Source: Celeribacter marinus (lineage in GTDB: Bacteria; Pseudomonadota; Alphaproteobacteria; Rhodobacterales; Rhodobacteraceae). From it: a DNA stretch of 64,000 nucleotides. The notes under the pieces are model-generated. The model ran no database searches, was not told the origin of the DNA, and was given only the letters and a program-made list of their open reading frames with translations. Position numbers and translations under genes: made by a program. The stretch lies in NCBI RefSeq assembly GCF_001308265.1, contig NZ_CP012023.1:2184932-2248931 (forward strand). Reading direction: 5' to 3'. This document shows, one piece after another, positions 1 through 64,000 of the stretch; the first letter of the stretch is position 1, and every line of letters begins with the position of its first letter.

Positions 1-343
1 TGCCGTTGGATTCACCGTATTCAACAGCAAAACCAAACGAGTGGTTCCAATCGCCAACGCCGTAGCTCAAACGACCCGCACCCGACACTTCGCCAGAGTC
101 CGTGTTGCCCGATGTGCCCGATGCGGAAAGCGCGAACGACCCGCGCCAGCCCTGAACAACACCGTTCGGACCAAAGCGCTCGTTGTCGTTGGCATTATCC
201 AAATCGTCTTGTGCAGCCGTTGTGATGTCATCGATCTTATCGTTAAGCGCCTGAACGCCGCTCAGCTTGCTTTGCGCGAATGTCGGAGCGGCAATAAGGG
301 CGGCAACTGCAGACGCGGCCACCAATGTGTATGTCTTTTTCAT
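1..343 (-). CDS. DUF481-type outer membrane protein, C-terminal part missing
   Basis: The gene runs off the left window edge, and the visible 114 codons are its N-terminus. It starts with a signal peptide (MKKTYTLVAASAVAALIAA, then PTFAQ). After it comes a segment reading SKLSGVQALNDKIDDITTA and a glycine-rich beta-barrel-like stretch with GNTDSGEVSGAGRLSYG. This matches my memory of DUF481 (YdiY-like, salt-induced) outer membrane proteins of Rhodobacterales. The ATG at 343 is preceded by AAAGGA at good spacing. The protein should form a beta barrel in the outer membrane; its substrate or role is unknown. The family call is fairly firm, the function is not. Confidence 0.75.
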   Translation of the reverse strand, partial: MKKTYTLVAASAVAALIAAPTFAQSKLSGVQALNDKIDDITTAAQDDLDNANDNERFGPNGVVQGWRGSFALSASGTSGNTDSGEVSGAGRLSYGVGDWNHSFGFAVEYGESNG

Positions 344-492
344 GGGTTAGTCCTTTCCCAAGTTGCGAGGCCAGATCTTCAGCACCATTGCCAAAGCTCT
401 GATCATCTCTGCTGGGACTGGTATAGAAACCCCGATGTCGTGAGTGAAATTCGTATTACTCATGGTTTAAACGAGTATTTTAAATTTGTAAT

Positions 493-1407
493 TTAGAGGA
501 CGCCGCCAGTGTCGTAGTCTTCCATATTCTCGATATGGCCCACATCTGTTTCCTGTTCGATTTCAGCCGCTTGGACGACCCTCTTCAACGCGGCTTTGGC
601 GCGCAGGGCAAGATCGGGATCAACATCGTCGCGCCAAACCACCCAAGACGGATATTCAAACCGCGGCGCATCCGCCACAATGTGCAAATTTCCTGCGTCC
701 ACACGACGCTTCACCGCGCGCGCAGGCAGATACGCCGAGGCCCGCCGGTTCATAATATAGTCCGCCGCCAGCGCGCCCAGATGAAACTTTAGCCCCGCAT
801 TCGTCAGATGAGGCAGGGCCGTGGCGTGCGCATGCGTGAATTCAGGGCCCCAATCGACAAACACATACCCCTCAGGGCCGTTGACATCGGCGTCTGGATA
901 AGAGGCGACCAGAACAAGCTCGTCCTCCAATGCCTTTTCCGCCACAAGGCCGGGGCGCAATTGTGGGGTGTAGACCAAGGCCGCCTGTATAACGCCCTCA
1001 ATCAAATACCGTGTCATCCGGTCGGCCATCCCCAATTCTGTGCGGATGCTCAAATCCGGCATGTCATTTTGCAAGGCATCGATCCACCGAAAGCCAAGGC
1101 GCGGCCAAAGCGAGTATTGCGCGCCAATCGACAGTGATTTGGTGAAGCCTTCGGGGATCGCGATCTGTTGGCGCGCCTCTTCCCATATCTTAACGAGACT
1201 CAAGGCATAGTGCCAAAACTGCTCACCTGCGGGGGTTAAAACCGCACCCGCTTTGGAGCGCATAAACACCGCGTGGCCCAAACTGTCCTCAAGGCGTTGA
1301 ATACGCAGGCTCACCGCCGATTGCGTGACATAAAGACGATCACATGCGGCAACAAAGGAACCGGTGTTCGCGACTTCGATAAATGTTTTTATGAGTGTAA
1401 TATCCAT
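493..1407 (-). CDS. LysR-family transcriptional regulator
   Basis: A 304-residue protein of normal LysR length. Residues 1-60 form the winged HTH (MDITLIKTFIEVANTGSF, then LYVTQSAVSLRIQRLE). From about residue 90 a periplasmic-binding-like effector domain follows. The open frame extends upstream to 1563, but the LysR HTH always lies at the very N-terminus, so the ATG at 1407 is chosen although its ribosome site is weak. The C-terminus carries an acidic tail. It is transcribed towards the DUF481 gene and away from the unknown gene at 1638. Neither neighbour reveals its target genes or effector. Confidence 0.9.
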   Translation of the reverse strand: MDITLIKTFIEVANTGSFVAACDRLYVTQSAVSLRIQRLEDSLGHAVFMRSKAGAVLTPAGEQFWHYALSLVKIWEEARQQIAIPEGFTKSLSIGAQYSLWPRLGFRWIDALQNDMPDLSIRTELGMADRMTRYLIEGVIQAALVYTPQLRPGLVAEKALEDELVLVASYPDADVNGPEGYVFVDWGPEFTHAHATALPHLTNAGLKFHLGALAADYIMNRRASAYLPARAVKRRVDAGNLHIVADAPRFEYPSWVVWRDDVDPDLALRAKAALKRVVQAAEIEQETDVGHIENMEDYDTGGVL

Positions 1408-1637
1408 GCTCAACCATTTGCAAAACTCGTGACAACCATAATTGTTATTCGTTTGCCGTTGATTGTCACCCCCATTTGTTTGGCGCAAAGGCACAGATGA
1501 CGCGCGATAGGCATTTGCGGCGCCTTTTAGTGAAATCACGGGGCTTGCACGTGAACTGGCCATGCGTCCCCCCCTATCTCAACCCTATCTTTTTCGGTTG
1601 CATAGCTTAAAGAGGGGGAATCTTTTGGAGAGAAAAC

Positions 1638-2129
1638 ATGTCAGCACCACAAAGCATTCCTGAACTCGTTCGCGCAGCCAAGGACGATGCAAAGATCCAC
1701 CTAGATCGCATTGCCGCCCTCACGACCGAGCAGGCATCGCCTCAAACCGAAGAGGCCCGTGGTGTTGCGGTTGGCGCACTGGAACACATCGCGGTTGATC
1801 TGTTTACGGTGTTCGAGGCGCGTATGCAGCATCATTTCAAACGCGGCCCGTTTTCACGCAAACTCAAAGCGGTGTTGTTGGACGCGGGGCACACGGATCT
1901 CGCTGCGCGGTTGCACACATGTTATCTGGCGGTCAATGTCCTCAAGCACGCAAAAGGGGCCAGCTACCGCGAGCTGCTCGCCGCACAAAGCCCCCTACTC
2001 GCCGCGCCAGACCCTGACGCAGCCGAGACAGACACACCCGCCAGCCTGATAGACGTTACCACGCCCGGATTTTTGGACACGCTGACGACCACAATCCTAG
2101 AGGCCTACACGTTTCTCGACCAACGATAG
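1638..2129 (+). CDS. Conserved-looking hypothetical protein, helical
   Basis: A 163-residue soluble protein with no signal or membrane segment. It starts MSAPQSIPELVRAAKDDAK and appears mostly alpha-helical, with HHFKRG and LKHAKGASYRELLAA in the middle and an acidic, alanine-rich linker near residues 120-140. GGAGAG sits just before the ATG, and codon use matches the neighbours, so it is very likely a real gene. I do not recognise the family. It is divergent from the LysR gene and convergent with the carbohydrate operon. Confidence 0.7.
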   Translation: MSAPQSIPELVRAAKDDAKIHLDRIAALTTEQASPQTEEARGVAVGALEHIAVDLFTVFEARMQHHFKRGPFSRKLKAVLLDAGHTDLAARLHTCYLAVNVLKHAKGASYRELLAAQSPLLAAPDPDAAETDTPASLIDVTTPGFLDTLTTTILEAYTFLDQR

Positions 2130-2192
2130 CACACGGCACCCAGAGTGCGGTGATCTCGGCGCCATGCGTGGCGCGTCAATTCATCGTCCGTC

Positions 2193-3263
2193 TTAGACGG
2201 GTGCGGGTTCCCAGCCGTCATAGGTACTATCGCCAACGTTAAGGGGCAGATGGACCGGTGCGCCTGTGCGCGATGACTGATAGACGGCACTGACGAATTC
2301 GATGGAACGGCGCGCCTCGTCAATATTGACGACCTCCGATTCAAGCCCGCGCATGGCGTTGTAAACCTGAAGAGAGAACCCGACTTGTCCACCCGATTGG
2401 TCGGGTGTCGCGGCGATAACCGCATCAATCTGGCCTTGGGTCACAGGTGCGCGCGCCACAAATGTCCAGTTGTCCTCGGCGGGGGCATAGGGGCGCGATC
2501 CGCTCTCTGCGGTTACCCCCTCAAAGCAAAAGCGCAGCCGACTGGTGTCATTGCCCGCGCCAAGCGTGACCGAACTTGTCGCCAATGCGCCCGATGACAT
2601 CTGAATGGACAGCGCGCCGCAATCCTCGACTTCGATGTCGTTCACGCGCGTATCCAGACGGGCAAACACCGAGTCAACGGGCCCGAGAATAAACGATAAT
2701 AAATCATGCATGTGAATGGCATGGCCCAAGATAACGCCGCCCTGCTCGCCCTTCCATGTGCCACGCCAATCCACGGCGTAATAATCCGCATCACGGTTCC
2801 AATGGGTTTCCATAGCCGCCACATAGGCCCGCCCCGCCAACCCGCTGTCAATCAACGCGCGCAGCCGCGCAATCCCGTTGCCAAACCGATACTGAAAGAC
2901 AGGGTAGACGGTGCGCCCCGTCTCCTTGCTAATGGCGATCAAGCGATCCACATCGGCGACGGAATTGGACAACGGCTTTTCGCAAATCACATCCTTACCC
3001 GCCCGCATGGCCCGCGCGGTAAAATCGAAATGCAAATGCGGGGGCAGACAAATGTCGATCAACTCAATTTCGGGATTGGCCAAAACGGCCTCGAAATCGC
3101 TCGTGATTTCAACGCCACTGTCGTCCTCAATGAATGCGGCAGCGCGTGCTGTATTCATATCGCACACCGCCGTCACCGTGTAGAGATCCGGCAACGCGCG
3201 GTAGGCAATGTAATGTTTGTAGCCAATGCCTGCGCCAATAATCGCCACATTTACCTTTTTCAT
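2193..3263 (-). CDS. Gfo/Idh/MocA-family oxidoreductase (A)
   Basis: A 356-residue NAD(P)-dependent oxidoreductase. The Rossmann motif is at residues 8-15 (IIGAGIGY) and the family Glu-Lys-Pro motif at 95-97 (ICEKPLS). The C-terminal alpha/beta substrate domain has GHAIHMHDLLSFILG, which supplies the usual His/Asp pair. Such enzymes oxidise or reduce sugar hydroxyls. It is the last gene of a minus-strand operon and overlaps gene B by 4 nt (ATGA), implying translational coupling. The operon context (GH105, CUT1 importer) suggests a sugar or uronic-acid derivative as substrate; the exact reaction cannot be read from the sequence. Confidence 0.92.
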   Translation of the reverse strand: MKKVNVAIIGAGIGYKHYIAYRALPDLYTVTAVCDMNTARAAAFIEDDSGVEITSDFEAVLANPEIELIDICLPPHLHFDFTARAMRAGKDVICEKPLSNSVADVDRLIAISKETGRTVYPVFQYRFGNGIARLRALIDSGLAGRAYVAAMETHWNRDADYYAVDWRGTWKGEQGGVILGHAIHMHDLLSFILGPVDSVFARLDTRVNDIEVEDCGALSIQMSSGALATSSVTLGAGNDTSRLRFCFEGVTAESGSRPYAPAEDNWTFVARAPVTQGQIDAVIAATPDQSGGQVGFSLQVYNAMRGLESEVVNIDEARRSIEFVSAVYQSSRTGAPVHLPLNVGDSTYDGWEPAPV

Positions 3264-4282
3264 ACTTGCACCCCTTCGGCCTGCATCTGTGCGCGGATGG
3301 TAATGTCCATCGTGCGAAACGTGTGATCCTGCGTCACGGCGGTTTGTGACCGGTTATGGATATCGGCACAGATGCGGGCGAAATACGGCAACCCCATTTC
3401 ACGACAATCAATCACCTGCGCGCCCTCACCATTGGCGATCAGCAATTGATCGCCTTTGTTGCCATTCGCCAGATCGATGTATTTGCGCAGCTCGATATAC
3501 CCGTCACTGCCCATGATCGTCAGGCGGCCATCGCCCCACATCGGCAGGCCCTTGGGGGTGAACCAATCGACGCGGATATATCCGTGGCCTTTGTCTCCTT
3601 GTAAAACCAACTCGCCAAAATCCTGCATTCCGGGATGCTCTGGCAAAGTCTTGTTGGCGACCTGGGCGTGTTTGATCTGCACATCCGTGGACCCCGTGAA
3701 ATGTAAAAACTGATCGACCTGATGCGAGGCGATGTCAGTTAAAATACCGCCATACCGATTGCGTTCAAAAAACCACGCGGGGCGCGTCGACAGGTTTTGT
3801 TTGTGCGGCCCCATGCCGATGGTCTGGATCACGGTGCCGATTCCACCCGCACGCACCAATTCCTCCGCCTTGGCCACGCAGGGCACTTGGAACCGTTCCG
3901 AAAAGTTGACCGTCCAGATGCGACCCGTTTCGGCGACAACAGCTTTGATCTGTGCGAGGTGTTCGAGGGTTGTGCACCCGGGCTTGTCGACCATCACGTC
4001 TTTGCCCGCCCGCATGGCCTCAATCGCAAGTGCTGCGCGATCTTCGGGCACGGCCGCGATCAGGACCATATCGACATCAGGATCATCAAGGATCGTGCGG
4101 CGATCAGCCACCCGCTCCAGATCTGGGTATGTCTCTTGGAACTTTTCGGGAAGCGCCCAATCATCGGCGGTCCACCACTGCGCCGCAGTGCAGCCCTCTT
4201 TGAGCATATTGCCCAACATGCCGAAAATATGCCCGTGATCAATGCCAATGGCCGCAAGCTTCAATCCGTGTCCAACGCTCAT
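3260..4282 (-). CDS. Gfo/Idh/MocA-family oxidoreductase (B), degenerate dinucleotide loop
   Basis: A 340-residue protein of the same superfamily. The N-terminal strand reads KLAAIGIDHGHIFG, so the canonical GxGxxG loop is altered to GIDHGH. The family Lys-Pro is kept as DKP at residues 99-101. The second domain has GGILTDIASHQVDQFLHF, with the conserved His and Asp. The start at 4282 lies 1 nt after the stop of gene C; a longer frame reaches 4324 but would overlap gene C by 41 nt. The altered loop could change cofactor binding. It is an operon member and presumably acts on a related sugar. Confidence 0.88.
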   Translation of the reverse strand: MSVGHGLKLAAIGIDHGHIFGMLGNMLKEGCTAAQWWTADDWALPEKFQETYPDLERVADRRTILDDPDVDMVLIAAVPEDRAALAIEAMRAGKDVMVDKPGCTTLEHLAQIKAVVAETGRIWTVNFSERFQVPCVAKAEELVRAGGIGTVIQTIGMGPHKQNLSTRPAWFFERNRYGGILTDIASHQVDQFLHFTGSTDVQIKHAQVANKTLPEHPGMQDFGELVLQGDKGHGYIRVDWFTPKGLPMWGDGRLTIMGSDGYIELRKYIDLANGNKGDQLLIANGEGAQVIDCREMGLPYFARICADIHNRSQTAVTQDHTFRTMDITIRAQMQAEGVQV

Positions 4283-4283
4283 G

Positions 4284-5333
4284 TCAGTATCCTTTGTCAA
4301 CAGATACGGTGCGCCCTTGGGCACCGGAATTGATAATTGCCTCGATCAACGCATGCCCATCAAGCGCGCTTGCCCCGCTCGCCACAGGGGTCGCGCCGCT
4401 GTCGATACAGGCGATGAAATCCGCAATCACCGCTTGGTGCCACGCGCTGGTAAAGGCCATTGGGTCGCCCCCTGCCCCTGTCGATTGCGCGGAACCGAAC
4501 ACTTGGGTTTCGCCGCTTTGCCACGCAACCACCAACTCAGCGGAGCGCAGCGTGACCGAGGCGTTGGCGTAGTGCAAAATGATCTCTTCGGTGCGGCCGG
4601 GGTAACTCGCCGTTGAGGCAATCAGACTGCCCACGGCACCGTTTTCAAACATCAAACCTGCCGTCACGAAATCTTCGGTTTCCATGTCGTGAAACCGTGT
4701 TGTGCGGCACATAGCCGTCACGGCGTCAACAGGACCGGTAAATTGCAACGCCAAATCAAGGGTATGAATGGCCTGAGAGATCAAAACTCCGCCGCCATCG
4801 CGCGCCAAACTACCGCGGCCCGGCTCATCGTAATAGCCCTGCCCACGCCACCAAGGCACGGAAATTTCAACCAATCGCAGCGAGCCAAAATCGTGCTCAG
4901 CCAAAAGGGCGCGCAACTTTTGGGCGGACGGGCGGACGCGGTGTTGGAGCACAATCCCAAGCGAAACACGGGCATGCGCACAGATATCAACCAATTTGCG
5001 GGCCGCGTTCAGCGTGCGCTCAACAGGTTTCTCCATCAAAATCGGAATACCCGCATCAGCCAACGCCGCAACATACGGCGCGCGCACGTTGGGCGGTGTG
5101 ATGATCACGGCAAAATCAGGTTCATCGGAAAGAAGCGCGTCCATATCGGCGTAAGCCTGCGCGCCCGAGAACGCAGCGCCATGCTTGGCCAAAAACGCCG
5201 CAGAATTGGCTGGCCGAGACGCCAAAACACCTGACAGGCGTAACGATCCCGACAGGTTGGCAAAGCTTTCCACATAGGCTGACGCCACCATACCACACCC
5301 GATCAGGGCCACGTTTGAGCGCGTTGTCGACAT
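4284..5333 (-). CDS. Gfo/Idh/MocA-family oxidoreductase (C)
   Basis: A 349-residue oxidoreductase. The Rossmann motif is VALIGCGMVASAY at residues 8-20 and the EKP motif (MEKPVER) at 101-103. The substrate domain has GGGVLISQAIHTLDLALQFTG, with His-x-x-Asp. A ribosome site (AAAGGAG) lies before the ATG at 5333. It sits 10 nt after gene D and 1 nt before gene B, in the same operon. The three shorter paralogues A-C differ clearly in sequence, so this is not a recent duplication; each probably has its own substrate or position on the sugar. Confidence 0.92.
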   Translation of the reverse strand: MSTTRSNVALIGCGMVASAYVESFANLSGSLRLSGVLASRPANSAAFLAKHGAAFSGAQAYADMDALLSDEPDFAVIITPPNVRAPYVAALADAGIPILMEKPVERTLNAARKLVDICAHARVSLGIVLQHRVRPSAQKLRALLAEHDFGSLRLVEISVPWWRGQGYYDEPGRGSLARDGGGVLISQAIHTLDLALQFTGPVDAVTAMCRTTRFHDMETEDFVTAGLMFENGAVGSLIASTASYPGRTEEIILHYANASVTLRSAELVVAWQSGETQVFGSAQSTGAGGDPMAFTSAWHQAVIADFIACIDSGATPVASGASALDGHALIEAIINSGAQGRTVSVDKGY

Positions 5334-5343
5334 GAAAGGAGCC

Positions 5344-6636
5344 TTATTCTAAAGTAATGCCACGGGTATCGAGCATCGTCTGCACATCCACCGTAGCGCC
5401 TGTTTCAATCGACAAGTTTGCGGCGATCCCTGTCAAGATCGACCACCCACCCGCCACATGGTCAGAGGCGCGGTTATAGCGGTCGGGTTCCATGTTATCG
5501 GGGTCGAAAATGTAGCCGAGCATGACAGGATCAGCCCCGCCATGGTGGCCCTCCGCCACAGGCACCTCAATCTGTTCGGGCGCTTTGCCCGCGAGGTGCA
5601 CCTCGGTCCAGACCGCCTCTTTGCCCGCATGCGCCCGTTCGCCCCCAAAAACACCGTGCACCTCCACATGCTTATGGATCAACTCGCCCCTTGTCCCTTG
5701 GAACCTGATCTCAAGCCCTTCCCACGGGGAATAGGCGGTCAGCGTATAATTGGCTGTGGCCCCCGACCCATAGGTGATATGCGCCTGCATCGTATCCTCA
5801 ATGCCGATGTCCTCATCGAACACGCACAGATCACGAAAATAGCCGTCCTCATGTTCGGCCTCACGGTAGAGCGCGCGCAATGCGGCGTCCTCGTCCAAGT
5901 TCAATTCAAAATCGCATTTGTTGGCCACTTTGCACGTGGCACAGCGTGGACCGCGCGCCTCAAGCCCCATGTCTATCGCCGTTTGTGGGCGGTAAAATGC
6001 ACGGCGCCCCGTCGCGGTAACTTTGGTTGGCGTTGACCCCAGCCACCAATTCAACAGGTCAAAGTGGTGGGTGGATTTATGCACCAAAAGCCCGCCCGAA
6101 TTTTCCTTTTGACGGTGCCAACGCCGAAAATAATCAGCTCCATGTACACGGTCGAGGTGCCAGCGGAAATCAACAGCCGTGACTTCCCCGATGGTGCCAG
6201 AGGCCAATATATCCTTGATCTGTGTTCGGGCCGGAGAATAGCGGTAGTTAAAGGTCACACGCACTTGGCGTCCCGTGCGCTTTTGTGCCTCGGTGATCTG
6301 TTTGAGCGACGACAAATCAATCGTCATCGGCTTTTCACAGATCACATCACACCCCGCCTCAAACGCGCGTACGATATAGTCGGCATGCAAAAAGTCAGGC
6401 GTGGTGATCACCACCGTATCCGGCTTTTGCTCTGCGATCATCGCGTCGAAGGCGCTTGCGTCATATGTGGCAATCCCATTGGTCCCTGCGCGCGCTGCGG
6501 CCTGTGCGGCGAGGTCCAAGCGGTGGGGATTGTTGTCGCACATAGCGACGATCTCATGCTGATCGGGATAGTCCTGTGAGACGCTGTCACGGAACATCGA
6601 ATGGCGCGATCCGCACCCGACGATGGCAAGTTTCAT
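5344..6636 (-). CDS. Gfo/Idh/MocA-family oxidoreductase (D), long form with cysteine cluster
   Basis: At 430 residues it is about 80 longer than A-C. It has the Rossmann motif KLAIVGCGSRH at the N-terminus, EKP at 101-103 and the substrate motif GGLLVHKSTHHFDLLNWWLG near 181-200. The extra part holds Cys232, Cys235, Cys241 and Cys271 (CATCKVANKC, then DLCVFDED), which looks like a metal or structural site. The C-terminal half binds substrate and may dimerise. Its start overlaps the ATPase gene by 4 nt. Long Gfo/Idh/MocA proteins of this type are common beside sugar ABC importers in this group of bacteria, from memory; the reaction is unknown. Confidence 0.92.
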   Translation of the reverse strand: MKLAIVGCGSRHSMFRDSVSQDYPDQHEIVAMCDNNPHRLDLAAQAAARAGTNGIATYDASAFDAMIAEQKPDTVVITTPDFLHADYIVRAFEAGCDVICEKPMTIDLSSLKQITEAQKRTGRQVRVTFNYRYSPARTQIKDILASGTIGEVTAVDFRWHLDRVHGADYFRRWHRQKENSGGLLVHKSTHHFDLLNWWLGSTPTKVTATGRRAFYRPQTAIDMGLEARGPRCATCKVANKCDFELNLDEDAALRALYREAEHEDGYFRDLCVFDEDIGIEDTMQAHITYGSGATANYTLTAYSPWEGLEIRFQGTRGELIHKHVEVHGVFGGERAHAGKEAVWTEVHLAGKAPEQIEVPVAEGHHGGADPVMLGYIFDPDNMEPDRYNRASDHVAGGWSILTGIAANLSIETGATVDVQTMLDTRGITLE

Positions 6637-7724
6637 GCTAACGCCTCCTCACCAATATAGGGTACGCGGTCGCCATCATGGTCGAACACATGCACGTCCG
6701 AGGGATCAAATCCAAAGGTGATTTTGTGGCCCCTTGCGTAGTCATCTTTTCCGCTCGTTTGAAGCAATACGGTCGCGCCCGACGACAAATGGGTGTGGAG
6801 CAAAATCTCCGACCCAAGGTATTCAACAAGATCAATTGTAGCCTCGACACGGACCGCGCCACCGTCAATCATGAACCCTTCGGGGCGAATGCACACCGTC
6901 ACATTGTCGACTGTACGTTCCAACCCGTCGATCTCGAAATCAGCAAAATCCGCCATAGAGATGTGAATGCCCTTCGCGCCTTTGGTGGCTTGAGCATCGA
7001 ACATGTTAATCTTGGGCGAGCCGATGAAGCCCGCAACAAACAGGTTCTCAGGGCGGGTATATAACTCTTGCGGGGTGCCGACCTGTTCGATTTTACCGCC
7101 GCGTAACACAACAATGCGCGAGGCCATGGTCATGGCTTCAACTTGGTCATGGGTTACATAGATCATGGTGGTGCCGAGCTTGGTATACAGGGAGGCAAGC
7201 TCGACACGCATCTGAACGCGCAATTCGGCGTCCAAATTCGAAAGAGGTTCATCAAACAAGAACAGCTTTGGTTCGCGCACGATAGAGCGACCAATGGCGA
7301 CACGCTGTTTTTGACCACCCGACAACTGACGCGGTTTGCGGTCCATCAAGGGCTCGATTTGCAGCACCTTCGCCACCTCATCCACGCGCTTTGAAATTTC
7401 GGCCTTGGGCAGCTTCATATTCTGCAAGCCGAACGCGAGGTTTTTGCGCACCGACATATGCGGATAGAGAGCGTAGGACTGGAACACCATGGCCAACTCG
7501 CGTTTGGACGCGGGCAGATCATTAACGATGGTGTCGTCGATTGCCACGGTGCCATCGGAGATATCTTCGAGCCCCGCAATCATCCGCAAAAGTGTGGATT
7601 TACCGCAGCCGGACGGGCCGACAAGGACGAGAAACTCACCGTCAACAATGTCGAGGTCCAGCCCCTTCATCACCGTCACATTACCGTAGGTTTTGCGAAC
7701 GTTTCGTAGTGTCAAACCAGCCAT
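6633..7724 (-). CDS. Sugar ABC transporter ATP-binding protein, UgpC/MalK type
   Basis: A 363-residue cytoplasmic ATPase that powers the importer encoded just upstream in the operon. Walker A GPSGCGKST is at 36-44, the ABC signature LSGGQ at 134-138 and Walker B LFLFDEP at 154-160. A C-terminal OB-type (TOBE) domain follows from about residue 240, typical of the MalK/UgpC class that serves CUT1 importers of di- and oligosaccharides. It overlaps the following oxidoreductase gene by 4 nt. ATPases of this type can be shared between importers, but the tight operon links it to this one. Confidence 0.95.
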   Translation of the reverse strand: MAGLTLRNVRKTYGNVTVMKGLDLDIVDGEFLVLVGPSGCGKSTLLRMIAGLEDISDGTVAIDDTIVNDLPASKRELAMVFQSYALYPHMSVRKNLAFGLQNMKLPKAEISKRVDEVAKVLQIEPLMDRKPRQLSGGQKQRVAIGRSIVREPKLFLFDEPLSNLDAELRVQMRVELASLYTKLGTTMIYVTHDQVEAMTMASRIVVLRGGKIEQVGTPQELYTRPENLFVAGFIGSPKINMFDAQATKGAKGIHISMADFADFEIDGLERTVDNVTVCIRPEGFMIDGGAVRVEATIDLVEYLGSEILLHTHLSSGATVLLQTSGKDDYARGHKITFGFDPSDVHVFDHDGDRVPYIGEEALA

Positions 7725-7736
7725 TGAAAAGGGTCC

Positions 7737-8666
7737 TTATTTCATTCCGGAGGTCGCGATACCGCGCACGATGAGTTTTTGGAAAGCGACGAAGAACACG
7801 ATGACGGGCACAAGCGAGAGCACCGACATTGCAAACATCTGTCCAAAGGCCGATTGGCCCTCTTGGTCGAGGAACAGGCGCAACGCGAGCGGCACCGTGT
7901 AGGATTTGATATCATTGAGATAGATCAGCGGAGCGAGGAAATCCTCCCACACCCAAATCAGCGAGAAAATCGCGGCCGTCCCCATCGCAGGGAGCGACAA
8001 AGGCAGGATAATAACCCAGTAGATTTTGTAGGGCGAGCAGCCGTCGATCATCGCCGCCTCATCCAGTTCACGTGGCAACTGGCGAAAGAATTGCACCATC
8101 AAAAAGATGAAAAATGCATCAGAAGCCAGAAAACGCGGCACGATCAACGGCAGGTAGGTATCCACCCACCCGAGGTTCAAAAACAACACATACTGCGGGA
8201 TCAAAACGACATGATACGGGATCATCAACGTCATCATCATCAACGCAAACATCAAGTTTTTGCCGGTAAATTGCAGCCGTGCAAACGCGTAGGCCGCGAA
8301 GGAACACGACAACAGGTTCCCGATCACGGAAAAGACCGTGACGATGGTCGAGTTGGTGTAGAAGATCGTGAACGACTTGGGCAACGCCTCCCACCCTTTG
8401 GTGTAGTTGTCCCAATTGAACTCGGATGGCCACAACGACAACGTGTTGAAAATCTCGTTCTCGGGCTTGAGCGATGCGGCCACCAGCCAGAACAACGGGT
8501 AAAGCATCACCACTGACATCGCGATGAGAAAGAGGTGCTTGTAGATGCGCGCACGACGGTTGCGTTTTTGTTGCGCGACGCGAAGATCATGGGCGATCTG
8601 CGCCGTACGGATCATCTCTGGCGTCACATCGGATGCGCCGGACGGATCAGTCGCGTTCGTTTTCAT
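7737..8666 (-). CDS. Carbohydrate ABC transporter permease, MalG/UgpE type
   Basis: A 309-residue inner-membrane protein with six predicted transmembrane segments; the first (LFLIAMSVVMLYPLFWLVAASL) follows a charged cytoplasmic start of about 45 residues. The ATPase-coupling EAA loop is ELDEAAMIDGCSPYKIYWVI in the second half. It pairs with the other permease, which it overlaps by 20 nt, to form the CUT1 membrane channel. The long charged N-terminal extension is somewhat unusual for MalG-like proteins. Substrate specificity comes from the binding protein at 9626-10903. Confidence 0.94.
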   Translation of the reverse strand: MKTNATDPSGASDVTPEMIRTAQIAHDLRVAQQKRNRRARIYKHLFLIAMSVVMLYPLFWLVAASLKPENEIFNTLSLWPSEFNWDNYTKGWEALPKSFTIFYTNSTIVTVFSVIGNLLSCSFAAYAFARLQFTGKNLMFALMMMTLMIPYHVVLIPQYVLFLNLGWVDTYLPLIVPRFLASDAFFIFLMVQFFRQLPRELDEAAMIDGCSPYKIYWVIILPLSLPAMGTAAIFSLIWVWEDFLAPLIYLNDIKSYTVPLALRLFLDQEGQSAFGQMFAMSVLSLVPVIVFFVAFQKLIVRGIATSGMK

Positions 8667-9540
8667 AATGCACCCAGTATTTGGAGGTAAAGAAAGACAC
8701 GGCCGTAAAGAAACCGATGATGAGAAGCAGCACCCACGCCAGCGCGGAGGCGTAGCCCATGCGGAAGAATTTGAATGCTTCGTTGAACAAATAGACCGTG
8801 TAGAACAATAGGCTGTCAGCGGGCGCGCCCGTGCCGTTCGAGATGATGAACGCAGACGAGAACGTTTTGAACGCTTCGATCGTTTGCAGCACGAGGTTGA
8901 AGAAAATCACAGGTGCCAAAAGCGGCAAGGTGATACGAAAAAACTGACGCCGCTTTGACGTACCGTCGATCTCGGCCGCCTCATAGAGATCGCGCGGAAT
9001 GCCGCGCAGACCGGCCAAAAAGATCAGCATCGGCGACCCGAATTGCCACATGGCCAGCACCACAAGCGTGTAGAGCGAGGTGTCGGGGTTGGAAATCCAC
9101 GCCGCCCCCTGAATGCCGAAATTGGCGAGAACTTGGTTGACCACCCCGTCTGCGGAAAACAATTGCCGCCACAAGATGGCGATCGCAATGGACGAGCCAA
9201 GCAGTGAGGGAAGATAGAAAATCGCTCGGTATAGCCCAATGGTGCGCAATCCCTTGTCGAGCAGCATGGCGACACCAAGCGCCATTATCAGACGGGCGGG
9301 CACGGCAAGTGCGACATAGGTAAATGTGACCTCTAAAGCCTTCCAGAACCGCCGGTCTTTCTCGAACATGTAAGCGTAGTTATCAAGGCCGACCCAACGC
9401 GGGTCTGCAACCATATCGTAGCGGGTAAAAGACAAGTAGAGAGAGGCTAAAATCGGGCCAAGTGCCAAGAAAAAGAAGCCGATGAACCATGGGGTCAAAA
9501 AGACATATCCGGGCGCATTGCGTGCGAAGAATTTTTTCAT
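8647..9540 (-). CDS. Sugar ABC transporter permease, MalF/UgpA type
   Basis: A 297-residue membrane protein starting MKKFFARNAPGYVFLTPWF. It has six transmembrane segments and the EAA loop LYEAAEIDGTSKRRQFFRITLP. An open frame continues upstream into the binding-protein gene, but that extension has no family features; the ATG at 9540 gives the normal family length. It forms the channel together with the 7737-8666 permease. A strong stem-loop at 9567-9590 separates it from the binding-protein gene. Confidence 0.93.
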   Translation of the reverse strand: MKKFFARNAPGYVFLTPWFIGFFFLALGPILASLYLSFTRYDMVADPRWVGLDNYAYMFEKDRRFWKALEVTFTYVALAVPARLIMALGVAMLLDKGLRTIGLYRAIFYLPSLLGSSIAIAILWRQLFSADGVVNQVLANFGIQGAAWISNPDTSLYTLVVLAMWQFGSPMLIFLAGLRGIPRDLYEAAEIDGTSKRRQFFRITLPLLAPVIFFNLVLQTIEAFKTFSSAFIISNGTGAPADSLLFYTVYLFNEAFKFFRMGYASALAWVLLLIIGFFTAVSFFTSKYWVHYENERD

Positions 9541-9566
9541 TGGTATGACTTTGCGTTGGGAAAATA

Positions 9567-9590
9567 TTGGCCCCAATGGATTGGGACCAA
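9567..9590 (-). other. Intercistronic stem-loop after the binding-protein gene
   Basis: Two 11-base arms (TTGGCCCCAAT and ATTGGGACCAA on the + strand, one G-T pair) face each other with almost no loop. They lie 36 nt after the binding-protein stop and 27 nt before the permease start. There is no T-run after the stem, so a full terminator is unlikely. Such hairpins commonly protect the binding-protein mRNA and lower permease expression; that role is inferred here. Confidence 0.6.
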
Positions 9591-9625
9591 TACCTGATTT
9601 CACAAGACCGTGGGGAAAACGCGTT

Positions 9626-10903
9626 TTAGCGCGCGCGGTCCACGATCGACTGAGCATCGTCGATAAACAACGCAGCCGCCTCTTTGACATCCATATTGCC
9701 AAGCACAACTTCGGTGCCTGTGCGCATAAAGTTGTCACGTACCTCACCTGCCCCTTTGGGAGCGGGCAGCGGCAGCGGGCCAACTTTGTCCTGAATGGCG
9801 TTGAAGTAGTCAACCGAAAGCTTTTCGGCAGGCGTGAAGCTTGGCGCAAGGGCTGCACGCACGTCCGGGTTGGCCGGAATGCCGCGCTCAAGGCCGATGA
9901 TAGAGGTCGCGTCGGGCGCATTGATCCAGTCGTTCATGTACATGATCGCGGCCTCCACGTCCTTTGCATCGCGGGTGAGCGACATGAACATGGATGGCTT
10001 GATAAACTGGCCGTAACCGCCACCTGTTTTGTGCGCCACCATGGCCGCGCCAATGGGGTCGGACATCAAACTCTGAACCGCCACGAGTTGGTTGGACCAG
10101 TACAGCGACATAGCAGAGGCCCCTGTGACGATACCGCTCTCTGACATCGGCTTATCAAGGATCACCGTCATGTTCTTGTCGGTGACAACGCCCGCATCAC
10201 GTAAATCTGCCCAATACTGCCAATAGCCGGCCACGTCTTCGGCGGTGGCGGATACGTTGCCGTCCGCATCATAGAAATCGCGACCGTTCTGACGCGCCCA
10301 TGCTTCCATGCTTTCGATCATGAGCGAGTTATCGTCCGACCCTTTGACGCCCGTTTTGGACGTGATCTGTTCACAGACTGCCGCAAACTCTTCGTGGGTC
10401 CAGTTGATCACATCCGCATCGATACCGGCCTCGTCAAACAAACGCGCATTGTAGGGAACAACCTGACTGTTAGAGCCAATGTTGAGCGCGTAAAGTTTGC
10501 CATCGACCATGCCGCCAGACAGTGGGCCTTTGTCAAAGTTGGACAGGTCAAGACCGTTGCCAATGTGTTCATCGAGCGGCAGAAGCGCGCCACGGCGCAC
10601 GTATTCGAACAAGAAACGGTAGTCCATCTGCACCAGATCCGCCATGTTCTTGCCCGCAGTTTGCGTGGCCATTTTGGTCCAGTAGTCGCCCCAACCAATG
10701 GTCTCGCCAGACACTTCGATGCCGGAATGCGCCTTTTGGAACACGTCGATCACGTCAAAGGTCCGTCTGTCGCGTTCTGGGTTCCCCCACCAGAAATGGC
10801 GGATAGAGCGATCCGCCGCGAGGGCGGGCATTGCGGGTAACGTCGCCGCGGCAGCCGCCGCACCAATCGTTCCTAGCGCTTGGCGCCGTGTCATCTTTGT
10901 CAT
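9626..10903 (-). CDS. Sugar ABC transporter substrate-binding protein
   Basis: A 425-residue periplasmic binding protein of the MalE-like (family 1) class. The N-terminus has a twin-arginine-like signal (MTRRQALGTIGAAAAAATL, then PAMPALA). After it come DRSIRHFWWGNPERDRRTFDVID and other features of sugar-binding proteins. It captures the sugar for the two permeases and the ATPase downstream. GGAGGA precedes the ATG. The GH105 gene upstream and the Gfo/Idh/MocA genes downstream suggest an unsaturated or uronate-containing oligosaccharide as ligand; this is inference from context. Confidence 0.93.
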   Translation of the reverse strand: MTKMTRRQALGTIGAAAAAATLPAMPALAADRSIRHFWWGNPERDRRTFDVIDVFQKAHSGIEVSGETIGWGDYWTKMATQTAGKNMADLVQMDYRFLFEYVRRGALLPLDEHIGNGLDLSNFDKGPLSGGMVDGKLYALNIGSNSQVVPYNARLFDEAGIDADVINWTHEEFAAVCEQITSKTGVKGSDDNSLMIESMEAWARQNGRDFYDADGNVSATAEDVAGYWQYWADLRDAGVVTDKNMTVILDKPMSESGIVTGASAMSLYWSNQLVAVQSLMSDPIGAAMVAHKTGGGYGQFIKPSMFMSLTRDAKDVEAAIMYMNDWINAPDATSIIGLERGIPANPDVRAALAPSFTPAEKLSVDYFNAIQDKVGPLPLPAPKGAGEVRDNFMRTGTEVVLGNMDVKEAAALFIDDAQSIVDRAR

Positions 10904-10995
10904 GTGGTAGTCCTCCCTTGGAACCGGCGGTCTGCCGGACGTGTCTCATTGGATTGAAGCGCCCCACGTTTGCCCGCAGGGTCGTTTTTTGTCCC

Positions 10996-12117
10996 TCAGA
11001 TGTAGGTTCTGAGGTATTCGGACAGACACAGCATGGCCATCGCTTGCCCATATGGCATCGAGGTGCGCGGTATCTCTTTGTAGAATTCAAAATCGTGGCC
11101 CATCGCCGTGCCAAAGGACACGTTGAGCAATTCGCCTGCATCATTGATGTTATCGATCACGCCCGCGATGGCTTTCTCCGCCACTGGCGCAAAGCTTTCG
11201 TCGAGGTAACGCAGACGCACCGCCTTGAGCAAACCATAGGCAAACCCCGCCGTGGCCGATGCTTCGACGTAACTGGTAGGATCGTCCAAAAGCGTGTGCC
11301 ACAACCCCGTCTCGGGATCTTGCATTTGCTTGAGCGCCTCCGCCTGACGGCGCAAGGTCGAGAGCAAATGTGCGCGGATCGGATCCCCCTCTTTGAGGCC
11401 GATCATGTCGACGAATTCAGGGATCGCGATCGTCACCCAACTGTTGCCTCGCGCCCAAAGTGCATCGGCAAAGTTGTGATGACCTTCAAATGTCCAGCCG
11501 TGAAACCAAAGCCCCGTTTTGGTGTCCATGAGGTATTGAATATGCGTGAGGAACTGGAATTTCGCCTCTTCGATATACTCTGGCCGCCCGAGTACTTGGC
11601 CTATTTTGGCCAAAGGCAGAACGCTCATCATCAACGTATCATCCCACATCTGGCCTGGATTGACGCTATTGTAGGTGATGTGTTGTAGCCCGCCCTCCTG
11701 AACGCGTAGCATGGTGTGCATCACCCACTGCGCCCACTCTTCGAGATAGGGTCGCCATTCCATATTGCCTTGCTGCTCATACAGGCACGCAAGGGTCAAA
11801 AACGGCGCCATTGTGTTGATATTTTTCGTCGGAGTTCCCTCGGCCAGACGGTCCGAAAACCACCCGTCAATGATCGCTTTGGCGGTCGCGTTGCGGGTTT
11901 GCTCATAGTATTTCAACAGCCCGTAGAGCCCGATGCCGTGGGTCCACTCCCACCCCGCCCACCCTTTGGTGTCGATCTCGCGACCATCCTCTAGCTTGAG
12001 AATAAACTCACCTGTCTCGTCGCAAATGTTGATCAGATTGTCGGCCAAACGGTCGATCAACCCACACACATCAGCACGGCTCACAACATGATTTCTTTGA
12101 CGGAGGAGCGGGTGCAT
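10996..12117 (-). CDS. Glycoside hydrolase family 105 (unsaturated uronyl hydrolase, YteR-like)
   Basis: A 373-residue protein matching the GH105 (alpha/alpha)6 barrel. Seen motifs are WEWTHGIGLYGL, GQMWDDTLMMSVLPLA (the Asp pair used to hydrate the unsaturated sugar), LWARGNSWVTIAIPEF and EASATAGFAYGLLKAV. It has no signal peptide, so it acts in the cytoplasm on imported oligosaccharides. The family removes a delta-4,5-unsaturated uronic acid from products of polysaccharide lyases, typically rhamnogalacturonan, and ulvan in some marine bacteria. It is the first gene of the minus-strand operon, directly after the regulatory region shared with the IclR gene. Confidence 0.92.
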   Translation of the reverse strand: MHPLLRQRNHVVSRADVCGLIDRLADNLINICDETGEFILKLEDGREIDTKGWAGWEWTHGIGLYGLLKYYEQTRNATAKAIIDGWFSDRLAEGTPTKNINTMAPFLTLACLYEQQGNMEWRPYLEEWAQWVMHTMLRVQEGGLQHITYNSVNPGQMWDDTLMMSVLPLAKIGQVLGRPEYIEEAKFQFLTHIQYLMDTKTGLWFHGWTFEGHHNFADALWARGNSWVTIAIPEFVDMIGLKEGDPIRAHLLSTLRRQAEALKQMQDPETGLWHTLLDDPTSYVEASATAGFAYGLLKAVRLRYLDESFAPVAEKAIAGVIDNINDAGELLNVSFGTAMGHDFEFYKEIPRTSMPYGQAMAMLCLSEYLRTYI

Positions 12118-12146
12118 GTGATCGGATCCTTGTGTGTCTCTATTTT

Positions 12147-12163
12147 TTGAAATCGCATTTCAA
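12147..12163. promoter_or_regulatory. Candidate operator, KdgR-like palindrome
   Basis: The sequence TTGAAATCGCATTTCAA is a perfect palindrome with 7-base arms. Its core, TGAAA-N5-TTTCA, has the layout I know for the box bound by KdgR, the IclR-family pectin regulator of enterobacteria. It lies 30 nt upstream of the GH105 start in the divergent promoter region. A looser palindrome, TTGAATTTTTTTCAA, lies at 12279-12293 before the IclR gene. Binding by the neighbouring IclR protein is inferred. Confidence 0.6.
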
Positions 12164-12325
12164 TTTAGTTTGGACACAAGCGCCATCATAAATCAACATA
12201 TTTTTAATCTAGTATGTCAGAATTTTATTATTGGTATTTCAGTATGTTAAGTGTAAATAGGATGAAATCCATCGAGCCGTTGAATTTTTTTCAAAACCAC
12301 GTTCCGAAAAAAGAGGTGCCTGTAA

Positions 12326-13123
12326 GTGGCGAATTCAGAACATAAAACGGAAAACGTAGCCGCGGTTCTCAAGGTCTTTGCCGTCCTCGAATCACTGGTC
12401 GAAGATCGCCGCGCCTCGCTTGCCGATCTGGCCGGACGCGCGATGACGTCAAAGGCCACAGCCCACCGATTGCTCAACACGATGATCGAACTTGGATACG
12501 TTGAGCGTGACGAGGATACCGAACGCTACGGGCTCACACTGAAACTGTTTAGTCTCGGTGCGCGCTCCATTCAGGACCGCTCGGACCTTTTATGGGCGGC
12601 GGATCGGGTGATGGCAAAACTCTCGCGTCTGACAGGCGAGTCCATCAACCTAGGCGTGATGGACAACATCGAACAAAAAGTGGTCTACACCCACAAATAC
12701 AACAGCCACTACACCCTCTCGATGCAGTCAACTTTGGGCAAACGCAACCCGCTACATTCCACATCTTTGGGCAAGGCTTTGTTGGCGTGGCGCGATCCAA
12801 AGGAAATCGCCGAACGTGTCGCAGCCATGTCATTTACCCCGTCCGCGCCGCAAACCATCACCGATAAAGACAAGTTTCTCGCGGACCTCGCGGCCACGAA
12901 AATACGCGGGTATGCTGAGGAAATCGAAGAGAGCGAAGCGGGGGTGCGGTGCATGGCCGTGCCAATTTTTGACCACCTTGGTCGCCCTATTGCAGCGATG
13001 TCGATCGCCTTCCCGCTCTTTCGTTTCAACGAGGACAAGAAAGACGAAATTGCAGAAATGATCATGGACTTGGGGCGCGAAGCCTCAGAGTCGCTCGGGT
13101 ACGTAGAACGCGATCTTCCCTAA
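12326..13123 (+). CDS. IclR-family transcriptional regulator, probably of the adjacent operon
   Basis: A 265-residue protein of standard IclR length. The N-terminal winged HTH covers about residues 10-75 (VLKVFAVLESL, then LADLAGRAMTSKATAHRLLNTM). The C-terminal effector domain includes LHSTSLGKALLAW and GVRCMAVPIFDHLGRPIAAMS. The start is a GTG preceded by AAGAGG. It is transcribed away from the GH105-ABC-oxidoreductase operon and shares its promoter region, so it most likely controls that operon in response to a sugar catabolite, as KdgR does with 2-keto-3-deoxygluconate. Ligand and sign of control are unknown. Confidence 0.92.
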   Translation: MANSEHKTENVAAVLKVFAVLESLVEDRRASLADLAGRAMTSKATAHRLLNTMIELGYVERDEDTERYGLTLKLFSLGARSIQDRSDLLWAADRVMAKLSRLTGESINLGVMDNIEQKVVYTHKYNSHYTLSMQSTLGKRNPLHSTSLGKALLAWRDPKEIAERVAAMSFTPSAPQTITDKDKFLADLAATKIRGYAEEIEESEAGVRCMAVPIFDHLGRPIAAMSIAFPLFRFNEDKKDEIAEMIMDLGREASESLGYVERDLP

Positions 13124-13155
13124 CCTGTAGCGGTGGGGACATCTGGACCCTCACG

Positions 13156-13187
13156 CGGAAAAATGGTGGCACTCGGAAAAATGGTGG
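13156..13187. repeat. 14-bp direct repeat overlapping the tRNA 3' end
   Basis: The 14-mer CGGAAAAATGGTGG occurs at 13156-13169 and again at 13174-13187. The second copy covers the CCA end of tRNA-Val. Such short copies of tRNA ends can mark integration or deletion events, but they also arise by slippage. No integrase gene is nearby. Confidence 0.5.
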
Positions 13188-13256
13188 GTGATAAGAGATT
13201 TGAACTCCTGACATCTTCGATGTGAACGAAGCGCTCTACCACTGAGCTAATCACCC
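13182..13256 (-). tRNA. tRNA-Val, anticodon CAC
   Basis: The minus strand folds as a full cloverleaf. The 7-bp acceptor is GGGTGAT/ATCACCC, the D arm contains AGCTCAGTGGTAGAGC, and the anticodon arm CTTCG/CGAAG carries loop TTCACAT, giving anticodon CAC. The T arm contains TTCAAAT. The discriminator is A and the CCA is encoded. It decodes GUG valine codons. It lies between the convergent IclR gene and the HU-like gene. Confidence 0.95.
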
Positions 13257-13257
13257 G

Positions 13258-13283
13258 CCGTGGCGCGGTTTCTAGCGCCACGG
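13258..13283 (-). other. Hairpin between HU-like gene and tRNA-Val
   Basis: Nine-base arms CCGTGGCGC and GCGCCACGG pair around an 8-base loop, ending 1 nt before the tRNA 5' end and 31 nt after the HU-like gene. No T-run follows on either strand. It could be a weak terminator for the HU-like gene or a processing signal in front of the tRNA. Confidence 0.5.
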
Positions 13284-13314
13284 GTTTGGTGATGCAAGTC
13301 ATAAACCCCAGAAA

Positions 13315-13758
13315 TCAATCGTCCGTATCACCCTCGACTTCAGACGGCGTGTCTGGCATTTTTGAGGCCTCCACCATCAATTTTGATCGGCGAATTTTGG
13401 CAATCACCACATGCGCGTTGGGCGCTTCTTTGAGGCGGTTGATGGACACTTTGCCCAGTGGCGGCAAGTTCACGTTTTCGCCCCGCTGAAGCGCATCCCC
13501 CAACTCCATCAACACGGCGTCCACAATTTTCTTTGCGGTCCCGCGCTTGGCACCGGACGTCTCCGTCACGCGGTCCAGAAAATCCTTTTTGGCCAATTCC
13601 GTAACAACGGCAGGCACGGGAATGTCGACCGCGCTGGCGGCAACGACCGTGGGTTTTGCCGCCTTGGCCGCTGCCGATTTGGCAACAGCGGTTTTGGTAG
13701 CTGCGGTTTTTTTCGGCGCAGATGTGTCGGCGGGGGTCTTTGTCGGGCTCTTGGCCAT
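13315..13758 (-). CDS. HU/IHF-family DNA-binding protein with Lys/Ala-rich N-terminal tail
   Basis: A 147-residue nucleoid protein. Residues 1-45 are a lysine/alanine/threonine-rich tail (MAKSPTKTPADTSAPKKTAA and on), like a histone H1 tail. Residues from about 52 form an HU/IHF fold: LAKKDFLDRVTETSGAKRG, the PPLGKVSINRL segment corresponding to the HU beta arm, and the end acidic (EVEGDTDD). HU proteins are normally about 90 residues, so the tail is an addition. It probably binds and compacts DNA without strict sequence preference. An in-frame extension upstream to 13917 has no family features and is not used. Confidence 0.85.
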   Translation of the reverse strand: MAKSPTKTPADTSAPKKTAATKTAVAKSAAAKAAKPTVVAASAVDIPVPAVVTELAKKDFLDRVTETSGAKRGTAKKIVDAVLMELGDALQRGENVNLPPLGKVSINRLKEAPNAHVVIAKIRRSKLMVEASKMPDTPSEVEGDTDD

Positions 13759-13950
13759 GATCCATGTCTCACTAGAGAAAAACGATAGCTTCACTATAGA
13801 GCGCAACGCGCACAAACTAAAGGGTTTCCAACAAACCATAACTGCGCGCCGTAAATGGGACAAAAAAGCGCGCGTCTCACCGGAGCCACCCCGCCCAAAG
13901 TTGCACAAATCGAACATCGCGGTCCGCGCATTCGCTCAAAGTCCAAATAA

Positions 13951-13977
13951 AAAGGGCACCCAAACTGGATGCCCTTT
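13951..13977 (-). terminator. Rho-independent terminator of lon
   Basis: Arms AAAGGGCA and TGCCCTTT form a stable stem on the minus strand about 23 nt after the lon stop, followed there by TTTTTATTT. The opposite strand also has a short T-run, so it may work in both directions, but only lon points into it. Confidence 0.8.
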
Positions 13978-13999
13978 CATTTTTCGAACATTTGCGGCG

Positions 14000-16405
14000 T
14001 TAGTGAGCAACCGCACCTTGCGCAGGGTTGCTTGACGTCACTTTGGCCAATCGTGCGGCCTCTTCGGCGGCGTCATCCCATTCCACAGGCTCGGGTTGAC
14101 GCACTAGCGCCAATTTGAGCACTTCGGAGACGTGGCTCACGGGGATGATCTCCAATCCCGCTTTGACGTTCTCAGGAATATCCGCGAGGTCTTTGACGTT
14201 TTCCTCAGGGATCAGAACCGTGGTGATGCCACCGCGCAGTGCGGCGAGCAGTTTCTCCTTGAGGCCACCAATCGCCGTGGCATTGCCGCGCAGGCTAACC
14301 TCACCCGTCATCGCGATATCCTTGCGCACGGGAATTTGCGTGAGCACAGACACGATGGTTGTGACCATCGCCAGACCCGCAGAGGGGCCATCTTTTGGCG
14401 TTGCGCCATCGGGTACGTGGACGTGGATGTCCATCGTATCGAACAGCGGCGGCTTCACCCCGATAGAGGGCGCGATGGAGCGGACATAGGAGCTTGCCGC
14501 CTCGATGCTCTCTTTCATCACATCGCCCAGTTTGCCGGTGGTTTTCATCCGACCCTTGCCTGGCAATTTGAGCGCTTCGATCTGCAACAGATCGCCGCCA
14601 ACGGAGGTATAGGCCAATCCGGTGACAACCCCGATTTGATCCTCTTTTTCAGCAAGACCATGCCGGAATTTCTTAACGCCGAGATACTCCTCCAGATTGA
14701 GGGCGGTAATCGCAACGCTTTCGAGCTGTTTCTTGACCAATTGGGTCACGGCCTTGCGCGCCATTTTGGCAAACTCGCGCTCAAGGGTGCGGACCCCCGC
14801 CTCGCGGGTGTAGTACCGGATCACATCCATCACGGCGTCATCGGCGATCGAAAACTCTTTCGCTTTCAGCCCGTGATTTTTAATCTGTTTCGGGATCAAG
14901 TGCTGTTTGGCGATCTCGAATTTCTCGTCCTCGGTGTAGCCCGACAGCGGAATGATCTCCATGCGGTCCAAGAGCGGGCCAGGCATGTTGTAGCTGTTCG
15001 ATGTGGTCAAAAACATCACGTTGGAGAGGTCATATTCGACCTCCATATAGTGATCCACAAAAGTGGAGTTTTGTTCTGGATCAAGCACTTCGAGCATCGC
15101 AGACGCAGGATCGCCACGCATATCCTGACCCATCTTGTCGATCTCGTCGAGCAAGATAAGCGGGTTGGTGGTTTTGGCCTTTTTGAGTGCCTGAATGATC
15201 TTACCGGGCATGGAGCCAATGTAGGTGCGGCGGTGGCCGCGGATCTCGGACTCATCGCGCACGCCGCCCAAAGAGATGCGAATGAACTCGCGCCCCGTGG
15301 CCTTGGCGACCGATTTGCCCAAGCTTGTTTTACCCACACCAGGAGGCCCCACAAGGCACATGATCGGGCCTTTGAGTTTCTGGCTGCGCTGTTGCACTGC
15401 AAGGTATTCCACAATGCGTTCTTTGACTTTTTCCAACCCGTAGTGATCGGTATCAAGGATGCCCTCGGCGCGGTTCAGATCCTTTTTGATCCGCGACTTG
15501 GTGCCCCACGGGATCGACAACATCCAGTCAAGGTAGTTGCGCACCACGGTGGCCTCGGCCGACATCGGGCTCATGTTCTTGAGCTTTTTCAACTCCGCTT
15601 CGGCCTTTTCCTTGGCCTCTTTGGAGAACTTGGTCGCGGCAATCTTTGCCTCTAGCTCGGCGACTTCGCCCTCCCCCTCTTCGCCATCGCCAAGTTCCTT
15701 TTGAATGGCTTTCATTTGCTCATTCAAATAGTACTCGCGCTGCGTACGCTCCATCTGGGATTTAACGCGGGTTTTGATCTTTTTCTCGACATGCAGCACG
15801 GACATTTCGCCCTGCATCATGCCGTAGACCGCCTCGAGACGCTCCTCGATAGACAGCGTTTCGAGCAGTTTTTGCTTTTGCTCGACATCAACGCCCAAAT
15901 GCCCCGAGACGAGATCGGCCAGTTTGGCGCTATCACGCGCCTCGGACACGGCCACCATCGCCTCTTCGGGGATGTTCTTTTTGATCTTGGCGTAGCGTTC
16001 GAATTCCTCGGCCACGGCGCGCACCAATGCGGTCACGGTGGCCTCATCGCCTTGCGTCTCTTCGAGAGGTTCAATCTTGGCGAGAAAAAACGGCTCATGC
16101 GCCTCGAAACTGGCGATTTTCACGCGCGTCTGACCCTCGACCAACACCTTGACCGTGCCATCGGGCAGCTTGAGCAATTGTAGCACATTGGCCAACACGC
16201 CGGTGCGGTAAATGGCGTCCGCCTCAGGGTCATCCAACGCGGGGTCCATCTGGGCGGACAGCAAGATTTGCTGATCGTTCGCCATCACCTCTTCGAGGGC
16301 CTTGACGGACTTGTCGCGCCCGACGAACAGCGGCACCACCATATGGGGAAAGACCACAATGTCACGAAGGGGAAGAACAGGGTACGTTTGAGTCTGCGCG
16401 TTCAT
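14000..16405 (-). CDS. lon: ATP-dependent protease Lon
   Basis: An 801-residue protein of normal Lon length. The N-terminal substrate domain starts YPVLPLRDIVVFPHMVVPLF. The AAA+ module has Walker A GPPGVGKT at 353-360 and Walker B ILLDEIDK near 417-424. The proteolytic domain has the catalytic Ser675 in PKDGPSAGLAM and Lys718 in GGLKEKLL. It degrades misfolded and regulatory proteins in the cytoplasm. The ATG at 16405 is preceded by AAGGA. A heat-shock-type promoter lies about 80 nt upstream and a clear terminator follows the gene, so it is a single-gene unit. Confidence 0.98.
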   Translation of the reverse strand: MNAQTQTYPVLPLRDIVVFPHMVVPLFVGRDKSVKALEEVMANDQQILLSAQMDPALDDPEADAIYRTGVLANVLQLLKLPDGTVKVLVEGQTRVKIASFEAHEPFFLAKIEPLEETQGDEATVTALVRAVAEEFERYAKIKKNIPEEAMVAVSEARDSAKLADLVSGHLGVDVEQKQKLLETLSIEERLEAVYGMMQGEMSVLHVEKKIKTRVKSQMERTQREYYLNEQMKAIQKELGDGEEGEGEVAELEAKIAATKFSKEAKEKAEAELKKLKNMSPMSAEATVVRNYLDWMLSIPWGTKSRIKKDLNRAEGILDTDHYGLEKVKERIVEYLAVQQRSQKLKGPIMCLVGPPGVGKTSLGKSVAKATGREFIRISLGGVRDESEIRGHRRTYIGSMPGKIIQALKKAKTTNPLILLDEIDKMGQDMRGDPASAMLEVLDPEQNSTFVDHYMEVEYDLSNVMFLTTSNSYNMPGPLLDRMEIIPLSGYTEDEKFEIAKQHLIPKQIKNHGLKAKEFSIADDAVMDVIRYYTREAGVRTLEREFAKMARKAVTQLVKKQLESVAITALNLEEYLGVKKFRHGLAEKEDQIGVVTGLAYTSVGGDLLQIEALKLPGKGRMKTTGKLGDVMKESIEAASSYVRSIAPSIGVKPPLFDTMDIHVHVPDGATPKDGPSAGLAMVTTIVSVLTQIPVRKDIAMTGEVSLRGNATAIGGLKEKLLAALRGGITTVLIPEENVKDLADIPENVKAGLEIIPVSHVSEVLKLALVRQPEPVEWDDAAEEAARLAKVTSSNPAQGAVAH

Positions 16406-16486
16406 TTTTATATCCTTAAATCTTGGCAAAAAGACCCGATCCCACTTCGGCGGCAATCTTGGATCTCTTCCGTCATTGTCTGCTAT

Positions 16487-16515
16487 ATCTGGGGGGCGAG
16501 CCTGATATTTCAACC
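16487..16515 (-). promoter_or_regulatory. Candidate RpoH (heat-shock sigma) promoter of lon
   Basis: On the minus strand GTTGAAA is followed after 13 bases by CCCCAGAT. This is close to the sigma-32 consensus CTTGAAA, 11-16 bases, CCCCATNT. The predicted transcript would start near 16480, about 75 nt before the lon ATG. The remaining 16406-16759 stretch shows no gene. Confidence 0.65.
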
Positions 16516-16759
16516 ATGACCAGTATCGAATTTGCAAAGAATTGTGCCTGTCCGCGCCGCCCTTCGCAAGGGCGTTTTCTGCTCAATTCTCAATGAATGC
16601 AGGTGATAAGGGGAATTGTGTGCAAACATGCGATGACCGCCAAACATTTGCGCACAAAGCACCATAAACCAATTGAAAACTAAAGTTGACGAAGTGTGAT
16701 CTTTTGATCATTATGGACCCGCGCAGCGTGTGTTCCACGCCTGCTGTTTGGGGGTATCC

Positions 16760-16957
16760 ATGTCATTTTTGTTTGCATTGCTGTCGCTTCTTCCCGCCTC
16801 ATTTTTTACGTTTGAACCCGATCACGACACATCGGATGATGACGACGATGATCAGTTTCCGCGCTGGACAGGTCACGGACATAGCCAAAGCGGACACTTT
16901 GCGTGGCGCGGCTTTGGTCATTGGGGCGACGACGACGCGCACCACGAAAGCCTATAA
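16760..16957 (+). CDS. Small acidic, His-rich hypothetical protein
   Basis: A possible 65-residue protein: a hydrophobic N-terminus (MSFLFALLSLLPASFFTF), then a run of six aspartates (DTSDDDDDDQF), then a Gly/His/Trp-rich end with GHGHSQSGHFAWRGFGHWG. The ATG is preceded by a G-rich stretch, and the stop is 18 nt before the glycosyltransferase gene, which suggests joint transcription. The start resembles the N-termini of some roseobacter calcium-binding secreted proteins, from memory. It could bind metal ions at the membrane or outside; it could also be a truncated remnant. Confidence 0.45.
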   Translation: MSFLFALLSLLPASFFTFEPDHDTSDDDDDDQFPRWTGHGHSQSGHFAWRGFGHWGDDDAHHESL

Positions 16958-16975
16958 CCGCAGCGCGGTGGGCTT

Positions 16976-19249
16976 ATGGACGCGTCTTTAAACCCGAGCC
17001 TGTTGGGGCCCTCAGTCTCCATCATTATCCCGTTTTACGATGAAACCGCGTTTTTGCACGCGGCCCTCGCATCCGTCAAAGCACAGCGTATCGACGATAT
17101 CGAGATCATCGTCATCAATGACAATCCTGAGGTGTTCGATGCGCGCGATCTCGAGCGATTGACCGACGGTTTCGATGTCACAGTGGTGCATCACACGCAA
17201 AACAGCGGCCTATCGGCGGCGCGCAATAGCGGGCTGGCGATCGCACGTGGCACCTATATCGGGTTTCTTGACGCAGATGATTATTACACCACGCGCGGAT
17301 TAGAACACCAATTGGCCTATGCCATGCAAACCCGCGCCGACATTGTGCACGCCTGTTGCTATCTGGGCCGTGCTGGCAGCGTTGAAACCCAAATCCTTCC
17401 CCGTGATCAACAGCTCCACATGACCCAACGCGTAACGCGGGGCCTAAGGGGCGGCGAAGAGGCGCAATTCATCGTGTCCTCATGGTCGAGCCTTTATAGC
17501 CGTGCCTTTTTGGATGAGTTCGATCTGACATTCGACACCGAGCAGCGCAAATTCGAGGACCGGTTGTTTGTTCTCGCCTGCGTCACGCGCGCCGGCTCCA
17601 TCGCGTATTTGGGTGCGCCTGTGCGGGTTTGGCGGCGGCGCGCAGGATCAATTTCGACCACCTCGGAAGGGATCGATACCCATACCCTCCAAGTGCAGTT
17701 GATCGAGAAATGCATGGCCTTGGTGCGCGCACGTGTAGCGGAACGCACCTTGCCCAAACGGTATGAAAAGCGGGAACTGTTCAACACCGTCTCGCGATTG
17801 ATTTGGGATATGGACATTATCGACGCGCTGGCCGATCCGCACGCTGATGAGGCCTATGTTGCGTTGGGGGCGCGGGTCGCCACCCTTTTGGGGGAGGATA
17901 GCTTTGGCAACTCGGTGTTTGACGATGCCATGGTGCGCCGCACATCGCGTGTCGGAATGCGCACAAAGCGTGGACACATTCGGCGTGTCGACTTTTTCGA
18001 GCTGCACAGCGCATTGCGCACGGGCAATTTCAGCGAAGCCCACCAGATCCTTGCGCGGCGCGCACCCCCCTCGGCGCCGCCTATGCCAGTCGCGCCCAAG
18101 TTTGCCGCCAAACGCCTTGTCATACATATCGGTCAGCACAAAACCGGATCGACCTATCTTCAGCATCAGTTGATTGCACATCACGCAACACTCAAAACCC
18201 ACGGCATTTTAGTCCCGAAAACAGGGCTTGTGACAGACGATCATGATGACATGCGCCAAGGCGCGATGCCCGGTCATCAAGGACTGTTGGCGGCCTTGCG
18301 CAGCGGCGATGAACGCATTTGGGACGCGTTGTGGGACGAAATTCGCAGCGCTAAAACACATACCGTTTTTATATCATGTGAAAACATGAGCATGCCCACA
18401 GCGTATGAGCGCACGGCCATGATAGACGCGCTCATGCACAGATTTAGCGGCTTTGGCACCGTGGATGTGGTGGCCTTTCAACGCGACCCCACGCGCTATG
18501 CGGAATCGTTTTACCGCGAATGGGTGGCGGGCGGGCGGGCCATGGGCGCGCGCAGTTACGCTGAATTTCTCGTCGACTTCGGGACGGCCCTTTGCGATCT
18601 TCCCGCACAACTTGCCCCGTTTGAGGCGGCAACCGGACGGGCGGTTCAACTGGGCGATTTCGACGCCGCGCGCAACGGTGGCGGGATATGGCCCGCGTTT
18701 TGCGCACTTGCCGGATTACCCATAGATCCCGTGACGGAGTGTCCCGCGCAAGCTGCCCCGCGCTACACCAGCTTTAGCCGTGAAAGCACTGATTTTCTAC
18801 GCTTGGTCAATATGTTGCAAGGCGATATTCACACTCGAAAACGCACCTTGCGCGGATACTTCGCAACCGCTCCCGATGGGGATCCGACACTGAGCGCCAT
18901 TGCACCCGAGGCGCGTTTGGCGGTGCTGAACCAATGGATTGATCTGTCCGCGTCCTTTGCCGCCGCGCGCGGGTATAGCCCTGACACACAGGCGTGGCGC
19001 ACGGCGCTGACCCAAGAGGCATGGACCCCGCCCGCCGGCGTCAGTCAGGCACAATTGGAGGCGTTGCTTGCGGCCAGTGCATCGGCCCTTCCATCTATCC
19101 CGACACCGATTGACCCAGTGCCTGTGCGCACCGAGATACCACGTGCGACAGCCAAGCGCCGCAGATACCGCATTCGCCCCCGCCCGTGGGTCTACAACGT
19201 GCTCGACTGGATCAAACAACGCCGCCCGTTTGGCGACAGGTCGCTCTAA
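16976..19249 (+). CDS. Fusion of family 2 glycosyltransferase and sulfotransferase-like domain
   Basis: A 757-residue two-domain protein. Residues 12-230 are a GT-A family 2 glycosyltransferase: [14 protein letters not shown], the sugar-nucleotide loop [16 protein letters not shown] and the metal-binding LDADD at 98-102. A linker with PPSAPPMP follows near 364-372. From 380 the second domain starts [19 protein letters not shown], a P-loop like that which holds the phosphosulfate donor PAPS in sulfotransferases, and later [19 protein letters not shown] fits the 3'-phosphate site. The C-terminus is basic. No signal or membrane segment is seen. It probably builds a sulfated surface glycan. Its tail overlaps tgt (opposite strand) by 4 nt. 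Confidence 0.82.
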
Positions 19250-20376
19250 ACAGGCTCGATATCGCCAAGTGCGCGGGTATCGTGGAACTGTTTTTCCCAC
19301 GCCGCAAACGTGCCCGCCGCAATGGCATCGCGCATCCCTTGCATGATCTCTTGGTAATAATGCAGGTTGTGCCACGTCAGCAGCATCCCCGAAATCATCT
19401 CGCCTGCGCGGAACACATGGTGCAGATAGGCGCGCGAATATTTGGAGCACGCCGGACAGGTGCAGGCCTCGTCCAGAGGACGCGGATCATCCGCGTGACG
19501 GGCGTTTTTGATATTGACCACACCACGGCGCGTGAATGCCTGACCCGTACGGCCAGAGCGCGAGGGCAACACGCAATCCATCATGTCGACGCCGCGTTTG
19601 ACCGCGCCCACGATGTCGTCGGGTTTGCCCACGCCCATCAAATAGCGCGGCTTGTCTTGCGGCAATTGATCGGGCGCGTAGTCCAGACAATCGAACATCG
19701 CCTCTTGTCCCTCGCCCACGGCCAAACCGCCGATGGCGTAGCCCTCGAACCCGATTTTGGTCAGCGCCTCGGCGCTTTCGCCCCGCAAGTCTTGTTCCAA
19801 ACCGCCTTGCTGAATGCCGAACAGCGCGTGACCCGGACGGTCGCCAAAGGCCTCGCGCGACCGCTCGGCCCACCGCATCGACAGGCGCATGCTTTCGGTG
19901 ATCCGCGCACGGTCGGCGGGCAGTGCGGGGCATTCGTCGAACGCCATCACAATATCGGAGCCAAGCAAGCGCTGGATTTCCATCGACCGCTCGGGCGTCA
20001 ATTCGTGCTTGGAGCCATCGATATGGGAGCGGAACGTCACGCCCTTTTCGGTCAGCTTGCGCAGCTCCGCGAGGCTCATCACCTGAAACCCGCCGCTGTC
20101 CGTCAGGATCGGCTTGTCCCAGTTCATGAACTTATGCAGCCCGCCCAGCCGGTCAATGCGTTCCGCCGTGGGGCGCAGCATGAGGTGGTAGGTATTGCCA
20201 AGCAAGATGTCGGCCCCCGTGGCCGCCACACTTTCGGGCATCATCGCCTTAACCGTTGCGGCCGTGCCCACGGGCATAAAGGCGGGCGTGCGAATGTCAC
20301 CGCGCGGCGTGGAAATAACGCCCGTGCGGGCTTTGCCATCTGTGGCGGCGAGGGAAAATGAGAATCTTTGTGTCAT
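19246..20376 (-). CDS. tgt: Queuine/preQ1 tRNA-guanine transglycosylase
   Basis: A 376-residue enzyme of normal bacterial Tgt length. It exchanges guanine 34 for preQ1 in tRNAs with GUN anticodons. Seen are [28 protein letters not shown] (with the general-base Asp), GLAVGEG, the nucleophile region [13 protein letters not shown] and the zinc site [16 protein letters not shown]. Its start is divergent from the RimK-like gene. The end overlaps the glycosyltransferase gene on the other strand by 4 nt. Confidence 0.97.
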
Positions 20377-20529
20377 GCGCCGTGCAATACCGCCAAATTG
20401 CCCCGTGGGCCAGAGGGGCGCATGCGTTCTCTTTTGAGATCTTCACACAAAGGACATAAAACTCTTGTCAGAATCCCTCAAAGGTGAAAATGGGGCGGCT
20501 TGGCTTCTCGCAAATGGAAAGATACGGAT

Positions 20530-21927
20530 ATGACGGACAAAGCTGCCTTTGCTTTGGGCTGGGAAGAATGGGCAAGCCTGCCCGATCTTGGCCTGCCCGC
20601 TCTCAAGGTTAAAGTTGACACCGGCGCACGCACATCTGCGCTACATGCCTTTGACATTGAGCCGTTTGGTCATGCATCTGCTCCCAAAGTCCGCTTTAAC
20701 GTGCATCCCGTGCCTGGCCGCGAGGATATCACCATTTCGTGCTCCGCCGATGTTGTGGATCGCCGCGAAGTCACATCGTCGAATGGCGAGACCGAGTTGC
20801 GCTATGTCATCGCGGCAGACATTCAGATGGGCGGCACCATTTGGCCCATCGAAGTCACGCTTACAAACCGCATCAACATGGCCTACCGGATGCTGCTTGG
20901 CCGTCAGGCAATCACCGAGCAGATGGTTGTAACCCCGTCCGAGAGCTTTTGTCAGCCACAACTCGACAATAGCGTCTATTTCTCGTCGGCCATTCGCGAC
21001 ACAGGCACGGCGCGCGCGCTTCGCATTGCGGTGCTGTCGCGCGAACCCGACAGCTATTCCACCCGCCGCCTTGTCGAAGAGGGCGAAACACGCGGCCACG
21101 TGGTCGAGGTGATAGATACCACACGGTGTTACATGGCAATCAACGCGATGGCCCCCGAGATTTACTATGACGGGGCGCGCTTGCCCCGCTATGACGCCGT
21201 GATCCCGCGCATTGGCGCGTCCGTGACGTCCTATGGCACGGCCGTCATTCGCCAGTTCGAAACCATCGGGACGTTTTGCGTCAACGGCTCCAGTGGCATC
21301 ACCCAGTCGCGCGACAAATTACAGGCGCATCAGGTGCTTGCGCGCTACCGCATTGGCATGCCGACAACCGCCTTTGCCGCCTCGCCCAAAGACACCGACA
21401 ACCTGATTGCCTTGGCCGGTCAAGCACCGCTAATCGTTAAATTGTTGGAAAGCACACAAGGGCGCGGTGTGGTTCTGGCCGAGACAAAGAAAGCCGCGCA
21501 ATCGGTGATCTCCGCGTTTCGCGGGCTCAAGGCCAACTTCCTCGTGCAGCATTTTGTCAAAGAAGCCTCCGGTGAGGATATCCGCTGTGTCGTCGTCGAC
21601 GGCAAAGTCGTGGCCGCGATCAAACGCACCTCGTCGGGTGGTGATTTTCGCTCCAACCTACACTTGGGCGGCACCGCGACAGTTGCCAAGATCAGCAAAG
21701 CCGAGCGCGAGGCCGCCGTGCGCTCCGCCAAGGCCTTTGGCCTGCGTCTTGCGGGCGTTGATTTACTGCGCGCCGATGACGGGCCAAAGGTGCTCGAAGT
21801 GAACTCTTCCCCGGGTCTTGAGGGCGCGGAAAAGACAACGGGCAAGAACATCGCAGGCCTGCTTTACGATACAATCGAAAAACGTGTGCGCCCTGTACCG
21901 GCCCGTAAGGCACGAAAAACACAGTGA
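20530..21927 (+). CDS. RimK-like ATP-grasp ligase fused to an N-terminal retropepsin-like domain
   Basis: A 465-residue protein. Residues 10-155 resemble the putative ATP-dependent zinc protease / retropepsin-like family (PF05618), with VKVDTGARTSALHA placing Asp30-Thr-Gly-Ala at an aspartic-protease-like position and LLGRQAI near its end. Residues 165-455 are a RimK-type ATP-grasp enzyme: IPRIGASVTSYG, SSGITQSRDKL, PLIVKLLESTQGRGV and VLEVNSSPGLEG. RimK adds glutamates to proteins or makes gamma/alpha-linked peptides. An alternative TTG start at 20500 exists, but the ATG at 20530 has a better ribosome site (GGAAAG). Confidence 0.88.
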   Translation: MTDKAAFALGWEEWASLPDLGLPALKVKVDTGARTSALHAFDIEPFGHASAPKVRFNVHPVPGREDITISCSADVVDRREVTSSNGETELRYVIAADIQMGGTIWPIEVTLTNRINMAYRMLLGRQAITEQMVVTPSESFCQPQLDNSVYFSSAIRDTGTARALRIAVLSREPDSYSTRRLVEEGETRGHVVEVIDTTRCYMAINAMAPEIYYDGARLPRYDAVIPRIGASVTSYGTAVIRQFETIGTFCVNGSSGITQSRDKLQAHQVLARYRIGMPTTAFAASPKDTDNLIALAGQAPLIVKLLESTQGRGVVLAETKKAAQSVISAFRGLKANFLVQHFVKEASGEDIRCVVVDGKVVAAIKRTSSGGDFRSNLHLGGTATVAKISKAEREAAVRSAKAFGLRLAGVDLLRADDGPKVLEVNSSPGLEGAEKTTGKNIAGLLYDTIEKRVRPVPARKARKTQ

Positions 21928-22055
21928 AAAATAATGGGCGCGGTGTGACAAAACGCGCGGCGTCCAAAAGGTCCAAAGGAATGCACCTACGCCTCTGGAC
22001 CTCTGCCGCCTAAAAACCTATATCTTTGCTCAGGAATAACGCGAGAGCAGTAGAT

Positions 22056-22418
22056 ATGACCGACAGTGACAACCCCGTCGAAGGCACCCCCCTGATCAAA
22101 CCCTCAAGCACGGATCACCCGTTGCATGAGGCCATAGTCGAGGCGTGCCGCACGGTGTATGACCCTGAAATTCCCGTGAACATCTATGACCTTGGCCTCG
22201 TCTATACGATTGAGATCAATGACGAAAACGAGGTCAGCGTGATCATGACGCTCACCGCCGCGGGCTGTCCCGTGGCCGGAGAAATGCCCGGATGGCTGGT
22301 CGATGCGATTGAGCCGGTGGCAGGTGTCAAACACGTCGAAGTGGACCTGACATGGGAGCCACCGTGGGGCATGGAAATGATGTCTGACGAGGCACGGTTG
22401 GAATTGGGCTTTATGTAA
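22056..22418 (+). CDS. sufT: SUF-associated Fe-S assembly protein, DUF59/MIP18 family (SufT-like)
   Basis: A 120-residue protein with the MIP18/DUF59 core: ACRTVYDPEIPVNIYDLGLVY, then IMTLTAAGCPVAGEMPG, where the conserved Cys sits, and VEVDLTWEPPWGMEMMS. The family helps mature Fe-S proteins. An open frame runs 10 codons further up from a TTG, but the ATG at 22056 with GAGAG before it starts the family-like part. The next gene is a SufA-like carrier, which supports the role. The symbol is given by family resemblance. Confidence 0.85.
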   Translation: MTDSDNPVEGTPLIKPSSTDHPLHEAIVEACRTVYDPEIPVNIYDLGLVYTIEINDENEVSVIMTLTAAGCPVAGEMPGWLVDAIEPVAGVKHVEVDLTWEPPWGMEMMSDEARLELGFM

Positions 22419-22491
22419 TCCGTCTTGTGGGGCGTTGCCCCGCTTGAGATCATCCGCCGGAGACCCTAAGTTAAAGGCGAAGGAGAGATAC

Positions 22492-22863
22492 ATGTTTGGC
22501 ATTCCCGGAAAGCAAGCGGTCAGCATAACTGACAAGGCCGCCATGCAAATCGCAAAACTGATGGAGAAAGACGGCTCCAAAGGGTTGCGCATTGGCGTCA
22601 AAAAGGGCGGCTGTGCGGGCATGGAATACACCATGGATTATGTGTCCGATATCGACCCGCTCGATGAGATCGTCGAACAAGCTGGCGCTCGGGTGATGAT
22701 TGCGCCCATGGCACAGATGTTTTTGTTCGGCACCGAGATTGACTACGAAGTATCCCTTTTGGAAAGCGGCTTTAAATTCCGCAATCCCAATGTTGTGGAT
22801 GCCTGCGGGTGTGGCGAAAGCATCAAGTTCGATGAAAATATCTCTGCGTTGTCCCTAAAATAA
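22492..22863 (+). CDS. sufA: A-type Fe-S cluster carrier, HesB/IscA/SufA family
   Basis: A 123-residue protein with the three conserved cysteines of the family: Cys41 in KKGGCAGMEY and Cys105/Cys107 in DACGCGES. It carries Fe-S clusters to target proteins in the cytoplasm. AAGGAGAG lies before the ATG. It forms a small group with the SufT-like gene 73 nt upstream and a TfoX-like gene that starts within its stop codon. The rest of the suf operon is not in the window. Confidence 0.93.
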   Translation: MFGIPGKQAVSITDKAAMQIAKLMEKDGSKGLRIGVKKGGCAGMEYTMDYVSDIDPLDEIVEQAGARVMIAPMAQMFLFGTEIDYEVSLLESGFKFRNPNVVDACGCGESIKFDENISALSLK

Positions 22864-23174
22864 TGGCGATCACGGACGAAGAGTTGGCCTTTGCGCTTGA
22901 ACTGTTCGCCCCGCTTGGTGGGATCAGCAAACGCAAGATGATGGGCGGCGCGTCGATCTATTGTGACGGGCAAATCTTTGCGATCCTGTCCGCTGATGGC
23001 CGCGTGTTCATCAAAGCCAAAGACGCCCTCGCCGCCGAAATGGCTGCCGAAGGCGCTGAGAAATTCACCATGGAAGACGGGCGCGGCATGCATTACTGGA
23101 CCCTGCCCGATAGTGCGCTGGATGATCCTGACGCCGCATGTATCTGGGGGCGCAAAGCGCTCGATGCGCTCTAA
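22863..23174 (+). CDS. TfoX/Sxy N-terminal-domain protein
   Basis: A 103-residue protein with only the N-terminal TfoX domain: LELFAPLGGISKRKMMGGASIYCDGQIFAIL and KAKDALAAEM. In Gammaproteobacteria TfoX/Sxy helps activate competence genes; in Alphaproteobacteria this short form has no proven role that I know of. The start codon shares one base with the sufA-like stop (TAATG), so translation is coupled. No competence genes are visible nearby. Confidence 0.85.
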   Translation: MAITDEELAFALELFAPLGGISKRKMMGGASIYCDGQIFAILSADGRVFIKAKDALAAEMAAEGAEKFTMEDGRGMHYWTLPDSALDDPDAACIWGRKALDAL

Positions 23175-23221
23175 ACCTCGCCCATAGTCCTTAACATTTC
23201 ATAGCATCAAACCGTGCGGGC

Positions 23222-23249
23222 TTGACTGTCCGGCTGCGACTGCAATGAT
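23222..23249 (+). promoter_or_regulatory. Candidate sigma-70 promoter of tpiA
   Basis: TTGACT and AATGAT are separated by 16 bases, and the ATG of tpiA follows 29 nt after the -10 box. The match to the consensus is moderate. Confidence 0.4.
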
Positions 23250-23277
23250 GCGACAAACCAATGAAAAGGAACGCGAC

Positions 23278-24024
23278 ATGGCACGCAAACTGGCCGCAGG
23301 AAACTGGAAAATGAACGGGCTACGGGCCTCTTTGGCTGAGGCCCGCGCGCTTGCGGATATGTTCCCCGCGCCAACCGTTGGTGTTTTATTGTGCCCACCC
23401 GCCACCTTGATCGCCCCCATGGCCGATATCCTCAAAGGCAGCAAAGTGCGCATAGGCGGGCAAGACTGCCACGCAAAACCATCAGGTGCGCATACCGGCG
23501 ACATTTCGGCGGCGGCGTTGGTCGATGCGGGTGCAGACTATGTGATCCTTGGCCATTCCGAACGGCGCGCAGATCACGGTGAAACAGATCACACTGTGGC
23601 CGAGAAAACTCTGGCGGCATTTATGGCGGGACTTGCTCCGGTTGTATGTGTTGGCGAAACCTTGGCCCAACGCGAGGGGGGCGAGACATTGGACGTGATC
23701 CGCCACCAGTTGGCGGGTTCCCTGCCCGATGCGTGTGATCTTGATACACTCGTGATTGCCTATGAACCGGTTTGGGCGATTGGCACCGGCAAAGTGCCGA
23801 CACTGGATCAAATTGCGGAGGTTCACAACGACATGCGTGCCACGCTTATCGCGCGGTTTGGGACGGGCGCGGAGGCGATCCCACTGCTCTATGGTGGATC
23901 GGTCAAACCATCGAATGCGGCGGAGATTTTCGCAACTTCCAACGTCGACGGCGCACTTGTGGGGGGCGCGTCTTTGAAAGCTGCTGATTTTGCGGGCATC
24001 GTCTCCGCGCTGCAAGACGCCTAA
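23278..24024 (+). CDS. tpiA: Triose-phosphate isomerase
   Basis: A 248-residue TIM-barrel enzyme that interconverts dihydroxyacetone phosphate and glyceraldehyde 3-phosphate. The sequence shows AAGNWKMNG (catalytic Lys), ILGHSERR (electrophile His), the catalytic Glu in VIAYEPVWAIGTG and the phosphate loop LYGGSVKPSNA. AAAAGGAA precedes the ATG. In an organism with the Entner-Doudoroff pathway (edd/eda lie 11 kb away) it serves lower glycolysis and gluconeogenesis. Confidence 0.97.
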   Translation: MARKLAAGNWKMNGLRASLAEARALADMFPAPTVGVLLCPPATLIAPMADILKGSKVRIGGQDCHAKPSGAHTGDISAAALVDAGADYVILGHSERRADHGETDHTVAEKTLAAFMAGLAPVVCVGETLAQREGGETLDVIRHQLAGSLPDACDLDTLVIAYEPVWAIGTGKVPTLDQIAEVHNDMRATLIARFGTGAEAIPLLYGGSVKPSNAAEIFATSNVDGALVGGASLKAADFAGIVSALQDA

Positions 24025-24060
24025 AACACACCGCGAAATCCAGTGATGACATTGAGAAAA

Positions 24061-24083
24061 GAAGGCCGCTCGGCCTTCTTTTT
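24061..24083 (+). terminator. Rho-independent terminator after tpiA, probably bidirectional
   Basis: Arms GAAGGCCG and CGGCCTTC with a 2-base gap are followed by TTTTT on the + strand. On the minus strand the stem is followed by TTTTC, so it may also stop the convergent FAD monooxygenase transcript. Confidence 0.85.
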
Positions 24084-24097
24084 GCGTCTGGAGCCGC

Positions 24098-25258
24098 TTA
24101 GCCGACAGTCACATCGTGGTCATAGAGCCACGCGAACTTATCCACCATTGCCTTGCCGGCGATACGCCCTGCAATCCGTAGCCCCGTGTGGCCAACCATG
24201 CGCGCCGCCCCCTTGAGGTGGTAATTGCGGGCATTGGCATTGGCCGCCTCGATGACTTTGATAACCCGTGTGCGACGGCGCGCCTGATAGGCAGGAAGGG
24301 CCTGATCAAGCGGTAGTTTCCCCAAGCAATCCGCCAAAACCCATGCATCCTCAAGCGCCATATTGGCCCCCTGCGCCAAGAACGGCAATGTCGGGTGCGC
24401 GGCATCTCCGACCAATGCGGTGCGATCCGAATGCCATCGCGCCGCGACAGGATGACGAAACAACCCCCAGCGCGACACTGTTTCAACCCGCGACAACAAT
24501 GCTTTGATTCCGGGGCAAAAGTTGGCAAAATGCGTCATCATCTCGGCGGGATCACCGGTATGATGCCACCCCTCGTCGGTCCAATCCGCGCGTTCCTCAA
24601 CCGCAACGATGTTCATCATCGTCCCACCCCGAAGCGGATAGCTGACCACATGGCGCCCTGCCGCCACATGCACCATCGCCGCCGGATCCTCATCACCTAA
24701 CGCAGGCACGGTGGCGCGCCACGCGGTCTGACCCGTGAAAAACGGCTTGGCTGGGCCGTTGAGCATAGGACGCACGATCGAATGCAACCCGTCCGCGCCG
24801 ATCACAATACCATGGCGGGCGGTCGTCCCATCGGCAAATTCAACTGTTACCCCATCGCGGTCGCCATGAAGGGCAGTCACGGTATGCGACACCATCACAC
24901 GCACATCGACATCGCACGCGCCCTGATGGAGCAGGTCGATCAAATCGGCGCGGTGAAAGAGCAAAAACGCGGCATCGGGTTTATGTTTGGCGAAATCGAG
25001 GTGGAGGATTTGCGCCCCCATGTATCCATCGATCAGCCGCACACCGGTCGAACGCATCGCATGTGCAGCGGGATCAAGACCCAAACCGCGCAAAACCGCC
25101 ACACCATTGGGAGTGATTTGCAATCCTGCGCCCACTTCCGTAATCTCGGGAGCCTGTTCGTAGACGGTGACTTGCGCCCCGCGCAACGCTAAGGCCCGCG
25201 CAGTGGCCAATCCAGCAACACCCGCACCCAAGATCGCAATATTCTGACCGATTAACAT
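24098..25258 (-). CDS. FAD-dependent aromatic-type monooxygenase
   Basis: A 386-residue flavoprotein of the PHBH/salicylate hydroxylase class. The N-terminal FAD motif is AILGAGVAGLATARALALRGAQVTVYE, with the second motif GIVIGADGLHSIVR and the third LVGDAAHPTLPFLAQGANMALEDA. Such enzymes hydroxylate ring or similar substrates with NAD(P)H and oxygen. The start at 25258 follows a perfect AAGGAGG; the longer frame upstream is discarded. It stands alone between dksA and tpiA, so the substrate cannot be inferred. Confidence 0.9.
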   Translation of the reverse strand: MLIGQNIAILGAGVAGLATARALALRGAQVTVYEQAPEITEVGAGLQITPNGVAVLRGLGLDPAAHAMRSTGVRLIDGYMGAQILHLDFAKHKPDAAFLLFHRADLIDLLHQGACDVDVRVMVSHTVTALHGDRDGVTVEFADGTTARHGIVIGADGLHSIVRPMLNGPAKPFFTGQTAWRATVPALGDEDPAAMVHVAAGRHVVSYPLRGGTMMNIVAVEERADWTDEGWHHTGDPAEMMTHFANFCPGIKALLSRVETVSRWGLFRHPVAARWHSDRTALVGDAAHPTLPFLAQGANMALEDAWVLADCLGKLPLDQALPAYQARRRTRVIKVIEAANANARNYHLKGAARMVGHTGLRIAGRIAGKAMVDKFAWLYDHDVTVG

Positions 25259-25331
25259 CTTTGGGCCTCCTTGAGAACGGGCGTGGTGGTGGCAGACGTA
25301 GCGCGCCGCGTGCACGCCCGTCACAAACGAA

Positions 25332-25358
25332 AAACACCGAAGCCCCGCTCCGGTGTTT
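25332..25358 (-). terminator. Rho-independent terminator after dksA
   Basis: On the minus strand arms AAACACCG and CGGTGTTT pair around an 11-base loop and are followed by TT, making a run of five T. It lies about 80 nt after the dksA stop and before the monooxygenase start. Confidence 0.7.
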
Positions 25359-25436
25359 GTCACATATTTACGTAAAAGTCAGCTGGACGAATTGCCGCGA
25401 ACCTCGAAATCATAGGCGGGCATCGCGCGTCCGGTC

Positions 25437-25859
25437 TTATGTATCGCGGTGCACTTTTTCGCGGCGCTCGTGGCGTTCTTGCGCCTCAAGGGTCATCGTC
25501 GCAATGGGACGTGCATCCAGACGTTTGAGCGAAATTTGCTCTCCGGTCTTTTCGCAATAGCCAAACTCGCCCTCGTCGATACGGCGCAACGCCGCCTCGA
25601 TCTTGGTCACAAGTTTGCGCTGACGGTCACGGGTGCGAAGTTCCAACGCGCGGTCAGTCTCTTCTGAGGCGCGGTCGGCAACATCGGGAATATTGCGTGT
25701 GCCGTCTTGCAGACCCTCGATCGTGTGACGACCGTCATCCAGTAGGTCCAAACGCCATGCTTCGAGCTTACGGCGGAAATATTCCAGTTGGCGGTCATTC
25801 ATAAATGGTTCGTCCTCAGCGGGACGATAGTCATCAGGCAGGAAAAGTTCGGCCTTCAT
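25437..25859 (-). CDS. dksA: RNA polymerase-binding transcription factor DksA, with reduced zinc finger
   Basis: A 140-residue DksA. The coiled-coil tip is conserved (PDVADRASEETD, with the Asp and Ala that reach the RNA polymerase active site), then LELRTRDRQRKL. The zinc-finger region reads GYCEKTGEQISLKRLDARPIATMTLEAQ. Of the four zinc cysteines of E. coli DksA only the first remains. Loss of most finger cysteines occurs in other alphaproteobacterial DksA proteins, as I recall. It works with ppGpp to tune rRNA and amino-acid promoters. The ATG at 25859 follows AGAGGTGA; the extension to 25910 is less likely. Confidence 0.93.
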   Translation of the reverse strand: MKAELFLPDDYRPAEDEPFMNDRQLEYFRRKLEAWRLDLLDDGRHTIEGLQDGTRNIPDVADRASEETDRALELRTRDRQRKLVTKIEAALRRIDEGEFGYCEKTGEQISLKRLDARPIATMTLEAQERHERREKVHRDT

Positions 25860-26056
25860 CTTACTCACCTCTTTAACGTCAGAGACGGTCTCATCAAATG
25901 GATTTGTCATATCGCCGCCTCCTAATCGCCGCCCGTCTACTCTGTTTTGTTAAGGATGTCACTACATGATGTCCCTCCCATTGAACCTTTAGATAGCACT
26001 GGTATGATGAATGCTAAATTGGACCTCAAATCAAACTAGTAAGGCAGCCGTTCGCC

Positions 26057-26896
26057 ATGAAATTCTCCACTACTGCCCACTATATTGCGCCTGCGGACCT
26101 CACCGTTGCCGTAAATGCCGCGATTGCACTTGAGCGCCCATTATTGGTTAAGGGCGAGCCTGGAACAGGCAAAACCGAACTGGCGCGACAAGTGGCCCAA
26201 TCGCTTGGCATGCAGATGGTCGAATGGTCGATCAAGTCGACAACCCGCGCCCAGCAGGGCCTTTATGATTATGATGCCGTGTCGCGTTTGCGCGATAGCC
26301 AGTTGGGCGATCCACGGGTTGAAGATGTGTCCAACTACATCCGCAAGGGCAAGCTATGGCAGGCGTTCGAGAGTGACGAGCGGGTTGTGTTGCTGATCGA
26401 TGAGATCGACAAAGCCGACATCGAGTTTCCCAACGATCTGTTACAAGAACTCGATAAGATGGAGTTTCACGTCTACGAGACGGGCGAAATGGTCCGCGCC
26501 AAACATCGTCCCGTGATCATCATCACCTCCAACAACGAGAAAGAATTGCCAGATGCGTTTTTGCGCCGCTGTTTCTTTCACTACATCCGCTTTCCTGACG
26601 AGGCGGTGATGCGTCAGATCGTCGATGTGCATTTCCCCCAGATCAAGGAACGGCTCTTGGCCACCGCCCTTACCCAGTTCTATGAGATCCGTGACACCCA
26701 AGGACTTAAGAAAAAGCCATCGACCTCCGAAGTGCTCGACTGGCTTAAACTGTTGTTGGCCGAGGATCTCACCCCCGAAGATCTCAAACGTGACGGGGTG
26801 AATGCCCTGCCCAAACTGCACGGTGCGCTGCTCAAGAACGAACAGGACGTTTCTTTGTTCGAGCGCCTTGCCTTTATGGCGCGGGGGCAAAGGTGA
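26057..26896 (+). CDS. MoxR-family AAA+ ATPase
   Basis: A 279-residue AAA+ protein. Walker A is GEPGTGKT at 33-40, Walker B VVLLIDEIDKA near 114-124 and sensor 1 is in VIIITSNNEKELPDAFLRRC. MoxR ATPases act as chaperones that insert metals or assemble complexes together with a VWA-domain partner. Here a CoxE-like VWA protein lies at 29704-30888, with an AEC transporter, a lipoprotein and a small membrane protein in between. The pair is typical of many Proteobacteria, but the client protein is unknown. Confidence 0.93.
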   Translation: MKFSTTAHYIAPADLTVAVNAAIALERPLLVKGEPGTGKTELARQVAQSLGMQMVEWSIKSTTRAQQGLYDYDAVSRLRDSQLGDPRVEDVSNYIRKGKLWQAFESDERVVLLIDEIDKADIEFPNDLLQELDKMEFHVYETGEMVRAKHRPVIIITSNNEKELPDAFLRRCFFHYIRFPDEAVMRQIVDVHFPQIKERLLATALTQFYEIRDTQGLKKKPSTSEVLDWLKLLLAEDLTPEDLKRDGVNALPKLHGALLKNEQDVSLFERLAFMARGQR

Positions 26897-27054
26897 TCTG
26901 CACAGCCCTTGATCACAATTGTTCACGGTGCGGTGGATGACACGGGCGTAGCATAGGTCTACCAAATAACAAACGATGGTAACGAGACAGCCCGCGACCG
27001 ATAGTGCGGGATCGGCCCCAAGAGCCCCTGTATCAAATATGCGCGGAACACCTG

Positions 27055-27960
27055 ATGCTTCATGTTCTCACTCACGACATTCTACCCGTGTTCTCCATGT
27101 TGGCTCTCGGGTTTGTGTTGGGGCGGCTGGGTAAGGTCAGTTTTGATGAGGCGCGCACGGTCAATCGTGTCGCCTTTATCGTGCTGCAACCTGCGTTGAT
27201 CTTTCCGCTCATGGCCACACTGTCTATTGCGCAATTCGAACTGCGCACCATGGCCCTGTATGCCCTATGCCAAGCGGTATTATTCATTATCGGCTACCTT
27301 GTTGCGCGCCATGTGTTCAAACGCGACCACCTCGAGGCGTGGCTGTTGGGGATGGCGGTTATTTTCGTCAACTCGCTTTTGTATATCCTGCCCATATCGG
27401 TCTTGATCTATGGCGAAGGTGGCGCGACCCTACCCATCACGGCGATTGTGGCATGGGACACCGCGTTTTCCTTTGCGTTTTTCATTATCACAACGGATGT
27501 GATGGCGGGTGGGACGTCTGCCATTGCCTCGGCCAAACGCGTGGCCCTCAATCCTGTGCTTTTGGCCATCGTGATCGGGATCGCGGTGAATGTCTCGGGG
27601 ATGGGAGTGCCAACCCCTCTGCTCACCGCGATGCATTTCGCGGGGCCGGCCGCTGCCCCGCTCACCTTGTTCGCGCTTGGGGTGATCCTGTCAGGGCATT
27701 CCGTTATTCCCTCTCCCACGGTGGCGGGCATATCGGCGCTCAAACTCATAGGTTTTCCCGCCTTGGTCTTTGGCGCACTGAGCGTCTTTCCCACACAGTC
27801 GGATCAATGGCACACGCTCTATGTGCTTGGGGCTGCGGGACCATCGGGGGCGATGGCCTTTTCTCTGGCCATGATCCACGGCATTCGCACCGATGCGATT
27901 GCGCCCGTGATCATCTGGACCTCGATCCTGTCCCTCTTCTCCCTCGCAGTTCTGGCCTAA
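27055..27960 (+). CDS. AEC-family (auxin efflux carrier type) membrane transporter
   Basis: A 301-residue inner-membrane protein with about ten transmembrane segments in two inverted halves, starting MLHVLTHDILPVFSMLALGFVLG. It shows SLLYILPISVLIYG and VGALSVFP-like hydrophobic stretches, and the end is AAGPSGAMAFSLAMIHG. Members export or import organic anions such as malate. It begins at the ATG at 27055; the frame upstream reaches 27004 without family features. Whether it is co-transcribed with the MoxR gene 158 nt upstream is unclear. Confidence 0.88.
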   Translation: MLHVLTHDILPVFSMLALGFVLGRLGKVSFDEARTVNRVAFIVLQPALIFPLMATLSIAQFELRTMALYALCQAVLFIIGYLVARHVFKRDHLEAWLLGMAVIFVNSLLYILPISVLIYGEGGATLPITAIVAWDTAFSFAFFIITTDVMAGGTSAIASAKRVALNPVLLAIVIGIAVNVSGMGVPTPLLTAMHFAGPAAAPLTLFALGVILSGHSVIPSPTVAGISALKLIGFPALVFGALSVFPTQSDQWHTLYVLGAAGPSGAMAFSLAMIHGIRTDAIAPVIIWTSILSLFSLAVLA

Positions 27961-27982
27961 GGATGCGGCATTTGGCGTCTTG

Positions 27983-28010
27983 AACCTGCTGGTCTTTGCC
28001 CTTGCAGGTT
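27983..28010 (+). terminator. Weak stem-loop after the AEC transporter gene
   Basis: Arms AACCTGC and GCAGGTT enclose 14 bases, 23 nt after the stop and followed by TCT. It may be a weak terminator or only a mRNA-protecting hairpin. Confidence 0.35.
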
Positions 28011-28055
28011 TCTACACTCCCTCAACGCTGCCGCAATTCCCCAACGAGGCCGAGC

Positions 28056-29462
28056 ATGTCCCGATTGTCCACACTCACGCCTCCCCGCCATAGCGCCTAC
28101 CGTGCCATTGGCGCGGGCCTTATGGCTCTGATCCTCGTGGGGTGTGGTGCGCCGGAGATGCGCCCCCAGCGCGATCAAGCCGTGAGCACACCCCTGCAGG
28201 TGAGCGCCGTTCACTCTGATTTGCCGCCGATGAAACGTTTCAACACCGCGCCTGTGACTGCACCCACCCGCTCAAATGTCCAAATGGCCCAAGATTTCAT
28301 GGACCTGTCCTTTCGCTTGGAAACCGGTGCCACGCTGCCGGTATTCTCACGCTTTGAGGGACCACTGTCGGTCCGCGTCACTGGCGCGCAAGTCCCCCCG
28401 TCCCTTATCGCCGATTTAGGCGACTTGCTTGAGCGTCTCAAACGCGAAGCGGGGCTTGGCATCACATTGGTTGCTCGCACATCACCCGCCGCGATCACGA
28501 TCGAACTGGTCCCTGCTGCGGCATTTCGCAGACGTGCGCCAAACACCGCGTGCATCGCCGCCCCCAATGTCTCGAGTTGGGCCGAATTTCGCACGGCCCG
28601 TCACGTGAGTTGGACCACGGTGACCACCCGCACACGTGCCGCGATATTCATCCCGACGGGCGGAGCACCACAAGAGATCCGCGACTGCCTCCACGAGGAA
28701 CTGGCACAAGCACTCGGCCCGCTCAACGATCTGTTCCGCCTGCCCGATAGCGTGTTCAACGATGACAACTTTCATTCCGTTCTCACGGGCTTTGACATGT
28801 TGATGCTGCGGGCCACCTATGCGCCTGAACTGCGCTCAGGATTGACGCGCGCACAGGTTGCCGCCCTAATCACGCCCTTGCTCGACCGCCTCAACCCCTC
28901 GGGGCGCAGTGGCGGATTGGCCCGCTTGGATGACACGCCTGGCGACTGGATTACCCATATTACCCGTGCGATGGACGGCGGCGCGCTTTCATCGCGGCGT
29001 ACCGCAGCCGCACGCGCCATGCTCATCGCGCAAAACCGTGGGTGGCGTGACACCCGCGCCGGGCTGTCCTACTACCTGTTTGGTCGCCTACAACAAGGAC
29101 AAGACACGACGGCGGCGCGCACCGCATTGGCGCAAGCGCGCAGTCTCTTTGCAGGCACGTCACTCACTGAGGTTGCCGCCGCACATGCGACCTTGCAACT
29201 GGCCGCCGTCGACCTTGTTCGGGGTGACTATCCAACCGCGCTCGCACAGCTTGACCCCGCCATCGCCACCGCAACCCGTGCTCAAAACGCCGCTCTGCTG
29301 TCATCCTTGATGCTGACCAAGGCCGAGCTACTTTCACGCATGGGCAGAGCGGGCGAAGCGCGCGCCGTGCGGCTCGACAGTTTGGGATGGGCGCGCTATG
29401 GGTTCGGATCAGATCGTGACGTGAACGCGCACATCGCAGAAATTCAGGCCCTCGCCAGATAA
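28056..29462 (+). CDS. DUF2927-domain lipoprotein
   Basis: A 468-residue exported lipoprotein. The signal sequence ends in the lipobox LVGC (GLMALILVGCGAPEM), so the mature protein is anchored by Cys in a membrane. The middle holds the DUF2927 region, with IRDCLHEELAQALGPLNDLFRLPDSVFNDDNFH, whose HEE and late His resemble a metallopeptidase-like site. The C-terminal part from about 340 is helical and TPR-like (YYLFGRLQQGQDTTAARTALAQA). The ATG at 28056 has GAGG before it. No enzymatic role is proven for the family as far as I know. Confidence 0.85.
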   Translation: MSRLSTLTPPRHSAYRAIGAGLMALILVGCGAPEMRPQRDQAVSTPLQVSAVHSDLPPMKRFNTAPVTAPTRSNVQMAQDFMDLSFRLETGATLPVFSRFEGPLSVRVTGAQVPPSLIADLGDLLERLKREAGLGITLVARTSPAAITIELVPAAAFRRRAPNTACIAAPNVSSWAEFRTARHVSWTTVTTRTRAAIFIPTGGAPQEIRDCLHEELAQALGPLNDLFRLPDSVFNDDNFHSVLTGFDMLMLRATYAPELRSGLTRAQVAALITPLLDRLNPSGRSGGLARLDDTPGDWITHITRAMDGGALSSRRTAAARAMLIAQNRGWRDTRAGLSYYLFGRLQQGQDTTAARTALAQARSLFAGTSLTEVAAAHATLQLAAVDLVRGDYPTALAQLDPAIATATRAQNAALLSSLMLTKAELLSRMGRAGEARAVRLDSLGWARYGFGSDRDVNAHIAEIQALAR

Positions 29463-29527
29463 CACGAGATTCACACGCGCATATACTTTGGCGCGATGGA
29501 CAAACCCCGCTCAATAAGGAGCTAGAT

Positions 29528-29692
29528 ATGATCGTCATCGTTCTTTCCATCATCGGCGTAATTGTGGGGTGGCGCACTGCCACCAAACGCAAAGGCGACC
29601 TTATGGACAAACTGCAATATGGGGCAGCGTATTTTCTGGCCTTTGCCGTTGCGGGCGTGATCATCACCGTGATCGTCGACCGCTTTATCTAG
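29528..29692 (+). CDS. Small two-helix membrane protein
   Basis: A 54-residue protein with a perfect ribosome site (AAGGAG) 8 nt before the ATG. It has two hydrophobic segments, IVIVLSIIGVIVGW and FLAFAVAGVIITVIV, separated by a basic loop (TATKRKGDLMDKLQ). Its stop lies 11 nt before the VWA gene, so it is surely in the same transcript. Similar small proteins sit next to MoxR/VWA genes in other Rhodobacterales, as I recall. It might anchor or accompany the MoxR-VWA system. Confidence 0.8.
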   Translation: MIVIVLSIIGVIVGWRTATKRKGDLMDKLQYGAAYFLAFAVAGVIITVIVDRFI

Positions 29693-29703
29693 AGCAACGC
29701 GCA

Positions 29704-30888
29704 ATGTTCCTGCCGTTTTTCGAGCGCTTGCGGCGCGAAGGCGTCCCTGTGAGCTTACGCGAATACCTTGCGTTTCTTGAAGGGATGCAGGCGGGACTTG
29801 TCACCTATGACCTTGATGGCGTCTATTATTTCGCCCGCGCAGCTATGGTCAAGGACGAGCGCAATCTCGACAAGTTTGACCGCGCTTTTTCTGCTTCTTT
29901 TGAGGGGCTTGAGGGACTAAGCTCTAGTGATGTCCTAAGTGCGCTTGATCTGCCTGAGGACTGGTTGCGCCGTGAGGCGGAAAAGTTTCTGTCGCCCGAG
30001 GAGCTTGACGAGATCGAGCGCTTGGGCGGGTTCGATAAGCTCATGGAGACCCTCAAACAGCGCCTCAATGAGCAAAAAGAGCGCCACCAAGGTGGCAACA
30101 AATGGATCGGCACCGGCGGCACATCACCGTTTGGCGCCTACGGGTCCAACCTCGAGGGCGTGCGCATCGGCCAAGACCGTTCGCGCCACGGCCGCGCGGT
30201 CAAAGTCTGGGACAAACGTGACTTTAAAAACCTCGATGACACCGTAGAGCTGGGCACCCGCAACATCAAAGTGGCGATGAAACGTCTGCGCAAATGGGCG
30301 CGTGACGGCGCACATGAGGAATTGGACCTTGATGGCACAATCCGCGCCACCGCCGAACACGGATACCTCGACGTCAAAACCCGCCCCGAGCGGCGCAATG
30401 CGGTCAAAGTGCTGATGTTCTTTGATATCGGCGGCTCCATGGACGGGCACATAAAAATCGTCGAGGAGCTGTTTTCAGCCGCCCGCACAGAGTTCAAACA
30501 CCTCGAATACTACTACTTTCACAACTGCCTGTATGAGGGGGTGTGGCGCGACAATGCACGGCGATGGGAGGCGCAAATCCCCACCCGCGAAGTGTTCAAT
30601 ACGTTCGGAAAAGACTACAAAGTGATCTTTGTCGGAGACGCCTCAATGAGCCCCTATGAGATCGCCATGCGCGGTGGCGCCAACGAGCATTGGAACGAGG
30701 AGGAAGGCGCACTATGGCTGGCGCGTGCGCGCGAGACATGGCCCGACCATCTGTGGCTCAACCCCGTCCCCGAACATCACTGGGGCTACACACAGTCCAT
30801 CGCCATGATCCGTGATATTTTTGAGGACCGCATGGTGCCAATGACCCTTGAAGGACTAGAACGCGGGTTTAAAATGCTTGGGAAATAG
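29704..30888 (+). CDS. VWA-domain protein, CoxE-like partner of MoxR
   Basis: A 394-residue soluble protein. The N-terminal half is helical and charged (RREGVPVSLREYLAFLEGMQAG, later GGFDKLMETLKQRLNEQKER). The C-terminal half is a von Willebrand A domain with the metal-binding motif DIGGSMDGH, followed by YYYFHNCLYEGVW and VGDASMSPYEI. The ATG at 29704 sits right after the small membrane protein gene. VWA proteins of this kind work with MoxR ATPases, here encoded 2.8 kb upstream on the same strand. Confidence 0.92.
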   Translation: MFLPFFERLRREGVPVSLREYLAFLEGMQAGLVTYDLDGVYYFARAAMVKDERNLDKFDRAFSASFEGLEGLSSSDVLSALDLPEDWLRREAEKFLSPEELDEIERLGGFDKLMETLKQRLNEQKERHQGGNKWIGTGGTSPFGAYGSNLEGVRIGQDRSRHGRAVKVWDKRDFKNLDDTVELGTRNIKVAMKRLRKWARDGAHEELDLDGTIRATAEHGYLDVKTRPERRNAVKVLMFFDIGGSMDGHIKIVEELFSAARTEFKHLEYYYFHNCLYEGVWRDNARRWEAQIPTREVFNTFGKDYKVIFVGDASMSPYEIAMRGGANEHWNEEEGALWLARARETWPDHLWLNPVPEHHWGYTQSIAMIRDIFEDRMVPMTLEGLERGFKMLGK

Positions 30889-30948
30889 CATTTAATGCGA
30901 TGCAACACCGCCCCGCTCACGCCAGCTTTATATGAGATAGCCAAAATC

Positions 30949-31323
30949 ATGATTGCACATATCAAACGCCTTTGGGCCGCAGCCCCGCTTGCCACCGCCG
31001 CTGTGTTCGCAGCGTCCGTATTGGCGTTGTTTTTTGTGATCCGCTTGAGTGTTGCCATGGTGTTGTGGGGCAATAGTGACCACCACGAAAAAGAGATCGA
31101 GGCGTGGATGACCCCCGGGTTCATTTCCCATGCGTTCAAAGTCCCGCGTGAGATCATTCTGGACGCCGTGGACGCGCCTGTGCCGCCCCCTGCGGGGCGT
31201 ATGAACCTCGATGAGATCGCCGACTACCGTGGCGTTCCTGTCACCACGCTTTTGGACGCTGCGCGCAGTGCTGTCGACGGTTTTCATGCCGCCCGCACAG
31301 ACGGGGCGGCGAATGACCGATAG
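30949..31323 (+). CDS. Hypothetical single-pass membrane protein
   Basis: A 124-residue protein with one transmembrane helix near the N-terminus (AVFAASVLALFFVIRLSVAMVLW) and a charged C-terminal part containing EIEAWMTPGFISHAFKVPREIIL and LDEIADYRGVPVTTLLDAAR. The start is chosen at the ATG at 30949; a longer version from 30895 is possible. Its stop overlaps the DedA gene start by 11 nt, so the two are coupled. I know of no function; the pairing with DedA suggests a membrane-maintenance role. Confidence 0.7.
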   Translation: MIAHIKRLWAAAPLATAAVFAASVLALFFVIRLSVAMVLWGNSDHHEKEIEAWMTPGFISHAFKVPREIILDAVDAPVPPPAGRMNLDEIADYRGVPVTTLLDAARSAVDGFHAARTDGAANDR

Positions 31324-31921
31324 CATATTTGACGCCGTCATCGCTTATGGCATTTGGGGCGTCATGCTCTCCTCGTTCCTGTCGTGTCTGTTGATCCCGA
31401 TCCCGACCTCGTTGATGATGTTGGCCGCGGGCGCTTTGGCCGCATCTGGTGATCTGGACCTTGCGCCCCTTATTGCGGCGACATTTCTTGGCGCTGTTAT
31501 GGGCGATCAAACGGGGTTCTTTATAGGACGGACCGGCGGCGCGCGGGTTCTGGCGCGTTTGGGTGCGCGCTCACCCGCACGCAAAGCGGTGATTGCGCGC
31601 GCTGAGGCGTTGGTCGAAAGACGTGGCGGTGTTGGTGTGTTTTTCTCGACATGGGCGGTGGCCCCACTTGGCCCTTACGTGAACATTGCCGCAGGTGCCG
31701 CGCGTTTGCCATGGATCCGCTTTACCGTGGCGGACATTATGGGCGAGCTGATTTGGGTGAACGTCTACGTCTGGACGGGGTATATCTTTGCGAGCAACAT
31801 CACCGAAGTCAGTACGTTAATGTCGGATGTGATCGGTCTATTGGTGGCAACCGTTGTTGCCGCAGTTGCACTTTACTGGGCCAAGGGTGTGCTAAAGGCG
31901 CAAAAAAACAAGCGCGGCTAA
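31313..31921 (+). CDS. DedA-family membrane protein
   Basis: A 202-residue inner-membrane protein. It shows the DedA features LLIPIPTSLMMLAAGALA, FLGAVMGDQTGFFIGRTGGARVL, and the second-half motif FSTWAVAPLGPYVNIAAGAARLPWIRFTVADIMGE with its conserved Gly and Pro. DedA proteins flip or move lipid carriers such as undecaprenyl phosphate or phospholipids. The start lies inside the preceding gene. It is the last member of the run before the M48 protease gene. Confidence 0.88.
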   Translation: MTDSIFDAVIAYGIWGVMLSSFLSCLLIPIPTSLMMLAAGALAASGDLDLAPLIAATFLGAVMGDQTGFFIGRTGGARVLARLGARSPARKAVIARAEALVERRGGVGVFFSTWAVAPLGPYVNIAAGAARLPWIRFTVADIMGELIWVNVYVWTGYIFASNITEVSTLMSDVIGLLVATVVAAVALYWAKGVLKAQKNKRG

Positions 31922-31964
31922 ATCACCCCTTTTCACAGCGCCCCCGCGCCCCCATATTCAACCC

Positions 31965-32648
31965 ATGTTGAAGTTCACGCCCATCCTTTTGGCCGTTGTG
32001 TATGCGCTCGTCATGTACCGGTTTTCGGTCTGGCGCACCACGCGCGAGTTAAACGAGAAATCTGCCGAACTGGCGGACGCTCAATTGCGACCCGTGTTTG
32101 CACGTTTGGCAACGGCGCTCGATCTGCCAAAGGTCAAGGTGCATCTTTATGACATCGAGCCTGTCAACGGTTTGGCGGCGCCTGATGGGCGGGTGTTCAT
32201 TACGCGCGGGTTTTATCAAAAATTCCGTCAGGGCGAAATCACAGCCGAGGAAATGGCCTCTGTCATTGCCCATGAGTTGGGTCATGTCGCCTTGGGCCAT
32301 TCACGCCGCCGCATGATCGACTTTTCGGGTCAAAATGCGATCCGCACCGCGTTGGCTATGGTTTTGGGACGGTTTTTACCCGGTATAGGCACCTATATCG
32401 CCAATGCTGTCGGATCCCTGTTGGCCGCGCGCCTGTCACGCCAAGATGAATATGAGGCGGACGCCTATGCCTCCGCGTTGATGGTCAAAGCCGGATTTGG
32501 CACCGCGCCACAAAAGTCTCTGTTTGTGAAACTGAACACCCTGACGGGGGCCGGCGGGGCCAAACGACCCGAATGGTTCACAAGCCACCCCAAATCAGAA
32601 GACCGCATAAAAGCGATAGAAGCCAATGAGGCCAAATGGGGCGTCTAG
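31965..32648 (+). CDS. M48-family membrane metalloprotease
   Basis: A 227-residue protein with one N-terminal membrane helix (FTPILLAVVYALVMY). The catalytic zinc motif HELGH is at 103-107 and the third ligand Glu lies in RQDEYEADAYAS near 163. This is the short HtpX/Oma1-like form. It would cleave misfolded membrane or periplasmic proteins, depending on topology. Its end overlaps the convergent PIN gene by 4 nt. Confidence 0.92.
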   Translation: MLKFTPILLAVVYALVMYRFSVWRTTRELNEKSAELADAQLRPVFARLATALDLPKVKVHLYDIEPVNGLAAPDGRVFITRGFYQKFRQGEITAEEMASVIAHELGHVALGHSRRRMIDFSGQNAIRTALAMVLGRFLPGIGTYIANAVGSLLAARLSRQDEYEADAYASALMVKAGFGTAPQKSLFVKLNTLTGAGGAKRPEWFTSHPKSEDRIKAIEANEAKWGV

Positions 32649-33187
32649 GCGGTTAGCGCCTTGCCCAGTTTTGGCAAACGCGCCTTTTTGAGCAAAGCAC
32701 GCATGTCCCACGGCTGACCCGAAAGACGCTCCGCCGTTTGGCGTACCTGCTCGACAGCCTGCGCCACATCCTCGGGGTGATGACTCCAGATTTCCCACAA
32801 GAATCCGTCCGGATCGCGGCGCTCTACGCCCTCTTCGGCAAGGACATGTCGGGGGAAATCTTTGGCATTCATGGTCAACAGAATGTCCGCACTGCCCTTA
32901 ATGGCTGCGGCTAAAACGTGAATATCATTCTCGTCGCTCAGATAAAGACCGCGCTCCAACCCCTCATATTGCGAGACGGAGGACGCGGGCCACGCGGCGC
33001 GAACAAGTGCCACTTCACCACGCGCTTGCGCCTCGCCCGTGGGGCCAATTTTACGGGCGGCACGCGCCCATTCTTCCAAAATACGGTCCGACCAAAGGGG
33101 GGTAAAATGCCCTTTGGCCGCAACCGATAACAACACTTCGCGCATCACCGTGGGGTAAAGCACACAAGCGTCAAGCAGCACTTTCAC
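32645..33187 (-). CDS. PIN-domain protein (ribonuclease fold)
   Basis: A 180-residue protein. The PIN nuclease fold is visible from VLLDACVLYPTVMREVLL, with the first catalytic Asp, to SDENDIHVLAAAIKGSADILLTMNAKDFP, with further acidic residues. Many PIN proteins are toxins of type II toxin-antitoxin pairs, but no antitoxin-like gene lies beside it. Instead its start overlaps the methyltransferase gene by 4 nt, so it is coupled to an RNA-modifying enzyme. It resembles the Rhodobacterales RSP_2648-like PIN proteins I recall. Confidence 0.85.
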   Translation of the reverse strand: MKVLLDACVLYPTVMREVLLSVAAKGHFTPLWSDRILEEWARAARKIGPTGEAQARGEVALVRAAWPASSVSQYEGLERGLYLSDENDIHVLAAAIKGSADILLTMNAKDFPRHVLAEEGVERRDPDGFLWEIWSHHPEDVAQAVEQVRQTAERLSGQPWDMRALLKKARLPKLGKALTA

Positions 33188-34389
33188 GGCATCAGCCGGT
33201 AGAACAACGCCTTGAGATAGCCACTTTCGGCCAGTTGCGGCATCAGCGGATGATCGGCACCGGCAAACCCCGTGTGGATCAGTTGTGCAGAGCGCGCCGC
33301 GCGACCGATGCCACGGTTACATGCCCCGCGAAACGTATCGAGATCGGCCGCATGTGAACACGAGCACAGACCAAGATATCCGCCCTCTTTGACCAAAGGT
33401 GCAGCCATCCGCGCCACGCGTTCATAGGCCCGCAGACCCTTTTCCACGGTATTCTTGGACGGCGCAAACGCGGGCGGATCACAGATCACCACGTCAAACA
33501 GCTCACCCTCTTCGCGCAGGGCCGCCATAACGTCAAAGGCATCGCCTTTGCGGGTGACAAACCGATCGGACGCGCCCATCGCATCCGCACCCTGTTCGGC
33601 CAAGGCCAATGCAGATGCGGAACTATCAACCGAGACGGCTTGCGCCGCGCCGCTCGCAAGCGACGCCAAGGCGAAACCACCCACATGTGAGAACACGTCC
33701 AACACGCGCTTGCCGTTGACCAGACGCTGTGTGAACGCTTGGTTCGGGCGCTGGTCGTAGAACAGGCCTGTCTTTTGACCGCCCATGATATCGGCCATGT
33801 AAGTGGCCCCGTTCATCAACACCGGAATTGCGGCGTCGACACTGCCCATGAGAATATCGGTCTTTTCCTCAAGCCCCTCAAGCGAGCGCGCCCGACCTGT
33901 GCCGTTCATCACCACCGTGCGCAGGCCCGCCACTTTAGCAAGGGCGGCGCACAACGGCTCGATCATCACATCGGCCCATGCGGCGTTGGGTTGCACCACT
34001 GCCGTGTCGCCGAAGCGGTCGATCACCACACCCGGTAGGCCATCGGCCTCGGCATGGACCAAACGGTAGAACGGTTGATCAAACATCGTCTCACGGTGGG
34101 CAAGAGCCACGCTCAAGCGGGCTTCGAACCACGTTTGATCAATCACCGCGTCAGGGTCACGGTCAAGAACCCGCGCCACAATGCGCGAATTCGGATTTAC
34201 GGCCACAAGGGCAAGAAACCGGCGTTCTTCATCCTCAAGGCGCGCAATGCTGCCTGCGGGAATTGATTTCGTGCGGCGGTCCATCACCAGTTCGTTGTCA
34301 TACACCCAAGGCGCGCCGTGACGGATCGCACGTGCGTTTGATTTGGGCTTGAGACGAATGGTGGAAAAAGAAGAAGAGGGATGCGTCAT
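33184..34389 (-). CDS. SAM-dependent rRNA methyltransferase, RlmI/PUA type
   Basis: A 401-residue protein. The N-terminal PUA domain covers about residues 10-85 (KPKSNARAIRHGAPWVYDNEL). The Rossmann methyltransferase domain has MGGQKTGLFYDQRPNQ, VLDVFSHVGGFALASLASGA and the catalytic VICDPPAFAPSK near 300. RlmI methylates 23S rRNA cytosine at C5. The Cys-containing CSCSHAAD matches this family's general layout. It is coupled by 4 nt to the PIN gene downstream. Confidence 0.9.
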   Translation of the reverse strand: MTHPSSSFSTIRLKPKSNARAIRHGAPWVYDNELVMDRRTKSIPAGSIARLEDEERRFLALVAVNPNSRIVARVLDRDPDAVIDQTWFEARLSVALAHRETMFDQPFYRLVHAEADGLPGVVIDRFGDTAVVQPNAAWADVMIEPLCAALAKVAGLRTVVMNGTGRARSLEGLEEKTDILMGSVDAAIPVLMNGATYMADIMGGQKTGLFYDQRPNQAFTQRLVNGKRVLDVFSHVGGFALASLASGAAQAVSVDSSASALALAEQGADAMGASDRFVTRKGDAFDVMAALREEGELFDVVICDPPAFAPSKNTVEKGLRAYERVARMAAPLVKEGGYLGLCSCSHAADLDTFRGACNRGIGRAARSAQLIHTGFAGADHPLMPQLAESGYLKALFYRLMP

Positions 34390-34472
34390 GCGTCCCTCTT
34401 ATCTTTGTCTATCGACGTCCGAAAGGGGCAGTCACCCCGTTTGGCTATGTTTCGACAGAATAACTGTCCGAA

Positions 34473-34625
34473 TTAGGCCAGTTTGCCGTTAACAGTCGCT
34501 TTGGCGGCGAAACGTGCGCGCACCCATGTTGCGATTGCTTTGCCCATGTTGCGTGCAGCTTCGGCGCGCAGAGCGTGTGCTTTTTGTTCGATGTCAGCGA
34601 GAGAGACGTATGTGATATTTTCCAT
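34473..34625 (-). CDS. Small RSP_7527-type protein
   Basis: A 50-residue protein starting MENITYVSLADIEQKAHALR and ending in a basic stretch with ATWVRARFAAKATV and NGKLA. AAAGGAT stands 8 nt before the ATG. The sequence resembles the short RSP_7527 family found in Rhodobacterales, from memory. It is alpha-helical and positively charged, with no known function. It is separated from the methyltransferase gene by 83 nt without a strong terminator. Confidence 0.8.
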   Translation of the reverse strand: MENITYVSLADIEQKAHALRAEAARNMGKAIATWVRARFAAKATVNGKLA

Positions 34626-34932
34626 CGGTATAATCCTTTTGGTCCGTTGGTTTCATGTTGGCATCGGGTGGGGCGTCGTTGCGTTGTCTGCTTTGGCGTC
34701 CCGCCGTCTGTCCGTTGAATTCAACATAGGTCACACGTTCTGACACAACCAGTGACAGTTACGAATGCCCGCTATGCGCCTGCAGCATTGCTCTTCACAA
34801 AAACGCAACACTCTTTCTGCGGCGCGGCAAGTCGACAGGCCATCAAACGCGCCCGTAGCACCACTTCGCCGTCCAGACACATGCGACACTTACGCCGTCA
34901 TCGCCCATGGACATTTCAGCGCATTTGCGATA
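34626..34932. other. Intergenic region before edd, no gene seen
   Basis: I see no convincing coding sequence or structured RNA between the RSP_7527-type gene and the two palindromes in front of edd. The stretch should hold the promoters of these divergent genes. Short frames here lack ribosome sites and homologous-looking sequence. Confidence 0.5.
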
Positions 34933-34965
34933 GTTAGCGCTAACAAGGCATGGTTTAGCGCTAAC
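34933..34965 (+). promoter_or_regulatory. Twin LacI-type operators upstream of edd
   Basis: GTTAGCGCTAAC at 34933-34944 is a perfect 12-bp palindrome. A second copy of its core, TTAGCGCTAA, is at 34955-34964. The centres are 21 bp apart, two helical turns. Palindromes with a central CG are typical of LacI-family operators. They lie about 115-145 nt before the edd ATG. No LacI gene is in the window, so the regulator is elsewhere. Confidence 0.65.
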
Positions 34966-35078
34966 GAACCGTGCATAATCGATACGAACAGATACACCGC
35001 GCAACACGCCGCTCTGAGGAGCCGACACGTTGCGCATGACCGCACGCACAGTTTACGCACAACTATAAAGGCCCAGAC

Positions 35079-36884
35079 ATGTCGCTCAATGCCACCATCG
35101 CCGCCGTCACCCAACGCATCATCGACCGCTCCCGCCCCACCCGCGAGGTCTACCTCGCGCGGATGACACAAGCGGCAGAGGACGGCCCCGTGCGTGCGCA
35201 CCTCACCTGCGGCAACCAAGCACACGCCTATGCAGCAATGGGCGAGGACAAAGCTTCATTGGCGGGCGGACGCGCGCCCAACCTTGGCATCATCACCGCC
35301 TACAACGACATGCTATCGGCACATAAACCGTTTGAGAGCTATCCCGACCTGATCCGCGCTGCGGCACGCGAAAGCGGCGGCACGGCGCAAGTTGCAGGCG
35401 GCGTACCCGCGATGTGTGATGGCGTCACCCAAGGACAGCCGGGCATGGAGTTGTCACTATTCTCGCGCGACACGATTGCACTTGCTGCCTCTGTCGGACT
35501 GTCACACAATTGCTTTGACGCCGCCTTGTACCTTGGGGTCTGTGACAAGATCGTACCGGGTTTGGTGATGGCTGCGGCGACATTCGGCCATGTCCCATCG
35601 GTGTTCGTGCCCGCGGGTCCAATGGCCTCGGGTCTGCCCAACGATGAAAAGGCCAAGGTCCGTCAACAATTCGCCACGGGCGAAGTGGGCCGCGACAAAT
35701 TGATGGAGGCCGAAATGGCCTCGTATCACGGCATCGGCACCTGCACCTTTTACGGCACCGCCAACACCAACCAGATGCTGATGGAGTTAATGGGTCTGCA
35801 CCTGCCGGGGGCGTCCTTTGTGAACCCAGAGACGGATTTGCGCGATGCACTGACCAAAGCTGCGGCCAAACGCGCGATGGAGATCACCGCCCTTGGCAAT
35901 GATTTCCGCCCTGCGGGTCACATTCTGGATGAGAAAGCCTTTGTAAACGGGCTTGTCGGCCTGATGGCCACGGGCGGCTCCACCAACCTTGTGTTGCACC
36001 TGCCCGCAATGGCGCGTGCCGCAGGGATCATCCTTGATCTGCAAGATTTCTCCGACATTTCCGAAGTCACCCCGCTGATGGCAAAGGTTTATCCTAACGG
36101 ATTGGCCGATGTGAACCATTTCCACGCGGCGGGCGGTCTGGGCTATATGATCGGCGAATTGCTTGGCGCGGGTCTCTTGCATGAGGATGTCAAAACCATC
36201 GCGGGGGACGGGCTTGGCCTGTATACCAAAGAGCCAAAACTCAAGAACGGCGAGATTGTATTCGAAGAGGGCACCACAGTTAGCCTGAACGACAAAATCC
36301 TGCGCCCTGTGACGGATGCGTTCCAAACAACGGGCGGCCTAAAAGAGCTGAAAGGCAACATCGGACGTGGCGTGATGAAAGTCTCCGCCGTGGCCCCCGA
36401 GCGCCGCATTGTCGAGGCGAAAGCCCGCGTGTTCCACGATCAGCGCGATGTCAAACCCGCGTTCCAAGCGGGAGAATTTACCGAGGACACGGTTGTGGTT
36501 GTCCGGTTCCAAGGGCCACGCGCCAACGGGATGCCCGAGCTGCACTCGCTCACACCCACGCTAGCCGTATTGCAAGATCGCGGGTTGAAAATTGCACTTG
36601 TCACTGACGGGCGCATGTCGGGCGCATCGGGCAAAGTGCCTGCCTGTATCCACGTCTCACCCGAGGCTCTTGCAGGCGGCGCTATTGCCAAAATCCGTGA
36701 CGGCGACATGGTGCGCGTCGATGCCGTGGCCGGCACGCTCGAAGTGCTTGAAGAGGGGTTTGATGCTCGCGAGCCCGCGACTGCCGATCTGTCCGCAAAT
36801 GCATTTGGCATTGGCCGCGAGTTGTTCGACATCTTCCGCCAGAACGCGGGCAACGCCACCGAAGGCGCGGCCTCCATCCTGTGA
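35079..36884 (+). CDS. edd: Phosphogluconate dehydratase
   Basis: A 601-residue enzyme of the IlvD/Edd family with a 4Fe-4S cluster. It converts 6-phosphogluconate to 2-keto-3-deoxy-6-phosphogluconate, the first committed step of the Entner-Doudoroff pathway. Seen are [68 protein letters not shown] with the cluster cysteines, and [24 protein letters not shown]. It is followed by an overlapping hydrolase gene and then eda. Twin palindromes in front suggest control by a LacI-type repressor. Confidence 0.97.
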
Positions 36885-37651
36885 CAACGCCCTGTGCACC
36901 CTCATCGATCCTGTTTTACCACGGATTGCCCGGTGCGCCCTCTGATCGCACACTCTTGTCAACCACCGCCCCGACCGAGGCGGTGGATTGGCTGGCCGCA
37001 TTGCACACAGATGCGCCGTTCGAGACTGCCATTTGCGCACAATTCGAGCGGCTCACACAGGACCGCGATCCTGTTCATTTGATCGGCTTCTCCCTTGGGG
37101 CCATGGCCGTTTTAACACTTGCAGCCCGCCACCCCACGCGTGTCTCCCGTGTCACGCTCATTTCCCCCGCAGGTCCGTGGGCTGACGGCGCGTTTGGTGA
37201 TCAAATGGCGGGCGCACCCGTCTTTCGCGCGGCGCGCCGCTCACGACCACGCCTGACCCTCTTGGCTGTCGCACAGATGACGTGGCTGCGCTTTGCCCCT
37301 GATCTATTCCTGCGCACAGTGTTCAAATCGGCACACAGCACCGAACGCGCCCTGATCGCTATGCCTGCTCTGCGTATACATATTGTCGACGGCTACGCGC
37401 GGATGTTTGCCACCCATTTGCACGCCTATGTGCGCGCCCTGCGCCATTATGCCTGTGCATGGACCCCAACCACCCTGCCCGCGCATATCCCCGTGGACCT
37501 CATTCAGGGCACCAAAGACACATGGACGCCGCCGGATATGGCGCGTGATCTTGCCGCGCGCCTTGGCCCCCAGACCCATCTGACATGGATCGATGATGCG
37601 GGGCATTATGGCGCGCTCACCGCACTCACAGACGGGCCGATGCCTGGGTGA
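36881..37651 (+). CDS. Alpha/beta hydrolase between edd and eda
   Basis: A 256-residue alpha/beta-hydrolase-fold protein. The oxyanion region is [11 protein letters not shown], the nucleophile elbow GFSLG has Ser71, and the late His lies in DDAGHYGAL near 247. It starts with GTG overlapping the edd stop by 4 nt, so it is translated with edd. Its substrate is not evident; a lactonase role in the same pathway is conceivable, but the sequence resembles general esterases rather than 6-phosphogluconolactonase. Confidence 0.85.
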
Positions 37652-37693
37652 GCCGTGATCGTGCCCCCTTGACCCAGACGCCCCTTTGGGGTT

Positions 37694-37705
37694 GTTAGGG
37701 CTAAC
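37694..37705 (+). promoter_or_regulatory. LacI-type operator upstream of eda
   Basis: GTTAGGGCTAAC differs by one base from the perfect palindrome in front of edd (GTTAGCGCTAAC). It lies 30 nt before the eda ATG. This suggests that eda has its own promoter or operator read by the same regulator. Confidence 0.55.
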
Positions 37706-37734
37706 AGTTCCCCATTTGTGCGAAAGGATCCGCC

Positions 37735-38376
37735 ATGACCCCGCAGGACGCCAGTCTGAAAGCCGCCGCAGTTTGTGCGCTCGCCCCCGTTGTTCCCGTT
37801 CTCGTGGTCAACGATGTGGCCCATGCCCGCCCGCTTGCCGAGGCGCTTGTCGCCGGTGGCTTGCCCGCTCTTGAGGTCACATTGCGCACGCCCTGCGCGC
37901 TTGACGTGATCCGCGAGATGGCAAAGGTTGAGGGCGGCGTGGTCGGTGCAGGTACGCTGCTGACCCCCGCCGATGTCGCCGCCGCGATTGCTGCGGGCGC
38001 TAAGTTTGGCGTCTCCCCGGGTGTCACAGACAGGCTACTAGACGCGTGCGAAGCGCAAGACCTGCCACTTTTGGCGGGCACCTCCACGGCGTCTGATGTC
38101 ATGAAACTGCTTGAGCGCGGATATACCGTTGCCAAGTTCTTTCCCGCCGAGGCCAATGGCGGCGCACCTGCGCTCAAAGCCATCGGTGGACCACTGCCAC
38201 AGATGAAGTTTTGCCCAACGGGCGGCATTTCACTAAAAAACGCCAATGATTACCTTAGCTTGTCAAACACGTTGTGCGTGGGCGGCTCGTGGGTGGCCCC
38301 AAATGATCTGGTCGTCAAAGGCGATTGGAAAGCGATTGAGGAACTGGCCCGCGAGGCCGCAAGCCTGTCGCGCTAA
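37735..38376 (+). CDS. eda: 2-keto-3-deoxy-6-phosphogluconate aldolase
   Basis: A 213-residue class I aldolase that splits KDPG into pyruvate and glyceraldehyde 3-phosphate. The Schiff-base Lys134 is in VAKFFPAE and the catalytic Glu47 in LPALEVTLRT; GAGTLLTP and CPTGGIS form the substrate and phosphate sites. AAAGGA precedes the ATG. It may also process keto-deoxy-gluconate from uronate catabolism after phosphorylation, which would connect it with the GH105 locus. A terminator follows. Confidence 0.97.
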   Translation: MTPQDASLKAAAVCALAPVVPVLVVNDVAHARPLAEALVAGGLPALEVTLRTPCALDVIREMAKVEGGVVGAGTLLTPADVAAAIAAGAKFGVSPGVTDRLLDACEAQDLPLLAGTSTASDVMKLLERGYTVAKFFPAEANGGAPALKAIGGPLPQMKFCPTGGISLKNANDYLSLSNTLCVGGSWVAPNDLVVKGDWKAIEELAREAASLSR

Positions 38377-38398
38377 TCTATATCGCACCTATCGACAC

Positions 38399-38430
38399 AA
38401 AACGGGCGCTGTTATCAGCGTCCGTTTTTA
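38399..38430 (+). terminator. Rho-independent terminator after eda
   Basis: Arms AAAACGGGCGCTG and CAGCGTCCGTTTT (one G-T pair) enclose TTAT, and a T-run is built into the 3' arm. It lies 22 nt after the eda stop. Confidence 0.85.
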
Positions 38431-38440
38431 TATGCGGGTG

Positions 38441-38731
38441 TTAGACGCCGCGCCGCGCGCGAGAGCCGCCACGCCGCCCTTGTGGGCCATGCAGCTTGCC
38501 CAATCCATCCGTCAAGACAAGCGTCATCGGATGATCCGCCATGCCGCGCCCGCCGTAGACCGCCAACAGGCGACGAATGGCGATGGATGGCTCAAGCTTT
38601 GGATCGAGTTTGATGGCCCAGTCGAGAAAGATCGACCGTGCTTCGGACAGGCCCAACCCCTCAATCCGGTAGGATTCACGGATCAATCCACCGGGATCAA
38701 GATCAGGGTCAACATCAAGACGCTCAGACAT
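38441..38731 (-). CDS. Small conserved-looking hypothetical protein
   Basis: A 96-residue soluble protein starting MSERLDVDPDLDPGGLIRES. The middle reads GLSEARSIFLDWAIKLDP and the end is basic (GKLHGPQGRRGGSRARRG). No membrane segment or known motif. It is on the same strand as glnE, 65 nt downstream of its stop. The start at 38731 is preferred over 38761 because the conserved-looking part begins there. I cannot assign a function. Confidence 0.65.
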   Translation of the reverse strand: MSERLDVDPDLDPGGLIRESYRIEGLGLSEARSIFLDWAIKLDPKLEPSIAIRRLLAVYGGRGMADHPMTLVLTDGLGKLHGPQGRRGGSRARRGV

Positions 38732-38796
38732 GCGGGCACTTTCTATGAGGGTGGCACACAAAACTCACATATGCCGTAGCGCGCAGATAGTACGCC

Positions 38797-41583
38797 CTAC
38801 GCGGGTGGGCAAGGGGCGGCACGCGCAAGGATCGCATCAAGCATCTGTGCGGCCGCCTCACAGGTTGTGGCAACCTCGCGCGCCAGATCATCCATCGTCT
38901 CAACGGCATTGGAGCGACACAGGAACGCGCGCCCGCCCTCGCCCACAGCATCCGGATCAAGCATCCCACCCGTCAAAAGCCGCGCCGCTGATTGCAACTG
39001 CCACGTCATGCGGTAGGCCGCGCTCAACGCCACGGCCTCGCTATGCGTCAACCATCCCAAATCAGCCCCCGCCTCGAGTTGCGCATAGATGTTTTGTGCG
39101 GGCGTTCCCGACAAAAGTGCGGCTGTCTCTGCGACCAGTTCGATGTCCATCATCCGACCGCGACCGTTCTTAGGATCCCATGTCGCGCCTGGTTTCGCCT
39201 CGGTGAGGCGGCGACGCATATCTTGGGTGTCGCGGCGTATATCCACCTCTGCTTTAGGCCGCGAAAATAAGGTGGTGCGAAACGCCTCCACATCCGCCAT
39301 CAACGCGGCCTCGCCCGCCACAGGTGTGGCGCGGGTCAAGGCCAGATGCTCCCACACCCACGCTTGGGTCTCTTGGTAGCTTTTGAACGCATCAAGGGAG
39401 GTCGCAACTGGCCCTTGTTTGCCCGATGGACGCAACCGCATATCCACCTCGTACAGCCGCCCCTCGGAGGTTTGTGCGGTAATTGCAGTGATCAGAGCTT
39501 GGGTGAAGCGCGCATAATACGTCCTTGATTGCAAAGGACGCCTACCCTCGGAGGTATCAACCCCAGCGGCATCATAGATCACGATCATATCCAGATCGGA
39601 GGCCGCCGTCAGACGTCCCGCGCCAAGCGAGCCCATGCCCAAAACCATCGCACCACGCCCCGGAGCGTCACCGTGTTTGCGTGCAAATTCGGCCACCACA
39701 CAGGGATATAAAACGGCCACAGATGCACGCGCCAACGCCGCATATTGCTCACCAGCCTCATCCGCCGTGATCAGCCCGCGCAACTGATGCACACCAATGC
39801 GAAAATGCCATTCCTTGGCCCAACGGCGCGAGGCGTTCAGTTGGTTTTCGTAGTCGTCTATACGCGCCAAGTGACGCGCCAAATCGGCCTCCAATGCGGA
39901 CGGCTCGGGCCAAGGCGCAAAGAAATCACCCCCGATAACAGCGTCCAACACATCCGCATTGCGTGAGAGATACTGTGCCAGATGCGGGGCCACCGACACG
40001 ATATCGAGAAACAGATCCACCAGTGGCGGATTGGCCTCAAACAGCGAGAACACTTGCACCCCTGCGGGCAGTTGTTTGAGAAAACCGTCAAAATGGGTGA
40101 GCGCCTCGACGGGGCGGTCAAGCTTTTGCACCCGTGCCAAAAGGTCGGGCTTCAAGCGGTCGAAAATCTCTTGGGCGCGCTCGGAGCGCAAGGAGGGATA
40201 GGTTGACCACCGCGCCGTGATTTCGCGCAATTCGTGTGGCAACTCCGGCGCTTGCACGGTGTCGGAGGGTGCAAAGAACTCTTCGGTGAGCGCATGAACC
40301 CGCTCACAGCGCTGTGCAATATCAGCGCGCATAGCATCCGTATCCGCCCCCATCAACGCGGCCAGCCGGTCAAATTCGAGCGGCGTGACAGGCAAGCTAT
40401 GGGTTTGCTGGTCGCGCAGCATTTGCAACCTGTGTTCCACTTCGCGGTGGGCCGTGTAATCGTCGGTCAGCGTGCGCGCCACATCCGCCTCAACCCATCC
40501 CTTTTGCGACAATGCCCCAAGCGCCTCAACGGTACCACGCATCCGCAATTCCCGGTCACGCCCCCCCGCGATCAACTGACGGGTTTGGGCAAAAAACTCG
40601 ATCTCGCGGATACCGCCCAGCCCCAGCTTCATGTTGTGACCCTCAAGGGCAAACGCACCGCCAAGCCCCTTATGCTGTCGAATTTTCAACCGCATATCGT
40701 GAGTTTCCTGAATGGCATGGAAATCAAGATGCTTGCGCCAAACGAAGGGTGTCAAATGCTCCAAGAACCGCGTGCCTGCCGCAATGTCGCCGGATGCGGC
40801 GCGGGCCTTGATAAAGGCGGCGCGCTCCCATGTGCGCCCCACGCTTTCGTAATATCGCTCGGCGGCGTCCATCGCGAAACAAACGGGTGTGACACTCGGG
40901 TCGGGGCGCAGGCGCAAATCCGTGCGAAAAACATACCCCTCGCCCGTCAAATCCGACAAGGACGCCATCGCGCGGCGCGTGGCACGGATATAGGCGGCGC
41001 GCGCCTCCATCTGATCCGCCCCGTCAAAGCGGGTCTCGTCAAACAAACAGATCAGGTCAATATCGGAGGAGTAATTCAGCTCCCCCGCCCCTTGCTTGCC
41101 CATGGCCAGTGCGACAACACCCCCGCATGTCTCGATATCATCCGCATTCTGTCCCGGCACTTTTCCACGGGTAATCTCGCGGGCGATATGCGCGCGCAAG
41201 GCCACATGAGTGGCGGTATCAGCCAAATCAGACAGCGCACCCGTGACCTGAGACAGCGCCCAGATGCCGCCCAAATCACATAGCGCGGCCATCAACGCGA
41301 TGCGGCGTTTGGCTTGACGCAATCCACCGTCGATCTGATCAAAAGGCAGCTCGGAAATACGCGCCAACTCATCGCGCACCGCGCGCTCTGGATCATCAAG
41401 CGCCTCAGGCAGCCATGCCGCCTCGCGCAGCACCAATCCATGCAAATAGGGGGCCGAGCCCGCAGCCCCCGCGACCAACGCCGCCAGATCGCCCGACAAA
41501 GACGGCACCACGCCAAGGGCATCAGCGCCCCGATCCACCTCAAAGGCGCGGGGCAAACGGGTGATACGCGAAACAGTCGACAT
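38797..41583 (-). CDS. glnE: Glutamine synthetase adenylyltransferase/deadenylase
   Basis: A 928-residue bifunctional enzyme that adds or removes AMP on glutamine synthetase. Two nucleotidyltransferase domains are visible: the N-terminal one with GKQGAGELNYSSDIDLICLFDE and the C-terminal one with GMGSLGAGRLTAASDLDMIVIYD, each with the metal-binding D-x-D. Downstream of each is a helical bundle, e.g. KNGRGRMMDIELVAE. GAGG lies before the ATG at 41583; a second ATG at 41595 is less likely. PII protein partner genes are not in the window. Confidence 0.97.
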   Translation of the reverse strand: MSTVSRITRLPRAFEVDRGADALGVVPSLSGDLAALVAGAAGSAPYLHGLVLREAAWLPEALDDPERAVRDELARISELPFDQIDGGLRQAKRRIALMAALCDLGGIWALSQVTGALSDLADTATHVALRAHIAREITRGKVPGQNADDIETCGGVVALAMGKQGAGELNYSSDIDLICLFDETRFDGADQMEARAAYIRATRRAMASLSDLTGEGYVFRTDLRLRPDPSVTPVCFAMDAAERYYESVGRTWERAAFIKARAASGDIAAGTRFLEHLTPFVWRKHLDFHAIQETHDMRLKIRQHKGLGGAFALEGHNMKLGLGGIREIEFFAQTRQLIAGGRDRELRMRGTVEALGALSQKGWVEADVARTLTDDYTAHREVEHRLQMLRDQQTHSLPVTPLEFDRLAALMGADTDAMRADIAQRCERVHALTEEFFAPSDTVQAPELPHELREITARWSTYPSLRSERAQEIFDRLKPDLLARVQKLDRPVEALTHFDGFLKQLPAGVQVFSLFEANPPLVDLFLDIVSVAPHLAQYLSRNADVLDAVIGGDFFAPWPEPSALEADLARHLARIDDYENQLNASRRWAKEWHFRIGVHQLRGLITADEAGEQYAALARASVAVLYPCVVAEFARKHGDAPGRGAMVLGMGSLGAGRLTAASDLDMIVIYDAAGVDTSEGRRPLQSRTYYARFTQALITAITAQTSEGRLYEVDMRLRPSGKQGPVATSLDAFKSYQETQAWVWEHLALTRATPVAGEAALMADVEAFRTTLFSRPKAEVDIRRDTQDMRRRLTEAKPGATWDPKNGRGRMMDIELVAETAALLSGTPAQNIYAQLEAGADLGWLTHSEAVALSAAYRMTWQLQSAARLLTGGMLDPDAVGEGGRAFLCRSNAVETMDDLAREVATTCEAAAQMLDAILARAAPCPPA

Positions 41584-41684
41584 GGTGAGCCTCATTCTAT
41601 TTGTGTGGCCCTCAACAAACGGTGTGGCGCGCCCTTGTGCAAGATCAAATCGAATGACAAATTACGCCCAAAAGGAATTGCCCC

Positions 41685-42155
41685 ATGTCCAAAAGCCTCA
41701 AACGTGTGACCCAAGCTCTGAGTGAGGCTGCACTCCCCTGTGACATACTGGAAATGGATGGCGAGACGCGCACTGCCGCACAGGCCGCTGAACAGGCGGG
41801 GTGCCTGCTTGACCAGATTGCAAAATCGATCATCTTTCAAGGCACGGATAGCGGCACGGTGTATCTGTTCGTCACCGCCGGCGGCAATATGGTCGACGCG
41901 GACAAAGCGGCACACCTCACAGGCGAGCCATTGGGGCGCGCGGACGGTAAAACAGTGCGCGCGGTGACAGGTTTTGCGATTGGTGGCGTCTCCCCCGTTG
42001 GACATCTAAGCCCGCCGCACTCCTATTTTGATCCGCGCCTTGATGATTTTGATACGATTTGGGCCGCTGCCGGCACCCCGCGCCATATATTTGCAATCCG
42101 ACCGGCGGATTTATTGCGTATTTCGGGCGCAAAACAGGCGGATTTTACGGCCTAG
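41685..42155 (+). CDS. YbaK/EbsC-family aminoacyl-tRNA deacylase
   Basis: A 156-residue protein with the YbaK fold. Seen are QIAKSIIFQ with the catalytic Lys, VTAGGNMVDADKAAHL, and GFAIGGVSPVGH, the family's Gly-rich loop. Such proteins hydrolyse mischarged aminoacyl-tRNA in trans, for example Cys- or Ala-tRNA-Pro. It starts at the ATG at 41685 and stands alone, divergent from glnE. Specificity cannot be read from the sequence. Confidence 0.92.
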   Translation: MSKSLKRVTQALSEAALPCDILEMDGETRTAAQAAEQAGCLLDQIAKSIIFQGTDSGTVYLFVTAGGNMVDADKAAHLTGEPLGRADGKTVRAVTGFAIGGVSPVGHLSPPHSYFDPRLDDFDTIWAAAGTPRHIFAIRPADLLRISGAKQADFTA

Positions 42156-42235
42156 CGGGTGAAATTCCTCGCGGCCAGATACGAAATATCATAAAATTTT
42201 TCACTCTAAGATACTCAAATAAAATAATATAAAAA

Positions 42236-42256
42236 GTAAATGTAAAAAACATTTAC
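42236..42256. promoter_or_regulatory. AT-rich perfect inverted repeat upstream of DUF2852 gene
   Basis: GTAAATGT and ACATTTAC are separated by AAAAA, in an AT-rich stretch (42170-42300) that stands out from the surrounding DNA. It is 91 nt before the DUF2852 gene. It could be an operator or a weak terminator of the YbaK gene; the missing GC-rich stem favours an operator. Confidence 0.45.
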
Positions 42257-42346
42257 ATAAAGGCTTGTAGGTCACACACACTCCACCCATATCGGTAATG
42301 TGAAAGACATTAACTTTAACATCACACCGAAAGAGAAAGAACCACG

Positions 42347-42793
42347 ATGACCTATACCGCATCCTCACACACTGCCCTTGACGCGCGTCCCGGCTTTTTG
42401 CGCCGTTGCGAAATGTGGCTCGACGACAAAGGCAAAGGTGCCTGGATCGCGGCCACGGTCATGGGATTTATCTTTGTCTGGCCCGTTGGCCTCGCACTTC
42501 TCGCCTATATGATTTGGGGTAAAAAAATGTCCAGCTGTTCAAAACGATCCAACCACCACAACTTCCGCCGTCACGCGGGCTACGCCATGAAATCGTCCGG
42601 AAATTCCGCGTTTGACGCCTACAAGGCCGAAACCCTGCGCCGCCTCGAAGAGGAACAAGGCAGCTTTGAAGCCTTCCTCGACCGTCTACGCGCCGCCAAG
42701 GACAAAGCCGAATTCGACCAGTTCATGGATGACCGCACGACCAAGGCACAGACTGAAACCGATGTCGAAGCGACCAACAAAGAAGACGTATAA
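42347..42793 (+). CDS. DUF2852-domain membrane protein
   Basis: A 148-residue protein. A transmembrane segment (WIAATVMGFIFVWPVGLALLAYMIWG) follows a short soluble start; then a basic, Ser/His-rich part (CSKRSNHHNFRRH) and a charged helical tail (FDAYKAETLRRLEEEQGSFEAFLDRLRAAKDKAEFDQFM). This layout matches DUF2852 proteins of Alphaproteobacteria. The tail may form a coiled coil. Function unknown. Confidence 0.85.
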   Translation: MTYTASSHTALDARPGFLRRCEMWLDDKGKGAWIAATVMGFIFVWPVGLALLAYMIWGKKMSSCSKRSNHHNFRRHAGYAMKSSGNSAFDAYKAETLRRLEEEQGSFEAFLDRLRAAKDKAEFDQFMDDRTTKAQTETDVEATNKEDV

Positions 42794-42906
42794 CGACACC
42801 ATAGTCGCGCCGCCCGTACCGTGTCATCCGTGACGCTGTGCGGGCGGCCAATTGACAAACACGGGTAAAACACCCACTTCGAGCGTGAGAAAGTGAGACA
42901 TAGCCG

Positions 42907-43365
42907 ATGAGCCATATTGACCAAGACATTTGGGGCCTCCCCGACCCTGTGAGCCAAGCAGGCTTTTACGACAGCGTCCCGACCAAGCGTCTATTGGCGT
43001 TTGTGGTCGACTTGATCATCATTGTCGTTCTATCCGCGCTTGTTGTTCCGCTTACCGCATTTACCGGTATCTTCTTTTTCCCGTTTATCGTTGCGGTGGT
43101 GAGTTTTGCCTACCGTGTCGTCACCATCGCCAACGGGTCGGCCACATTGGGGATGCGCCTCATGGGGATCGAGTTTCGCACGTCAAAGGGCGAGCGCTTT
43201 GATCTTGGCTATGCCCTCTTGCACACGTTGATGTTTACCGCATGGGGATTGATGTTCATCGTCCAAGTTGCCTCTGTCATTTTGATGCTGACCACGGCGC
43301 GCAAACAAGGATTGACCGATCTCATCCTCGGCACCGCAGCGATCAACCGCCCCTCACGGTTTTAG
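42907..43365 (+). CDS. RDD-family membrane protein
   Basis: A 152-residue protein with three transmembrane segments and the RDD pattern: RLLAFVVDLIIIVVLSALVVPL holds the Arg and Asp of the family, and GSATLGMRLMGIEFR is its conserved loop. RDD proteins are often linked to ion transport or stress, mostly without proven function. It stands 113 nt after the DUF2852 gene. Confidence 0.88.
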   Translation: MSHIDQDIWGLPDPVSQAGFYDSVPTKRLLAFVVDLIIIVVLSALVVPLTAFTGIFFFPFIVAVVSFAYRVVTIANGSATLGMRLMGIEFRTSKGERFDLGYALLHTLMFTAWGLMFIVQVASVILMLTTARKQGLTDLILGTAAINRPSRF

Positions 43366-43474
43366 TCAGTTGGATTTGACCTACCGTAGGGCTTGGCGTA
43401 GCACGCGATTTTGGATAGTCTTGGCGTAATACACCGTTTTCCTTGGTTTTTGGGTCACAGATACTCGTTCGTTC

Positions 43475-44329
43475 ATGCGTCATTCCTTGCCTCTAGCCCC
43501 GCAATTCTACGTGACGGCGCCGCAACCCTGTCCATATCTGGACGGGCGGATGGAGCGCAAATTGTTCACCGCATTGCAAGGTGACACCGCTGAAAAGCTC
43601 AACGATGCGCTGTCCAAACAGGGGTTTCGTCGGTCGCAAAACGTGCTGTATCGCCCGACCTGTGTGGATTGTGCCGCCTGTATGTCGGCGCGTATTCGTG
43701 TGGCGGATTTCAAACCCTCCAAAAGCCAACGCCGTGTCAGCAACAAAAACGCGTATCTCAAACGTGCCTCCACCGCACCATGGGCCACCGAGGCCCAGTT
43801 CGATCTGTTTCGTACCTATCTGGAAACGCGCCACGCCGATGGCGGGATGGCCGATATGGATGTGTTCGAATTCGCCGCGATGATCGAGGAAACGCCGATC
43901 CGTACGCGTATCATCGAATACTATACCCCGTCACAAGGCGGGCAGCCGCGTGAATTGGTGGCGACCTGTTTAACCGACCTGCTCGATGATGGCGTGTCGA
44001 TGGTCTATTCTTTCTATAATCCCGATTTTGTCAAAGATAGCATAGGCACCTACATTATTCTCGACCATATCGACATCGCCCGCGAGGCCGGATTCCCCTA
44101 TGTCTATTTAGGATACTGGGTGCCTGGCTCGGCAAAGATGGGGTACAAAGCGCGCTTTTCCGGCCTGGAAGTCTACCGCAATGGCGAGTGGGAGCCACTC
44201 GCCCCCGAGTCCGATTATGTCGCCGAGTTGCACCCGCTCGAGAACGAGCCGATTGCGAGCCAAGTGGCGCAAATCAAACTACCAGAGACATTTACGGCCC
44301 GCCCGTCCATCTCGCCTACCGAGGACTGA
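43475..44329 (+). CDS. bpt: Aminoacyl-tRNA-protein transferase of Bpt type
   Basis: A 284-residue enzyme of the N-end rule pathway, which adds Leu (or Arg) from tRNA to proteins with acidic N-termini. Seen are [52 protein letters not shown] with its conserved cysteines, and [19 protein letters not shown]. Length and motifs fit the bacterial Bpt (ATE-like) family rather than Aat. Targets would then go to ClpS/ClpAP. Confidence 0.95.
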
Positions 44330-44335
44330 ACGCGC

Positions 44336-44743
44336 TCAATGGTACGGCACGGCCAAGGCATCGACCCGCGCCAACATCCGCACCAAAAGCCCCAATTGTT
44401 CCGCCAGTGACACCGCAATCGGGGCGACCTGTGCGCGGATCATCAAGAGCGCCATAAGTGTCGCATCTTCGCGCTGACCGTCTGCGGCAAGGCGCACGAA
44501 TTGCACAAACACCGCCTCATCCGCCCCCACGCAATTGCACGATTTAGAATGCGACAACAACGGACGTCGTCCGTGTGAGTGAAACAGGCTTAACAACTGC
44601 CCTGAGACATGGGCAATGTCGCCGTCACGCCGCACTTCAGGTTCGCCGCGAAACAGCGAGACGAGAAAGCGGTCTTCGGCGGGGAGCGCATCGAACGCGC
44701 CGACCGTGGCGGCCCCTAAGGACAGGCTGTGTTGAAATGACAT
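44336..44743 (-). CDS. Hypothetical protein, conserved-looking
   Basis: A 135-residue soluble protein starting MSFQHSLSLGAATVGAFDAL. It includes LSLFHSHGRRPLLSHSKSCNCVGADEAVFVQFVRLA and a helical end (MALLMIRAQVAPIAVSLAEQLG). The two close cysteines (CNC) and several histidines might bind metal. It is convergent with bpt, 6 nt apart. I do not recognise the family. Confidence 0.7.
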   Translation of the reverse strand: MSFQHSLSLGAATVGAFDALPAEDRFLVSLFRGEPEVRRDGDIAHVSGQLLSLFHSHGRRPLLSHSKSCNCVGADEAVFVQFVRLAADGQREDATLMALLMIRAQVAPIAVSLAEQLGLLVRMLARVDALAVPYH

Positions 44744-44835
44744 AAGACCCTCATAAACTAGTGTGCGATTGGGCGCGATTTCAACACGCGCTCTTTTCTT
44801 ATTGTTTTTGTCAGATATAAAATCAAGTCAAAAAG

Positions 44836-44866
44836 AAACGGCCCCGCGATTTAGGCGGGGCCGTTT
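44836..44866 (-). terminator. Rho-independent terminator of the TRAP operon
   Basis: Arms AAACGGCCCCGC and GCGGGGCCGTTT enclose a short loop. On the minus strand the stem is followed by CTTTTTG after its own T-run, 35 nt after the dctM stop. It has T-runs on both strands and may act in both directions. Confidence 0.88.
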
Positions 44867-44900
44867 TTAAGGTGTTCTCGTGGCGCGGACCCTGCCGGTG

Positions 44901-47255
44901 TTAGTGACCGATCAGATTGGGCACGATCGTCACAATAGACGGGAACATCCACAGCGTCCCGATACCCACCACTTGGATCAACACAAACGGGATGATGCCG
45001 CGATAGATGTGGCCGGTGGTGACTTCCTTGGGGGCGACACCGCGCAGATAGAACAGCGCAAAGCCAAACGGCGGTGTGAGGAACGAGGTCTGAAGGTTCA
45101 CAGCGATCATGATCGTCACCCATTTAGGGTCCATCGTGCCGCCGTAAATCACGGGGCCAACGATCGGCACCACGATGTAGATGATCTCCAAGAAATCGAG
45201 CACAAAACCGAGCACAAAGAGCACCGCCATCACGATCAAGAACACCGTGAACTCGTTGTCGAACGAGCGCAGGAAGCTTTGAATATAGTGCTCGCCGCCA
45301 AAGGAGATGACCACAAGGTTGAGCAATTGCGAGCCGATCAGGATGGTAAACACCATCGAGGTCACTTTCGCCGTTTCGCGCACCACAATGCCCAGAGTGC
45401 CGTCTTTGAGCAGCACGTAACAGGCGTAGAGAATACCGAACATGGCAAAGTAATAGGCACCCAGAGCAACAAAATAGGCCACCCAATCCTCAAACGGCAC
45501 ATCGCCGCGTCCCATCCGCAAATCAAAGTTGGAGCCAACGAGGATCATCACGATAATGGAGAAGGCTCCACCAAGGATGATTTTGCTCATTTTGTGTTGG
45601 TCCGCGAGTTTGCGGTACGCCGCAAGCAAGAGCGCACCACCGGCCCCGAGACCCGCCGCAGGTGTCGGGTTGGTCACACCCCCAAGGATGGACCCAAGCA
45701 CCGCAACGATGAGCACCAACGGCGGGAACACCACACGGAACAATTCGTTTTTGCTCAGGTTGATCGCTGCCTGTTTCATTCCATAGGCAATCGCCGCGAA
45801 CGGGATCGCATACAAAACAAAGGACGTGCCATGGCTCATCAACGGGCCAACAAACAGCGCATCGATGATCAAAACGCCCAAGACCCCCAGAACACCGACC
45901 AACAGCTTTTTGGGATCCCCCATCGGGGCGACACCGCGACCCAACGACAACACAAGGCCCAGCAGCGCCATGATGACCAAAAGACCTGTGCCAAGTTTCG
46001 GCGCGGTCTTAACCGCCTCACGTGTCAGTGTTTCGATTTCCTCGGCCGTCCGCTCGACGGAGAGTTTTGCACCGCCAGAGGCCTCAATCGCCGCTTGCTC
46101 GGCTACTGCCGTGGCCCATGCCTCATCGCCGTGCAACTCGATCATTGCCGCTTCGCAAGTCTCGGAGACATTGGTGCGCAAGGAGGCTGTGGCCCCGCTG
46201 TCGGTGAACTGGTTCACGTGGATGGATTGCGAGCCGGACAGACCGGTTTGTGCCGCCATGATAACGCCACCGATGATCAACACAGGCACCGCGAGGAACC
46301 ACAATAGGCCATCACGGCGCGGGATCACATCGTGCGACGTGTGCTCAAGATGCACAGGGGGCGCTTTGTGTGGGTTGAACATCGCATAGGTGAACGCGTA
46401 GGCGGCATAGAGGAAGGCAAGCATGATCCCCGGCAACATCGCCGCTTGGAACAAGGTGCCAACGGATACCACCGCAGGCTCGCCAAGGTATGTGAGCGCG
46501 TCAGAACAACCCACCGATTGCGCCCGCGCCTCTTGTGCCGCGGAATACAGATCGCCCGCAAGCGTGCCGAGCAAAACAATCACAATGGACGGCGGAATGA
46601 TCTGGCCCAAGGTGCCGGAAGCCGCAATCACACCCGTCGCCAGTTCGGGCGAATAGTTGTGGCGCAACATAGTGGGCAAGGACAACAGACCCATGGTGAC
46701 AACGGTCGCGCCCACGATGCCTGTGGACGCCGCAAGGAAAGCCCCAACGATAACAACCGACACGGCCAAACCACCGGGCAACGGACCAAACACCCGCGCC
46801 ATTGTGGTCAAAAGGTCGTTCGCGATCTTGGAACGCTCAAGCACGATCCCCATCATTACAAACATCAACACGGCCAAGAGCGTCTCGATCGAGGCCCCTG
46901 CAAACACACGCTCGTTCATCCGGTTGACGATAAAGGACAGATTGCGGTCAACCGCCTGTTCCCACCCGTTTGGAAACAACGGTTCGGCATAAAGGGGCAG
47001 ATCAGGGAACCTGAAGTGCGAGATATTGACGGGATTCACGCCACTGCTCACCAGATCACGATAGGCTTGCGATCCTGTATCAATGGCTTGGTGGACGAGA
47101 ATACCCGCCCCGTCCAATGCCGCGATGATCCCAAAGGACAAAAGACCCGCGCCACCAATGGCAAACGCCACGGGAAAGCCGGTGAGAATTCCGCTGAACA
47201 GGCAGAGGAATACGATGATGAGGCCGATTTCTACGCCATCAAGTCCAAAAATCAT
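44901..47255 (-). CDS. dctM: TRAP transporter large permease, DctM type, extended
   Basis: A 784-residue inner-membrane protein, far longer than the usual 430-residue DctM. It starts GLIIVFLCLFSGILTGFPVAFAIGGAGLLSF and shows SGTLGQIIPPSIVIVLLGTLAGDLY. A long insert with DSGATASLRTNVSETCEAAM follows the first half, and the second half has FVLDFLEIIYIVVPIVGPV. The size is typical of the mannitol/chloroaromatic/2-oxoacid TRAP subclass as I recall. It uses sodium or proton gradients to move an organic acid, with DctQ and DctP encoded upstream. Confidence 0.93.
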   Translation of the reverse strand: MIFGLDGVEIGLIIVFLCLFSGILTGFPVAFAIGGAGLLSFGIIAALDGAGILVHQAIDTGSQAYRDLVSSGVNPVNISHFRFPDLPLYAEPLFPNGWEQAVDRNLSFIVNRMNERVFAGASIETLLAVLMFVMMGIVLERSKIANDLLTTMARVFGPLPGGLAVSVVIVGAFLAASTGIVGATVVTMGLLSLPTMLRHNYSPELATGVIAASGTLGQIIPPSIVIVLLGTLAGDLYSAAQEARAQSVGCSDALTYLGEPAVVSVGTLFQAAMLPGIMLAFLYAAYAFTYAMFNPHKAPPVHLEHTSHDVIPRRDGLLWFLAVPVLIIGGVIMAAQTGLSGSQSIHVNQFTDSGATASLRTNVSETCEAAMIELHGDEAWATAVAEQAAIEASGGAKLSVERTAEEIETLTREAVKTAPKLGTGLLVIMALLGLVLSLGRGVAPMGDPKKLLVGVLGVLGVLIIDALFVGPLMSHGTSFVLYAIPFAAIAYGMKQAAINLSKNELFRVVFPPLVLIVAVLGSILGGVTNPTPAAGLGAGGALLLAAYRKLADQHKMSKIILGGAFSIIVMILVGSNFDLRMGRGDVPFEDWVAYFVALGAYYFAMFGILYACYVLLKDGTLGIVVRETAKVTSMVFTILIGSQLLNLVVISFGGEHYIQSFLRSFDNEFTVFLIVMAVLFVLGFVLDFLEIIYIVVPIVGPVIYGGTMDPKWVTIMIAVNLQTSFLTPPFGFALFYLRGVAPKEVTTGHIYRGIIPFVLIQVVGIGTLWMFPSIVTIVPNLIGH

Positions 47256-47357
47256 GTGTCTATTCCTTCGCCGCGAGGTCAGGGATCGCGTGGTCGTGTG
47301 TGGCTAGGTGAGCGGCGCAAACCGCCAGTATCGGTGTGGTCGGACAGTTGGCCATAA

Positions 47358-48287
47358 TCAATGCGTCCCCTCAAAGGCTTCTTCGCCTGCGCCAAGTGTA
47401 TCTTTGTCGAGGTATTTACCCGCACTTTCCTCGCCTTCGATCATCTCCAGATAGGAGCGATAGAAAAAGGCGATCGCTTGTAAAATCACCAAGGTCAAAA
47501 ACGCGAGGATCAGGATTTTAAAGAGGAAATAACCGTTAAAGCCGTTGGCCGAAAACGATACGGTTTCGACGTTCCATTTCACGATCCGCGATTTCATCAG
47601 CATCCGGTCAAGCGCGTCAGAGGCCGAGACTTTGGGCGTGATCAGGTGACGCCACAGGAAAAACCACGCATACATCCATGTCAGCATCGCCACGGGCAAC
47701 ATAAAGAACAATGCACCGAACATGTCGATCATGCGCTTCACACGGTGGCTCACACCTGCATACACAAGGTCGACGCGCACATGGCTGCCTTGGATAAATG
47801 CGTAGGAGACGCATAGCGACACCACGAGGGCGTTCTCGAATTTGAGGCTCTCGGAGAACCAGCCAACGGATTGGGTAAAGCCCGTGCCAAACGGCGCGAT
47901 GTTAATCTCACCAAGACGAAAGATGGATTGCAAAAACACGACCATGATCTGTTGCAAGACCATGAGCAAACCCGCCCATGCCGCCACACGTCCCACGGTA
48001 TTGTTGATCTTTTCGAGGCCGCGCACCAATGCCCACAAGAGCGGACGGTGGAAAAAGCCGATGACCGTTAGCACGATCACCAGATCGAGGAACACAAACA
48101 AAAGCTCGTTTGAGCCGCCGTAGTACACAAAGCGTAAAAGGCTTTCTTTGTTCGACCAATCGAGCCATGCCGACGGGTTCAAAATGGCCTGTAGTATATG
48201 CCAGAACCCAAGACCCAAATTGACGAACAACGCCAATATGCCGTCGAATACGAGTTCGAAAAAGCCACGTGTTGCTTGCTCTTCCAT
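47358..48287 (-). CDS. dctQ: TRAP transporter small permease, DctQ type, extended
   Basis: A 309-residue membrane protein, about twice the size of a standard DctQ. It has LLMVLQQIMVVFLQSIFRLGEINIAPFG, an SHVRVDLVYAGVSHRVKR motif typical of DctQ loops, and an elongated periplasmic part. The start at 48287 has GAAGGGGA at the right distance; longer starts to 48350 lack one. It joins DctM to form the membrane part of the keto-acid-type TRAP system. A 183-nt gap with a strong hairpin separates it from dctP. Confidence 0.88.
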   Translation of the reverse strand: MEEQATRGFFELVFDGILALFVNLGLGFWHILQAILNPSAWLDWSNKESLLRFVYYGGSNELLFVFLDLVIVLTVIGFFHRPLLWALVRGLEKINNTVGRVAAWAGLLMVLQQIMVVFLQSIFRLGEINIAPFGTGFTQSVGWFSESLKFENALVVSLCVSYAFIQGSHVRVDLVYAGVSHRVKRMIDMFGALFFMLPVAMLTWMYAWFFLWRHLITPKVSASDALDRMLMKSRIVKWNVETVSFSANGFNGYFLFKILILAFLTLVILQAIAFFYRSYLEMIEGEESAGKYLDKDTLGAGEEAFEGTH

Positions 48288-48416
48288 GTCTGAGGTGTCC
48301 CCTTCCCAAACCGTTTTGGCCATACAGACGCGTCCATAAATACGGCACATCTACAGGGCGAAAACGGTGTTTGTTCAATCGCTTTTGGCGTGATCTGAAT
48401 GTTATATTTTGACGCC

Positions 48417-48446
48417 GAGATGCGCGCAGACTCCCGCGCGCATCTC
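48417..48446 (-). other. Stem-loop after dctP
   Basis: Eleven-base perfect arms GAGATGCGCGC and GCGCGCATCTC around an 8-base loop, 24 nt after the dctP stop and before dctQ. No T-run follows on the minus strand, so a partial terminator or mRNA stabiliser is likelier than full termination. Confidence 0.6.
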
Positions 48447-48470
48447 TTTATCTTTGAAACAGGGCGCGCC

Positions 48471-49565
48471 TTATTTCAGGTTTGCCAATACGCGGTCGCG
48501 CTGTGCGGTGTATGCGCTGTCGGAGCGTGCGGCCCAACCGGATGTAGACGCCATTGCGGCCTCGGCGGAGGTGCGGATTTCTGCAAACAGCTCGTCATCC
48601 ATGTAGCCGTCAAGAACCTCTTTGGAGGCCGCGCCATACGCGTCCCAAATTTCGCTCGAGAATTCTTTGACCTGCGTGCCGCCAGAGATCAAGCGCTGCA
48701 AAGCCGGACCGTTGTTGGCCATGAACAAGGAGTAGTTGTGCTGATGCGCATCACCGGCGGCAACTTCGATTGCTTTTTGCTGCGCGGGTGTGAGTCCTTC
48801 GAACACTTCGAGGTTGGTCGCCACGGAAAGTGCTGCACCTGGCTCGTGGAAACCGGCAGGGTAGTAGTAGTCGCAGACTTCCTGAAGGCCGAGTTTCTCA
48901 TCGGACCACGGGCCAATCCACTCGGTGCCGTCAAGCGCGCCAGAGGACAGAGCCTGATAGATTTCGCCGCCGGCGATGGTCTGAACAGACGCGCCCAATT
49001 TGGACAGCGCTTCGCCACCAAGACCCGGCATACGGAACTTGAGACCTTGGAAGTCGGCAGGGGACATCATTTCCTTGCGGAACCAACCGCCACCTTGAGC
49101 GCCAGTCTGGCCCGCGATGAAGGATTTAAGGCCAAAGATTTCACCAAGGTTGTGGTGCAGCTGCATGCCGCCCATACCGTAGTACCACACCATCATTTCA
49201 GGCGCAGTCATGCCGAACGGCACGGTTGTGAAATAGGCCATCGCAGGGTGCTGACCGGTGAAGTAATAATCCGCACCGTGGTACATGTCGGCCTGACCGG
49301 CAGTCACGGCGTCAAATACTTCGAGGCCGCCAACGAGTTCGCCCGCTGCTTTGGGTTCGATGGTCAATGCGCCATCGGTCATCTCGGTCACGGATGTTGC
49401 GAAACGCTCAACGCTATCCCAAACGCCCGCAAGGCCGCGTGGCCAAGTCGTAACCATGGTCAATGTGCGTTTGCCCTGCGCGAATGCAGGGGCCGCAAGT
49501 GTCGATGCTGCGGCAGCAGACGCGCCACCAAGTGCTGTAGTTTTCAAAAATGAACGGCGATCCAT
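48471..49565 (-). CDS. dctP: TRAP transporter binding protein, TakP/DctP-like
   Basis: A 364-residue periplasmic protein. The N-terminus is a twin-arginine signal (MDRRSFLKTTALGGASAAAA, then STLAAPAFAQ). The mature part includes TMVTTWPRGLAGVWDSVERFA, VTAGQADMYHGADYYF, GGWFRKEMMSPADFQGLKFR with the anchoring Arg, and YYYPAGFHEPGAALSVATN. This resembles TakP, the alpha-keto-acid (pyruvate) binding protein of Rhodobacter, and SmoM-like proteins. It hands its ligand to DctQM. The gene is first in its operon, divergent from a two-component system. Confidence 0.92.
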   Translation of the reverse strand: MDRRSFLKTTALGGASAAAASTLAAPAFAQGKRTLTMVTTWPRGLAGVWDSVERFATSVTEMTDGALTIEPKAAGELVGGLEVFDAVTAGQADMYHGADYYFTGQHPAMAYFTTVPFGMTAPEMMVWYYGMGGMQLHHNLGEIFGLKSFIAGQTGAQGGGWFRKEMMSPADFQGLKFRMPGLGGEALSKLGASVQTIAGGEIYQALSSGALDGTEWIGPWSDEKLGLQEVCDYYYPAGFHEPGAALSVATNLEVFEGLTPAQQKAIEVAAGDAHQHNYSLFMANNGPALQRLISGGTQVKEFSSEIWDAYGAASKEVLDGYMDDELFAEIRTSAEAAMASTSGWAARSDSAYTAQRDRVLANLK

Positions 49566-49936
49566 AGAGATAAATCCTCCCAGAGTGGTCTATGGCCAGT
49601 ATTTGGACCCTAATTCGCGCGCATTTGGGGAAACCGTTTTCGCGCCGTTTCGATTGCGAAACGACCCATATTGAAAACGCAAAGCTCCTCCCATACGCGC
49701 AGATCAAGGACCGGCTCGTGTCGGGACGTTAACGAGCGATGTGGTTGGGATAAATACCCAAGACTACGCAGAGCGGGTTTATTTTTCGGCCCAGCCTACA
49801 AACTCACCCGATTAGGCCGCATAAAAAGACAATGGACGCCCCATTTAGGTGCCAAAGCCGCGATTGACGCGCCCGCCGCGGTCTTTATCTTGTGATTCGA
49901 GCGACGATCCAGACCCGCAAGGACGCCCCCACACGG
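49566..49936. promoter_or_regulatory. Divergent regulatory region of TRAP operon and two-component genes
   Basis: This 371-nt stretch holds both promoters. The minus-strand side has GGGAGGAT before the dctP ATG. An inverted repeat lies at 49646-49663. No gene is visible. The upstream GTG at 49892 could lengthen the kinase, but it shows no good ribosome site. Confidence 0.6.
49646..49663. promoter_or_regulatory. Candidate operator for the TRAP operon
   Basis: CGTTTCG and CGAAACG are perfect arms around ATTG. A partial half site (CCGTTTTCG) stands just before. It lies about 80-100 nt upstream of dctP, a usual place for an activator, and the adjacent LuxR-type response regulator is the obvious candidate to bind it. 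Confidence 0.5.
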
Positions 49937-51373
49937 ATGAAACGCCTATTGCCTCGCCTTAGCGCGCCGATCAAACGGCCGATCAGCTACGCGCAAAAAC
50001 TGTTTTTGCTCGCCACCGTGCCGCTGTTGTTGGCTGTGGCGGCGATTGCGTTTTTGGTGGCGCATCAGTCGCGCGCAATGGCCGAGCGCGAGATTGCCGA
50101 TCTCGAAGCACAGCTTATTTCCGCCAAACAAGACGAGTTGCGCAACTACGTACAACTTGCGCGCGCCTCGGTGTCGGACACCTATAATCCTGCCCCCCCC
50201 GATGACGAGACCGCCAAGCGGATCGTGACACAGCGCCTCGCAGCTATGACCTACGGCACCGAAGGGTACTTTTTCGTTTACGACTATGATGGCACCAACC
50301 TAGTGGCACCGCGCCAAACCGATCTCATCACCCGAAACTGGGCCGGCCTGTCCGATAGTGCCGGCACCCCCGTGGTGGACCGGCTGATCGAGTTGGCCCG
50401 TCAGGGTGGCGGCTACCATGAATACCTGTGGCCCAAACCCTCGACTGGCGAAGAGGCCCAAATGGTGTCGTACGTTGTTGGCCTACAAGACTGGCAATGG
50501 GCGATTGGCACGGGCGTGTTTTTAGATGACGTGCTCAACTCTGTGGCCACCACACGCGCGCAGGTAGAATACCGCGTCCACCGCACATTCTTGTACATTG
50601 GTGCGATTGCTTTGGCTGCCGTGTTGTTGGTGTTCATGTCGGGCGTGAGCATCACCATCCGCGAACGCCGCCTTGCCGATGCCAAACTCAAAGAGCTGAC
50701 ACAACGCATTTTCGACACCCAAGAGGAAGAGCGCGGGCGTGTGGCGCGCGAACTTCATGACGGTATTTCGCAAATGCTTGTCGGGGTGCGCTACGCGCTT
50801 GATCTCGCGCGACGTCGTTTAAAAACAGGTGACGACCGCGCGCCTGAAAGTCTTGATAAGGGCGTGGATATGCTCGGCGGGGCCATTTCCGAAGTGCGCC
50901 GTATTTCGCGCGACTTGCGCCCTGGCATTTTGGATGATCTTGGCCTCGGCCCTGCCCTTCAGGCGCTAACCGAAGAGTTCCAAAAACGCACAGGAATCTC
51001 CACCGAGCTTGAAACCGTGGTGTTTCGCAACCGTTTGGACGAAGAGGCCAAAATCGCGCTGTTTCGCATTGCCCAAGAGGCCCTCACCAATATCGAGCGC
51101 CACGCGGACGCCACCGAAGTCAAAGTGCACCTGTCGGGCCACCGCACCGGTGCGTCCATGCACATTATGGACAACGGGCGCGGGATTGCCGATCTGCGCG
51201 GGCATGGATTGGGTCTGCGCAATATGGCGGAACGCATGGAACAACTTGACGGCACATTTACAATCAGCCACCGCAATCCTGGCACTTGTCTTGATGCTAC
51301 CGTCCCACTCAAACACATGCTCCCCCCCGCCTCCGCCAATCGCACCGACCCTCCCAAAAAGGCAGCCCCATGA
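49937..51373 (+). CDS. Cache-domain sensor histidine kinase (HisKA_3 type)
   Basis: A 478-residue membrane kinase. A first transmembrane helix at about 22-42, a periplasmic Cache domain to about 215 (GTEGYFFVYDYDGTNLVAPR, WQWAIGTGVFLDDV), a second helix at about 218-240, then the HisKA_3 domain with phospho-acceptor His274 (RVARELHDGISQMLVG) and an HATPase domain (FRIAQEALTNIERHA, GHGLGLRNMAERM). Cache domains bind small organic acids. It overlaps its response regulator by 4 nt and is divergent from the TRAP genes, so it probably senses the transported acid. Confidence 0.93.
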   Translation: MKRLLPRLSAPIKRPISYAQKLFLLATVPLLLAVAAIAFLVAHQSRAMAEREIADLEAQLISAKQDELRNYVQLARASVSDTYNPAPPDDETAKRIVTQRLAAMTYGTEGYFFVYDYDGTNLVAPRQTDLITRNWAGLSDSAGTPVVDRLIELARQGGGYHEYLWPKPSTGEEAQMVSYVVGLQDWQWAIGTGVFLDDVLNSVATTRAQVEYRVHRTFLYIGAIALAAVLLVFMSGVSITIRERRLADAKLKELTQRIFDTQEEERGRVARELHDGISQMLVGVRYALDLARRRLKTGDDRAPESLDKGVDMLGGAISEVRRISRDLRPGILDDLGLGPALQALTEEFQKRTGISTELETVVFRNRLDEEAKIALFRIAQEALTNIERHADATEVKVHLSGHRTGASMHIMDNGRGIADLRGHGLGLRNMAERMEQLDGTFTISHRNPGTCLDATVPLKHMLPPASANRTDPPKKAAP

Positions 51374-52014
51374 CCAAACCCATCACACGCGTATTGATTG
51401 TGGACGATCACCCGATGGTGGCCGAGGGCATTCGTGCCTTGCTCGAGACATTTGACGACCTTGACGTGGTGGACTGTCTCACCAACGGCCAAGAGGCGGT
51501 GGACCAACTGGCCGCTCTGTGCCCAGACGTCATTTTGCTCGATCTGAACATGCCGCACATGGGCGGGCTGACAGCGACCGAAATCATACTGGAACGCGCC
51601 CCTGAGACCCGCATCCTGATCCTGTCGATGCACGACAGCCCCGAATACATCTCAGCCGCACTGAGTCACGGCGCTATGGGTTACGTGCTCAAAGACGTAC
51701 CGACAGATGACGTAAAAGACGCGATTGATACGGTGATGCGTGGCGAGCGGTATTTGTGTAACGGTGCACAAGCCGCAATGAGCCCAAAAACCCGCGATGG
51801 CCGTGAGGCGCTAACGGGACGCGAACAAACAATTCTATTGGAGTTGGCACAGGGGCACTCAAACCGCGATGTTGCCGAAGCACTCGATATATCGGTGCGC
51901 ACGGTGGAAACCCACCGCAAAAACATCAAACGCAAGCTAGGTATTTCATCGACCGCAGGCCTAACCCGCTACGCGATGGAGCACGGGGTTTTGCAAGGCA
52001 CAGGACGGTTTTAA
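51370..52014 (+). CDS. LuxR-type (NarL family) response regulator
   Basis: A 214-residue regulator. The receiver domain has VLIVDDHPMVAEGIR and the phosphorylated Asp58 in PDVILLDLNMPHMGG. The C-terminal GerE/LuxR HTH has LTGREQTILLELAQGHSNRDVAEALDISVRTVETHRKNIKRKLG. It is the partner of the Cache kinase, coupled by a 4-nt overlap. It probably activates the divergent TRAP operon. Confidence 0.95.
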   Translation: MTKPITRVLIVDDHPMVAEGIRALLETFDDLDVVDCLTNGQEAVDQLAALCPDVILLDLNMPHMGGLTATEIILERAPETRILILSMHDSPEYISAALSHGAMGYVLKDVPTDDVKDAIDTVMRGERYLCNGAQAAMSPKTRDGREALTGREQTILLELAQGHSNRDVAEALDISVRTVETHRKNIKRKLGISSTAGLTRYAMEHGVLQGTGRF

Positions 52015-52029
52015 CGCCAGCGCACGCGA

Positions 52030-52206
52030 TCACTTCTTATCGCGTGCTGCTTTCTCTTCTTTGGTCAGCTTGTTGTTCCAAACGTTCTTGCTCAGGCCCA
52101 ATTCGGCCGGCAGGGGTTTGGTTTTTCCGACACTGACCTTGCCGCCTTTGTTCAAAAATTCCTGAATAAGGGCGTCATCGGTGTTTGGTTTTGGCACTGT
52201 TTTCAT
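52030..52206 (-). CDS. Small basic hypothetical protein
   Basis: A 57-residue protein, MKTVPKPNTDDALIQEFLNK and then KTKPLPAELGLSKNVWNNKLTKEEKAARDKK. It is lysine-rich and likely helical at the end. The ribosome site is weak. It is convergent with the response-regulator gene. Similar small proteins exist in Rhodobacterales genomes as I recall; no function is known. Confidence 0.6.
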   Translation of the reverse strand: MKTVPKPNTDDALIQEFLNKGGKVSVGKTKPLPAELGLSKNVWNNKLTKEEKAARDKK

Positions 52207-52376
52207 AGGGGCAATGTTAATGCGGCGCGCCGCGCAACACAATGGCCCGCCCCGACAAATCCTAAAGAAACATCACACAATATGCGCCTTTGGCGAGACT
52301 GACATGTGCACCATTTGCCGTTGCCCCCCTATGCGCGTCACGTTAGCGTGCCTCACATCAAAAAAGGGACACGCAC

Positions 52377-52895
52377 ATGCCAACACCAAAACCAATCGCC
52401 GGTGATCACCTCGACGCCATTACGTTGCCAAAAGTCGGCGGAGGCACCGTCACCCTTGGAGGGATGCGTGACAACTGGTCCTTGCTCGTCGTCTACCGCG
52501 GCAAACATTGCGGACGCTGCAAGAAATATCTCAAAATTCTCAATGAGATGCGCGACAAATGGTATGACGCCGGATTTGACATTGCTGTCGTCTCGGCCGA
52601 TCCGCTCGACAAAGCCCAAGCAGACCGTGATGCGTTCGATTGGCAGTTTGATTTAGGCTATGATCTCTCTGAGGCACATATGGCCGCCCTTGGCGTCTAT
52701 GTCTCGGAGCCGTTGACTGCGGCAGAAACCGATCGCCGCTTTGCCGAACCAGGCGTGTTTGTGGTCCGCCCTGATGGCAGCCTGTTGCTCATCTCGATCT
52801 CCAACGGCCCCTCGGCGCGCCCTGAATTGGAAGAGCTGCTTGACGGGATGATTTTCACCATCGAAAACGAACGCCCGCCACGTGGCACGGCCTAA
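52377..52895 (+). CDS. Thioredoxin-fold peroxiredoxin-like (AhpC/TSA) protein
   Basis: A 172-residue protein with a thioredoxin-like fold. LLVVYRGKHCGRCKKYLKIL carries a CxxC-type pair (Cys-Gly-Arg-Cys), then VVSADPLDKAQADRDAFDWQFDLGYDLSEAHMAALGVY and PGVFVVRPDGSLLLISISN. It is related to redoxins that reduce peroxides or disulfides. The start has AAAAAGGGA before it. It stands alone between small genes. Confidence 0.87.
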   Translation: MPTPKPIAGDHLDAITLPKVGGGTVTLGGMRDNWSLLVVYRGKHCGRCKKYLKILNEMRDKWYDAGFDIAVVSADPLDKAQADRDAFDWQFDLGYDLSEAHMAALGVYVSEPLTAAETDRRFAEPGVFVVRPDGSLLLISISNGPSARPELEELLDGMIFTIENERPPRGTA

Positions 52896-53295
52896 AAAAA
52901 CGCGACAGGCATCGACGTTGTCATAGACATCGGAGTTGCCCTTCGTGACATAGAGGCCCCATGCAAAGCTGCCCGCACCGTGATTTTCGCTCGCAGGCGT
53001 CCCGCGTCCATCACGGCCGCGCCAGACCCAAACGCCAGAACCGTGCGCGATCTGTCACACCATCGCGCAGGTTTCTAAACGCAGTGTTTCAGCTATTCGA
53101 AAGTTTTGTGACCTCGGCTTTGGCTATATCCGCGCGGCACACGACACAGCGGCGGGCCAATAATTGCCGGTCTATAGGTCATCATGGGGCCATCATGTTT
53201 TTGAAAAGATCGGCAACGCCCCCTAATTTTGTAACTTAATTTCAAAATACAGTCCACATTGGATACTTTATGTATTTTAAGTCGCAATTTTGCGG
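52896..53295. other. Intergenic region upstream of the ilv leader, no gene supported
   Basis: Frames on both strands here lack ribosome sites. One minus-strand frame near 52890-53060 reads protein-like (WRGRDGRG, then SFAWGLYVTKGNSDVYDNVD) but has no start codon after an in-frame stop. It could be a gene remnant. The 3' part is AT-rich and leads into the ilv promoter. Confidence 0.5.
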
Positions 53296-53324
53296 TTGAC
53301 GCCCCTTTGTGTCAGCCCTAAGTT
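53296..53324 (+). promoter_or_regulatory. Candidate sigma-70 promoter of the ilvBN operon
   Basis: TTGACG and TAAGTT are separated by 17 bases. The transcript would start near 53331, directly before the ribosome site of the leader peptide, which is where an attenuated biosynthetic operon should start. Confidence 0.6.
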
Positions 53325-53352
53325 CTGGCAACGCAGTAAAGGAGCGAACGCC

Positions 53353-53403
53353 ATGCTTGGCATTCTTGTCGTACGAGTGGGATATCCGCGCATGGGCCTC
53401 TGA
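53353..53403 (+). CDS. ilv leader peptide (16 residues)
   Basis: ATG at 53353, 9 nt after AAAGGAG, encodes MLGILVVRVGYPRMGL and ends with TGA. Seven of the 16 residues are Leu, Ile or Val, with LGILVVRV at the front. This is the expected make-up of a leader peptide that senses branched-chain amino acids by ribosome stalling. It precedes an attenuator and the acetolactate synthase genes. Confidence 0.8.
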   Translation: MLGILVVRVGYPRMGL

Positions 53404-53456
53404 AGAGAGGTTGACCCTATCGGTTCCCATGCGCCCCCGAAATCGGGGGCTTTTTT
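53388..53456 (+). promoter_or_regulatory. Transcription attenuator before ilvB
   Basis: Two competing structures are visible. GCGCATGGG at 53388-53396 pairs with CCCATGCGC at 53426-53434 (antiterminator, with CCTCT/AGAGG nested inside). GCCCCCGA at 53433-53440 pairs with TCGGGGGC at 53443-53450, followed by six T (terminator). The two overlap by 2 bases at 53433-53434. Stalling in the Leu/Ile/Val codons would leave the first arm free; reading to the stop codon would cover it and allow termination. The overlap is short, so the exclusion could be partly steric. Confidence 0.75.
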
Positions 53457-53517
53457 ATTGCTAAACGACCATCTACTGCCCATGACCATGACACGAGACG
53501 CGTAAGAGGAAAATGAG

Positions 53518-55266
53518 ATGACACGTCAGATGACCGGCGCTCAAATGATCGTCCAAGCCCTGAAAGACCAAGGCGTCGATACGATATTCGGCTACCCTGG
53601 TGGGGCTGTTCTACCGATCTACGATGCTATTTTTCAGCAAACCGATATCAACCACGTCCTCGTGCGCCATGAGCAAGCAGCCGTTCATGCCGCCGAAGGC
53701 TACGCGCGCTCGACAGGCAAACCCGGTGTGGCCCTTGTCACCTCTGGCCCCGGGGCTACAAATGCCGTCACGGGTCTGACAGATGCGCTGCTCGACAGTA
53801 TTCCGATTGTTGTTCTCTCGGGTCAGGTTCCGACATTCATGATCGGCACTGACGGGTTCCAAGAGGCCGATACCGTTGGCATCACCCGCCCGTGCACCAA
53901 ACACAACTGGCTCGTCAAAGACACCGAAAAACTCGCGGAGACGCTCCATCAGGCATTCCATGTCGCCACCTCCGGCCGTCCGGGCCCTGTGTTGGTTGAC
54001 CTGCCAAAGGATGTGCAGTTTGCCGAAGGGACGTATGTCCCGCCATCGAAAGCCAAAGTGAGCCATTACCAACCCGTGATGAAAGCCTCGATTGAGGATA
54101 TCACGGACGTTGTGGCGATGATCGAAAAGGCAGAGCGCCCCGTGTTCTACACAGGTGGCGGCGTGATCAACTCCGGCCCGGCCGCATCGCAGCTGTTGCG
54201 CGAATTGGTTGAGGCCACAGGATTTCCGATCACGTCCACATTGATGGGCCTTGGCTCCTACCCCGCCTCTGGGAAGCATTGGCTTGGTATGCTCGGGATG
54301 CACGGTCTGTATGAGGCCAACATGGCGATGCACGGATGTGATCTTATGATCAACATCGGCGCACGCTTTGACGACCGCATCACCGGCCGGATTCAGGACT
54401 TTTCGCCCAACTCAAAGAAAATCCACATCGACATTGACCCGTCATCCATCAACAAGGTGATCCGCGTTGAAAAGCCCGTCATCGGCGACGTGGCACATGT
54501 CCTTGAGGATATTCTCAAAGTCTGGAAATCACGTGGCCGCAAGACCGCTGATATCAGCGCATGGTCCAAGCAGATCCAAGAGTGGCGGGACGTCAAATGC
54601 CTGACCTACAAAAACTCGGACACGGTGATCAAACCGCAATACGCGCTTGAACGGTTTGAAGCACTAACCAAAGGCATGGACCGCTACATCACCACCGAAG
54701 TGGGCCAGCACCAGATGTGGGCGGCGCAGTTCCTTGGCTTTGAGGATCCGAACCGCTGGATGACCTCGGGTGGTCTTGGCACGATGGGCTACGGCTTTCC
54801 GGCGTCAATCGGCGTGCAAATGGCGCATCCTGACGCGCTTGTGGTCAATGTCGCGGGTGAGGCCAGTTGGCTGATGAACATGCAAGAGATGGGTACGGCG
54901 ATGCAATACGGCGCCCCCGTCAAACAGTTTATCCTCAACAACGAACGCCTCGGCATGGTGCGCCAGTGGCAGCAATTGTTGCATGGCGAGCGCTATAGCT
55001 CCTCGTGGTCCGAAAGTCTGCCAGACTTTGTGAAACTCGCAGAGGCCTTTGGCGCGAAGGGCATTCGTTGTTCCGATCCCAAAGATCTCGATGACGCAAT
55101 TATGGAAATGATCAACTACGATGGTCCGGTGATCTTTGATTGTTTGGTTGAAAAGCACGAGAACTGTTTCCCGATGATCCCATCGGGCAAACCCCACAAT
55201 GAAATGCTGCTCGGCGAAGCGTCCACCGATGGTGCGATCAAGTCCGATGGCGCGGTTTTGGTGTAA
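53518..55266 (+). CDS. ilvB: Acetolactate synthase large (catalytic) subunit
   Basis: A 582-residue ThDP-dependent enzyme, the first common step of Val, Leu and Ile synthesis. Seen are DTIFGYPGGAVLPIYDAI, the catalytic Glu in VRHEQAAVHAAEGYARSTGKPGV, FQEADTVGITRPCTKHNW and the ThDP site WMTSGGLGTMGYGFPASIG, followed by VNVAGEASWLMNMQEMG (the usual GD of this site reads GE). AAGAGGAAAATGAG stands before the ATG. It forms an operon with ilvN, 11 nt downstream, controlled by the attenuator upstream. The symbol could equally be ilvI. Confidence 0.96.
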   Translation: MTRQMTGAQMIVQALKDQGVDTIFGYPGGAVLPIYDAIFQQTDINHVLVRHEQAAVHAAEGYARSTGKPGVALVTSGPGATNAVTGLTDALLDSIPIVVLSGQVPTFMIGTDGFQEADTVGITRPCTKHNWLVKDTEKLAETLHQAFHVATSGRPGPVLVDLPKDVQFAEGTYVPPSKAKVSHYQPVMKASIEDITDVVAMIEKAERPVFYTGGGVINSGPAASQLLRELVEATGFPITSTLMGLGSYPASGKHWLGMLGMHGLYEANMAMHGCDLMINIGARFDDRITGRIQDFSPNSKKIHIDIDPSSINKVIRVEKPVIGDVAHVLEDILKVWKSRGRKTADISAWSKQIQEWRDVKCLTYKNSDTVIKPQYALERFEALTKGMDRYITTEVGQHQMWAAQFLGFEDPNRWMTSGGLGTMGYGFPASIGVQMAHPDALVVNVAGEASWLMNMQEMGTAMQYGAPVKQFILNNERLGMVRQWQQLLHGERYSSSWSESLPDFVKLAEAFGAKGIRCSDPKDLDDAIMEMINYDGPVIFDCLVEKHENCFPMIPSGKPHNEMLLGEASTDGAIKSDGAVLV

Positions 55267-55277
55267 GGAGAGAACAC

Positions 55278-55841
55278 ATGTCTGCCCTACAAATCAAAGA
55301 AGGCTCAAGCAGCCACTCCGCCTATGATCTACGTGATTACCACGCGGAAATCATCGAGAAACACACGCTCGCGGTGCTTGTCGATAACGAAAGCGGCGTT
55401 CTGGCGCGCGTGATCGGTCTGTTTTCGGGTCGTGGCTACAACATCGAAAGCCTGACCGTGGCCGAGGTGAACCATGACACGCATCTGTCGCGCATCACCA
55501 TCGTGACCACTGGCACGCGTGATGTCATTGAACAGATCAAGGCACAGCTCGGCCGGATTGTGCCTGTGCATCAGGTCAATGACCTGACGGTCGATGGTCC
55601 CTCCATTGAACGTGAGCTGGCGCTGTTCAAAGTCGAAGGCACAGGCAACAACCGCATTGAGGCCTTGCGCCTTGCGGAGATTTTTCGTGCCAATGTGGTC
55701 GATAGCACATTGACCAGCTTTGTGTTCGAGATGACAGGTCAGTCGGAAAAGATCGACGCCTTCGCCGATCTCATGCGTCCTCTTGGCCTGTTGGAAACGG
55801 CCCGTACAGGCGTGGCAGCTTTGGCACGCGGCACGGAGTAA
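55278..55841 (+). CDS. ilvN: Acetolactate synthase small (regulatory) subunit
   Basis: A 187-residue subunit with an N-terminal ACT domain (HTLAVLVDNESGVLARVIGLFSGRGYNIESLTVAEVNHD) that binds valine for feedback inhibition, and a C-terminal domain that helps activate the large subunit. GTAAGGAG precedes its ATG. It ends the ilv operon; a strong terminator follows. The symbol could equally be ilvH. Confidence 0.96.
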   Translation: MSALQIKEGSSSHSAYDLRDYHAEIIEKHTLAVLVDNESGVLARVIGLFSGRGYNIESLTVAEVNHDTHLSRITIVTTGTRDVIEQIKAQLGRIVPVHQVNDLTVDGPSIERELALFKVEGTGNNRIEALRLAEIFRANVVDSTLTSFVFEMTGQSEKIDAFADLMRPLGLLETARTGVAALARGTE

Positions 55842-55865
55842 TCCCGCGCCACACCGATGAAATCA

Positions 55866-55898
55866 AAAGCGGGCATCGGTATCGACGCCCGCTTTTTT
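55866..55898 (+). terminator. Rho-independent terminator after ilvN
   Basis: Arms AAGCGGGC and GCCCGCTT enclose a 12-base loop and are followed by a run of T, 25 nt after the stop. The other strand also has AAA/TTT on its side and could partly stop the convergent racemase operon. Confidence 0.88.
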
Positions 55899-55946
55899 CA
55901 TGGCTGCACAGCGCGCAGCAGCGGCGGCCTACTCAATGCGCCGGTG

Positions 55947-56609
55947 TCATCCGGATTTCGGCGCTATGGTGGCAATGGCCGCCACGGCCAGATGTGCGGA
56001 GGCGGCAACACCGTCGATCAACGGCACCTGCGTGCGCGCGCTCAGATCGGCGTGCAGGGGAGCCATGCCCGCACAGCCAAGCACGACCGAGCGACACCCC
56101 TGCGCCTGAGCCGAACGAATTTCATCAGCCAACTGCACCCGCGTGGCCTCGCTGCCCGCGTCGATATCAAGCACGGCCAGACCGCTGGCGCGCACCTCTA
56201 GGCAGTGATCCGACATCCCCGCCGCATCAATATTGCCCGCAATCACCGGCACCGAAACCGGCAGGGATGTGACAACCGAAAACCGCCCCCCAGAGAGGGC
56301 CGCGACCGTATAGGCCGCCTGCCCTATGCCCAGCACAGGACACGTTGCGACAGCGCGCGCTTGGGCCAGACCCGTGTCGTCAAAACAGGCGATGATGATG
56401 GCGTCCGCGCCGATGGACTGTGCGGTCGCGACAAGGCGCAACACACCCTCCAGTGCCGCAGCGCCGTCTTGTGGCCCCTCTATGGCGGGCGGGCCATCGG
56501 TGTTCGTCAGACCCGTTACGTTGGCATGGGGCACCGCGGCGCGGGCCACGGCCACCACCCCGTCCGTCATTGCCTGTGTCGCGTTGGGGTTGATATAAAC
56601 CAGATGCAT
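55947..56609 (-). CDS. Asp/Glu/hydantoin racemase family protein
   Basis: A 220-residue protein of the aspartate/glutamate racemase superfamily. The two catalytic cysteines are placed as in hydantoin racemase: IIACFDDTGL and VVLGCAGMAPL. It starts HLVYINPNATQAMTDGV. It would racemise or isomerise an amino-acid derivative such as a hydantoin or allantoin. It is the last gene of an ABC importer operon and shares one base with the permease stop. The substrate of the importer is probably the same compound. Confidence 0.9.
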   Translation of the reverse strand: MHLVYINPNATQAMTDGVVAVARAAVPHANVTGLTNTDGPPAIEGPQDGAAALEGVLRLVATAQSIGADAIIIACFDDTGLAQARAVATCPVLGIGQAAYTVAALSGGRFSVVTSLPVSVPVIAGNIDAAGMSDHCLEVRASGLAVLDIDAGSEATRVQLADEIRSAQAQGCRSVVLGCAGMAPLHADLSARTQVPLIDGVAASAHLAVAAIATIAPKSG

Positions 56610-57445
56610 CACATGGCCTTTCCCGCATCCGAACCACCGCGCGATCGACGTTTGCCCATGGCCCAGACGATAATGAGAAACGCGCCGATGATGCCCAAAG
56701 AAAACAGCGTGGTGAACGTGCCCAGCGCATAAATCACGGGCGTGGTCACATTGGTCGTCATCCCGAATATTTCGAGCGGCAGAGTGTTGTAGCTACCGGC
56801 GGTCAACAGCGTGCGCGCAAACTCGTCATACGACAGCGTGAACCCGAACAAGGCCACCCCGATCAGCGAGGGCGCAATAATGGGCAACACCACATGGCGT
56901 AGAGTTTGCACAGCACTTGCCCCTTGGTCGCGGGCGGCTTCCTCGAACGATTTATCAAAGCGGTTGAAGACCGCGAACATGATCAGCAATCCAAACGGCA
57001 GGGTCCATGTCAACTGGCTGCCAAATCCCGATGTCGCCCAATGGATTTTGAACCCCAATTGATTGAAAATCAGACCCACCCCTAAGGACACGAGGATTGA
57101 GGGAATAACCAACGAAGTAATTGCCAGATAGAACAGCACAGCCGAGCCTGCAAAGCGTTTGCGAAACGCCAGCCCCGCAGAGACTGACACCACCACCGTG
57201 GTGACCATCACCATAAGGCCCAACGCCAAAGAGCGGCGAAAAGACCCCCAAATATCGCCCACGGCCTGTTGCTCGAACAGTTCGCGAAACCAATTGAGTG
57301 ATGTGCCGCGCATAGGAAAGGTCAGACCACCCGTCTCGCCTTGGAACGACAGGATGCCGATGGTCAGTGTAGGCCCGTAGAGGAACAACAAGAACAGGCC
57401 AAAGAAGCCGGAGAGGACGTAAAACGAACGAGGACGGCGGTCCAT
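56609..57445 (-). CDS. ABC transporter permease, PotC type
   Basis: A 278-residue membrane protein starting MDRRPRSFYVLSGFFGLFLL. It has six transmembrane segments and the EAA loop SFEEAARDQGASAVQTLRHVVLP. AAGGAG precedes the ATG. It forms the channel with the PotB-type permease ending 1 nt before it. This class moves polyamines, opines or related cations and amino-acid derivatives. A longer frame upstream is inside the neighbouring gene. Confidence 0.93.
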   Translation of the reverse strand: MDRRPRSFYVLSGFFGLFLLFLYGPTLTIGILSFQGETGGLTFPMRGTSLNWFRELFEQQAVGDIWGSFRRSLALGLMVMVTTVVVSVSAGLAFRKRFAGSAVLFYLAITSLVIPSILVSLGVGLIFNQLGFKIHWATSGFGSQLTWTLPFGLLIMFAVFNRFDKSFEEAARDQGASAVQTLRHVVLPIIAPSLIGVALFGFTLSYDEFARTLLTAGSYNTLPLEIFGMTTNVTTPVIYALGTFTTLFSLGIIGAFLIIVWAMGKRRSRGGSDAGKAM

Positions 57446-57446
57446 G

Positions 57447-58301
57447 TTATAACTCCTTGCGAATATTGACGAAGCGCAGCAACACGCCAATGACGATCAA
57501 AACAGTGCACAACAACACCACCGCCGTAGCCGCCGCAGACGGGTATTGAAGCAATGAAATATCGTTTGAAATCAAGCGTCCGACATTGGCTTTTTGACTG
57601 CCCGACATGAACCGCACGGTGATGAAATCGCCCATCACCAAGGTGACGACAAATATCGTCCCGATCATGATCCCGGGTTTGGTGAGCGGAACAATGACGT
57701 GCCACAGTGTTTGCAATCCGGTGGCGCCATTGTCATAGGCCGCCTCAATCAGACTGCGGTCGATCCGCATCATCGTGTTGAAAATTGGCACCACCATGAA
57801 CAGCGTGTAAAGGTGGACAAACGCGAGGATCACCGCGAAATCGGAATAGAGCAACCAGTCAAGCGGCGCATCTATCACGCCCCACGAAATGAGTGTCTGG
57901 TTGGCAATCCCGTTGCGCCCCAAAAACGGAATCCATGAAATCATCCGGATGATATTCGACGTCCAAAACGGAATGGTGCACAGCAAAAACAGGGCGATCT
58001 GCATGGTTTGCGACCGCACATGAAACGCCAAGAAATAGGCAACGGTGAAGCCGATTGCGAGGGTGAACACCCATGTAATTATCGCGTATTTGAACGTGGC
58101 CAGAAACACCTTGTAGGTGACTGGAGAGCCGAACAAGAACGCATAGTTGTCGAACTGGAATGCGGGATAGATCGAAAACTCGGTCGCCCCCCAAAAGCTG
58201 ACCACAACGATCATTCCGATCGGAGCCACAAGAAAGGCAAGCAACACCACCATAAGCGGCGCAGCCTGTAGATACGCAATCAATTGTCTGCCTCTGGCCA
58301 T
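57447..58301 (-). CDS. ABC transporter permease, PotB type
   Basis: A 284-residue inner-membrane protein with six transmembrane segments, beginning LIAYLQAAPLMVVLLAFLVAPIGMIVVV. The EAA loop is LIEAAYDNGATGLQTLWHVIVP. It pairs with the PotC-type permease. The gene follows the binding-protein gene after a 111-nt gap with a stem-loop. Confidence 0.93.
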   Translation of the reverse strand: MARGRQLIAYLQAAPLMVVLLAFLVAPIGMIVVVSFWGATEFSIYPAFQFDNYAFLFGSPVTYKVFLATFKYAIITWVFTLAIGFTVAYFLAFHVRSQTMQIALFLLCTIPFWTSNIIRMISWIPFLGRNGIANQTLISWGVIDAPLDWLLYSDFAVILAFVHLYTLFMVVPIFNTMMRIDRSLIEAAYDNGATGLQTLWHVIVPLTKPGIMIGTIFVVTLVMGDFITVRFMSGSQKANVGRLISNDISLLQYPSAAATAVVLLCTVLIVIGVLLRFVNIRKEL

Positions 58302-58357
58302 GCTGCCTCACATCGCGCGCAGTGCGCGTTTTAGTTATGTATCAGGGGGTAGAAAGT

Positions 58358-58383
58358 CTGTGCGGGCCGCAAAGCCCGCACAG
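58358..58383 (-). other. Stem-loop after the PotD-type binding-protein gene
   Basis: CTGTGCGGGC and GCCCGCACAG form a perfect 10-base stem around six bases, 29 nt after the binding-protein stop. No T-run follows on the minus strand. It probably protects the upstream mRNA or lowers read-through, like the hairpins after the other two binding-protein genes. Confidence 0.6.
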
Positions 58384-58412
58384 TGGAGGGGCACACCCCC
58401 GTTTCGAGATCA

Positions 58413-59678
58413 TCACGCCGCGATGAATTCATTCCATTTGCGGACCATGTACTGGTTTTCGTCCATGACGGAGTTCCAGCATGCGACAGAGCCCATGCGG
58501 TCAGTGAACGACCCACCGTCACGCAAATCGCCCGCCGTGGCCAACACGTCACCCGTGGGCGATGTGATGTCGCCCGTGGCTGCCTTGCCCTCGAACCAGT
58601 AGCCCCATTCATTCTCAGACATGAACTCTTTGGAGGTTTCGGGCACAGCCGAATAATAGCCCTGACGCATCAGGTAGCCGCCGACCCAACCAGACAAATA
58701 CCAGTTGATGTATTCATATGCCGCGTCCAGCTCCATTCCCGAGAGGTTCGCAGACAGGCCCAAGCCGCCACCCCATGAGCGGTAGCCCTCTTTAAGCGGT
58801 TGATACACGCATGGAATGCCGCGTGATTTGACGGCTGTAATCGCGGGTGACCACATGGACTGAATCACCACTTCGCCAGACGCCATCAGGTTGACGGACT
58901 CGTCGAACGATTTCCAGAACGCGCGGAACTGGCCGTTTTTCTTGGCTTCTGTGAAGATCGCGAATGTTTTGTTGATCTCCTCTTGGGTCATGTTGCCCTT
59001 ATCGCCGTATTGGATTTCGCCCATGGCCTCACAGACCATCGCCATATCCATGATGCCGATGGACGAAATATCGAGGATCGACGCCTTGCCCTTGAACTCA
59101 GGGTTCAACAGCTCGGTCCAGCTCTCAATCGGGCGGCCGATCAAGTCGGGACGGATGCCCAGCGTATCCGCGTTGTAAATCGTCGGGATCAAGGTCATCC
59201 AACCTGTTTCGCCCTCGGCGAATGTCGTGCCACCCGGACCATCGGTGAAGCCCACGGTGTGCGGTGCCGTGCCCTGTGCAATCACGCTTTCAGGGGTCAA
59301 TTTTCCAGAACGGAACGTGCCAACGATCTTGTCGTAGTTGGCGATTTTGGAGGTATCCATCGCCTGAAGGTTGCCCGTGGGCCAGACCTTTTTACAGATC
59401 CAGTATTCGATATCGGCAATGTCGAAACTGTCGGGCTGTGTCGCTGCGCGCTGTGTCACGCTATCGGAGTCAAGCGCGGTCATTTCAAGGGTGAACCCAA
59501 GGTCTTCTTTCACCTTATTGGCCACATCGTTGAGGTTGGACACGCCCGTGCCAAACTGACGCAATTTGATATCTTTGATTTCTTGCGCCCACACCATGGG
59601 CGCAGGCAGGAGGGATGCAGTGGCAGCAGCGGCGCCACCTTTCAAAACAGCACGACGGCTATAACGCATTTTCGACAT
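58413..59678 (-). CDS. PotD-like extracellular binding protein
   Basis: A 421-residue periplasmic protein with a twin-arginine-like signal (MSKMRYSRRAVLKGGAAAAT, then ASLLPAPMVWAQ). The mature part contains FDIADIEYWICKKVWPTGNLQAMDTSKI, GETGWMTLIPTIYNADTLGIRPDLIGRPIESWTEL, and NLMASGEVVIQSMWSPAI, as in PotD/family 1 extracellular binding proteins. Aromatic and acidic pocket residues suit amine-bearing ligands. The ligand is unknown; the racemase in the operon suggests an amino-acid derivative. Confidence 0.92.
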   Translation of the reverse strand: MSKMRYSRRAVLKGGAAAATASLLPAPMVWAQEIKDIKLRQFGTGVSNLNDVANKVKEDLGFTLEMTALDSDSVTQRAATQPDSFDIADIEYWICKKVWPTGNLQAMDTSKIANYDKIVGTFRSGKLTPESVIAQGTAPHTVGFTDGPGGTTFAEGETGWMTLIPTIYNADTLGIRPDLIGRPIESWTELLNPEFKGKASILDISSIGIMDMAMVCEAMGEIQYGDKGNMTQEEINKTFAIFTEAKKNGQFRAFWKSFDESVNLMASGEVVIQSMWSPAITAVKSRGIPCVYQPLKEGYRSWGGGLGLSANLSGMELDAAYEYINWYLSGWVGGYLMRQGYYSAVPETSKEFMSENEWGYWFEGKAATGDITSPTGDVLATAGDLRDGGSFTDRMGSVACWNSVMDENQYMVRKWNEFIAA

Positions 59679-59715
59679 TGGATCGTCCTTTGTTGGTTGC
59701 TTTGAGGGGATTGAT

Positions 59716-60690
59716 TTAGCCTAGGAGGCGGTGCAGCCGCCCCTCGTCCCATGCGAGCTTGACCGCATCGCCGGGGTTTTTTGGTGACTTGAAAAATGTG
59801 GCTTCAGGCACGAGGGCAAGCACCTCATCGCCCGATTGCATCCGCGCGTTCAGCGCGACATGGCCACCTTGATATTCAACGGTTGTGACGGTGGCAGGCA
59901 GTCCTTTGGCCCCCACTTTCACGTCATCCGCCCGCAGCGCGACCTTGCCGCCGTCCAGCGTGATGACATTGTGACCGCCCATAAAGCGGGCCACAAATTC
60001 GGTCTTTGGTGCACTCCACACATCGCGCGCAGGTCCGGCCTGCTCAATCACCGCGTTGTTCATCACCACCAACGTATCGCCAAGTGCGAGTGCCTCGTCC
60101 TGACCATGGGTGACGTGGATAAAGGTAATGCCAAGGGCGCGTTGCAGCTTCTTCAACTCGGCGCGCATCCGTACCCGTAAAAACGGATCAAGCGCGGAGA
60201 GCGGCTCGTCGAGTAACAAAACCTTTGGCTCGGTGATGAGCGCACGCGCCAATGCGACCCGTTGTTGTTGTCCCCCCGACAGTTGCGCAGGCAAACGATC
60301 GGCCAGCGCAGTCATATCGACGAGTTCCAATAGCGCATTGGCCTTGGCATGGCGCGCGATCTTGTCCATGCCTTTCATCCGCAGCGAGAAGGCCACGTTG
60401 TCGCGCACAGTGAGGTGTGGAAACAGCGCGTAGTTTTGGAACATCATCGCCGTGCCGCGTTTGGCAGGCGGCAGGTGCGACACGTCGAACCCGTCCAGAA
60501 CCACGGAGCCGTCAGACAGGCTTTCGTGTCCTGCAATCATACGCAGCGTCGACGACTTGCCACAACCGGACGGACCCAAAAGGCACACGTAACTACCTGC
60601 TTTGAATTGATAATTGATACGGTCAACCGCGAGGGTTTCGCCGTATCTCTTGGTCATATTGATCAATTCAAGATCATATCCGGTGCTCAT
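59716..60690 (-). CDS. ABC transporter ATP-binding protein, PotA type
   Basis: A 324-residue ATPase. Walker A LGPSGCGKSST is near 42-50, the signature LSGGQQQRVALARAL near 137-151 and Walker B VLLLDEPLSALD follows. The C-terminal TOBE domain starts near 240. The ATG at 60690 follows GGAG; the longer frame to 60849 is unlikely. It is the first gene of the importer operon, in front of the binding protein and the permeases. Confidence 0.94.
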   Translation of the reverse strand: MSTGYDLELINMTKRYGETLAVDRINYQFKAGSYVCLLGPSGCGKSSTLRMIAGHESLSDGSVVLDGFDVSHLPPAKRGTAMMFQNYALFPHLTVRDNVAFSLRMKGMDKIARHAKANALLELVDMTALADRLPAQLSGGQQQRVALARALITEPKVLLLDEPLSALDPFLRVRMRAELKKLQRALGITFIHVTHGQDEALALGDTLVVMNNAVIEQAGPARDVWSAPKTEFVARFMGGHNVITLDGGKVALRADDVKVGAKGLPATVTTVEYQGGHVALNARMQSGDEVLALVPEATFFKSPKNPGDAVKLAWDEGRLHRLLG

Positions 60691-60852
60691 ATCCGCTCCA
60701 TCACGCTCAGCGCTGTGTGTTGTGTTGCTCCTTATGTTCACGCCACGCCGCCCCCAATCGACCAGCATTTGTGATGCATTTAGGTCCCAAAAACGGCCAA
60801 TGACGCATTTTTGTGCAGCCGCAGCACGACTGTCCTCATATTTGCGCACATT

Positions 60853-60864
60853 ATTGTATACAAT
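60853..60864. promoter_or_regulatory. Candidate GntR/FCD operator
   Basis: ATTGTATACAAT is a perfect 12-bp palindrome. Its core TTGTATACAA fits operators of FCD-type GntR regulators. It lies 78 nt before the GntR gene and 163 nt before the PotA-type gene, in the shared promoter region. Confidence 0.6.
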
Positions 60865-60942
60865 CTTGCCGACAAGGCATCCTGCCCGATCTTGCTTGAA
60901 CTATGCCGTGCGTGATTCCACTATCGAGACAGAGGATAAAAC

Positions 60943-61638
60943 ATGACCGAACCACTCACCGCGCCACCCACCGCAGACCAGCTGTTTGAAAAACTCGAAC
61001 TGGCCATCCACGAGCACCAACTCGCCCCCGGAACCAAACTTGGTGAGGATGACATCGCAGAGATTTACGGGGTCAGCCGCACCACGGTGCGCGCCGCATT
61101 CCAATCGCTCTCACATCAGCGGCTGATCGAACACAAACGCAATCGCGGGGCTTTTGTCGCACAACCAACCGTCCAAGACGCCCGCGAGGTGTTTGAGGCC
61201 CGCGCCCTGTTGGAGCCGCGCACGGCCTACTCCGCCGCACAGCGTGCAACCCCCGACGATATCATCAAACTACAGGCGCATATCGACGCCGAACATACGG
61301 CACTTCATGCAGGTCAGCACGGCCACGCCCTATATCTGTCGGGACAATTTCACATCGAAATCGCGCGGATCGCCGACCAAGCCACGATTGCCGCGTTCAT
61401 CACTCAATTGATATCGCGCTCGTCGCTCATCATTGCACTGTATTGGCAGCGGCGCGCGGCCATGTGCGAAAGCCATGCGCATGACGCTTTGATCGCCGCC
61501 CTTGCCAATCACGATGGCGCGCGGGCCGAGGAGTTGATGAAGAACCACCTGCTCGATCTGGTGACCTCTCTCGATTTGCGCAACAAAACCTCGGCGCCCC
61601 TCTCCCTCAAAGACGCACTCTCGCGCGCGCCGCGCTGA
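60943..61638 (+). CDS. GntR-family regulator with FCD domain
   Basis: A 231-residue regulator. The N-terminal winged HTH is GTKLGEDDIAEIYGVSRTTVRAAFQSLSHQRLIEHKRNRGAFV. The helical FCD effector domain has VFEARALLEPRTAYSA and the metal-binding histidines expected near HIEIARIADQ and ESHAHDALIAALANHD. It is divergent from the ABC importer and racemase operon and is its likely regulator. Its ligand would be an acid or amino-acid derivative. Confidence 0.93.
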   Translation: MTEPLTAPPTADQLFEKLELAIHEHQLAPGTKLGEDDIAEIYGVSRTTVRAAFQSLSHQRLIEHKRNRGAFVAQPTVQDAREVFEARALLEPRTAYSAAQRATPDDIIKLQAHIDAEHTALHAGQHGHALYLSGQFHIEIARIADQATIAAFITQLISRSSLIIALYWQRRAAMCESHAHDALIAALANHDGARAEELMKNHLLDLVTSLDLRNKTSAPLSLKDALSRAPR

Positions 61639-61754
61639 TATGAGCCCCTCAAACATTTGCCTCCAAAGCAACTGGGTTTGTATTGTTCTTGGCGCTGAAG
61701 CGGCGTCTCCTACGTGCAAAGCCATACATGAATCTGCTTTTCGCAGCGCGAGAC

Positions 61755-61764
61755 TAGATATCTA
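61755..61764. promoter_or_regulatory. Small palindrome upstream of the ArsR-type gene
   Basis: TAGATATCTA is a perfect 10-bp palindrome 59 nt before the ArsR-type ATG. Its core, GATAT, recurs in the repeats before the GH51 gene. It may be part of an autoregulatory site. Confidence 0.35.
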
Positions 61765-61822
61765 TCCGCTTTCTTGATACTCACATCATAAGAACCAATG
61801 ATAAACCCTTTGGGAGGCAGCC

Positions 61823-62743
61823 ATGGACAAGCGGTTTTTGATGGTCACGCCGGAGACCGGCGGCCCCGTGCTCAAGGCTCTATCAGCCCCTGCGCGCCTC
61901 GCGATCCTCACACTTTTGCATGAACGCGGCGCGATGAACGTCAACGACATTGCGGATGAGCTAGATTTACCGCAATCGAGCGCCTCAACCCATATCAATC
62001 AACTTGAAGATTGTGGATTGATCGAAACCGAAAGCCAAAAAGCGCGCAAGGGCAGCCAGAAAATATGCCGCGCAGTCCACGACGAAATCGTGGTGTCTTT
62101 TGCGGGATCAAGCAAGCCGCAAGACGATGTCATCAAGGTCGCGATGCCCGTTGGCCTGTATTCAGGATATGAGGTCGCAGCCCCGTGCGGGCTATGCTCA
62201 GACACAGGGATTATCGGCTTCCTCGATAGCCCGGACACATTCCTTTTGCCCGACCGGATGAAGTCAGGTTTGATATGGTTTACAAAGGGATACCTAGAGT
62301 ATCAGTTCCCGAACAACGCCCGCATTGCTGGCAAAGCGGTGCGCGAACTCGACGTCCAAATGGAGCTATCATCAGAGGTTCCGGGCACATCGGACAATTG
62401 GCCATCCGACATCACCATCGCCATCAACGGTACGGTTATTGGCGCATGGACCGCGCCCGGAGACTACGGTGACAGACGCGGAAAATACACGCCCGACTGG
62501 TGGAAATTGGAAGGTAGCCAGTATGGCCACCTCAAGACATTTCGCGTCACGCCAGAGGGCACGTTCCTCGACGGGACACGCCTGTCCAATGTGGGTCTTG
62601 ATGACCTTCACCTTGATGAACATCGCTCGATTCGGGTCCGTATTATGGTTCCTGACACAGCCGATCACCCCGGCGGCGTGAACATCTTTGGTCGTGGTTT
62701 TGGTAATTACGACGAAGATATTGTTCTAAGTCTAAGGACTTAA
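61823..62743 (+). CDS. ArsR-type HTH regulator with large C-terminal domain, likely sugar-responsive
   Basis: A 306-residue protein. Residues 10-90 form an ArsR-type winged HTH (LKALSAPARLAILTLLHERGAMNVNDIADELDLPQSSASTHINQLEDCGLI). The C-terminal 210 residues (VAAPCGLCSDTGIIGFLDSPDTFLLPDRMKSGLIWF, GTVIGAWTAPGDYGDRRGKYTPDWW) are unlike metal sensors and rich in aromatic and beta-like stretches. ArsR regulators usually have about 100 residues. The GH51 gene follows 125 nt downstream on the same strand. I infer that it senses an arabinose-containing sugar and controls GH51 expression. Confidence 0.85.
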   Translation: MDKRFLMVTPETGGPVLKALSAPARLAILTLLHERGAMNVNDIADELDLPQSSASTHINQLEDCGLIETESQKARKGSQKICRAVHDEIVVSFAGSSKPQDDVIKVAMPVGLYSGYEVAAPCGLCSDTGIIGFLDSPDTFLLPDRMKSGLIWFTKGYLEYQFPNNARIAGKAVRELDVQMELSSEVPGTSDNWPSDITIAINGTVIGAWTAPGDYGDRRGKYTPDWWKLEGSQYGHLKTFRVTPEGTFLDGTRLSNVGLDDLHLDEHRSIRVRIMVPDTADHPGGVNIFGRGFGNYDEDIVLSLRT

Positions 62744-62757
62744 TTATATCCGAAAAA

Positions 62758-64000
<1,243 letters not shown>

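Follow-up and report, generated by a model that had tools for sequence, protein, structure and literature searches.

A probable leader-peptide attenuator upstream of ilvB, conserved in Rhodobacterales, and similar leaders preceding a Bcr/CflA-type transporter gene

The stretch of Celeribacter marinus DNA analysed here (64,000 nucleotides, hereafter the window) carries, at positions 53296-53456 upstream of ilvB, a leader element that goes far beyond chance, is well conserved, and belongs to a known kind of attenuator. Ribosome-mediated attenuation of ilvBN by the supply of branched-chain aminoacyl-tRNA is its best reading, in which we have good confidence. The proposal of an earlier note on this DNA that the element is a leader-peptide attenuator was supported by conservation of the leader, by two-sided changes in three stems (P1, P2, and the terminator), and by a fixed run of branched-chain codons. 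Because a leader peptide of ilvB in alphaproteobacteria was already described in 2004 (Vitreschak et al., FEMS Microbiol Lett 234:357, as cited in PMC1273637 and PMC6123439), the attenuator as such is not new. Two points deserve a second look: the module also stands before a transporter gene, and its two stems overlap only slightly.

Results

Leader Elements at the Celeribacter marinus ilvB Locus

The genome of the window is a single contig of 3.1 Mb, in which the upstream neighbour of the leader region is a 172-aa ORF ending at 52895. All elements named in the earlier note lie upstream of ilvB at the coordinates listed in Table 1, and ilvB and ilvN were confirmed by NCBIfam matches of the equivalog type. 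The promoter-like boxes are present, and the box is also kept in homologues, as described below. The short ORF indeed has seven Leu/Ile/Val residues among its 16 codons (L2, I4, L5, V6, V7, V9, and L16), with Ile4 and Leu2 directly 5' of the control codons, and the GC-rich terminator is followed by the six T that had been described. The 9-base stem that had been called an antiterminator, referred to here as P1, was found as a perfect 9-bp pairing of 53388-53396 with 53426-53434; its supposed opposition to the terminator has to be narrowed, since the bases common to both are only 53433-53434, at the terminator foot.

Table 1. Coordinates of the leader elements and the downstream genes in the window
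Feature	Position	Strand	Details and evidence
Putative promoter	53296..53324	+	-35 TTGACG 53296-53301, 17-nt spacer, -10 TAAGTT 53319-53324
Shine-Dalgarno of leader ORF, AGGAG	53340..53344	+	Sequence
Leader ORF MLGILVVRVGYPRMGL	53353..53403	+	ATG 53353, stop TGA 53401-53403, 16 codons; homologues before ilvB
Putative control codons Leu5 Val6 Val7 (Arg8) Val9	53365..53379	+	-12 to -8 from the stop
P1 5' arm GCGCATGGG	53388..53396	+	Last base of a Pro codon, then Arg-Met-Gly
P2 hairpin CCTCT-GAAG-AGAGG	53397..53410	+	Predicted folds; leader stop codon inside
P3 small hairpin, between P2 and P1 3' arm	53413..53425	+	Window fold; not conserved
P1 3' arm CCCATGCGC, non-coding	53426..53434	+	Alignment, pairing
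Predicted intrinsic terminator stem-loop GCCCCCG-AAAT-CGGGGGC	53433..53450	+	Terminator scan; conserved pairs
Terminator U tract, T6	53451..53456	+	Sequence, terminator scan
ilvB, acetolactate synthase large subunit	53518..55266	+	NCBIfam PRK09107, 1120.7 bits, cut-off 974
ilvN, acetolactate synthase small subunit	55278..55841	+	NCBIfam PRK11895, 222.2 bits, cut-off 119

The leader RNA (53330-53462) folded with a z score of -5.28, and the segment 53380-53462 with a z score of -3.84, none of 200 shuffles being as stable in either case; the portion from P2 onward alone was weaker (z = -2.37, 4/200 shuffles). RNAfold placed P1 and the terminator side by side in the window fold. Generic scans of the window were unimpressive, as the terminator scan found one terminator against 0.7 expected and the promoter scan did not list the promoter box of the leader, so that it is conservation that decides whether the element exceeds chance. 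In an Rfam 15 scan of the window, the sole match at threshold was a tRNA elsewhere, and none was obtained at the leader, where the best sub-threshold families were PyrG_leader (19.4 bits, threshold 65) and Trp_leader RF00513 (18.2 bits, threshold 41); an ilvB-named Rfam family did not appear in the window down to E = 10. The element is thus recognised here by no Rfam 15 model, and a metabolite riboswitch or T-box was rejected, since neither had a match at threshold in the window or a credible one at the leader. In the isolated fold of 53330-53462, 13 bases of the Shine-Dalgarno stretch (53333-53345) paired with the terminator end and U tract (53449-53461). This long pairing was not accepted as part of the element, being absent from the consensus of 89 leaders.

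Conservation Before ilvB in Rhodobacterales

The sample consisted of 100 ilvB loci, namely the best 80 of 589 confirmed loci (the named set) and 20 loci of the genus including the window's own, a few of the latter being from the same strains as loci in the named set. The 420 bases upstream of each ilvB start, where present, were searched by a script for a G-C-rich stem before at least four T together with a short ORF ending before the stem. A homologous leader was found upstream of ilvB in 97 of these 100 loci (window included) and a terminator between the leader position and ilvB in 98. The loci without a leader were L014, in which the contig is cut, L060 (Paracoccus chinensis), and L075 (Nereida), the latter two also without a terminator. 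One assignment (L018) was corrected by hand, and the leader counts quoted are the script output as printed. The leader had 14-17 codons in 94 of the 97 loci and its peptide ended in RMGR in 85, and the distance from stop to terminator (first base to first base) was 27-30 nt in 94 of the 97, compared with 32 nt in the window.

Counts of positions, energies, and consensus folds refer to 89 of 91 distinct leaders, L029 and L076 being left out. Of 88 homologues, one of the 89 being left out for too little upstream DNA, 86 had a TTGAC[GC]-17-TAnnnT box about 28 nt 5' of the leader start, against 4.7 expected from base-shuffled sequences; the common -10 consensus TAATGT was derived from the leader set itself, and the -10 box of the window is weaker than this consensus. 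At least 4 nt matching the Shine-Dalgarno consensus TAAGGAGGT preceded the leader ORF in 78 of the 89.

Two covariance models were built, R1 from ilvB leaders alone and R2 from 24 ilvB and 14 transporter leaders (see below). At E <= 0.001, R1 matched 271 of the 292 genomes searched in the order, including 247 at E <= 1e-10; the weak matches within the order may be due to chance. Around the model matches of the order, ilvB was found at all 35 loci (L113-L147, comprising the 30 best order matches and five from a search of the class). The earlier note had proposed conservation of the leader and stems in Rhodobacterales as a test, and its proposal held up, with 97/100 loci, 271/292 genomes, and two-sided stem changes.

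Twenty of the 21 genomes missed by R1 were listed, and all of these carry ilvB. In 14 of them the script found neither a terminator nor a branched-chain ORF; 13 of these belong to one genus, perhaps that of Paracoccus, and the other is G249. The remaining six have a terminator, five of them with a diverged branched-chain ORF; model scores were weak. It is likely that the attenuator was lost in P. chinensis, in the 13 genomes of one genus, and in G249. The loci with no terminator or branched-chain ORF before ilvB were L060, L243, L245, L246, L248-L256, L258, and L261. Of 77 genomes outside the order in which IlvB was found, the nearest 28 were examined; none had a terminator together with a branched-chain ORF upstream, four had a terminator alone, and one had the ORF alone. 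At one locus outside the order (L278), a terminator and a 16-bit model match lie about 52 nt 5' of ilvB, with no branched-chain ORF by the script.

Control Codons and Leader Peptide

At positions -12, -11, -10, -9, and -8 from the stop, Leu, Ile, or Val was encoded in 89, 87, 88, 84, and 82 of the 89 leaders, respectively (92-100%), and at the two or three positions to each side of this run in 3-13%. The three amino acids were interchangeable within the run, and the Arg at -9 in the window was unique among the 89. Codon usage in the leaders differed from that in ilvB of the same genomes, with CTA at 32% vs 1.4% (about 23-fold), GTA at 52% vs 4.5% (about 12-fold), and ATT at 56% vs 15% (about 4-fold). 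GGA accounted for 51% of leader Gly codons vs 4.6% in ilvB and is thus enriched as much as GTA, so that part of the preference for a final A may serve to leave this RNA free of pairing and not to detect scarce tRNAs. This GGA stands mostly directly after the branched-chain run, at codon -7 (53380-53382 in the window), and is frequent in the transporter leaders too.

Where the peptide end is altered, it tracks the RNA stems: RMGL occurs with a remodelled P2 (the window, L047, and L103), HMGR with a compensated P1 (L040), and ARKR is found in L029. A leader peptide gene of this small size may be missed in routine annotation.

Folding and Covariation of the RNA Stems

The 91 leaders were aligned by sequence with MAFFT (alignment A1); another alignment (A3) was fitted to the R2 structure and leans towards R2. 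From A1, RNAalifold predicted part of P1 and the terminator. For P1 and P2 as drawn, 92.6% of cells were paired and two-sided changes occurred in 5 of 13 pairs (0/500 shuffles). When P1 and P2 were slid by +1 column, there were 10 two-sided cells vs 7 in the true position, 3 two-sided pairs vs 5, and 36.7% of cells paired. Since most P1 pairs hardly vary, support for P1 rests on few changes. The terminator was paired in 616/616 cells, with all seven pairs kept in 88/88 distinct rows and two-sided changes in four of the seven (0/500 shuffles; none or one pair in slid versions). P2 was CCG/CGG in most homologues, with two-sided changes; in the window (CCTCT/AGAGG), L018, L047, and L103 it took a remodelled form whose arms still match. 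P3 did not appear in the alignment consensus.

A protector (1:2) hairpin is known for trp and is not treated as defining for ribosome-mediated attenuators generally. No conserved hairpin of this type was found in the ilvB leaders, the consensus fold of 89 full leaders consisting of P1 and the terminator only. We also considered whether a C following the stop codon, as a weak context, might cause slow release; this idea was dropped because several rows with a different P2 have another base there (the window, L021, L028, L030, L044, L047, L073, and L103).

Competition Between P1 and the Terminator

P1 and the terminator abut or overlap without a gap in all 89 leaders. Most share 2 nt (47 leaders) or 3 nt (31 leaders); the overlap is 1 nt in eight leaders and 4 nt in three. 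Codon -5, which precedes the conserved Arg and whose third base forms a P1 pair with a base of the terminator foot, ends in G in 88 of the 89 and in 50 of the 51 leaders where a synonym exists; it encodes 12 kinds of amino acid, and codon -6 ends in G in only 13 of the 89. The contested pair is therefore kept despite an overlap of 1-4 nt, suggesting that the switch would act at the terminator foot; instead of "antiterminator", a better description of P1 is a stem competing with the terminator only there.

The forced-state energies of the two states were -34.9 and -35.0 kcal/mol in the window, and among the 89 leaders the mean difference was 0.34, with 94% within 2. Such nearly equal energies suggest that a ribosome could decide between the states, although the equality is partly built in, as two G-C pairs are exchanged for two; only 13% of the 89 leaders favour the P1 state or tie. 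By RNAfold, the full terminator is compatible with a P1 trimmed by 2 bp. Folding of the growing window RNA predicted P1 to be complete before the terminator 3' arm is made and, once that arm is complete, a shift to the full terminator with the trimmed P1. A switch hanging on 2 bp may be leaky.

The Same Leader Before a Bcr/CflA-Type MFS Transporter

In a class draw of 385 genomes, R2 gave 16 matches at E <= 1e-6, of which five fell in this order and 11 in others; the latter are the same 11 that R1 found at E <= 2e-8 (L148-L158). In the order of G638, 21 of 61 genomes match, one of them already counted; the order of G490 has just one match among 11 genomes, indicating that the transporter link is patchy. 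With L223-L242, which were found by R2, the non-order loci number 31 distinct ones in all. At every one of these, the leader, P1, P2, and terminator are followed just downstream by a same-strand MFS transporter gene whose product is 47-59% identical to that of L157 (the query, itself one of the 31), and ilvB was absent from the leader strand in the 3-kb surroundings of all 31. The two transporters that were scanned, from L149 and L157, pass the NCBIfam Bcr/CflA model (217.4 and 208.7 bits, cut-off 200.9). In Rhodobacterales, the leader stands before the transporter in 4 of the 30 best transporter loci (L186, L189, L190, and weakly L188) and was absent from 20 further transporter upstream regions; the genomes of these four loci each also have a strong model match, which in G126 is the ilvB copy (L133). 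No neighbour gene besides the transporter was shared around five loci whose ORFs were inspected by eye.

The 34 distinct transporter leaders that were translated have a Val-rich run with 74-88% Leu/Ile/Val at -11 to -8, at the same distance from the stop as in ilvB leaders, and P1 is kept. Their Val codons are GTC in 56 of 97 cases; the codon comparison is weak because the coding background could be obtained for just 15 of the 34 loci. In a set of 35 transporter leaders, P1 pairing at the three positions contested with the terminator is kept in 33, 33, and 34, whereas two mid-helix pairs hold in 23 and 18 (3 more gapped for the latter). Only the 5' side of these pairs is informative here, because the terminator also constrains the 3' letters of P1. 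The shuffle control of the transporter P1 was mixed, the observed values being reached in 48 of 500 shuffles for paired cells, 241 for two-sided pairs, 5 for two-sided cells, 356 for pair types, and 3 for the covariation score.

Several other candidates were rejected. Rfam gave no credible riboswitch or T-box match at L148-L158, with one chance-level match elsewhere in L152, and 14 weaker class matches (L159-L172) look by eye like ordinary terminators. A phylum draw of 299 genomes gave 13 matches at E <= 1e-6, of which 12 belong to the same family. The remaining one, outside the class in G986 (37.5 bits, E 3e-8), is a terminator that follows a gene and has no leader; since a score of that size is consequently not proof alone, context was used for the transporter loci.

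We tentatively propose, with somewhat less than even confidence, that a single attenuator module acts on two unrelated genes, ilvBN in Rhodobacterales and a Bcr/CflA-type MFS gene in other orders of the class and in a few Rhodobacterales, that the efflux-type transporter, if its leader acts alike, would be induced by a shortage of charged Val (or Ile/Leu) tRNA, and that the switch operates at the terminator foot only. That the transporter responds to branched-chain supply is a guess; if true, it might, for example, export substances that deplete the branched-chain amino acids of the cell or inhibit their tRNA synthetases, or it might import a branched-chain precursor. The transporter-linked copies would then be a clue to the inducer of a transporter of this type. 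In the openly licensed PubMed Central literature, no paper on a CflA leader peptide or its attenuation was found, which is weak evidence of absence, and a search there for a valine attenuator with efflux in alphaproteobacteria yielded one broad review only.

Discussion

From the conserved features we infer the start site, translation, stalling, folding order, amino-acid response, termination, and regulation as follows. Transcription would start just 5' of the leader ORF. If the supply of charged Leu-, Ile-, or Val-tRNA falls short, the first ribosome would stall in the run of branched-chain codons and leave the P1 5' arm free, so that P1 could form as its 3' arm exits RNA polymerase. By holding 53433-53434, P1 would keep the terminator from closing onto the U tract and permit readthrough into ilvBN. 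With ample supply, the ribosome would reach the stop codon in P2 and cover the P1 5' arm; with P1 blocked, the terminator would close fully and transcription would stop. In E. coli, a ribosome at a stop codon >27 nt away no longer represses the terminator, according to PMC4824070; the spacing in the present leaders is close to that limit, and the two ways of counting may differ by 3 nt. As for control codons, a change from CTA to CTG in the Salmonella leu leader is described in PMC1183508 as having cut sensitivity, and altering the candidate control codons before ilvB of Streptomyces coelicolor is described in PMC1262725 as having no effect, which counts against the present reading.

One alternative accepts the attenuator and contests a single step, thereby overlapping with the reading above: P1 might not compete at the foot at all and might act through steric hindrance in the exit channel, as a pause synchronising ribosome and polymerase, or as a mere spacer. 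The overlap of just 1-4 nt, the coexistence of both helices in the predicted fold, and the unbroken junction of P1 and terminator in 89/89 leaders speak for it. However, the contested pair is kept in 50/51 free codon choices, and the contesting pairs of the transporter leaders are kept better (33, 33, and 34 of 35) than those in mid-helix (23 and 18), so that we regard this alternative as unlikely, while leaving it an appreciable share. The peptide itself might also be the active product, with the nascent chain or its Arg-Met-Gly-Arg end sensing a ligand or acting in trans, as arrest peptides and peTrpL do. The RMGR end in 85/97 loci fits such a role, and the trans-acting leader peptide peTrpL is known in an alphaproteobacterium (PMC7298713). 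Yet the peptide end changes along with the RNA stems (the RMGL, HMGR, and ARKR cases), and Leu, Ile, and Val swap within the run, an exchange that would be unexpected for a specific arrest motif; an arrest or trans-acting peptide is not our first choice because its end follows the RNA pairing, and we consider it improbable.

A somewhat smaller chance still is given to a riboswitch in which P1, P2, and P3 form a metabolite-binding aptamer and the ORF is incidental. The junction-like fold with its common CCGGTAACGG hairpin would suit an aptamer, but some lineages have a different P2 with two-sided changes, P3 lies outside the consensus, all Rfam families fall below threshold at the leader, and the ORF is conserved together with its ribosome site, length, and codon run. 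As for an ordinary intergenic terminator beside a chance ORF, the generic window scans would by themselves be compatible with it, whereas promoter, ORF, spacing, and stems are all conserved in the ilvB leader, making this explanation scarcely credible. Ribosome-mediated attenuation provides a model, open to testing, of how Rhodobacterales, including the roseobacters Ruegeria and Phaeobacter, control the first step in making branched-chain amino acids, and the 2-nt overlap would be a clean test of how little competition switches a terminator.

In the passages that cite it, the ilvB leader of 2004 shares with the present one the gene, the bacterial class, and a leader peptide with attenuation, and the window leader probably belongs to the same family; those passages mention no transporter. 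Otherwise, openly licensed PubMed Central papers found for ilvB leader peptides or attenuation in this class were reviews or dealt with other bacteria. The element also resembles the E. coli trp attenuator (trpL), with a short leader, control codons near the stop, a U-tract terminator, and a stem using the 5' arm of the terminator. In one fold, the overlap of the trp antiterminator with the terminator arm is 5 nt, compared with 1-4 nt for P1 in Rhodobacterales; unlike trp, the ilvB leaders have no conserved protector hairpin. Further afield, the ilvB-II (Corynebacterium), ilvB-OMG, and Leptospira ilvB motifs are described in PMC10272879 and PMC8632094 as having a short uORF rich in branched-chain codons with proposed attenuation before ilvB, and ilvB-II there has a uORF of 15-17 codons, a P1 stem, and a terminator; Corynebacterium and Leptospira belong to other phyla, and these motifs are set beside the Rhodobacterales leader by description only. 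Within the same order, the cysS leader uORFC-8-2, as outlined in PMC8632094, likewise has control codons in a uORF, together with stems and a terminator that ends in a U tail, but differs in having its cysteine codons inside the first stem and cysS downstream.
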